DNA from: Nocardia ninae NBRC 108245
GTDB taxonomy: Bacteria; Actinomycetota; Actinomycetes; Mycobacteriales; Mycobacteriaceae
Direction: 5' to 3'
Length of the DNA stretch: 32,030 nucleotides
Assembly (NCBI RefSeq): GCF_007990755.1
Contig: NZ_BJXA01000090.1
Span: 1 to 32,030 of the forward strand
In this document: in pieces, positions 1 through 32,030 of the stretch
Numbering within the stretch: position 1 is the first letter of the stretch
Layout of the letters: each line of letters begins with the position of its first letter
Notes under the pieces: model-generated
Database searches by the model: none
Told to the model about the DNA's origin: nothing
What the model saw: the letters and a program-made list of their open reading frames with translations, nothing else
Made by a program: the position numbers and the translations under genes

Positions 1-40
1 GGGTCGGTCGGCGAAAGCCTTCGATGAGCTATCGCCACAT

Positions 41-59
41 CGTCAACTACTAGTTGACG
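41..59. promoter_or_regulatory. Palindromic operator-like site, copy 1
   Basis: The site reads CGTCAACTA-C-TAGTTGACG, a perfect inverted repeat with 9-bp arms around one central base. It lies about 130 bp before the PEP-utilising mobile-domain gene and is followed 29 bp later by a near copy. The size and symmetry suit a dimeric winged-helix or TetR-type repressor. The winged-helix protein encoded at 583-1215 is the obvious candidate ligand, but that is inference. Confidence 0.6.
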
Positions 60-69
60 ATGAACCGAT

Positions 70-88
70 CGTCAACTTAAGGTTGACG
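70..88. promoter_or_regulatory. Palindromic operator-like site, copy 2
   Basis: The site reads CGTCAACTT-A-AGGTTGACG. It is the same palindrome as at 41-59 with one mismatch between its arms. The two centres are 29 bp apart, close to three helical turns, so two dimers would sit on nearly the same face of the helix. Confidence 0.58.
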
Positions 89-185
89 CATGCAGGGGTG
101 GATGCCGCTAAGCGGGGTGATCGCCGCGATCGAGCGGCTGCGAGGCCCGGACTGTGCTGGCTCTGCGTGGCGGACGGGAGAAGAC

Positions 186-533
186 ATGACGCTGGAAGCG
201 CCGATTGTTACCGGTGTTCCGTGCAGCAAAGGTGTTGCCACCGGCCCGGTCCGGCTGGTGCGCAGTGTCGATGACTTCGCTGCGGTTCGGGCCGGCGATG
301 TCATTGTCTGCCGCACGACCGATCCATCGTGGACAGTGCTCTTCGGCATCGCGGCCGCGGTGGTGGCCGAGACCGGTGGCATTCTGTGCCACGCGGCAAT
401 TGTCGCCCGCGAGTACGGGATTCCCGCCGTGGTGGCGGCCGAAGGTGCGATGGAGGCGCTGGCGAATTATCGGACGATCTCGGTCGATGGAACCAATGGA
501 CACGTTCATGCCGTTCGCTCGACCCAGCGTTGA
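186..533 (+). CDS. Stand-alone PEP-utilising enzyme mobile (phosphohistidine) domain protein
   Basis: The 115-residue product is essentially one swivelling phosphohistidine domain of the kind found in PEP synthase, pyruvate phosphate dikinase and rifampin phosphotransferase. The core GGILCHAAIVAREYGIPAVV spans residues 64-83, and His69 is the expected phosphorylated residue. The ATP-grasp and PEP/pyruvate-binding domains that normally flank it are absent. The ATG at 186 is chosen because GGGAGA precedes it at good spacing; an upstream in-frame ATG at 90 would overlap the operator at 70-88. The gene is followed after 49 bp by a winged-helix regulator in the same direction, suggesting one transcript. 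Its phosphoryl donor and acceptor are unknown; a regulatory or carrier role is possible. Confidence 0.8.
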   Translation: MTLEAPIVTGVPCSKGVATGPVRLVRSVDDFAAVRAGDVIVCRTTDPSWTVLFGIAAAVVAETGGILCHAAIVAREYGIPAVVAAEGAMEALANYRTISVDGTNGHVHAVRSTQR

Positions 534-582
534 TGTCACCGCACCGAGCACAGCTGCTCGACACAGGAGGAAATGGTCCGGG

Positions 583-1215
583 ATGCCGCACGTTTCACGC
601 AGTTCCTTGCTCGCATTGCACGCAATCCGCCTCGGCGGATTCGTCGATACGCAGGCGGTGGCCGACAGGTACGGAATGCCCGTCGGCCTCGCCGAGTCGC
701 ACGTGCGGGACTTCCGGACCGATGGTTGGATCAGCCGCTTCAGTTTCGGGGCAGACGCGGGGTGGTCGCTCACCGAGGGTGGGCGCGTGGAGAACGAGCG
801 GCTACTGGCCGACGAGCTTTCCGCGTGCGCGGCAAAAGTGTTGGTGGAAGACGTCTACCGCTTGTTCCTCCCGCTCAACGCCCGGTTGGTGCAGGCGTGC
901 ACAGACTGGCAACTGATCATCCTGCCCGACGGCAGCATGCAGGAGAACGACCATCGGGACGCACCCCGTGACCAGCGAATCCTGGCCGAACTCGCAAACC
1001 TGGCAGAGGAATTGGCCCCACTCACCACTCGGCTCACCGAACGACTCGCCCGTTCTTCCGGCTACGACACCCGCTTCGCCGCTGCCCTCGCCTCGGCCAC
1101 CGACGATCCCGAAATGGTAACCGGCACCAAACCTCAATCGGCCCACCGAGTTTGGTTCGAACTGCACGAAGATCTAATTGCCACACTGGGCATCGATAGA
1201 GCGCTCAACTCCTAG
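583..1215 (+). CDS. MarR-like winged-helix transcriptional regulator
   Basis: The product has 210 residues. An N-terminal helix-turn-helix/wing (roughly residues 5-75, including ALHAIRLGGFVDTQAVADRY and a WSLTEGGRVENERLL wing/linker) is followed by a helical C-terminal half without a recognised ligand domain. The ATG at 583 is preceded by GGAGG at 566-570 with 12 nt spacing; an ATG at 573 is out of frame. It lies 49 bp downstream of the PEP-mobile-domain gene, so the pair is probably co-transcribed and could autoregulate through the twin palindromes at 41-88. The MarR-type assignment is by fold pattern only. The phosphohistidine-domain partner may be its signal input, which is speculative. 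Confidence 0.68.
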   Translation: MPHVSRSSLLALHAIRLGGFVDTQAVADRYGMPVGLAESHVRDFRTDGWISRFSFGADAGWSLTEGGRVENERLLADELSACAAKVLVEDVYRLFLPLNARLVQACTDWQLIILPDGSMQENDHRDAPRDQRILAELANLAEELAPLTTRLTERLARSSGYDTRFAAALASATDDPEMVTGTKPQSAHRVWFELHEDLIATLGIDRALNS

Positions 1216-1251
1216 TAGTGTCCTTGGTCGAGCGTGTCCGGGATTGCACTG

Positions 1252-1629
1252 TCAGCTTGCGAAGCCGCCATTTTGGGCACACACGGGCGGTTCTTGGCCG
1301 CGCTCTTCCGCGTAGTGCCTAGCCAATATGTAGTCGGCACGCTTCAACCTGGTGCTCGGCTGGGTGAGGGGGACGCCTGTCTTCGGATCCCACACTTGGC
1401 AGAATCGCGAATTCTCGCTGCACTGCAGCGCCCCGTAGTCCCCGTTTCTGTCGCATCGCGGAACGATGCGGCTGGGGCCACTATGCTCAGCGCGTTCTTT
1501 GGCCGCATCTCTCTGGCAGTCCGTCTGAGTGCCTTCTTCGGCGATCGGCCGAGCGGCTGCCGGGCCGGTTCCGGACACGAGCCACGCGGCACAAGCAACG
1601 GTAACGAGTGCAAATCGCAGAACGAGCAT
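1252..1629 (-). CDS. Secreted thyroglobulin type-1-like domain protein
   Basis: The product has 125 residues. An N-terminal signal peptide (MLVLRFALVTVACAAWLVSG, cleavage probably after AAA near residue 26) precedes a small cysteine-containing domain. The pattern P-R-C59-D-R-N-G-D-Y-G-A-L-Q-C70 followed by F-C77-Q-V-W-D-P-K-T-G matches the thyroglobulin type-1 signature (C...G.Y...QC...CWCV...TG), with further cysteines at 38 and 117. The usual CWCV is reduced to FCQV, so one cysteine of the canonical six is missing. The start is chosen at the ATG at 1629 because GGAGG lies 6-7 nt upstream; an ATG 12 nt further up would remove that site. In animals such domains often inhibit cysteine proteases. 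The bacterial role is unknown. Confidence 0.72.
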   Translation of the reverse strand: MLVLRFALVTVACAAWLVSGTGPAAARPIAEEGTQTDCQRDAAKERAEHSGPSRIVPRCDRNGDYGALQCSENSRFCQVWDPKTGVPLTQPSTRLKRADYILARHYAEERGQEPPVCAQNGGFAS

Positions 1630-1724
1630 GTGTTCCTCCAACGATGGCAGTGCTGCCTACCGGAACAACGGTGACCTCAGGGTCGCGGGTGTAAGTGTCG
1701 CAACTGATTCGTTGCTGACCTCAG

Positions 1725-1985
1725 GTGCGGATGGGTCGGTGGATACTGACCATCGCTGAGCGGAGGGAGGGTGTGGTTGCGAAGTCTGATGAGTTGGTCT
1801 TCCCGAGCCACAAGGGCGGCTACCGCACCTCCACGGAGTTCCGGTGGGTGTTCAACCGCGCGGCAGCGGAGGTGAAATCGAAGGGTGTTGTGCCACAAGC
1901 ACTTCGCCATACAGCCGCGTCTCTGACGATCAGCACGGGGGCGAACGTCAAGATCGTTCAGCCGATGCTTGAGCAAAAGAGTGCG
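1725..1985 (+). pseudogene. Tyrosine recombinase (phage integrase) C-terminal remnant
   Basis: The reading frame retains the catalytic-domain segment of an actinobacterial phage integrase: DELVFPSHKGGY, then ALRHTAASLTISTGANVKIV and QPMLEQKSA. The N-terminal arm-binding and core-binding domains are absent. The HxxR motif reads QALR (His lost), the conserved GH of LGHxS reads EQ, and the tyrosine segment is missing because similarity stops near 1985. The frame stays open to 2291, across the antisense of tRNA-Leu, but that part resembles no integrase. It lies about 200 bp from the 3' end of tRNA-Leu(CAA), a typical integration target. This is the decayed scar of an integrative element and is not expected to be active. 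Confidence 0.8.
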
Positions 1986-2088
1986 GAGGAAATCGCCCGC
2001 GCGAATGCACGTGCAAGAAAACCGCGCAACGAGGTACACATTCGATCGCGACTACCTCAACCCACGCCACCACTGGAAGGGGGTTCGG

Positions 2089-2170
2089 GGGGCAACGCCC
2101 CGCCGAGCGGGGTCTGGGGGCTGCGCCCCCAGTGTGACGACGAGACACCCCCGCCCGCGCGTTCCGCGGG
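2089..2170 (-). terminator. Three GC-rich hairpins downstream of tRNA-Leu
   Basis: Three inverted repeats occur in a row: GGGGC-AAC-GCCCC (2089-2101), CTGGGGGC-TGC-GCCCCCAG (2114-2132) and CCCGCG-N5-CGCGGG (2154-2170). They lie directly past the 3' end of tRNA-Leu on its strand, so they could terminate that transcript, although no U-tract follows. The block also looks like the mobile GC-rich intergenic palindromes common in nocardioform genomes; a genome-wide copy count would separate the two. Confidence 0.45.
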
Positions 2171-2190
2171 CAAGGATGCCCAGTGTCGAG

Positions 2191-2274
2191 TGCCGAGTGT
2201 GGGACTCGAACCCACACGTCCTTTCGGACAACGGTTTTTGAGACCGTCGCGTCTGCCAGTTCCGCCAACCCGGC
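2191..2274 (-). tRNA. tRNA-Leu (anticodon CAA)
   Basis: An 84-nt class II tRNA on the minus strand. The acceptor stem GCCGGGT pairs with ACTCGGC (one G-U) and is followed by discriminator A. The D-arm has the GCGGAACTGGCAGACGC pattern of leucine tRNAs. The anticodon stem ACGGT/ACCGT encloses loop CTCAAAA, giving anticodon CAA for UUG. A long variable arm (TGTCCGAAAGGACG) and T-arm GTGGGTTCGAGTCCCAC complete the fold. No CCA is encoded. An integrase remnant lies on its 3' side, so this gene probably served as an attachment site. Confidence 0.96.
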
Positions 2275-2287
2275 GCACCGGGAGGAA

Positions 2288-2293
2288 ATGATA
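2288..2293 (-). promoter_or_regulatory. Putative -10 box for tRNA-Leu
   Basis: On the minus strand TATCAT lies 13 nt before the mature tRNA 5' end. A possible but weak -35 (TTAGGT) lies 19 bp further up. The short leader would be removed by RNase P. Confidence 0.4.
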
Positions 2294-2498
2294 GCGGGTG
2301 GGGTGGGCTGGGACCTAACTGGTTGGTCGTCGACCCGCGGCCGGGCGGTTTGCCCTGGGTATATGAGTTCTATGCCGAAGTGAAAGGTACTCTTTACATC
2401 ACTCGATAGCGCGGTGGTGAGGTCGATGGTCGGCTAGTTGGACCAACGTCCACCTCTCGGCGTGTCGGAGCAGGCATCTGAACCAGAGGGGTCTACCT

Positions 2499-3116
2499 AT
2501 GAGCACAGCAGCAGGGGGCGCAGGCACGAAGCGCGACGCGGGGGCGAAGCGGGTTGTCGTCGCCGAGGACGAGGCGCTCATCCGCATGGATCTGGTGGAG
2601 ATGCTGACCGAAGAGGGTTATCTGGTGGTCGGTGAGGCCGGCGACGGTCAGCAGGCGGTGGATCTCGCGGTGGAGCATCGACCGGATCTGGTGATCATGG
2701 ATGTGAAGATGCCGCGCCGGGACGGCATCGATGCGGCGGCCGAGATCGCGTCGAAACGTGTTGCGCCGGTGGTGATTCTGACCGCGTTCAGTCAGCGTGA
2801 CCTGGTCGAGCGGGCGCGTGACGCGGGTGCGATGGCCTATTTGGTGAAGCCGTTCACGAAGTCGGATCTGGTGCCGGCGATCGAGCTGGCGGCGAGCCGC
2901 TTCCATGAGATCACCGCGCTGGAGGGCGAGGTGGCGAACCTGTCCGACCGGCTGGAGACGCGCAAGCTGGTGGAGCGGGCCAAGGGCGTGCTGATGCAGA
3001 CCCAAGGTCTTTCCGAGCCGCAGGCGTTCAAGTGGATTCAGCGGACCGCAATGGATCGCCGGACTACGATGAAGGCTGTCGCGGAGGTCGTGCTGGAGAA
3101 CCTCGCTCCCAAGTGA
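2499..3116 (+). CDS. pdtaR: ANTAR-domain response regulator PdtaR
   Basis: The 205-residue product has the same length and close sequence to mycobacterial PdtaR (Rv1626). A receiver domain (about 18-135) carries the acidic pair E23-D24, phospho-acceptor D68 in IMDVKMPRRDG, T95 and K117 of LVKPF. An ANTAR RNA-binding domain (about 145-200) contains LVERAKGVLM and AMDRRTTMKAVAEVV. In mycobacteria it is phosphorylated by the histidine kinase PdtaS, which is not in this window, and ANTAR domains bind paired hexaloop RNA hairpins to cause antitermination. The ATG at 2499 follows GAGGGG at about 8 nt. It is transcribed alone and followed by the liv operon, which has its own upstream region of 186 bp. 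Confidence 0.95.
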   Translation: MSTAAGGAGTKRDAGAKRVVVAEDEALIRMDLVEMLTEEGYLVVGEAGDGQQAVDLAVEHRPDLVIMDVKMPRRDGIDAAAEIASKRVAPVVILTAFSQRDLVERARDAGAMAYLVKPFTKSDLVPAIELAASRFHEITALEGEVANLSDRLETRKLVERAKGVLMQTQGLSEPQAFKWIQRTAMDRRTTMKAVAEVVLENLAPK

Positions 3117-3302
3117 CCTCGGCCGTCGCCGGGTGTGAATTTTACGCGTGCGAAACGCGATCGTGAACAAAAATTCGACACGATGTCGCGTTCATGATCC
3201 GAATGTGATGCGGAACTAACGTATGAACGCTAAGTTCTGACCGGGCTGACGTGGTCGGCCTCCTCGGTGATCCCGGGGGAGCACAGGACTTAGAGGTGAA
3301 AC

Positions 3303-4544
3303 GTGCTTAGTTCGACATGGCACAGTCGTACGACGCGAGGTGTTTTGGCTATCGGCGCTGCCGCCGCGCTGGTGCTGACCGGTTGTAGTGACAAATCGAC
3401 CAGCAGCAACGGTACGGATTCGTCCGGTACCAGCGGCGCAGCCGGGCTGTCCATCCAGCCGGTGGTGCAGGTAGACATCAATGGCAAGGAAGTTGCGAAG
3501 ACTGACGCGTCCAAGGCCGCCGACCCCGCCGGTGACGGCAAGGCGACCTGCGCTCCGACCAGCATCGCCTTTGCCGGCGCGTTGACGGGCCCGAATGCCG
3601 CGCTCGGGATCAACATCGACATGGGCGCGAAGCTGGCGCTCGATCAGCACAACAAGGCCAACCCCGGCTGCCAGATCACGTTGAAGTCGTTCGACACCGA
3701 GGGCGATCCGCAGAAGGCCACCCAGGTCATCCCGCAGATCGTGAACGACAAGTCGATCGTCGCCCTGCTCGGCCCGACGTTCTCCGGTGAGACCAAGGCG
3801 ACCGGCAAGATCCTCAGCGATGCCGGCCTGGCCTCGCTGACCTCCTCGGCCACCAATGCCACGCTGACCCAGAACGGCTGGACCAGCTTCTTCCGCGGCC
3901 TGGCCCATGACGACGTGCAGGGCCCGTCGGTGGCGAAGTACCTGACCGGCACCGCGGGCTACAAGAAGGTCTGCGTCATCCAGGACAACAGCGACTACGG
4001 CACCGGCCTGGCCAAGAGCATCACCGACGGTCTCGGTGCGGCGGCCGACGCCAGCTGCTCGTCCAGCATCAAGACCGGCGACAAGGACTTCTCCGCCACG
4101 GTCACCAAGATCGCGGGTGCGAACGCGGACGCCGTCTTCTTCGCCGGTTACTACGCCGAGGGTGCGCCGCTGGCGCAGCAGCTGAAGTCGGGTGGCTTCA
4201 AGGGCGTCTTCGTCGCCCCGGACGGCACCAACGACCCGCAGTTCCTGTCCCAGGCGGGCAGCGCGGCCAAGGGCGCGACGCTGACCTGCCCGTGTGGTCC
4301 GGCTCCGGAGAAGTTCGAGAAGGATTACCAGGCTTTCAACAAGCAGCCCTCGGGTGTCTACTCGGTCGAGGCCTACGACTTGGCCACGATCCTGGCCAAG
4401 GGCATCGACGCGGGCAAGGTAACTCGTCCCGACCTGCTGGAGTACGTGCGTAGCTACGACGGTGCCGGACTGGCCCGTCAGTACAAGTGGAGCGCCAACG
4501 GCGAGCTCAGCAACGCACTGATCTGGATCTACACGGTCAAGTAA
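3303..4544 (+). CDS. livK: Branched-chain amino-acid ABC transporter substrate-binding lipoprotein
   Basis: The 413-residue lipoprotein has a twin-basic, hydrophobic signal peptide ending in lipobox LVLTGC, with Cys28 the lipidation site. A short Ser/Thr/Gly linker leads to a type I periplasmic-binding fold (Leu/Ile/Val-binding family), seen in SIAFAGALTGPNAALG, NDKSIVALLGPTFSGETKAT and VCVIQDNSDYGTGLAKSI. It would capture branched-chain or related amino acids outside the membrane for LivHMGF. The GTG at 3303 is preceded by AGAGGTG. A strong hairpin follows at 4564-4603 before livH, which would allow more binding protein than permease to be made from one promoter. Substrate range cannot be read from sequence alone. 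Confidence 0.92.
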   Translation: MLSSTWHSRTTRGVLAIGAAAALVLTGCSDKSTSSNGTDSSGTSGAAGLSIQPVVQVDINGKEVAKTDASKAADPAGDGKATCAPTSIAFAGALTGPNAALGINIDMGAKLALDQHNKANPGCQITLKSFDTEGDPQKATQVIPQIVNDKSIVALLGPTFSGETKATGKILSDAGLASLTSSATNATLTQNGWTSFFRGLAHDDVQGPSVAKYLTGTAGYKKVCVIQDNSDYGTGLAKSITDGLGAAADASCSSSIKTGDKDFSATVTKIAGANADAVFFAGYYAEGAPLAQQLKSGGFKGVFVAPDGTNDPQFLSQAGSAAKGATLTCPCGPAPEKFEKDYQAFNKQPSGVYSVEAYDLATILAKGIDAGKVTRPDLLEYVRSYDGAGLARQYKWSANGELSNALIWIYTVK

Positions 4545-4563
4545 CCCATACACACGAGTCGCG

Positions 4564-4603
4564 CAGCACGTACCGGGGTTCGCGCGAATCCCGATACGTG
4601 CTG
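4564..4603 (+). terminator. Intra-operon hairpin between livK and livH
   Basis: A 17-position stem (CAGCACGTACCGGGGTT / AATCCCGATACGTGCTG) closes on a 6-nt CGCGCG loop. Fifteen positions pair by Watson-Crick rules, plus one G-U and one mismatch. It is followed by CTGTTTC. It sits 19 nt after the livK stop and 18 nt before the livH ATG at 4621, so it is best read as a partial terminator or 3' stabiliser giving excess binding protein. Confidence 0.72.
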
Positions 4604-4620
4604 CTGTTTCGTGAGGGTGA

Positions 4621-5679
4621 ATGAATGAGGGCGAATTACGAATGACACCCACTGCATTAGCCGGCGCTGTACAACTCGCCGGTGGATCAATCGACTTCAA
4701 CTATGAAGGCGTGATCCAAGATTTCTGGCGACTGACCGTCGACGGATTGTCCTATGGTGCGATCTACGCACTGGTTGCTGTCGGCTATACCCTGGTCTAC
4801 GGCGTTTTGCGGCTTATCAATTTTGCCCATTCGGAAATATTCATGCTCGGCCTGTTCGGTCAGTACATCGGGCTGATGTTGCTCGGTTTCTCGCCGAGCG
4901 GTGATGTCTACTCCCAGGGCATCATCCTCACCATCACCTATTTGGCGTTGGCGATGATCTTCGGCATGGCGGTCTCCGGGGCCGCGGCAGTCGGATTGGA
5001 ACGCGTCGCCTATCGGCCGCTGCGCAGGCGTGGCGCCAAACCCCTGATCTTCCTCATCACCGCCATCGGCGCCTCGTTCGTGATCCAGGAAATCGTGCAC
5101 TTCGTGCTGCCGAAGATCTGGCCGTCCGTGGGTGGCACCAATGCCCAGAAGCCGATCATGCTGGTGGAGCCGACCACGCAGTTCAGCTTCGGCGGTGCGG
5201 ACATCAGCAACGTGACGCTGGTGATCATCGTGGCCGCGGTCATCCTGGCCATCGCCACCGAGCTGCTCATCAATCAGACCAAGTTCGGCCGCGGCATCCG
5301 GGCCGTGGCGCAGGATCCCGACACCGCGACGCTGATGGGTGTCTCGCGGGAGCGGATCATCATGCTCACCTTCCTCATCGGCGGCGTGCTCGCCGGTGCG
5401 GCCGCGTTGCTGTACGCGCTCAAGATCCCGAACGGGATCATCTACTCGGGCGGATTCATCCTCGGCATCAAGGCATTCAGTGCCGCGGTGCTCGGCGGTA
5501 TCGGTAACCTGCGCGGCGCGCTGCTCGGCGGCCTGCTGCTCGGACTGGCGGAGAACTACGGCCAGATCCTGTTCGGCACCGAATGGCGCGACGTGGTCGC
5601 GTTCGTGGTGCTCGTGCTGGTGCTGATGATTCGACCGACCGGCATTTTGGGTGAGAGTCTCGGGAAGGCACGAGCATGA
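4621..5679 (+). CDS. livH: Branched-chain amino-acid ABC transporter permease LivH
   Basis: The 352-residue polytopic membrane protein is of the LivH family. It shows GLSYGAIYALVAVGYTLVYGVLRLINFAHSE near residues 40-70, several hydrophobic helices, and the cytoplasmic coupling segment GRGIRAVAQDPDTATLMGV. The C-terminal helix pair ends in AFVVLVLVLMIRPTGILG. With LivM it forms the transmembrane pore. The ATG at 4621 has AGGG only 3-4 nt upstream; an in-frame ATG at 4642 with GAGGG 10 nt upstream is a real alternative. The stop overlaps the livM start by 4 nt (ATGA), indicating translational coupling. Confidence 0.93.
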   Translation: MNEGELRMTPTALAGAVQLAGGSIDFNYEGVIQDFWRLTVDGLSYGAIYALVAVGYTLVYGVLRLINFAHSEIFMLGLFGQYIGLMLLGFSPSGDVYSQGIILTITYLALAMIFGMAVSGAAAVGLERVAYRPLRRRGAKPLIFLITAIGASFVIQEIVHFVLPKIWPSVGGTNAQKPIMLVEPTTQFSFGGADISNVTLVIIVAAVILAIATELLINQTKFGRGIRAVAQDPDTATLMGVSRERIIMLTFLIGGVLAGAAALLYALKIPNGIIYSGGFILGIKAFSAAVLGGIGNLRGALLGGLLLGLAENYGQILFGTEWRDVVAFVVLVLVLMIRPTGILGESLGKARA

Positions 5680-7103
5680 ACGTTTCGACCAAGACTGCCG
5701 CTCCGCCACCGGCGCCGGAGCGTCCGATGCACGGCGTCGGTGACGCCCTGCGTTCCTGGTGGGGCGGTCTGTCCCGGCCGGCTCAGTGGGCGGTCGGAGT
5801 GCCCGCCCTCATCGCGCTGGCGTTGCTGCCGTTGTTCCCGCCCCCGTTCATCGACACTCCGGGCACCAGCTTCGGCGGTGTGATGGCGCAGTTCGCCATG
5901 TATGCCCTGCTCGCTGTCGGCCTGAATGTCGTTGTCGGACAGGCGGGTCTGCTCGACCTCGGTTATGTCGGGTTCTATGCCGTCGGTGCGTACACCGTCG
6001 GCCTGCTCACCAGTCCCAACAGTCCGTGGAATCAGACCGGCGAGGGCTGGTTGAACGACGACTGGGCGTGGCTGGCCTGTCTGCCGTTGGCGGTGGCGGT
6101 CACCGCGGTTTCCGGGCTGATCCTCGGCACGCCGACGCTGCGCTTGCGCGGCGACTACCTGGCGATCGTGACGCTGGGCTTCGGTGAGATCGTCCGGCTG
6201 CTCGCCGACAACCTCGGCGACGTGACCAACGGCAGCCTCGGCCTGTCCGGTATCGCCTACCCGCACATCGGCGAATCCGAGACGAAGCCGAACGGCGTGT
6301 TCTCCTCCGGCAATGTCGGAAACTCGGACTCCGCCAACCTGCTCGACAAGGCCAACGCGGGCGCCTGGTGGTTCTGGGTCGGCATGGTGCTGGTGATCGT
6401 CACCCTGCTGATCGTCGGCAACCTGGAGCGCAGCCGCGTCGGCCGGGCCTGGGTAGCGATCCGGGAGGACGAGGACGCGGCCGAGGTAATGGGCGTGCCC
6501 GCGTTCAAGTTCAAGCTGTGGGCGTTCATGATCGGCGCCGCGGTCGGCGGGCTCTCGGGTGCGCTGTACGCGGGGCAGGTGCAGTTCATCAATCCCACCG
6601 GGTTCAACATCATCAACTCGATGCTGTTCCTGTGCGCGGTCGTGATCGGCGGGCAGGGCAACAAGCTCGGCGTGATCGTCGGCGCGTTCGTCATCGTGTA
6701 TCTGCCGAACCGGTTGCTTTCGGTGCAGGCGGTCGGGCAGACGGCGGTCGGCTGGCTCGCGTTGATCTTCACCATCGCGCTGGTGGTCGGGCTGATCGTG
6801 GGGTGGCGCAGGTGGGCTCGTGATCAGGAACGGCCGATCCGGCTCGGCTATCTGGCCGGCGGACTGGTTGCCTTGATCGTGATGCTCGTCGTGCTGAACA
6901 ACGTGCTGGTCTTCCAGAAGCCGGGCGCCCAATCACTCGGCGACTACAAGTATCTGTTCTTCGGCATCACGCTGATGGTGGTCATGATCTTCAAACCGCA
7001 GGGCCTGTTCCCGGTCCGGCAGAAATTGCTCGCCTACGGGCGGCAGGTGTACCAAGCCGTGCGCAGACCGTCCGGCGACGACTCGATCGGAGCGACCCGA
7101 TGA
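5676..7103 (+). CDS. livM: Branched-chain amino-acid ABC transporter permease LivM
   Basis: The 475-residue membrane protein carries the LivM hallmarks: FAMYALLAVGLNVVVGQAGLLDLGYVGFYAVGAY, then TPTLRLRGDYLAIVTLGFGEIVRLL, and the coupling loop SRVGRAWVAIREDEDAAEVMGV. A cytoplasmic N-terminus of about 35 residues precedes the first helix. After the usual LivM end, an additional pair of hydrophobic segments (around residues 385-440) ends with IFKPQGLFPVRQKLL. Start and stop both overlap their neighbours by 4 nt (ATGA), so livH, livM and livG are translationally coupled. Confidence 0.93.
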   Translation: MNVSTKTAAPPPAPERPMHGVGDALRSWWGGLSRPAQWAVGVPALIALALLPLFPPPFIDTPGTSFGGVMAQFAMYALLAVGLNVVVGQAGLLDLGYVGFYAVGAYTVGLLTSPNSPWNQTGEGWLNDDWAWLACLPLAVAVTAVSGLILGTPTLRLRGDYLAIVTLGFGEIVRLLADNLGDVTNGSLGLSGIAYPHIGESETKPNGVFSSGNVGNSDSANLLDKANAGAWWFWVGMVLVIVTLLIVGNLERSRVGRAWVAIREDEDAAEVMGVPAFKFKLWAFMIGAAVGGLSGALYAGQVQFINPTGFNIINSMLFLCAVVIGGQGNKLGVIVGAFVIVYLPNRLLSVQAVGQTAVGWLALIFTIALVVGLIVGWRRWARDQERPIRLGYLAGGLVALIVMLVVLNNVLVFQKPGAQSLGDYKYLFFGITLMVVMIFKPQGLFPVRQKLLAYGRQVYQAVRRPSGDDSIGATR

Positions 7104-8092
7104 CCGGGCCGGGCGCCGGTGGCGCACTGTTCGACAACGAGGACATGGCCGCGGGCTATGTCGCCGAACCCGAGGCGGAGCCCAGTGCCGGTGTGGTCGA
7201 CGTGACCGCGGTGATTCCGGACCTGGCCGACGCCGAGACGGTCGCGGAGGTCGTGGCCTCGCATCGCGAGATCGCGACCGAGGTCGGTGCGCCGCTGCTG
7301 CGCACCGACGAGCTGACCGTGAAGTTCGGTGGTCTGACCGCGTTGGACGCGGTGAGTTTCGAGATCCGCCGCGGCGAGATCCTCGGGCTCATCGGGCCCA
7401 ACGGCGCGGGCAAGACCACCTGCTTCAACGCCATCACCGGGGTGTACCGCCCGTCCTCTGGCACCGTGTATTTCGACGGCGCACCGCTGACGAAGACCAA
7501 GCGCAACGCCATCACCCGGCTCGGCATCGCGCGTACCTTCCAGAACATCCGGCTCTTCAACGAGATGACCGCGTTGGAGAACGTGGTGGTCGGCACCGAC
7601 GCCAGGCACAAGACCTCGGTGCCCGGCGCCATCTTCCGCACCGCGCGGCACCGCCGCGAGGAACGCGATGCGATCGAGCGGGGCATGGCGCTGCTCGAAT
7701 TCGTCGGCATCGCACCGATGGCGGTGGAGAAGGCGCGCAACCTGTCCTACGGCGATCAGCGCCGGTTGGAGATCGCCAGGGCGCTGGCGACAGAGCCGAA
7801 GTTGCTCTGCCTGGATGAGCCCGCGGCCGGGTTCAATCCGAGCGAGAAGTCGGCGCTGATGGATCTGATCCGCAAGATCCGCGACGACGGGTTCACCGTG
7901 CTGCTGATCGAGCACGACATGCGCCTGGTGATGGGCGTGACCGATCGGATCGTGGTGCTGGAGTTCGGCCGCAAGATCGCGGACGGGCTGCCCGCCGAAA
8001 TCCGGGAGGACCCCGCGGTGATCGCCGCCTATCTCGGTGTGCCCGACGACGCCATCGAGTCGGGGACGAGCGCGCACGGGACGGACGGGTAG
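7100..8092 (+). CDS. livG: Branched-chain amino-acid ABC transporter ATPase LivG
   Basis: The 330-residue ABC ATPase has Walker A GPNGAGKTT (about 99-107), signature LSYGDQRR (about 215) and Walker B LLCLDEP (about 235). The LivG-type insert RTFQNIRLFNEMTALENVVVG is present, and the H-loop is LIEHDM. It powers LivHM together with LivF. The first 65 residues are an acidic, low-complexity extension not typical of LivG (usually about 255 residues); the ABC domain only begins near LLRTDELTVKFGG. The 4-nt overlap with livM fixes the start at 7100 unless an internal ATG at 7145 is used. Confidence 0.92.
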   Translation: MTGPGAGGALFDNEDMAAGYVAEPEAEPSAGVVDVTAVIPDLADAETVAEVVASHREIATEVGAPLLRTDELTVKFGGLTALDAVSFEIRRGEILGLIGPNGAGKTTCFNAITGVYRPSSGTVYFDGAPLTKTKRNAITRLGIARTFQNIRLFNEMTALENVVVGTDARHKTSVPGAIFRTARHRREERDAIERGMALLEFVGIAPMAVEKARNLSYGDQRRLEIARALATEPKLLCLDEPAAGFNPSEKSALMDLIRKIRDDGFTVLLIEHDMRLVMGVTDRIVVLEFGRKIADGLPAEIREDPAVIAAYLGVPDDAIESGTSAHGTDG

Positions 8093-8100
8093 GAGCAGCG

Positions 8101-8886
<786 letters not shown>

Positions 8887-8930
8887 TTCCGGTGTAATCC
8901 CCAGGGCCGCAAGGCCGTCCTCGAGGCATG

Positions 8931-8954
8931 ATCGTGACCATGAATGGTCACGAT
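8931..8954. repeat. Perfect 24-bp palindrome over the DUF885 start codon
   Basis: The sequence ATCGTGACCAT-GA-ATGGTCACGAT has perfect 11-bp arms and a 2-nt centre. It covers the GTG at 8934 and the ATG at 8940, the two likeliest starts of the downstream gene. As DNA it could be an operator; as RNA it would fold the initiation region into a hairpin and hinder translation. Which applies is not decidable from sequence. Confidence 0.6.
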
Positions 8955-10616
8955 GAGCTGACAGGTCTGGCCGAGCGGTACTGGGACACCTTCCTGGAGG
9001 CCAAACCCAGCGACGCGACACTGCTCGGCGATCGGCGCTTCGACGATCGCGTCGAGGATCTGTCCGTCGCGGCCGAACAACAACTGCTGTCGACCTGGCG
9101 CGACCTGTTGCGCCAGGTCGACACGCTCGACGCCGAGCGGCTCGACGCCACGGATCGCACCACCCGCAGCCTGCTGCGCACCGAATTGGCGGGCGCGATC
9201 CAGCGGCTGGAGTGCCGTCCGCTGGAGATGGCCTCCGATCAGATGGAAGGCGTGCACGCCTACCTGCTGACGATGGCGCCGCAGACCAACGCGCCGGAGC
9301 CGGCCAACGCGCTCGCACTGGTGCAGCGCTTCCGGCAGTTCGACACCATGCTCGCGCAGGCCGTCGATCGGTTCCGGGACGGGATGGCCGCGGGCCGCAC
9401 GCCGCCCCGGATCACCCTCGAGCGGTCGCTGAACCAGCTCGACGGATATCTGGCCTCGGAGCTGGCCGAAGATCCGTTCGTCACCTTCGCCGGTCCGCCG
9501 AACTGGGATGGCGAGGCGAACTGGCGTGCCGAATTGACCGAGGTGGCACGTGATGTGATCCGCCCGGCGTTCCAGCGTTACCGGGAGGTGCTGTTCAACG
9601 AACTGCTGCCCGCGAGTCGGCCGGACGACAAGGCGGGCCTGTGCTGGCTCGGCGCCGACGGTGAGGACATCTACCAGCGCCAGCTGCGCTACCACACCAC
9701 CCTGCCCGAGCTCGGCGCCGACGAGATCCATGAGCTCGGCCTCACCGAGCTCGCCGCGCTGCGTGAGGAATACGCGACGATCGGCGAGCGGCTGTTCGGC
9801 ACCGCCGACCTCGGCGAGATCTTCGCCAGGCTGCGCGACGATCCCGAGCTCTGTTACATCGACGGTGAACAGATCATGTTCGACGCGCGCCACGCGCTGA
9901 CCTCCGCGAACGCCCAGGTGGGCAACTGGTTCGGCAGGCTGCCCAAGGAATCCTGCGACATCGTGCCGATGCCGGAGTTCCTCGCCGCCGACGCCCCTGC
10001 GGCGTACTACTTTCCGCCCGCCGCGGACGGTTCCCGGCCGGGCACGTACTTCGTCAACACTTATCACCCCACCGGCCGCGGGCGGTTCGAGACGGCCGCG
10101 GTGGCGTTCCACGAGGCCATCCCCGGCCACCACCTGCAACTCACCATCGCCAACGAACTCGACCACCTGCCCCGGTTCCAGCGCCAGTCGTACGCGAACA
10201 CCGCGTTCGTCGAAGGCTGGGCGCTCTACACCGAGCGGCTCGCCGACGAAATGGGTTTGTACGAGGACGATCTGGGCCGTCTCGGCATGCTGTCCGGCGA
10301 CTCCATGCGTTCCTGCCGCCTCGTCCTCGACACCGGCCTGCACGCGAAAGGCTGGAGCAGGCAGCAGGCCATCGACTTCATGGTGGCCAACGCGCCCGCC
10401 GGCATCGCCGAGATCACCACCGAGGTCGACCGCTACATCGGCATGCCCGGTCAGGCCGTCGGCTACAAGATCGGCCAGCTGGAAATTCGCCGCCAGCGCC
10501 TCGCCGCCACCGAACGCCTCGGCAGCGCCTTCGACATCAAGGCCTTCCACGACATAGTCCTCGGCTCCGGTTCCCTCAGCCTCCCGGTCCTCCGAGAACT
10601 TGTCGCAACCCTGTAA
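8934..10616 (+). CDS. DUF885 family (putative zinc metallopeptidase-like) protein
   Basis: The product has about 560 residues and matches the DUF885 family. The metal-binding stretch AAVAFHEAIPGHHLQL holds an HExxxxGHH arrangement, followed by AFVEGWALYTERLADEMGLY with the conserved EGWA...E. There is no signal peptide, so it is probably cytoplasmic. Members have been linked to peptide or amide hydrolysis, but the substrate is unknown here. The GTG at 8934 is preferred because GAGG lies 7 nt before it; ATG at 8928 (spacing 1) and 8940 (spacing 13) are alternatives. It begins 47 nt after livF and ends at a strong hairpin at 10623-10662. Confidence 0.88.
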   Translation: MTMNGHDELTGLAERYWDTFLEAKPSDATLLGDRRFDDRVEDLSVAAEQQLLSTWRDLLRQVDTLDAERLDATDRTTRSLLRTELAGAIQRLECRPLEMASDQMEGVHAYLLTMAPQTNAPEPANALALVQRFRQFDTMLAQAVDRFRDGMAAGRTPPRITLERSLNQLDGYLASELAEDPFVTFAGPPNWDGEANWRAELTEVARDVIRPAFQRYREVLFNELLPASRPDDKAGLCWLGADGEDIYQRQLRYHTTLPELGADEIHELGLTELAALREEYATIGERLFGTADLGEIFARLRDDPELCYIDGEQIMFDARHALTSANAQVGNWFGRLPKESCDIVPMPEFLAADAPAAYYFPPAADGSRPGTYFVNTYHPTGRGRFETAAVAFHEAIPGHHLQLTIANELDHLPRFQRQSYANTAFVEGWALYTERLADEMGLYEDDLGRLGMLSGDSMRSCRLVLDTGLHAKGWSRQQAIDFMVANAPAGIAEITTEVDRYIGMPGQAVGYKIGQLEIRRQRLAATERLGSAFDIKAFHDIVLGSGSLSLPVLRELVATL

Positions 10617-10622
10617 CCCCCT

Positions 10623-10662
10623 GCGCCGCCCGCCTCAGAATTCGTCCGCAGGCGGGCGGCGC
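10623..10662 (+). terminator. GC-rich hairpin after the DUF885 gene
   Basis: A perfect 13-bp stem, GCGCCGCCCGCCT / AGGCGGGCGGCGC, closes a 14-nt loop 6 nt after the stop codon. There is no clear U-tract, as is usual for terminators in high-GC actinobacteria. Two smaller dyads follow (GACCGC...GCGGTC at 10719-10749 enclosing CGAGC...GCTCG) before the polA promoter. Confidence 0.65.
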
Positions 10663-10825
10663 CGGAGGCTTTCGGGGGTGAAGGAGAAGGACGCTGCGAA
10701 CGGTCCGGAGCCGGAGCGGACCGCGAGCAGGATCGCTCGGCTTGCGGTCACGCGTTCCGGGCAACGAACGTGCAGGGTTTCGGGGTGGGTGGGTGTCGGC
10801 GTATCACCTTGTCGGTGCTGGTCCC

Positions 10826-10831
10826 TAGACT
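10826..10831 (+). promoter_or_regulatory. -10 box of a leaderless polA promoter
   Basis: TAGACT fits TAnnnT and lies exactly 7 nt before the GTG at 10839, the geometry of actinobacterial leaderless transcripts. No good -35 is visible at 16-19 bp; TTGTCG at 10809 is too close. The placement supports GTG 10839 over the longer frame from 10770. Confidence 0.6.
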
Positions 10832-10838
10832 CTGGGGC

Positions 10839-13583
10839 GTGAGTTCACCCACGACTGCTCAGCGTCCTGTCACCGCGTCCGGCTCCAGCGAATCCGCACC
10901 GGGAGACCGGCCGACTCTGCTGTTGCTGGACGGGCATTCGATCGCCTATCGCGCGTTCTTCGCGCTACCGGCGGAGAACTTCAAGACGGTGACGGGGCAG
11001 ACCACCAACGCGGTGTACGGGTTCACCGCGATGCTGATCAACCTGCTGCGCGACGAGAAGCCGACGCACATCGCGACGGCGTTCGACGTGAACCGCAAGA
11101 CGTTCCGCACCGAGGCATACCCGGAGTACAAGGCGAACCGGTCGCAGACCCCGGACGAGTTCCGCGGGCAGGTCGAACTCACCAAGGACGTGCTCGGCGC
11201 GATGGGCATCCCGGTGATGGCGATCGAGGGCTTCGAGGCCGACGACATCATCGCCACGCTCACCACCCGGGCGGTGGACGAAGGCTTCCGAGTGCTGATC
11301 GTCTCGGGCGACCGCGACGCCATCCAGCTGGTCAACGAGAACGTGACGGTGCTCTACCCGCGCAAGGGCGTCTCCGACCTGACCCGGTTCACCCCCGACG
11401 AGGTGTTCGCCAAGTACGGCCTCACCCCCACCCAGTACCCGGACTACGCGGCGCTGCGCGGCGACCCGAGCGACAACCTGCCCGGCATCCCCGGCGTCGG
11501 CGAGAAGACCGCGGCCAAGTGGATCCGGGAGTACGGCGACCTGAACTCGCTGGTGGACAAGGTGGACGAGGTGAAGGGCAAGGTCGGTGACGCGCTGCGC
11601 GCCAACCTGAGCAGCGTCATCCTGAACCGTCAGCTCACCGAGATGGTGCGCGACATGCCGCTGCCGTACACCCCGGACCAGCTGGCGCAGCAGCCGTGGG
11701 ACCGCAACAAGATCCATCAGCTCTTCGACGACCTGGAGTTCCGCGTGCTGCGGGACCGGCTGTTCGAGACGCTGGCCCCGAAGGAGCCAGAAGCCGAGGC
11801 GGGCTTCGAGATCAGCGGCGGCGCACTGGAGGTGGGCGCGGTCGCCGACTGGCTCACCGAGCACGCGAAAGCCGGTGTCCGGCAGGGCGTCTCGATCGTC
11901 GGCTCCGGCACCCCCGGAAACGGGGACGTGCGCGCACTGGCCATCGCGGCGGGCGACGGTGAGAGCGGCTACATCGACGTCTCGATCCTGACCCCGGAAG
12001 ACGAAGCGGCACTGGGCGCCTGGCTCGCCGACCCGGCCGTGCCGAAGGCGCTGCACGAGGCCAAGGCCGCCATGCACGCGCTGCGCGGCCGCGGCTGGAC
12101 GCTCGGCGGACTCACCTGCGACACCGCGCTGGCCGCCTACCTGGTCCGCCCCGGCCAGCGCAGCTTCAACCTCGACGACCTCTCGCTGCGCTACCTGCGC
12201 CGCGAACTGCGCGCCGAAACCGATGAGACCCCCCAGCTTTCGCTGCTCGACGACGAGGACACCGTCGACGCCGAACTCGCGCAGACCGAGATGCTGCGCG
12301 CCAGGGCCGTCGCCGACCTCGCCGACGCACTCGACACCGAGCTGCAGCAGATCGAGTCCGTCCCGCTGCTCGAGGACATGGAACTGCCGCTGCTCAGCGT
12401 GCTGGCCAACCTCGAGGACGCCGGCATCGCGGTCGACACCGACCAGCTGGAGACGTTGCAACGCCAGTTCGCCGACAAGGTGACCGAGGCGGCCAACGCG
12501 GCCTACGAGGTGATCGGCAAGCAGATCAACCTCGGCTCGCCCAAGCAGCTGCAGGTGGTGCTGTTCGACGAGCTCGACATGCCGAAGACCAAGCGCACCA
12601 AGACCGGTTACACCACCGACGCCGACGCGCTGGAGTCGCTGTTCGAGAAGACCGAGCACCCGTTCCTGCAGCACCTGCTCGAGCATCGCGACGCGACGCG
12701 ACTGAAGGTGACCGTCGACGGTCTGCTGAAGTGCGTTGCCGACGACGGCCGCATCCACACCACGTTCAACCAGACCATCGCCGCCACCGGACGACTCTCG
12801 TCGACCGAGCCGAACCTGCAGAACATCCCGATCCGCACCGACACCGGCAGGCAGATCCGCGACACCTTCGTCGTCGGCGCGGGCTACGAGTCGCTGATGA
12901 CCGCCGACTACAGCCAGATCGAGATGCGCATCATGGCGCACCTGTCCGCCGACGAAGGCCTGATCGAGGCCTTCAACTCGGGTGAGGACCTGCACACCTT
13001 CGTGGCGTCCAAGGCCTTCGACATCCCGATCGCCGAGGTGACCCCGGAGCTGCGCCGCCGGATCAAGGCGATGTCCTACGGGCTGGCCTACGGTCTGAGC
13101 TCCTACGGCCTGGCCGCCCAGCTGAAGATCAGCACCACCGAGGCCAAGGAGCAGATGGACGTCTACTTCGACCGCTTCGGTGGCATCCGCGACTACCTGT
13201 ACGAGGTGGTCGAGCAGGCCCGCAAGGTCGGCTACACCTCGACCCTGTTCGGCCGCCGCCGCTACCTGCCCGACCTGGACTCCAGCAACCGGCAGCGCCG
13301 CGAGGCCGCTGAGCGGATGGCGCTCAACGCCCCCATCCAGGGCACCGCCGCCGACATCATCAAGGTCGCGATGATCAACGTGCACAAGGCGATCGAGGCC
13401 GCAGGCCTGCGCTCCAGGATGCTGCTGCAGATCCACGACGAATTGCTGTTCGAGGTGGCCGAGGGCGAACGGGAAACCCTGGAGGCGCTGGCCAAGGAAC
13501 AAATGGCCGCCGCGATCCACCTCTCGGTGCCCCTCGACGTCTCGGTCGGCACCGGGCGGAGTTGGGACAACGCCGCGCACTGA
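10839..13583 (+). CDS. polA: DNA polymerase I
   Basis: The 914-residue family A polymerase has an N-terminal 5'-3' exonuclease/FEN domain (LLLLDGHSIAYRAFFA, EGFEADDIIATL, VSGDRDAIQLV, GIPGVGEKTA). A middle 3'-5' exonuclease-like domain lacks the expected catalytic carboxylates (FDxK-type site reads LHEAKAA), as in other actinobacterial PolA. The polymerase domain carries motif A DYSQIEMRIMAHLS (about 690), motif B RRRIKAMSYGLAYGLSSYG and motif C QIHDELLFEV (about 865). It acts in Okazaki-fragment processing and repair synthesis. In mycobacteria pdtaR and polA are also neighbours, supporting a conserved core segment. Downstream, however, lies a repeat array and not rpsA. Confidence 0.97.
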   Translation: MSSPTTAQRPVTASGSSESAPGDRPTLLLLDGHSIAYRAFFALPAENFKTVTGQTTNAVYGFTAMLINLLRDEKPTHIATAFDVNRKTFRTEAYPEYKANRSQTPDEFRGQVELTKDVLGAMGIPVMAIEGFEADDIIATLTTRAVDEGFRVLIVSGDRDAIQLVNENVTVLYPRKGVSDLTRFTPDEVFAKYGLTPTQYPDYAALRGDPSDNLPGIPGVGEKTAAKWIREYGDLNSLVDKVDEVKGKVGDALRANLSSVILNRQLTEMVRDMPLPYTPDQLAQQPWDRNKIHQLFDDLEFRVLRDRLFETLAPKEPEAEAGFEISGGALEVGAVADWLTEHAKAGVRQGVSIVGSGTPGNGDVRALAIAAGDGESGYIDVSILTPEDEAALGAWLADPAVPKALHEAKAAMHALRGRGWTLGGLTCDTALAAYLVRPGQRSFNLDDLSLRYLRRELRAETDETPQLSLLDDEDTVDAELAQTEMLRARAVADLADALDTELQQIESVPLLEDMELPLLSVLANLEDAGIAVDTDQLETLQRQFADKVTEAANAAYEVIGKQINLGSPKQLQVVLFDELDMPKTKRTKTGYTTDADALESLFEKTEHPFLQHLLEHRDATRLKVTVDGLLKCVADDGRIHTTFNQTIAATGRLSSTEPNLQNIPIRTDTGRQIRDTFVVGAGYESLMTADYSQIEMRIMAHLSADEGLIEAFNSGEDLHTFVASKAFDIPIAEVTPELRRRIKAMSYGLAYGLSSYGLAAQLKISTTEAKEQMDVYFDRFGGIRDYLYEVVEQARKVGYTSTLFGRRRYLPDLDSSNRQRREAAERMALNAPIQGTAADIIKVAMINVHKAIEAAGLRSRMLLQIHDELLFEVAEGERETLEALAKEQMAAAIHLSVPLDVSVGTGRSWDNAAH

Positions 13584-13640
13584 CAATGGCGGCTGCCGCG
13601 CGGACCGAGCACTGTCGACGCCGATGCCGCGCGGCACACT

Positions 13641-14107
13641 GGTTGCCGCTGCTATGTCCCGTCGGGCATTGACCGCACTCGTGAGCGGGGCGTGGTGGCG
13701 GATCTGCCCGGCGTTTCGGTTGCGATGTCCCGTTGGGTGCTGACGGCCTTGGCGGGTGGGACGTGGCGGGGTCAACGTGCCGGTTGCCGCTGCTCTATGT
13801 CCCGTCGGGCATTGACCGCACTCGTGAGCGGGGCGTGGTGGCGGATCTGCCCGGCGTTTCGGTTGCGATGTCCCGTTGGGTGCTGACGGCCCTGGCCGGT
13901 GGGAAATGGCGGGGGTCAACGCGGCGGTCGCCGCCGCTATGTCCCACCGGCTGACGGCGCTGTACACGAGCGGGATATGGCGGAGGCTTCACTCGGTGAA
14001 TGCCGCCGTGGCGTCCCGTTCGGCGCCGACGGCCTTTCCCGAGGGGGCATGGTGGATGTCGCGGTGGTGTCCGGTGTGGGTGGAGGTTGCCGCCGGTGGG
14101 ACATGGT
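13641..14107. repeat. Tandem repeat array, 71/72-bp units in 143-bp pairs
   Basis: Units beginning with ATGTCCC(G) start at 13654, 13725, 13797, 13868, 13939 and 14011 (spacings 71, 72, 71, 71, 72), with a decayed seventh near 14067. Each runs through a TGACCGC/TGACGGC core to GTGGTGG/GTGGCGG. Alternate units are more alike, giving a 143-bp higher-order period; the first 95 bp of the two copies at 13654 and 13797 are identical. Later units diverge progressively. Since 71 and 143 are not multiples of three, the open frames across it are not a repeat protein. The rest of the gap to 14315 shows no gene. Spacers are not unique, so it is not a CRISPR array. Confidence 0.85.
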
Positions 14108-14315
14108 GGCGCTACCAGATGGCATGCCAGGAGAGACCGTGGCGGCCGAGGATCCAGTGCGGTCGATGGACCGGATTGTCGGCGCCGCGCGCTGACGGTG
14201 GCAGTGCGCCGAACCCATCAGCGCCCTGTCGATCTCGTTCCGTGGCGGGCTGATAACCACTGCGCGCCACGACTTATCGGGTCGCGCAAAGGGGCGCCAG
14301 TCCGCAGGCCCTCGG

Positions 14316-14711
14316 TCAGGCGATGTCGGCGGGCGCGGCCAGGGCGGCTTGCATCGCCACTCCGTCTACGTAGGTGTGTTTTTCGCGCACCGCGCCGTTC
14401 GCGACCAGGACCAGGTCCGCGATGTCGACCTCGACGGGGTTGCCGGTGACCGAGGTGCCGGTCAGCCGCCACTGGACCACCCAGAAATCGTCGCCGACCC
14501 GCAGATTGACCAGGTGGAAGGTGAGATCGGGGACCAAGGCGAAGGTTTGCGCGGCGGCGGCGCGGATTTCGGCGCGGCCACGGGCGGGCTCGCTCCCGGA
14601 GTGCAGGTGGAAAATCGAGTCGGGCGTGTGCAATTCGACGATGCGGTCGGGAGCGCGGTCGGCCCAGCAGGCGTGATAGCGCTCGAACAGCTCGGTGGTG
14701 CTCGCGGACAT
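14316..14711 (-). CDS. SnoaL-like / NTF2-fold small protein
   Basis: The 131-residue product fits the SnoaL-like NTF2 superfamily: LFERYHACWADRAPDRIVELHTPDSIFHLHSG, then GRAEIRAAAAQTFALVPDLTFHL and the beta-rich WVVQWRLTGT. Proteins of this fold are small ketosteroid-isomerase-like enzymes or ligand binders; a catalytic assignment is not possible. The ATG at 14711 is preceded by AAGGA 9 nt upstream. It is divergent from a TetR regulator, with a clear dyad between the two at 14729-14753, so it is probably the TetR target. Confidence 0.8.
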   Translation of the reverse strand: MSASTTELFERYHACWADRAPDRIVELHTPDSIFHLHSGSEPARGRAEIRAAAAQTFALVPDLTFHLVNLRVGDDFWVVQWRLTGTSVTGNPVEVDIADLVLVANGAVREKHTYVDGVAMQAALAAPADIA

Positions 14712-14728
14712 AATGCTGAATCCTTCTG

Positions 14729-14753
14729 ACATACAAACAGGCTGACTGTATGT
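14729..14753. promoter_or_regulatory. TetR-type operator between SnoaL-like gene and tetR
   Basis: ACATACA-N11-TGTATGT is a perfect 7-bp-arm inverted repeat of 25 bp. A second, offset dyad ACAG-N5-CTGT (14737-14749) lies inside it. The site is 17 bp upstream of the SnoaL-like start and 85 bp upstream of the TetR start, the standard place for a regulator of a divergent pair. Confidence 0.65.
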
Positions 14754-14838
14754 TCCTGGATGCCGGCACCGCCGGTCAAGGGGTGCGGTGGCTCGGATCG
14801 AAGCCGGATTCGGTGCTGCCCTAGACTTCGACGTCGCT

Positions 14839-15465
14839 ATGAACGCTGATCGTCGAACCCAAGCCGAACGTTCGGCCTCGACCCGAGGTGCGGTGATCCG
14901 GGCCGCGCGAGAACTGTTCGGGCAGCACGGATATGGCGCGGTGAGCACGGTCGCGGTGGCCGAGGCGGCGGGGGTGAGTCGTGGTGCGCTCTACCATCAG
15001 TTCAGCGAGAAACGCGAGCTGTTCGAGGCGGTATTCGAAGATCTCGAACGCAGCCTGGTCCAGGTGATCGGCACCGCGGTCGCCGCGTCGCATTCCGATG
15101 ATCCACTCGCCGACCTGATCGTCGGCTGCCTGGCCTGGTTGCAGGCCTCGACCGCCCCGGAAGTGCAACGGATCGCGCTGCTGGACGGTCCCGCGGTGCT
15201 CGGTTGGCGCCGGTGGCGGGAGATCGAACTGCGGCACACGATCGGTCTGGTGGAGAACGAGTTGGCCGCGGCCATCGCCGCGGGGCGAATCAGACCGCAA
15301 CCCGTGCGGCCGCTGGCGCTGGTCGTCGTCGGCGCGCTGGACGAAGCCGCGCAATACCTCGCGCACACCGAAGACGTCATCGCGGACACCGCGGCGGTCC
15401 GCTCGGTGATCGAGCAGCTCATTTGGGGCCTTGCCATCGATCCGGAACCTCGGTCTGCCGACTAG
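14839..15465 (+). CDS. TetR/AcrR family transcriptional repressor
   Basis: The 208-residue product has the TetR N-terminal HTH: TRGAVIRAARELFGQHGYGAVSTVAVAEAAGVSRGALYHQFSEKRELFEAVF (about residues 15-67). A helical ligand-binding and dimerisation domain follows. The ATG at 14839 is chosen because it starts just before the domain and lies 11 nt after a TAGACT -10 box (14822-14827), implying a very short leader. An in-frame GTG at 14788 is less likely. It is divergent from the SnoaL-like gene and probably represses it through the dyad at 14729-14753. Confidence 0.9.
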   Translation: MNADRRTQAERSASTRGAVIRAARELFGQHGYGAVSTVAVAEAAGVSRGALYHQFSEKRELFEAVFEDLERSLVQVIGTAVAASHSDDPLADLIVGCLAWLQASTAPEVQRIALLDGPAVLGWRRWREIELRHTIGLVENELAAAIAAGRIRPQPVRPLALVVVGALDEAAQYLAHTEDVIADTAAVRSVIEQLIWGLAIDPEPRSAD

Positions 15466-15518
15466 TTCCCCAGTCGGGCCTGACCGGCAGTCCTGCGGAC
15501 TGGTTCGATGCGGCGGCG

Positions 15519-15700
15519 TGAGGCCCGGCTCGACGCAGCGGCCTGGCGGTCTGGCTCGATGCGGCGGGCGTGACGGTCGCTTCGATGCGGGGGCGTGACG
15601 GCCTGGCTCAACGCAGCGGCCTAACAGTCTGATTCGCCGCCGGGGGCGTGACGGCCTGGTCGACGCAGCGGCGTGACAGTCTGATTCGAAACAGCGAGTC
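15519..15700. repeat. Tandem repeat array, 25-27-bp units
   Basis: Seven imperfect units with consensus close to TGACGGYCTGGYTCGAYGCR begin at 15519, 15544, 15571, 15596, 15622, 15649 and 15674 (spacings 25, 27, 25, 26, 27, 25). Alternate units look more alike (GACGCAGCGGC versus GATGCGG or GATTCG types), suggesting a two-unit higher-order period near 52 bp. The repeats fill the gap between the TetR gene and the convergent MerR gene; the remainder to 15789 shows no gene or clear terminator. Confidence 0.78.
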
Positions 15701-15789
15701 CCGGCGCGCTAACGGCTGCATCGCGACGTTGTGTGCAGCAAGCAATGTTGCGGTGGCCCTTGGCATCGGTGGCGTGCCGCGGATCGAGG

Positions 15790-16527
15790 TCAGGTGCCGG
15801 ATGCCACGGTCCGGCGCTGCTTGGCGCGATGCGCGAGCACCTCGAGGACGCGCTGCCAGGCCGGTGACGCCTCGGAGATCTGTGCAGTGACCAGCTTCAG
15901 GTATCCGGACGCACCGCCGTCGCGTTCGTGCCGGATCTCCCAGGCGTCCAGGTCATCGATAAGTTGGTCCAGACGGGGGTCTTGCGGATCCCACTCGACC
16001 GATTGATCGCAGGCGAGATACAGGCGCAGCGTCTCTGGGTCGTCCAAACCGGCGTTCTTGTCCCGTATTCGCTGCGGCATGACGTGGGGCTCCAGTGCCT
16101 GCATCAGGATCCACGCGTCGCGTTCGAGGCGCACCCGCTGCTCGCTCACCCCGAGGTCCCGCATCCGGTCCAGGATGGCGACCACATCGGCGGGCAGGAC
16201 CAGGCTTTCGCCACCGGCCAATTCCGCGATCCGGCGGCGGTATTCGCTGAGTTCATCGATCTTGCGTCGCAACGTCGCGTCGATGTCGGTGATGGCGGCG
16301 GCGAACTCGGTCGGCTCGGCATGCAGCAACACGTCGATCCGGGCCAGCGGCACACCAGCGTCGGCGAGCGTCCTGATCCGGATGAGATCCACCGCCGCCT
16401 GCGCGCTGTAGCGGCGATACCCCGACGCATCGCGCTCGGGCTCGAGCAACAGCCCGACCTGAGTGTAGTGCCGGACGGTGCGCACGGTCACGCCGGCGGT
16501 CGCCGCCAACTGGCCGATCGTGAGCAC
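15790..16527 (-). CDS. MerR family transcriptional regulator (TipA-like)
   Basis: The 245-residue product starts with a canonical MerR DNA-binding domain: LTIGQLAATAGVTVRTVRHYTQVGLL, then EPERDASGYRRYSAQAAVDLIRIRTLADAGVPLARIDVLL. A coiled dimerisation helix (TLRRKIDELSEYRRRIAEL) and an all-helical C-terminal domain of the kind found behind TipA-like HTHs follow. The GTG at 16527 is chosen because GAGGAGG lies just upstream and translation enters directly at VLTIGQ. A TATCTT -10 box (16550-16555, minus) lies about 20 nt up. The next gene upstream, an alpha/beta hydrolase on the same strand, has a MerR-type dyad in its promoter and is a probable target. A 65-bp tandem repeat array separates the two. 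Confidence 0.88.
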   Translation of the reverse strand: MLTIGQLAATAGVTVRTVRHYTQVGLLLEPERDASGYRRYSAQAAVDLIRIRTLADAGVPLARIDVLLHAEPTEFAAAITDIDATLRRKIDELSEYRRRIAELAGGESLVLPADVVAILDRMRDLGVSEQRVRLERDAWILMQALEPHVMPQRIRDKNAGLDDPETLRLYLACDQSVEWDPQDPRLDQLIDDLDAWEIRHERDGGASGYLKLVTAQISEASPAWQRVLEVLAHRAKQRRTVASGT

Positions 16528-16605
16528 CGTCCTCCTCGGATCGTCGCGAAAGATAATCGCGTCGAGTCTAGGGCGGTACGCCGACGGGGCCGCCGGAGTG
16601 GGGGC

Positions 16606-16865
16606 ACTCAGCCGCGTGCTCAGGCGACCACGTCGTGGATTGTCTTGCGGCCGCGGCGTCGGGTGGGTGTACTCGGCTGTGTGCCTGGTCGATCGCGTCG
16701 TGGGTTGTCTCGTGGCTACGGCGTCGGGTGGGTGTACTCGGCTGTGTGCCTGGTCGATCGCGTCGTGGGTTGTCTCGTGGCTACGGCGTCGGGTGGATGC
16801 ACTCAGCTGTGCGCCCGGTCGATCACATCGCGAATCGCTTGGACCACCGCATCGGGGCGGTCGAA
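16606..16865. repeat. 65-bp tandem repeat array derived from the hydrolase 3' end
   Basis: Four units start at 16606, 16671, 16736 and 16801, exactly 65 bp apart, each beginning ACTC(A/G)GC. The second and third differ at only 2 of 65 positions. The fourth contains the last 60 bp of the hydrolase coding sequence (stop at 16803), so the array looks like serial duplication of that gene's 3' end into the space before the MerR gene. Differences between coding and non-coding units are mainly transitions. Sixty-five is not a multiple of three, so no readable protein repeat results. Confidence 0.85.
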
Positions 16866-17702
16866 GCACAGCCGGTGGTGCACGGTGTCGGTGAGTATCC
16901 GTTGCTCGCCGTGCGAGACCGAATCCACCAGTGCCGCGTCCATTCGCTTACGGCCGTCCTGCATCGCGCGCAATGTCGCCGCATCCTGCGTGGGGTCCTC
17001 GCCCAACACACTGAGCGCCACCACCGGCACGTCCGGAATGTTCGGTCCAGCTTGCAATTCGGCCGCGAGCGCGGCCAGCGTGCTGCGCTCGGCGACGCCG
17101 ACCGCGCGCCATTCGGCACTGTCCTTGGCCTCGATCAGCGATTGCCGCACCTGCTCCGGGTAGTCCGCGAACAGCTCGGCGTTCATCGCGCGCAGGGTCG
17201 GCCGCAGCTGTTCGAGCTGCTCAGGACCGGGTGCCTGCCGCTCGAACTCGGCAAAGGACGCCGACGGTGGCATGAAGTCGTCCCAGTCGCGGTGCAGACC
17301 GTCCAACCAGGCCAGCCCGGCGACTTCCTGCGGGTACAGCTGTGCGAACCGAAACGCGTAGAAGGCGCCGAGTGAGTGCGGTGCGAGCACGTACGGAGCG
17401 GGGATCTGCTGGGCGTGTAGCAACTCGTGTAGTTCCGTGGCGACGGCGGTGACGGTGCGCGGCAACGGGATCGGATCGCTGTAGCCCGTGCCGCCACGGT
17501 CGTACAGCACCGCCGTAGTGAACTGCGAAACCTGTTGCTGGACACCCAAATAGTCCAGACCGACGGCGCTGGCGCCAGGCAAGAACACGACGGCCGGCCC
17601 GCCACTACCCAACCGGTGCAGGAAAATCCGGCGGCCTCCGATCTCCTGGAATCCGCCGATCGGGGGAGCCAGCCGAGCCGCGGAGGTGGTGTTGTTGATC
17701 AT
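16803..17702 (-). CDS. Alpha/beta hydrolase
   Basis: The 299-residue alpha/beta-hydrolase has an oxyanion-hole region FLPGASAVGLDYLGVQQQ, strand motif TAVLYDRGGTGYSD, and nucleophile elbow APHSLGAF with Ser110; the usual first Gly of GxSxG is Pro here. The late catalytic histidine is probably one of VHHRL near residue 276. Substrate unknown; esterase, epoxide-hydrolase-like and proline-iminopeptidase-like roles all fit. The ATG at 17702 has GGAGG 8 nt upstream. A MerR-type dyad at 17717-17737 covers its promoter. Its 3' end is the parent of the 65-bp repeats. Confidence 0.87.
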   Translation of the reverse strand: MINNTTSAARLAPPIGGFQEIGGRRIFLHRLGSGGPAVVFLPGASAVGLDYLGVQQQVSQFTTAVLYDRGGTGYSDPIPLPRTVTAVATELHELLHAQQIPAPYVLAPHSLGAFYAFRFAQLYPQEVAGLAWLDGLHRDWDDFMPPSASFAEFERQAPGPEQLEQLRPTLRAMNAELFADYPEQVRQSLIEAKDSAEWRAVGVAERSTLAALAAELQAGPNIPDVPVVALSVLGEDPTQDAATLRAMQDGRKRMDAALVDSVSHGEQRILTDTVHHRLCFDRPDAVVQAIRDVIDRAHS

Positions 17703-17716
17703 GTGTAAAGCCTCCG

Positions 17717-17740
17717 ACCCTGACGCAGCGTCAAGGTCAA
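17717..17740 (-). promoter_or_regulatory. MerR-type dyad in the hydrolase promoter
   Basis: ACCCTGACGC-A-GCGTCAAGGT (17717-17737) is a 21-bp dyad with one mismatched pair. On the minus strand a -35-like TTGACC (17740-17735) overlaps one edge. This resembles MerR-controlled promoters where the regulator binds the long spacer. The expected -10 position reads poorly (TCGGAG), so the exact promoter geometry is uncertain. The MerR protein at 15790-16527 is the natural candidate. Confidence 0.6.
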
Positions 17741-17904
17741 GCCGCATGGCGGCCGAACCGTTCTCGCAGCCCTTGCTCGCACCGGTCATCAGAGTCGTTC
17801 CTGTCGGTGAAGCGGGGTTGCGAAGGGCACGTCCGACTCTCATTGAATGCTGTGTCGCCGTCCGGCTGCGTCACCGAATCGGCTAGGCCCATCTCGAATT
17901 GGTG

Positions 17905-17928
17905 GTGAGGCCAGCGGCCTGGCCTCAC
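17905..17928. other. Perfect hairpin in the hydrolase/PadR intergenic region
   Basis: GTGAGGCCAG-CGGC-CTGGCCTCAC has a perfect 10-bp stem and 4-nt loop, 45 bp before the PadR -35 box. It could insulate the divergent promoters or bind a protein. The rest of the 305-bp gap (17743-17904 and 17929-17972) shows nothing else recognisable. Confidence 0.4.
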
Positions 17929-17972
17929 GCTGTTGCCCCGCACTACCGCCGTTGCAGAACCAGACGGATATA

Positions 17973-18007
17973 TTGGACACCGCATATATATGATCTAACG
18001 TATATGC
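17973..18007 (+). promoter_or_regulatory. Leaderless PadR promoter with overlapping operator
   Basis: A -35 TTGGAC (17973-17978), 17-bp spacer and -10 TAACGT (17996-18001) place the transcription start at or next to the ATG at 18008, 6 nt past the -10. The inverted repeat GCATATA-N12-TATATGC (17982-18007) covers spacer, -10 and start point and ends at the base before the ATG. This is a textbook arrangement for autorepression by the encoded PadR protein. Confidence 0.7.
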
Positions 18008-18538
18008 ATGTCTCTGCGTCACGCGGTCCTCGGCCTGCTCTCCATCAAGCCGATGAGCGGCTACGGGCTGAAGAAGGTGATCGACGAGAGCGTCGGGCAT
18101 TTCTGGGCGGCGGATCAGTCGCAGGTGTATCGCACGCTCGCGGATCTGGTGGACGGCGGGCTGGCTGCCCGGCGCACCGTGGTGCAGGAAGAACGCCCGA
18201 ACATGCACGTGCACAGCGTCACCGAGCCCGGCCTGGCCGAGCTGGACGCCTGGCTCGCCTCGCCGTTGCGGACGCCGCCGACGCGCGATCCATTCCTGGC
18301 TCGCTTGTTCTTCGCGGATAGGTTGCCGCCCGAGCGGCTACGCGAACTGCTGGACGCCCGTCGTCGGGAGGTGAGTGAGCAGCTGGCGGCGCTGCGAGCG
18401 GTCGCTGTCCCCGCCGAGGCCGCCGATACCGGACAGGCGCTGCGGCTGGCCACCCTCGACTACGGCATCACCGTCGCCGAAGCCGAACTCGTCTGGCTCG
18501 ACAACACGCAGCGACGGCTGGAGCGGAGCGCTCGATGA
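18008..18538 (+). CDS. PadR family transcriptional regulator
   Basis: The 176-residue PadR protein has the N-terminal winged helix MSLRHAVLGLLSIKPMSGYGLKKVID, then SQVYRTLADLVDGGLAARRTV and a wing. A C-terminal VirR/PadR-C helical domain for dimerisation (about residues 90-170) follows. The start at 18008 matches the leaderless promoter directly upstream. Its stop overlaps the serine hydrolase start by 4 nt (ATGA), so both proteins come from one transcript. It probably represses its own operon through the dyad at 17982-18007. Confidence 0.9.
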   Translation: MSLRHAVLGLLSIKPMSGYGLKKVIDESVGHFWAADQSQVYRTLADLVDGGLAARRTVVQEERPNMHVHSVTEPGLAELDAWLASPLRTPPTRDPFLARLFFADRLPPERLRELLDARRREVSEQLAALRAVAVPAEAADTGQALRLATLDYGITVAEAELVWLDNTQRRLERSAR

Positions 18539-19620
18539 GCACCCAGGTATCGACCGAGCTCGACCGGATCGCGGCGCGGTACGCGGCCGATCCGAAGGTG
18601 TCGGCGTTCAGCGCCGCGATCGAGCAACCCGCCTCCGGTTTCACCTGGGGTTATGGCGATACCGATCAGCCGTACTTCATCGCGAGTATCACCAAGCTCT
18701 ACACCGTCGCGATGATCATGCAGTTGCGCGCGGAGCACGCCCTCACACTGGAGACCCGCGCGGCGGAGCTGCTCGGCGCGGACACGATGCGCGGGCTCAA
18801 CGTGCACGGCGGGCACGATTACGGTCCGGCGATCACGGTGCGCGAGCTGCTGGCCCAAACATCTGGAATACCAGACTATTACGAGCAGAAGGGGCCTGAC
18901 GGCGCCACCCTCGCCGAGAGTATGCTCCGCTCCGATGCCGCCTGGACTTTCGAGGACTTCCTCGAGCGAGCCAGAAGCATGCCCAGTCGATTCCCTCCGT
19001 CGGCGCCCGGCCGAGCCCAGTACTGCGACACCAACTATCAGCTACTCGGGCGGATCATCGAGGTCGTCACCGCCGGCCGCTTCGAGGACGCACTGCGCCG
19101 ACGCGTGCTCGAACCGCTGGGCTTGTCCAGCACCTGGCTGTTCACCCCGCAAACTGTGGACCGGTACGACGAGGTCGCCACACTGCGGCACGGTCGCACG
19201 CCGCTGCGCATTCCGGAGGCGATCGCCTCGTTCCCGCCCGACGGCGCGATGGTGTCGACAGCAACCGATCAACTGCGCTTCCTGCGCGCCTTCGTCGCCG
19301 GCCGGGTGTTCCCCGCTGAATACCTCACCGAGATGACCGCACAGTGGCATTCGGTGTTCTCGCCCCTCGTGCCCATCCACTACGGCATCGGGCTGATGCG
19401 CTACCGAGTGCCACGCTGGCAAACCCCCGCCACGCCCGCTCCGGTCATGATCGGCCACTCGGGCGCTTTCGGCACCGTTCTCTATTACGTCCCGGACCGC
19501 GATCTCTATATCGCCGCCACCGTCAACCAAATGCGCGCTCGCAGTCTCTCCCATGTCCTGTTGCTGCGCTGTGCGACCCGATTCCCGCGGCAGGCACTGC
19601 GACCTCCGCTCGTCGGTTAG
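18535..19620 (+). CDS. Serine hydrolase of the beta-lactamase/DD-peptidase (class C-like) fold
   Basis: The 361-residue protein has the three active-site motifs of the family: S51-I-T-K54 in FIASITKLYTV, Y163-C-D in AQYCDTNYQLLGRIIEV (YxN equivalent), and H308-S-G in GHSGAFGTVLYY (KTG equivalent). No signal peptide is visible, so it seems cytoplasmic, unlike true beta-lactamases; esterase or amide-hydrolase activity is more probable than resistance. It is translationally coupled to PadR. The last about 20 residues are arginine- and proline-rich. Confidence 0.88.
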   Translation: MSTQVSTELDRIAARYAADPKVSAFSAAIEQPASGFTWGYGDTDQPYFIASITKLYTVAMIMQLRAEHALTLETRAAELLGADTMRGLNVHGGHDYGPAITVRELLAQTSGIPDYYEQKGPDGATLAESMLRSDAAWTFEDFLERARSMPSRFPPSAPGRAQYCDTNYQLLGRIIEVVTAGRFEDALRRRVLEPLGLSSTWLFTPQTVDRYDEVATLRHGRTPLRIPEAIASFPPDGAMVSTATDQLRFLRAFVAGRVFPAEYLTEMTAQWHSVFSPLVPIHYGIGLMRYRVPRWQTPATPAPVMIGHSGAFGTVLYYVPDRDLYIAATVNQMRARSLSHVLLLRCATRFPRQALRPPLVG

Positions 19621-19773
19621 TCGGCCCCGCAATGTGAGGTGAGCATGTGTCGCTGTCGGCACGCCAGTAAACGAATCACGGTGAGCAGGACCGGTCCGCG
19701 CACGCCCGCGCGTATTTATCGTGGGCCACGCCACATATAAGCAGCCACGCATACCTAACGCAGGGGACCGCCC

Positions 19774-20268
19774 ATGACCGTCACCGATGAGTACCTGCAG
19801 AACAACGCAGACTATGCGAGCAGCTTCCCCGGCCCGCTGCCGCTGCCGCCCGCCAAGCATGTCGCGGTGGTCGCGTGCATGGACGCCAGGCTGAATGTCT
19901 ATGGGGCGCTTGGCATTCAGGAGGGGGAGTCGCACGTCATCCGGAACGCGGGCGGCGTGATCACCGCCGACGAGATCCGCTCGCTCGCGATCAGCCAGCG
20001 CCTGCTCGGTACCCGCGAGATCATCCTGATCCACCACACCGACTGCGGCATGCTCACTTTTACCGACGACGACTTCAAGTCGTCGATCCAGCAGGAGGTC
20101 GGCATCAAGCCGGAGTGGGCGGCGGAGGCGTTCACGGACCTGGAAACCGATGTGCGCCAATCGATTGCCCGCATCGTCGCGAGTCCGTTCGTGCCGCACA
20201 AGGATTCGATCCGTGGCTTCATCTTCGACGTGGCCACCGGCAAGTTGAACGAGGTCGTCGCCGACTGA
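19774..20268 (+). CDS. Beta-class carbonic anhydrase
   Basis: The 164-residue protein is close in length and motifs to mycobacterial Rv1284. Zinc ligands Cys35, His88 and Cys91 lie in VACMDARL and IHHTDCGM, and the Asp37/Arg39 dyad is intact, as is the RNAGGVITADEIRSL segment. It interconverts CO2 and bicarbonate in the cytoplasm. The ATG at 19774 follows AGGGGA at about 8 nt. It is transcribed alone and closed by a hairpin at 20303-20326. The 153-bp upstream gap holds AT-rich stretches (TATTTAT, ATATAAG) that could be promoter elements. Confidence 0.93.
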   Translation: MTVTDEYLQNNADYASSFPGPLPLPPAKHVAVVACMDARLNVYGALGIQEGESHVIRNAGGVITADEIRSLAISQRLLGTREIILIHHTDCGMLTFTDDDFKSSIQQEVGIKPEWAAEAFTDLETDVRQSIARIVASPFVPHKDSIRGFIFDVATGKLNEVVAD

Positions 20269-20302
20269 TCCAACCGCACTCAGTGCGAGGTCCACGTCAC
20301 GC

Positions 20303-20326
20303 GATCCGGGTCCACGGGCCCGGATC
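20303..20326 (+). terminator. Hairpin terminator after carbonic anhydrase
   Basis: GATCCGGG-N8-CCCGGATC is a perfect 8-bp stem 35 nt after the stop, followed by a pyrimidine-rich TCGTCGTTTC. Confidence 0.6.
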
Positions 20327-20502
20327 TCGTCGTTTCACGAACGCGACACGCCCTCCCGACACGCCTGCGCAGATGTCGCGTAGATGACGCCGAGCTGAAC
20401 ATGTGCCGCGTATAACGGCCGTGATCGGCCCGCATTGCCGCTCTGCGCCCCTGAGCTGGGCAAAGGCTACCGGCCGGTAGACAAATCGGGCGTCAAATAT
20501 GG

Positions 20503-20531
20503 TTGCTATTGCGCTGGGATGTCCCTATCCT
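20503..20531 (+). promoter_or_regulatory. Promoter of the leucine-type leader
   Basis: TTGCTA (-35, 20503-20508), a 17-bp spacer and TATCCT (-10, 20526-20531) are followed 7 nt later by a GTG at 20539. This predicts transcription starting at or next to 20539, about 230 nt before the LeuA-domain gene. The segment from 20327 to 20502 shows no gene. Confidence 0.68.
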
Positions 20532-20619
20532 CAAGCGCGTGCCGAATCCCGCCGACCGCCACAGCGCAGCGCTCAACGTCGCAGACCGCGACAGCGCCGC
20601 GCTAATTCCGCTTACCGCG

Positions 20620-20673
20620 ATGGTGGCGCAGCGGCGACTTCTCCTCGTAGTAACCCGCCGTAGCGGGGTCTGA
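20620..20673 (+). CDS. Leucine-type attenuator leader peptide
   Basis: The small frame encodes MVAQRRLLLVVTRRSGV and stops at TGA 20671-20673. Three consecutive leucine codons followed by two valine codons (20638-20652) are the hallmark of leucine/branched-chain leader peptides: ribosome stalling at these codons reports shortage. The frame stays open upstream to a GTG at 20539, placed exactly for leaderless initiation, which would give a 44-residue peptide; which start is used is unclear because the ATG at 20620 lacks a Shine-Dalgarno site. The stop codon lies inside the loop of the downstream hairpin, so a ribosome reaching it would disrupt that structure. Confidence 0.75.
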   Translation: MVAQRRLLLVVTRRSGV

Positions 20674-20723
20674 TTCGGACCGGCCCCCTCGCTGCGGGCT
20701 GAATGACTTGTTAGTGCTGGTCC
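20654..20723 (+). promoter_or_regulatory. Leucine leader RNA: hairpin with predicted pseudoknot
   Basis: Main stem: 20658-20668 pairs with 20686-20697 (11 pairs, one G-U, one bulged U). Its loop (20669-20685) contains the leader stop codon and the segment GGACCGGC (20677-20684), which pairs over 8 positions (one G-U) with GCTGGTCC (20716-20723), forming an H-type pseudoknot. A competing small hairpin CCCGC-CGTA-GCGGG (20654-20667) uses the same 5' strand. The stalled ribosome on the Leu codons would leave the main stem free, while a terminating ribosome would melt it. No U-tract follows, so control may be translational. Confidence 0.7.
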
Positions 20724-20769
20724 CCTCTGTCAACTGAGCCACGACATTCCTCGGGAAGACCTACTTTCA

Positions 20770-21204
20770 ATGACAATCCTCACTCTCGATACCCACGCGT
20801 TCCATGCCGCCGCCCCCAAGGGTCTGCGCCACGAAAGTGCCGACCTCACCCCGGCGCAGTTCCACGACCGCTACTGCGAGCACACCGGGCCGATTCGGCT
20901 CGGTGACTGGTCGCCCGGGGGTAGCCGAAGCGCCGATTTCGCCGTGACGCTGGAGTTCACCGACCACCTGCGCACGGTGGTCGCCTCCGGCAGCCTCGTC
21001 GCGGCGATGACCTCGGCCCTCTACGAGGAGGGCTACCACGTCGAAATTCTGCAGTTCCACCAGCGTCGCACCGGCGAGGGCACCGCGACCTTCGTGCAGT
21101 GCGAGTGCAACGGCCGGCGCGGCTGGGGTGCCGCCCTGGCCGACGACGGCGCGGAATCGACGGTTCGCGCGATGATTGCCGGCGTCAATCTGCTCGGTAG
21201 CTGA
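20770..21204 (+). CDS. Stand-alone LeuA C-terminal (allosteric) domain protein
   Basis: The 144-residue product resembles only the C-terminal regulatory domain of 2-isopropylmalate synthase: GPIRLGDW, a VVASGSLVAAMTSALYEEGY segment, VEILQFHQR, then GTATFVQCECNGRRGWGAAL and STVRAMIAGVNLL. The catalytic TIM barrel is absent and nothing upstream encodes it. In LeuA this domain binds leucine for feedback inhibition. The protein could be a leucine sensor or a partner in trans for a LeuA elsewhere; this is inference. It is preceded by a leucine-type leader peptide and pseudoknot, which independently ties it to leucine. The ATG at 20770 has only a weak GGGAAG about 11 nt up, partly within a small hairpin (20747-20757). 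Confidence 0.8.
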   Translation: MTILTLDTHAFHAAAPKGLRHESADLTPAQFHDRYCEHTGPIRLGDWSPGGSRSADFAVTLEFTDHLRTVVASGSLVAAMTSALYEEGYHVEILQFHQRRTGEGTATFVQCECNGRRGWGAALADDGAESTVRAMIAGVNLLGS

Positions 21205-21210
21205 ACACAG

Positions 21211-21252
21211 CAGAAGGGCCGTTCCTCGCACGCGCGACGAACGGCCCTTCTG
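21211..21252. terminator. Bidirectional terminator between LeuA-domain gene and trxA
   Basis: A perfect 14-bp stem (CAGAAGGGCCGTTC / GAACGGCCCTTCTG) extends by three further pairs after one mismatch to a 6-nt loop. It sits 6 nt after one stop and 10 nt from the other, between convergent genes, and should act on both strands. Confidence 0.85.
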
Positions 21253-21262
21253 ATTCAGCGAG

Positions 21263-21637
21263 TTACTGCTCGGCGCCGGCCTGCTGCTCGGCGAGCTGCT
21301 TGCGCACCTCGTCCATGTCGAGCTCCTTCACCTGGGTGACCAGGTCTTCCAGCGCGGCGGCGGGCAGCGCGCCGGGCTGTGCGAACACCAGCACACCCTC
21401 CCGGAAGGCCATGATGGTCGGGATGGAGCGGATGTTGGCGGCGGCCGCGAGCCCCTGCTCGGACTCGGTGTCGACCTTGCCGTACACGACATCGGCGTGC
21501 TTCTCCGAAGAGGCCTCGAAGGTGGGTGCGAAGCTCTTGCACGGGCCGCACCACTCAGCCCAGAAATCGACGAGTACCACGTCGTTTCCGGTGACTACCT
21601 CGTCAAAATTCTGCTGGGTCAGCGTCTGGGTGGCCAT
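21263..21637 (-). CDS. trxA: Thioredoxin
   Basis: The 124-residue thioredoxin fold has the redox site VDFWAEWCGPCKSF (Cys30 and Cys33) and the cis-proline motif IRSIPTIMAFREG. It reduces protein disulfides in the cytoplasm with thioredoxin reductase. The C-terminal about 20 residues (KELDMDEVRKQLAEQQAGAEQ region) extend beyond the usual about 108-residue core as a charged helix. The start at 21637 is preceded on the minus strand by GAGAGGAC. It is divergent from the dehydrogenase at 21848. Confidence 0.94.
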   Translation of the reverse strand: MATQTLTQQNFDEVVTGNDVVLVDFWAEWCGPCKSFAPTFEASSEKHADVVYGKVDTESEQGLAAAANIRSIPTIMAFREGVLVFAQPGALPAAALEDLVTQVKELDMDEVRKQLAEQQAGAEQ

Positions 21638-21847
21638 GACGTCCTCTCGTATTCGGTATGCCGACTACAACGCCGGCCATTGCCTAAATCATCCACGGCC
21701 GATCGGCGCGCGCGGCACCGATCGCCGTCCCCTGGCCGTATACCCAGGCTTGTCGCCGGGAAATCCCGCCTGACCAGATGGTCTCCGGACGGTAGCGGTC
21801 GGTGGGTCGGTGCACCCGTTGGCGGAGCGCGGCGCGAGGATGATCTG

Positions 21848-22912
21848 GTGCGACTGGGACTGATAGACGGCGACGGCATCGGACCGGAAGTGGTGCAGGC
21901 CACCCGACGGGTCGTCGACGAGGCGGTGTCGGCCGCGGGTGCCGCGCCGATCGAATGGGTGCCGCTGCTGATGGGGCATCGGGCCATCGAAGAACACGGC
22001 GACCCGTTGCCGGAACAGACCTTGCAGGCGTTGGACGGCGTGGATGCCTGGATCCTCGGCCCGCACGACAATGCCTCCTACCCGGCGGAGCACCGCACCG
22101 CGGTCGCGCCGGGCGGCGCCATTCGCAAGCGTTTCGGGCTGTACGCCAACATCCGTCCGGCCCGCGCGTTCGCCGGTGTGCGTGCGGCGGCGCCGACGAT
22201 CGATCTGGTGATCGTCCGGGAGAACAGCGAGGGTTTCTACGCCGATCGCAATATGTTCGCCGGGTCGGGGGAGTTCCGGCCGACCGAGGACGTCGCCATG
22301 ATGGTCGGCGTGGTGACCAGGCAGGCCTGTGAGCGGATTGCGCACGAGGCCCTGCGGCTCGCCACGACGCGCCGCAAGCGACTGACCATTGTGCACAAGG
22401 CCAACGTGCTGCCGATGACGATGGGTCTGTTCCGCGACGTGTGCTATGAAATTGCCCACGCCTATCCCGGGGTCGAGGTCACCGACGAACACGTCGACGC
22501 GACGGCCGCCCACCTCGTCCGCGCGGCCGCCGACTACGACGTGCTGGTCACCGAGAACCTGTTCGGCGACATCCTCTCCGACCTGGCCGGCGAGCTGAGC
22601 GGGTCGCTCGGCCTGGCCGCTTCGCTCAACTGCTCGGCCATCCACGCCATGGCGCAGGCGGTGCACGGCGCGGCGCCGACCATCGCGGGGCGCAACCGCG
22701 CCAACCCCGCCGCTCTGCAATTGTCGGCGGCAATGCTGTTGCGCTGGTTGGGGACTCGCGACCGGCGCGGCGACCTCCAGCACGCCGCCGAACGCATCGA
22801 ACGGGGTGTCGCCGCCGCGTTCGAAGCGGGCATCGCCACGGCGGACCTGGGCGGACTGGCATCGACCAGCGAGTTCACCGAACAAGTTTGTGCTAGGGTC
22901 CACCGCCGGTAG
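21848..22912 (+). CDS. Isocitrate/isopropylmalate dehydrogenase family protein
   Basis: The 354-residue NAD(P)-dependent decarboxylating dehydrogenase of the beta family starts VRLGLIDGDGIGPEVVQATRRVV. Further motifs are RENSEGFYADRN, the catalytic Lys region VHKANVLPMTMGLF, and metal-binding aspartates in ENLFGDILSDLAGELSGSLGLAAS. The RENSEG signature resembles tartrate/isocitrate-type members more than LeuB (which has RELTGG), so substrate is uncertain among 3-isopropylmalate, isocitrate, tartrate or a related 2-hydroxy acid. The GTG at 21848 has GAGGA 7 nt upstream, and the protein begins exactly at the conserved first strand. Confidence 0.88.
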   Translation: MRLGLIDGDGIGPEVVQATRRVVDEAVSAAGAAPIEWVPLLMGHRAIEEHGDPLPEQTLQALDGVDAWILGPHDNASYPAEHRTAVAPGGAIRKRFGLYANIRPARAFAGVRAAAPTIDLVIVRENSEGFYADRNMFAGSGEFRPTEDVAMMVGVVTRQACERIAHEALRLATTRRKRLTIVHKANVLPMTMGLFRDVCYEIAHAYPGVEVTDEHVDATAAHLVRAAADYDVLVTENLFGDILSDLAGELSGSLGLAASLNCSAIHAMAQAVHGAAPTIAGRNRANPAALQLSAAMLLRWLGTRDRRGDLQHAAERIERGVAAAFEAGIATADLGGLASTSEFTEQVCARVHRR

Positions 22913-22943
22913 TCAGAGTGTGGTAGCCCGGAGTGTTCAGCAA

Positions 22944-23020
22944 GGAACGGATGAAAGTTCCGTTACTGTCCAGCACGAAGCGTCTCGGTCGCTTAGATTG
23001 CCAACGGGTGGTGACACCCG
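22944..23020 (+). other. Hairpins in the 5' region of the amino-acid transporter operon
   Basis: Two mutually exclusive small dyads, GGAAC...GTTCC (22944-22961) and AACGG...CCGTT (22946-22964), are followed by CGGGTG-GTGA-CACCCG (23005-23020), a perfect 6-bp stem. They lie in the 140-bp gap before the binding-protein gene and could be leader RNA structure or a weak terminator for the upstream gene. Confidence 0.35.
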
Positions 23021-23052
23021 GGTTTCTTGAATCCGAAATGTGGAGGGCTGCT

Positions 23053-23958
23053 GTGTCTGTTCGATCGGTTCTTGGCAGGCGCGCCCTGCAGGCGGTGTGC
23101 GTACTCGCCGGAGGCGCACTTGTCCTGACGGGCTGTAGTAACACCGAAGACTCCGGCCCCGCCGTGGAGAAGGTGAAGGTCGAGAAGAACGACTCGATCG
23201 CGGCGCAGCTCCCCGACAAGATCAAGCAGTCCGGCAAGCTCGTTGTCGGCGTGAACATTCCGTACCAGCCCAACGAGTACAAGGATCCCAGCGGCAAGAT
23301 CGTCGGCTACGACGTCGACCTGATGGATGCCGTCGCCGCCACCTTGGGTGTGAAGGCCGAGTACCTCGAGTCCGCCTTCGAGAAGATCATCCCCACCATT
23401 CAGGCAGGCACCTACGACGTCGGTATGTCGTCGATCACCGACACCAAGGAGCGCGAGCAGCAGGTCGACTTCACGACCTACTTCAACGTGCGCACCCAGT
23501 GGGCGCAGCAGAAGGGCAAGCCGGTCGACCCGGACAACGCCTGTGGCAAGCGGGTCGCCGTGCAGGCCACCACCATCCAGGACACCGACGATCTGCCGGC
23601 CCGAAGCAAGAAGTGCCAGGACGAAGGCAAGCCCGCGATCGACATCAAGTCTTTCGAGGAGCAGAGCGCCGCGACCAACGCGCTGATGCTCGGCCAGGTC
23701 GACGCCATGGCAGCCGACCTGCCGGTGACGGTGTACGCGATCCAGAAGAGCGAAGGCAAGATCGAGAAGACCAGCGCGGCGGCCTACGGTGCGGCGCTCT
23801 ACGGCTGGGCCGTGGCCAAGGGTTCGCCGCTGGCCGCCGTGCTGCAGCAGGCCGTGCAGAGCCTGGTCGACAACGGCAAGTACCTGGAGATCGCCAAGAA
23901 CTGGGGCGTCGAGGAAGGCGCCATCACCAAGTCGGTCATCAACGGCGCCGCGAGCTGA
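23053..23958 (+). CDS. Polar amino-acid ABC transporter substrate-binding lipoprotein
   Basis: The 301-residue lipoprotein has the lipobox LVLTGC (Cys28) and a family 3 solute-binding domain: LVVGVNIPYQPNEYKDPSGKIVGYDVDLMDAVAATLG, then AGTYDVGMSSITDTKEREQQVDFTTY and the C-terminal lobe. This family binds polar amino acids such as glutamate, glutamine or histidine. Starting at GTG 23053 gives a compact signal peptide with GGAGGG 5 nt upstream; longer frames from 22933 would add an unlikely extension. It is first of three genes (gap 4 nt to the permease). Confidence 0.9.
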   Translation: MSVRSVLGRRALQAVCVLAGGALVLTGCSNTEDSGPAVEKVKVEKNDSIAAQLPDKIKQSGKLVVGVNIPYQPNEYKDPSGKIVGYDVDLMDAVAATLGVKAEYLESAFEKIIPTIQAGTYDVGMSSITDTKEREQQVDFTTYFNVRTQWAQQKGKPVDPDNACGKRVAVQATTIQDTDDLPARSKKCQDEGKPAIDIKSFEEQSAATNALMLGQVDAMAADLPVTVYAIQKSEGKIEKTSAAAYGAALYGWAVAKGSPLAAVLQQAVQSLVDNGKYLEIAKNWGVEEGAITKSVINGAAS

Positions 23959-23962
23959 TCGC

Positions 23963-24918
23963 ATGACCTCGAACGAAACCAAGCCGGAGCCCGGTGACCC
24001 CGGGCCCGGTGTGGCGAAGGATGCCAGCGAACCGGAACCGATCAAAGCGGTTCCGCTGCGTAGGCCCGGCCGGTGGATCGCCGCCGCGGTCATCCTGGTG
24101 CTCGTCGGACTGTTCGTCTACGGTGCCGCGACCAATGACGCATACCAGTGGGGTACTTACCGGAAGTACCTGTTCGACAGCCGGATTCTCGCCGGTGCGG
24201 TGGTCACGCTCGAACTGACCGTGCTCGCCATGGCGATCGCCGTCTCGCTCGGCACGCTGCTCGCGGTGATGCGGCTGTCGCCGAACCCGGTGCTGCGCTC
24301 GGCGGCCTGGGTGTATCTCTGGATCTTCCGTGGCACACCGGTTTTCGTGCAGTTGGTGTTCTGGGGCCTGTTCCCGTCGCTGTACAAGCAGATCGTGCTC
24401 GGCGTCCCGTGGGGCCCGCACCTGTTCGAGCTGAACGTGCAGAACATGCAGGCCGCGTTCACCTTCGCGGTGATCGGCCTGGGCCTCAACGAAGCCGCCT
24501 ACATGGCCGAAATCGTGCGCGCAGGCATCAATTCCGTCGGTGAAGGGCAGCGCGAGGCCTCGACCGCGCTCGGCATGTCCTGGAGCCTGACCATGCGCAG
24601 GACGGTGCTGCCCCAGGCGATGCGGGTGATCATCCCGCCCACCGGCAACGAGCTCATCGGCATGCTGAAGACCACCTCGCTGGTCACCGCCTTGCCGTTG
24701 AGCACCGACCTCTACGGCCGGGCCCGCGAGATCTACGGCGTGAACTTCCAGCCGATTCCGCTGCTGCTGGTCACCGCCACCTGGTACCTCGCGATCACCA
24801 GCGTGCTGATGGTCGGGCAGTTCTACCTGGAGCGCTACTACTCGCGCGGTCTGTCCAGGCAGCTGACCGGTAAGCAGCTGCAGGATCTGGCCGACGCCCA
24901 GACGATTGTGAAGGCGAA

Positions 24919-24922
<4 letters not shown>
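23963..24922 (+). CDS. Polar amino-acid ABC transporter permease
   Basis: The 319-residue inner-membrane permease of the HisMQ/GlnP type shows [29 protein letters not shown] and [18 protein letters not shown]. The EAA loop is [30 protein letters not shown]. The cytoplasmic N-terminus of about 35 residues is rich in Pro and Glu. A single permease with one ATPase suggests a homodimeric pore. The ATG at 23963 is 4 nt after the binding-protein stop, and the end overlaps the ATPase start by 4 nt. Confidence 0.93.
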
Positions 24923-25710
<788 letters not shown>

Positions 25711-25717
25711 TACTCGT

Positions 25718-25793
25718 TAAGCCGCACACCCTTTGCCTGAGCCGCACACCGCCTATACCGGGTGTGCGGGTAGGGCGAAGGGTGTGCGGCTTA
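25718..25793. terminator. Nested long inverted repeat between convergent genes
   Basis: The outer stem is 20 bp (25718-25737 with 25774-25793; 19 Watson-Crick pairs and one G-U) and its right arm includes the LysR stop codon. Inside lies a second hairpin, CCGCACACC / GGTGTGCGG (25742-25750 with 25761-25769). The 10-mer GCCGCACACC or its complement thus occurs four times, at 25721, 25741, 25761 and 25781, exactly 20 bp apart. It works plausibly as a bidirectional terminator, but the regular spacing also suits protein binding. Confidence 0.75.
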
Positions 25794-26711
25794 CTTTGGT
25801 TCTGGCGCAACCATTTCCGATGGCCGCAGTGCGATGCGTAGCTGGCCGATGAGGACTTTTGCCGCGGGGGCGGCGGGGCGGTCGGTGCGCCAGGCCAGGG
25901 CCAGCCGGCCGTGTAGCTCGGGTTCGATGATGCGGATCGTGCGGACGCCGAAGGCTTTTGCTTCCGCGGCGGTCAACTCCGGTACCACGGCGATGCCGAG
26001 TCCGCGGGCGGCCAGCTGGAGCAGCAGTGGGGGAGCGGCGGCTTCGAAGGCGATGTTCGGCTCGAACCCCACTACCGCGCAAGAGCGTTCGAGGACACCG
26101 CGGATGCCGGTGCCCGGTGGCAGGCAGATCAGCGGGTGATCGCGCAGGTCGGTAAGCGCGATCTCCGCGCCGTGGGTTCGGTCGCCGGCGGCTACCGCGG
26201 CGACGACGGCGGTTTCCAGCACCACGTCCAGGCCGATGCCGGAATCCATTGCCGCGCCGGTCAAGCCGACCAGCGCGACGTCCAGTTCGCCGCGGCTCAG
26301 CGCGGCCAGCATGCGCTCCGAGGTGTCCTCGGTGAGGCTGATGCCGACCTGGGGGTGGTCGTCGTGGAAGTCCGCGAGTACGGCGGCGACGTCGAGCTCC
26401 TCGGTGGCGGCACCGGAGATCAGGCCGACGCGGACGTGGCCGCGCAGCAGGCCGGTGAACTCGTCCACGGTCTCGGTGATGCGTTCGGTGGCGGCGAGCG
26501 CGGCGCGGGCGTGCTTCAGTACCGCGGTGCCGATCTCGGTCGGCGTCACCGTGCGGCCGCCGCGGTCGAGTAGCTGCTGGCCGAGCTCGCGTTCGAGCTG
26601 ACGGATCTGTGCGCTCAGGCCCGGTTGTGCCAGGTGCAGGCGTGCGGCGGCGCGGGTGAAATTGGCTTCCTCCACCACGGTGACGAAGTAGCGGAGCTGA
26701 CGCAGTTCCAT
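25791..26711 (-). CDS. LysR family transcriptional regulator
   Basis: The 306-residue LysR protein has the N-terminal winged HTH MELRQLRYFVTVVEEANFTRAAARLHLAQPGLSAQIRQLERELG (residues 1-44). It is followed by the linker helix and a two-lobed periplasmic-binding-like effector domain (VRVGLISGAATEELDV and later). It is divergent from the FAD oxidoreductase with a 71-bp gap carrying a T-N11-A type dyad at 26721-26735, so it probably controls that gene and itself. The ligand is unknown. Confidence 0.93.
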   Translation of the reverse strand: MELRQLRYFVTVVEEANFTRAAARLHLAQPGLSAQIRQLERELGQQLLDRGGRTVTPTEIGTAVLKHARAALAATERITETVDEFTGLLRGHVRVGLISGAATEELDVAAVLADFHDDHPQVGISLTEDTSERMLAALSRGELDVALVGLTGAAMDSGIGLDVVLETAVVAAVAAGDRTHGAEIALTDLRDHPLICLPPGTGIRGVLERSCAVVGFEPNIAFEAAAPPLLLQLAARGLGIAVVPELTAAEAKAFGVRTIRIIEPELHGRLALAWRTDRPAAPAAKVLIGQLRIALRPSEMVAPEPK

Positions 26712-26720
26712 AACTATCGA

Positions 26721-26735
26721 TTCTAACTTCGAGAA
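26721..26735. promoter_or_regulatory. LysR-type binding site (T-N11-A dyad)
   Basis: TTCT-AACTTCG-AGAA is a 15-bp dyad containing the T-N11-A core of LysR sites. It lies 9 bp upstream of the LysR start and 47 bp upstream of the oxidoreductase start. Confidence 0.5.
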
Positions 26736-26782
26736 GATCTATCTGTTGTACTTCTGACTCGGAGGCGAGCATCGTCGAAGGC

Positions 26783-28138
26783 ATGGGAACCACCGCAGAG
26801 CGCACCATCGACACATTCACCGGCCCTGTCTTCCGCCCGGGTGACCCCGGCTACGACGAGGAGATCGCCGGCTTCCAGACCGCCTACACGCACCGGCCCG
26901 CGCTGGTCGTCGGTGCCGTGCACGCCGAAGACGTCCGCGCTGCGGTGGAATACGCCGCGCGGCAAGATCTTCCGGTCGCGGTGCAGGCAACCGGGCACGG
27001 CCTGTCGGTCGCCGCCGACGGGGGAGTGCTGATCAGTACTCGCCGGATGACCGGCATCGACATCGACCCCGCGGCAAAGACGGCACGCATCGGCGCCGGC
27101 GTGCGCGCCGGCGCACTGGTCGAGGCAGCCGCGGCGCACGGCCTCGCGCCGCTGAACGGTTCCTCGCCTTCGGTCGGCGTCGTCGGCTACCTGCTCGGCG
27201 GGGGAATCGGCCTGCTGGCAAGGGAATTCGGCTATGCCGCGGAGCAGGTGCGCGCCGTCGAGCTGGTCACCGCCGACGGCCGCGTGCGCAAGCTCGTCCC
27301 CGGCGACGAACTGTTCGGCGCGGTTCTGGGCAGCGGCGGCAACTTCGGCGTGGTCACCGCGATCGAGCTGGCGCTGCTGCCCGTCACCGAGGTGTACGGC
27401 GGCCAGCTCGTTTTCGACACCCCGCTGGTCGAGCAGGTCCTCGAGGTCTGGCGGCAGTGGACCGCAACGGTTCCCAGTCAGCTGACCTCCACCGTCGCCA
27501 CCCTGACCTTCCCCGACATCCCGCAGGTTCCCGCCCCGCTGCGCGGCCGCTACGTGGCCTCGTTCCGGATTGCCTTCAGCGGTTCTGCCGCAGAAGGCGA
27601 ACGGTTGGTTGCCCCGCTGCGGGCCGTGGGCGACCGCCTGAAAGACGACCTGCGCACGATGCCCTACACCGAATCGCACAACATCCACAGCGACCCCGAT
27701 TACCCGCACGCCTACGCGGCCACCAACGCACTGCTCGGCGAGTTCACCGCAGAAACGTTGTCCGCCTTGCTCTCCGCTACAGGACCGGACTCCGACACAG
27801 ACGCGGTCGTCGACCTCCGCCACCTCGGTGGGGCACTGAGCAGCCCGAGTGGGAACGGCACCGTCGTCGACCACCGCGACGCCGCCTACATCGTCCGAGT
27901 GATCACCGACCCCGACGACACCACTGCGGCCAAGGACAAGATCCGCAGTGCACTCGCCCCGTGGACCATCGGCCACAGTCTCAACTTCCTCTACGGCGCG
28001 GGCGCCGATGCCGACGAGACCCAAACCCGCGCCGGATACACCCCTGACACCTACGCGCACCTCGCGCAGCTGAAGGCAAAGTACGACCCGCGCAACATGT
28101 TCCGCTTCAACCGCAACATCCGTCCCGCCGCGGGCTGA
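26783..28138 (+). CDS. FAD-binding oxidoreductase (berberine-bridge-enzyme-like)
   Basis: The 451-residue flavoprotein of the PCMH/FAD_binding_4 family has LPVAVQATGHGLS with His72 the likely covalent flavin attachment residue. It also has IGAGVRAGALVEAAAAHGL, GYLLGGGIGLLAREFG, and the C-terminal BBE segment YAHLAQLKAKYDPRNMFRFNRNI. The second attachment cysteine of bicovalent members (GxCxxVG) is replaced (SSPSVG), so flavin is probably held by His only. Such enzymes oxidise secondary-metabolite alcohols, sugars or alkaloids. The ATG at 26783 lacks a good Shine-Dalgarno site (GGAGG is 17 nt up), so the start is moderately sure. It is divergent from LysR. Confidence 0.9.
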   Translation: MGTTAERTIDTFTGPVFRPGDPGYDEEIAGFQTAYTHRPALVVGAVHAEDVRAAVEYAARQDLPVAVQATGHGLSVAADGGVLISTRRMTGIDIDPAAKTARIGAGVRAGALVEAAAAHGLAPLNGSSPSVGVVGYLLGGGIGLLAREFGYAAEQVRAVELVTADGRVRKLVPGDELFGAVLGSGGNFGVVTAIELALLPVTEVYGGQLVFDTPLVEQVLEVWRQWTATVPSQLTSTVATLTFPDIPQVPAPLRGRYVASFRIAFSGSAAEGERLVAPLRAVGDRLKDDLRTMPYTESHNIHSDPDYPHAYAATNALLGEFTAETLSALLSATGPDSDTDAVVDLRHLGGALSSPSGNGTVVDHRDAAYIVRVITDPDDTTAAKDKIRSALAPWTIGHSLNFLYGAGADADETQTRAGYTPDTYAHLAQLKAKYDPRNMFRFNRNIRPAAG

Positions 28139-28147
28139 GCCACCGCT

Positions 28148-28180
28148 GCCCTGGGAATCTCTGCTTCGAGTTCCCAGGGC
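28148..28180 (+). terminator. Hairpin terminator after the oxidoreductase
   Basis: GCCCTGGGAA / TTCCCAGGGC forms a perfect 10-bp stem with a 13-nt loop, 9 nt past the stop codon. Confidence 0.65.
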
Positions 28181-28223
28181 TCGCTCCCCGAATTCGATGG
28201 TGCCAACCGGCACCGTTGTCTGC

Positions 28224-28249
28224 TATCTTCGTGATATCACTTTGATACC
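28224..28249 (+). promoter_or_regulatory. Promoter and operator of the SPFH-RHH operon
   Basis: A -10-like TATCTT (28224-28229) is followed at once by the perfect palindrome GTGATATCAC (28231-28240) and a second half-site TTTGATACC. TGATA repeats at 28232 and 28243, one helical turn apart, just before the GGAGG of the SPFH gene. Ribbon-helix-helix dimers bind such short direct or inverted half-sites in tandem, so the 51-residue RHH protein encoded downstream is the likely autorepressor. Confidence 0.58.
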
Positions 28250-28260
28250 TGGAGGATGTC

Positions 28261-29145
28261 ATGAAGCTTCGGCCCGCATTACACGTCAACGGCTTCTTGG
28301 TGCTGGTGGCGTGGCTGGTGCTCACCCTGTTGTTCGGCGGCGCGGCGGCGCTCGGCTACGTCGCGGCGGCGCAGAACGGCAACCTGCCCGCGCTCATCGG
28401 GGCGATCGTCGCGAGTTTCCTGGTGCTCGTGCTGCTGCTGTCGGCGACCGGCCTGATCATCGTGAACCCGAACGAAGCGCAGGTGGTCCAGTTCTTCGGC
28501 CGCTACATCGGTTCGGTGAGCGACCCCGGCTTCTACTCGGTGCTGCCGCTGACCGACCGCAAGCGAATCTCGTTGCGCGTGCGTAACTTCGAGACGCAGA
28601 AGCTGAAGGTCAACGACGCCGACGGCAACCCGGTCGAGATCGCGGCCGTGGTGGTCTACAAGGTGGTCGACAGCTTCAAGGCCGCCTTCGCCGTGGACGA
28701 CTACGAGGAGTACGTGCAGACCCAGTCCGAGGCCGCGGTCCGGCACCTGGCCACCACGCACCCCTACGACTCGCACGACGACACCCGCACCAGCCTGCGT
28801 GACGGCAGCGAGGTGGCCGAGGAGCTCACCGTCGAGCTGCGCGACCGCACCATGCTGGCGGGCATCGAGGTGCTCGAGGCCCGCATCACCCACCTCGCCT
28901 ACGCCCCGGAGATCGCCCAGGCCATGCTGGTTCGGCAGCAGGCCTCCCAGGTGGTCGCCGCCCGCACCCAGATCGTCGAGGGCGCGGTCGGCATGGTCAG
29001 CCTCGCGCTCGACCGGCTCACCGAGCAGGGTGTGGTGGAACTGGACGAGGAGCGCCGCGCCGCCATGGTCTCGAACCTGCTGGTCGTCCTCTGCGGTGAC
29101 AGAGCCACCCAGCCCGTCGTGAACGCCGGCTCGCTCTACAACTGA
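28261..29145 (+). CDS. SPFH/Band 7 domain membrane protein
   Basis: The 294-residue protein has two N-terminal transmembrane helices (about 10-36 and 42-66). An SPFH/Band 7 domain follows: [55 protein letters not shown], then the [15 protein letters not shown] and [24 protein letters not shown] helices. It belongs to the stomatin/flotillin-like scaffolds that oligomerise on the membrane and organise microdomains. The ATG at 28261 follows GGAGG at 6 nt. It is co-transcribed with a 51-residue RHH protein 12 nt downstream. Confidence 0.93.
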
Positions 29146-29157
29146 GCGCCGAAGCCC

Positions 29158-29313
29158 ATGGCTGAGCGCAAGAAGCTGCTGCTACGGCTCGATCCGGCCG
29201 TCCACGAGGCGATCGCGAAGTGGGCGGCCGACGACCTGCGCAGCATCAACGCCCAAATCGAATTCGCCCTACGGCTGGCGCTCGAACAGGCGGGCCGGAA
29301 ACCTAAATCATGA
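29158..29313 (+). CDS. Arc/MetJ-type ribbon-helix-helix small DNA-binding protein
   Basis: The 51-residue product is MAERKKLLLRLDPAVHEAIA followed by KWAADDLRSINAQIEFALRL and a short basic tail. The pattern of a basic beta-strand (KLLLRL), helix A, a turn with S-I-N and helix B (AQIEFALRLAL) is that of Arc-like RHH repressors. It begins 12 nt after the SPFH stop and ends just before a strong terminator. Its probable role is autorepression of the SPFH operon through GTGATATCAC repeats; an antitoxin-like role is less likely because the partner is not a toxin. Confidence 0.82.
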   Translation: MAERKKLLLRLDPAVHEAIAKWAADDLRSINAQIEFALRLALEQAGRKPKS

Positions 29314-29320
29314 TCACGAG

Positions 29321-29355
29321 GACTGGTGGCGAAGCGAACTTCGCCACCAGTCTTT
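29321..29355 (+). terminator. Rho-independent terminator of the SPFH-RHH operon
   Basis: GACTGGTGGCGAAG / CTTCGCCACCAGTC is a perfect 14-bp stem with a CGAA tetraloop, followed by TTT. It is the clearest terminator in the window. Confidence 0.9.
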
Positions 29356-29396
29356 CACGAAAGCCCCTGCCGCCCAACAGAACAAGGCGACGGGGG

Positions 29397-30140
29397 TTAC
29401 TCGCGTTTCGCCGCCGCCATGTCTCGTTCGGCGGACCGGTCTGCGCTGAGGTAGGCGTCGAGGTGCGGGGCGGCGGCGAGCATCACCCGGCTGCGCTGAT
29501 TGAGCCGGGCCCGCCATTCCTCGAGCACATCCGACAGGTCCTCCGAATCTCCCACGGCGCGTAGGTGATCCACGAAGAGTTTGATGCGGGGAAGTGGATA
29601 ACCGCCGCGACGGAGTTGCCGGGTCAGGTGGGCGTCGCGCACGACGTCGGGCGGATAGATCCGGTAGCCGGTGGCCCGTTCACGGTGCGGGCGAAGGATT
29701 CCCGCGTCTTCCCACTTGCGCAGTGATGCGGGATGCATGCCGAGGCGATGCGCCAATGCGCCGATGGTGAGGCCGTGGGACCGGTCCTCGACCGGTCGTG
29801 GCGCGGCGGCCAGGGTGTCGAGGGCTGCGGCGACCTCATCGAGCGTCTTGCGTTCGTGCAGCAGGTCGGCGTGCGCCTGGTCGATGAGACGGAACAGTGC
29901 GGTCTCGTCGCCTCGATGCGCGGCCCGCAGCATCGCGGCGGACGTCTGATGCCCGTAACCCACACGCAGGGCGAGGAACGCACGCAGCGCGCGAGCGTGC
30001 ACCTCGGAGTATCGGCGGTATCCGGCGTCGCTGCGCTCGGCAGCCGGGAGGATCCCCTCGTCTTCGTAGTTGCGGACCGCCTGAGTGGACAAACCGTGCT
30101 CACGAGCCAGGTCGGCGGGCCGCAGAGTTCGCGCTGCCAT
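29397..30140 (-). CDS. TioE-type regulator with two MerR DNA-binding domains
   Basis: The 247-residue product contains two MerR helix-turn-helix domains. The first (residues 5-75) reads LRPADLAREHGLSTQAVRNYEDEGIL...SDAGYRRYS, and the second (about 123-190) LTIGALAHRLGMHPASLRKWEDAGILRPHRERATGYRIY. A helical linker (about 80-115) joins them. This tandem architecture is that of the TioE family, in which one polypeptide may read both half-sites. It is divergent from an erythromycin-esterase-family gene, and the shared region contains nested dyads with a 19-20 bp promoter spacer typical of MerR control. The start at 30140 is set by the domain start; AGGGAG directly precedes it. Confidence 0.88.
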   Translation of the reverse strand: MAARTLRPADLAREHGLSTQAVRNYEDEGILPAAERSDAGYRRYSEVHARALRAFLALRVGYGHQTSAAMLRAAHRGDETALFRLIDQAHADLLHERKTLDEVAAALDTLAAAPRPVEDRSHGLTIGALAHRLGMHPASLRKWEDAGILRPHRERATGYRIYPPDVVRDAHLTRQLRRGGYPLPRIKLFVDHLRAVGDSEDLSDVLEEWRARLNQRSRVMLAAAPHLDAYLSADRSAERDMAAAKRE

Positions 30141-30154
30141 CTCCCTAGTTTGAA

Positions 30155-30200
30155 GGTTGAGACGCGTATCTACCAGCTGGTACGAGGAAAAGTCTCAACC
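30155..30200. promoter_or_regulatory. Divergent MerR-type promoter/operator between tioE-like and esterase genes
   Basis: The 9-bp repeat GGTTGAGAC (30155-30163) recurs inverted as GTCTCAACC (30192-30200), framing the perfect palindrome TACCAGCTGGTA (30171-30182). Each outer repeat supplies a -35-like TTGAGA. On the minus strand it is followed after 20 bp by TAGATA (30172-30167); on the plus strand after 18 bp by the weaker TACGAG. The overlong spacer with a central dyad is characteristic of MerR-activated promoters. Confidence 0.65.
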
Positions 30201-30255
30201 GATTGTTCAACGATACGGTCGAAGGTACCTGATGACACACCCAGAAAGGCACCGC

Positions 30256-31506
30256 ATGACCAGGCAACTCTCCGTGCACGACATCGGTCTCCACTTCGGC
30301 GGCGACGCCGAAGCCGGCGCGACCATCGGCCGATTCCTCGACACCCTCGACTGGCCGCCCGCCCTGCTCGGCCTCGGCGAGCCGACCCACGGCGTCGAGG
30401 CCTTCCCGCTGCTACGCAACGAAGCTCTGCAGTATCTGGTCGAACACCACGGCTACCGCTCGATCGCCCTGGAAATCGACTGCGTCGCAGCGGCTGTCGT
30501 GGACGACTACGTGCGTACCGGCCAAGGCGAGTTGGCCGAGGTTGTCGCGGCGGGCTTCAATCACGGCTTCGATGCGTGGCAATCCAACCACGAGTTGGTG
30601 GCCTGGCTGCGCGACTACAACGCGGGCCGTGATCCGCGATACCAGGTGCACTGCTACGGATTCGACGCCCCGACGGAGATCACCGCTGCGCCGAGCCCGC
30701 GCGCCACGTTCCTCGGCGCATACGCCTATCTGCTCGAACATCTACCCGCCGAACGACTTCCGCACAACACCGAAACGCTCGATACTTTGCTCGGCGACGA
30801 CGCCGACTGGACGAACCCCGAAGCGATGCTGGATCCGGGTCGCTCCATCGGCCACACCGACCGCGCCCGCACACTGCGGCTGGCCGCCGACGATCTCCTC
30901 GCGATCTACACCTCCGAGGCCCCCGGTCTGCGACGAGCCAGCTCCGACACCGACTTCGAGCGCGCGTACCTGCTCGCCCGGATGGCGCACGGACTGCTCC
31001 GCTACCACGCCGCAATGGCCACTCCCGGTCCCGGCCGCGTCTCCATCCTGCTCGGGCTGCGCGACGGCATGATGGCGGACAACCTGCTCGACATCGTCCG
31101 CATCGAGAAGCATCGCGGGCCTTGTCTCGTGTTCGCCCACAACAGCCACCTCCAGCGGACCGAGTCGAGCTGGCAGGGTCATTGGGACGGCGCGGACTTC
31201 TCGTGGCGCTGGTGGAGCGCAGGCGCGATCGCGGCCGCCACCCTCGATACCGAGTACGTCTTCATCGCGGCGGACTACGGCCAGTGTGTGAATGCCCCAG
31301 CGCCGCAAGATGATACGCGCAGCTTGCACGCCGTTCTGCAGGCCGCGACCACGGACCGGGCACTGTTCCCCACGCGGTTACTGACCGCCGCCCTGGATTC
31401 GGATGTCACGGCGCGCGTCTCGACCGACCAGCGCTACGGCCCGCTGAGCCCCGCCGCACTCGACGGCGCCGACGCCGTCGTCTTCATCACGCAGGTTTCT
31501 CGGTGA
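30256..31506 (+). CDS. Erythromycin esterase family protein
   Basis: The product has 416 residues. It begins with LGLGEPTHGVEAFPLLRNEALQYLVEHHGYRSIALE, holding the family's conserved E and H, and later has LRDGMMADNLLDIV and LVFAHNSHLQRTES, matching the EreA/EreB-like superfamily. EreA hydrolyses the macrolide lactone, but most chromosomal family members (succinoglycan-biosynthesis-like) have unknown substrates, so resistance should not be assumed. The ATG at 30256 has AAAGG 6 nt upstream; the in-frame ATG at 30232 (GAAGG, 6 nt) is nearly as good. The 3' end overlaps the convergent methyltransferase by 20 bp. Confidence 0.86.
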   Translation: MTRQLSVHDIGLHFGGDAEAGATIGRFLDTLDWPPALLGLGEPTHGVEAFPLLRNEALQYLVEHHGYRSIALEIDCVAAAVVDDYVRTGQGELAEVVAAGFNHGFDAWQSNHELVAWLRDYNAGRDPRYQVHCYGFDAPTEITAAPSPRATFLGAYAYLLEHLPAERLPHNTETLDTLLGDDADWTNPEAMLDPGRSIGHTDRARTLRLAADDLLAIYTSEAPGLRRASSDTDFERAYLLARMAHGLLRYHAAMATPGPGRVSILLGLRDGMMADNLLDIVRIEKHRGPCLVFAHNSHLQRTESSWQGHWDGADFSWRWWSAGAIAAATLDTEYVFIAADYGQCVNAPAPQDDTRSLHAVLQAATTDRALFPTRLLTAALDSDVTARVSTDQRYGPLSPAALDGADAVVFITQVSR

Positions 31507-32030
31507 CGAAAATGGCGGTGCCGGGAAAGATCTCGCCGCGCAACGGGCTCCACTGACCCCACTCGCGGTCGAGCCACTCCGGCCAGTCCGGCTCGACGAT
31601 GTCCACCACCAGCAACCCGGCGGACACGATTTCGCGGACCCGGTCGCCGATGGTGCGGTGGTGCTCGACGTAGGTCGGCTCACCCTCGCTGTCCACCTCG
31701 ACGTAAGGAGTGCGGTCGAAGTAGGGGATGGCGGCGGTGAGCCCGGCCGGGCCGGGATCGTCGGGGAAGATCCAGCGCATCGGGTGGTTCACCGAGAACA
31801 CCCAGCGGCCGCCGGGGCGCAGCACCCGGGCAACCTCACGCATCACCTGGGCGGAATCGGCGACGAACGGAATCGCGCCGAACGCCGAGCAGGCCAGGTC
31901 GAACGATTCGTCGGCGAAGGGCAGGGTCTCGGCGCCTGCCTGGATCAGCGGCACCTGCGGCCCGCCCCGCTCCATCGCGGCGCGGCCGCGCGCCAGCATG
32001 CCCATCGACAGGTCCAGCCCGACCGGGTGC
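31487..32030 (-). CDS. Class I SAM-dependent methyltransferase (5' end outside window)
   Basis: The fragment runs to the window end; the visible protein (about 180 residues) is the C-terminal three quarters of a Rossmann-fold methyltransferase. It shows GLDLSMGMLARGRAAM (motif I/II), AGAETLPFADESFDLACSAFGAIPFV (motif III/IV) and MREVARVLRPGGRWVFSVNHPMRW. The start must lie beyond 32030. It is convergent with, and overlaps by 20 bp, the erythromycin-esterase-like gene. Substrate unknown. Confidence 0.9.
   Translation of the reverse strand, partial: HPVGLDLSMGMLARGRAAMERGGPQVPLIQAGAETLPFADESFDLACSAFGAIPFVADSAQVMREVARVLRPGGRWVFSVNHPMRWIFPDDPGPAGLTAAIPYFDRTPYVEVDSEGEPTYVEHHRTIGDRVREIVSAGLLVVDIVEPDWPEWLDREWGQWSPLRGEIFPGTAIFVTEKPA

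Follow-up and report, generated by a model that had tools for sequence, protein, structure and literature searches.

A predicted valine- and leucine-responsive leader, related to the LEU element, precedes a standalone LeuA-type control domain in Nocardia and its family

What does a leader peptide sense when the gene behind it encodes only the control domain of LeuA, and by what means could it act on that gene? The question is raised by contig NZ_BJXA01000090.1 of Nocardia ninae NBRC 108245, part of a genome of 9.7 Mb, whose positions 1 to 32,030 were analyzed (a stretch of 32,030 nucleotides, hereafter the window). An earlier, sequence-only reading of this DNA had described a promoter, a leucine-type leader peptide and a pseudoknot in front of a LeuA domain without its enzyme. 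Comparison with related genomes suggests that the locus (Table 1) carries a known but unexplained RNA element in a new arrangement, ahead of a standalone LeuA control domain; among the literature matches listed, with subscription literature mostly outside the search, no title or abstract deals with such a domain under a LEU element. Folding of the single leader (191 nt) gave no signal (z +1.18, 180 of 200 shuffles being at least as stable), and the case therefore rests on comparison.

Table 1. Features of the leader and of the downstream gene, in window coordinates
Feature	Position	Strand	Basis
-35 box TTGCTA	20503..20508	+	Sequence
-10 box TATCCT	20526..20531	+	17 bases from -35; TAnnnT spacing
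Leader peptide, 44 codons plus stop	20539..20673	+	Probably leaderless, from GTG 20539
Sensor codons CTT CTC CTC GTA GTA	20638..20652	+	Codon conservation among relatives
Valine codons able to pair with 20710-20717	20647..20654	+	Predicted; weak here, clearer elsewhere
Stem 1, 5' arm	20658..20668	+	Within leader codons; comparative pairing
Stem 2 (pseudoknot), 5' arm GGACCGGC	20677..20684	+	Comparative pairing
Stem 1, 3' arm	20687..20697	+	5/11 pairs changed on both sides
Stem 2 (pseudoknot), 3' arm GCTGGTCC	20716..20723	+	2/8 pairs changed on both sides
Proposed sequestor, 5' side GGTCCCC	20719..20725	+	Overlaps stem 2 3' arm; predicted pairing
Possible ribosome site plus GACC, GGGAAGACC, proposed sequestor 3' side	20753..20761	+	GACC conservation
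Standalone LeuA-type control-domain gene, 144 aa	20770..21204	+	ATG 20770; weak Pfam match, family profile

A LeuA-type domain without its enzyme

The protein encoded from 20770 scores 20.3 bits against the Pfam LeuA_dimer model (PF08502), below the gathering cut-off of 24.9, and a phmmer search of the PDB with the single protein returned only unrelated Sqt1 chains (E 0.4-0.5), which were discarded. A profile of the family, compared to the PDB, recovers M. tuberculosis LeuA (1sr9) with a whole-sequence E of 1.7e-4, the best single stretch having an i-E of 0.089; the description of the gene as a LeuA control domain without the enzyme is upheld through this family profile, the match of the single protein being weak. 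The start of the protein resembles the region that precedes the control domain in LeuA (P--LR-E ... LTP-EF--RY versus PRRLQIEF ... VTPKEMWDVF--EYL, respectively). The GNGP motif of LeuA1 corresponds to G[SN]P in most of the aligned Nocardia proteins, GSL in the window, and GGP and NGP in two Rhodococcus proteins, and the loop that follows this site is about four residues shorter than in LeuA1.

The protein is present in all 58 genomes of the same genus that were searched; the named loci retrieved number 55 and comprise 53 from Nocardia and two from Rhodococcus, the nearest by LeuA-type protein being that of Nocardia suismassiliense (99%); the leader is present in all 56 loci when the window is included. 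At an E of 1e-12 the protein profile matches 245 of 301 genomes, in 26 of the 31 genera of the bacterial family, some of these matches being full-length LeuA (for example in genome G100). Among 296 genomes of the class (E 1e-10), the 10 matches outside the family all belong to LeuA itself, in long frames of 576-772 aa. In the genomes searched, the standalone control domain is confined to this bacterial family.

Some features of the surroundings deserve mention. Of the 55 fetched loci, 53 include a thioredoxin gene (window 21263-21637, other strand), which the two Rhodococcus loci do not, and 19 include a carbonic anhydrase-like gene. The stretch 22933-23958 of the window matches the C-terminal part (294-600) of a StpK7 kinase model, solute-binding domain included and kinase part absent, and the neighboring ORF 21689-22903 (minus strand) matched no family. 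One draft genome (G031) carries two copies of gene and leader, on contigs C244 and C209, and is perhaps a mixed assembly.

Leader start and sensor codons

The promoter with a 17-bp spacer can be read directly as proposed, and GTTGC of the -35 region shows conservation of 90% or more over 25 rows, the window being one of them. A small frame ending at 20673 is also borne out, but the sequence-only reading had omitted its likely start further upstream, at GTG 20539; the leader thus delimited reads VPNPADRHSAALNVADRDSAALIPLTAMVAQRRLLLVVTRRSGV and ends in TGA at 20671-20673. Of the 37 Nocardia leaders that were parsed, 36 show a TAnnnT box at a fixed distance of 7 nt ahead of an in-frame GTG; the exception (L043) is truncated at the edge of its contig. 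Among leaders of other genera the box is found 6-9 nt before an in-frame start in 31 of 40, six of the remainder having no box and three no stop by the rule applied. Out-of-frame starts in the same stretches had a box in 1 of 242 cases, a rough control, given that several in-frame start positions were tried per leader. The 7-nt spacing between box and GTG suggests, therefore, that the GTG of the leader is probably also the first codon of the transcript. The leaders of Nocardia span 39-68 residues and those of other genera 12-16, and an N-terminal extension (VPNPA...PLTAMVA) occurs in the Nocardia leaders only. The set of 37, used for the counts of GTA, start spacing, linker pairing and sequestor duplexes, was reached after five loci (L068, L074-L077) had been lost in parsing and 14 loci, either duplicates or the two Rhodococcus sequences, had been removed; the counts of Val-Val codons and of GACC (see below) use all 56 loci.

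At the C-terminal end, (L)VVxRRSG is kept in Nocardia, and (L)VVxRRSGV is the form taken up in the explanation favored below. Counted in codons back from the RR pair, Val-Val is found in 56 of 56 loci (55 named loci and the window), the first valine codon being GTA in all 56 and the second in 51, GTT otherwise; RR, Ser and the TGA stop are likewise present in 56 each. Leucine stands ahead of Val-Val in 53 of these 56. Two relatives, L181 (EVVVH) and L182 (QVVVH), have Val-Val-Val and a leader without any leucine. The leucines number three in the window and one or none in many relatives, and L063 and L073 retain Val-Val but have their leucine displaced. An in-frame GTA is present in all 77 parsed leaders of the standalone gene (40 from other genera, 37 from Nocardia), versus none in the 33-nt surroundings of the codon run in 37 leuA leaders, a count from which L142 and L151 (no LeuA) and L154 (partial match) were left out; where leuA leaders have Leu-Leu, the standalone-gene leaders of Nocardia have Val-Val. 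GTA is a rare codon, making up 2.8% of the 326 valine codons of high-GC3 genes in the window. The frame with Leu-Leu-Leu-Val-Val codons is thus real, but the label 'leucine-type' is not supported as it stands: the invariant sensor codon is, by comparison of the leaders, valine GTA, leucine being usual and dispensable. By way of rare codons, the leader peptide appears to monitor the supply of both valine and leucine.

GTA could also be kept for a structural reason. In other genera the GTA region pairs with the linker at -10.8 kcal/mol when both come from the same leader versus -8.0 for crossed pairs, 35 of 40 leaders beating their mean; in Nocardia the values are -5.9 and -5.5 kcal/mol, and 24 of 37 do better. 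Part of the GTA conservation may therefore be structural, owing to this pairing. A stronger version, in which GTA is retained for the linker and leucine, read from CTC/CTT, is all that the element senses, would draw on the same pairing and on the leucine that precedes Val-Val in nearly all loci, but it seems unlikely in view of the leaders that have lost or displaced leucine while keeping their valines, and of the weakness of linker pairing in Nocardia, where GTA is invariant all the same.

Sensor codons of this kind have counterparts in the ilvBNC attenuators, which likewise have Leu-Val codons in a branched-chain leader. Replacement of the valines with alanine in the IlvL leader of C. glutamicum (MTIIRLVVVTARRLP) abolishes the response to valine, and the 5' end of its transcript is a single base away from the start of the leader, in a near-leaderless manner that resembles the standalone-gene leader (excerpts of PMC11857589, citing Morbach 2000). 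In the M. tuberculosis ilvB1 leader, changing LVVI to AAAA abolishes induction (excerpt of PMC13236596). The own ilvB leader of N. ninae (L170) reads MRVNRNELLVIGRRVQR, with codons CTT CTC GTA ATC; a regulatory codon GUA in ilvB1, again according to that excerpt, and GTA in L170, are shared with the standalone-gene leader. By eye, L170 has a hairpin with a T-run after the leader, like a classical attenuator; as far as the excerpted account of ilvB1 goes, both end in a T-run terminator, whereas none was seen at the standalone-gene leader.

Pseudoknot and kinship with leuA leaders

The pairing of 20677-20684 with 20716-20723 as a pseudoknot, eight positions including one G-U, is confirmed by comparison, and so is the main stem, except that its 3' arm begins at 20687 and not at 20686. 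In 44 leaders of the standalone gene (41 distinct), 98.4% of the cells pair, versus 36-58% in slid controls, with one pair only showing changes on both sides. A broader set of 52 leaders (50 distinct), consisting of the window, 40 standalone-gene leaders of other genera, and 11 leuA leaders taken from the 38 available, gave 97.5% paired cells versus 40-54% when slid. In this set 39 cells changed on both sides, versus 12.3 in shuffles (reached by 0 of 500) and 0-7 in slid alignments; because the sequences are related, the shuffle figure should not be read as a probability, and the slid control retains that relatedness. Less extreme were the number of pairs with a both-side change (7 versus a shuffled mean of 4.6, 19 of 500) and the further pair types (18 versus 15.6, 35 of 500). 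Covariation in both stems, which the sequence-only reading had set as its check, is thus found: both helices covary in the alignment of the 50 distinct sequences.

The two 5' arms are located within the final codons of the leader and directly behind them. In 73 of the 77 parsed leaders the 5' arm of stem 2 ends 13-16 nt after the first base of the stop codon, so that a ribosome at the stop should cover this arm. The position of the stop bears on a different view, preferred for leuA in PMC1262725, according to which the pseudoknot is the binding site of a regulatory protein and the peptide incidental. The strong primary-sequence conservation of the pseudoknot would suit such a site, as would mutations in the leuA leader of S. 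coelicolor, which did not fit classical attenuation (Craster 1999, as retold in PMC1262725). A binding site would leave unexplained, on the other hand, why conservation extends to the spacing of the start, the in-frame GTA and the place of the stop, and this view is considered quite improbable here.

The kinship of the leader was addressed with R1, a covariance model built from 44 standalone-gene leaders only, with stem 1 as its sole structure; its matches were assigned by comparing their places with the loci of the protein search. Over 99 genomes, R1 found the standalone-gene leader in 57 of 58 same-genus genomes and in the window's own; one of the 57 (G013) has a leader interrupted by a contig end, and in the single genome missed (G024) the gene sits at a contig end. 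Of 40 more regions fetched, one holds the G024 gene; among the other 39, all R1-positive, 37 have a full or partial LeuA downstream, and the other two (L142, L151), with no LeuA nearby, were treated as chance. In the own genome R1 has two matches, the standalone gene and leuA; the latter leader (L087) is matched at an E of 9.7e-4 and reads MQRALLLSRRDGV. A search of the same genome at the DNA level found no second close copy of the leader (best other E 0.4). A reading as an ilvB-type leader, which has similar sensor codons, was rejected given the identity of these two matches. Beyond Nocardia, R1 matches upstream of 40 of 40 standalone relatives from 19 other genera (E at most 3e-9) and at 13 of 18 further loci (E 2e-8 or better), picked from genera uncovered so far or matching poorly, making 53 of 58 for the standalone relatives fetched outside Nocardia. 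The remainder of the 18 comprises four g30 loci with no R1 match and one g31 locus with a weak match (E 0.031); by eye, g30 leaders L225, L227 and L228 have a similar stem, a GGAC...GTCC pair and an in-frame GTA.

It should be mentioned that 21 Nocardia genomes have a further R1 site, before a second leuA; MGQGLLLLGRRGGV is an example of such a leader. This second LeuA (L126-L141, L143-L147) is approximately 45-56% identical to the own LeuA and has a LEU-type leader of its own; in the three Nocardia copies aligned (L128, L132, L133) its control domain is degenerate and GNGP is missing.

A LEU element upstream of actinobacterial leuA has been described as a leader peptide, a pseudoknot and a base stem, the latter formed by the leucine codon run with the ribosome site (Seliverstov et al. 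2005, PMC1262725). The statement in the sequence-only reading that such leaders had been proposed is therefore right; the genes named in that work are leuA and one B. longum transposase, with no standalone-domain gene, and the working mode of the element was left open. Since a model trained on standalone-gene leaders alone finds leuA leaders, in the same genomes, the leader before the standalone gene is, as judged from this homology, a relative of the 2005 LEU element. The two have in common a leader ending in RRxGV-stop, an H-type pseudoknot of two helices with matching stems, and detectable homology. In the window, CUUCUC and GGGAAG are complementary by eye and may be a counterpart of the base stem. 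The two differ in that a standalone control-domain gene stands here in place of leuA, which has its separate copy at L087, in the valine codons that replace Leu-Leu, and in a competing GACC. Rfam contains no match for the window leader at the gathering score, the best sub-threshold hit being aspS on the other strand (E 2.3), and none for six loci at an E of 0.1. Taken with the apparent N-terminal remnant in the protein, the shared leader suggests that the gene is a copy of leuA that has lost the catalytic barrel and kept the leader.

A competing pairing and the proposed switch

Between stem 2 and the gene, a GACC at 20758-20761 is complementary to GGUC within the 3' arm of stem 2. The 56 named loci yield 35 distinct regions, bounded by known gene starts and not by a pattern containing GGGAAGAC, and 34 of them have the motif in this interval, as do 31 of 38 distinct regions of other genera; in 500 shuffles the corresponding means are 9.2 and 6.1, and the maxima 18 and 14. 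Alternative orders of the same letters are also common (CGAC in 23 of 35, ACCG in 22 of 38). GACC placed right after the purine tract, as GAAGACC, is found in 33 of 35 named-locus regions and, for other genera, in 17 of 38; GACC lies ahead of the tract in several relatives (e.g. L178, L206, L180, L177, L176, L179). Duplexes between the GGUC and GACC sides beat their own shuffles in 34 of 37 Nocardia and 36 of 39 other-genus leaders, and are hardly better than crossed duplexes (-9.6 versus -8.7; Nocardia, -9.0 versus -8.3), with ribosome sites chosen by purine patterns, L173 dropped and a few sites mis-assigned (e.g. L179, L039, L042). The sequestor hairpin of the window alone does not rise above shuffles (z +0.70, 147 of 200). 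GGUC is nearly invariant, and covariation therefore cannot test this pairing.

No U-tract is present on reading the window sequence, in agreement with the earlier reading, and a classical transcription attenuator was set aside for this reason. The alternative pairing of GACC with GGUC suggests a translational switch; a translational mode is plausible and gains some support from this complementarity. Leaderless cysteine uORFs of mycobacteria are a related case, sharing a leaderless uORF and translational control and differing in the amino acid (Canestrari 2020, via an excerpt of PMC13236596). Alternatively, control could be exerted on transcription, stalling or completion in the leader exposing or hiding a Rho-loading region between pseudoknot and gene. 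The lack of a U-tract terminator, a pyrimidine-rich stretch past stem 2 in many relatives, and the suggestion of Rho for cys leaders (PMC1262725) would all be compatible with this route; it is nevertheless judged improbable, as other genera leave little room between stem 2 and the gene (29.0 nt on average) and the conserved GACC is better suited to translational control.

The analysis leans, with confidence a little above even, towards a valine- and leucine-responsive translational attenuator that derives from the leuA LEU element and controls the standalone LeuA-type control domain. We infer the following mechanism and direction. When Val-tRNA (and Leu-tRNA) is plentiful, the ribosome would reach the stop codon and cover both 5' arms; with the pseudoknot blocked, GGUC would pair with GACC and hide the ribosome site (OFF). 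Under a shortage of valine or leucine, the ribosome would stall on GTA/CTC approximately 24 nt earlier, stem 2 would form and the ribosome site would remain free (ON). The protein would probably be a separate control subunit acting on LeuA or a related branched-chain enzyme, which is the least certain step. IlvN and IlvH, the separate regulatory subunits of acetohydroxyacid synthase, are likewise control domains made as proteins of their own, and differ in that IlvN is an ACT-domain protein. Weighing against the attenuator are the window hairpin and the crossed duplexes, the near-invariance of GGUC, the low share of GAAGACC in other genera, the frequency of other orders of the GACC letters, the capacity of GTA to pair with the linker, the g30 loci without an R1 match and the g31 locus with a weak one, and the S. 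coelicolor leuA mutations.

A more specific and rather doubtful proposal is that the protein serves as a brake acting in trans: GTA codons would register a lack of valine and thereby switch on a standalone LeuA control subunit that damps LeuA and spares ketoisovalerate for valine, the brake being a leuA copy without catalytic barrel in which leader and control domain were kept. If this were true, RNA-based sensing of valine and protein-based sensing of leucine would together balance both branches. In M. abscessus, according to an excerpt of PMC11057210, deregulated LeuA raises leucine and lowers valine.

The swapped sensor codons, the probable leaderless start and the competitor ahead of the gene make the LEU element a directly testable switch, and a standalone LeuA-type control domain may, across the family, balance valine against leucine synthesis.
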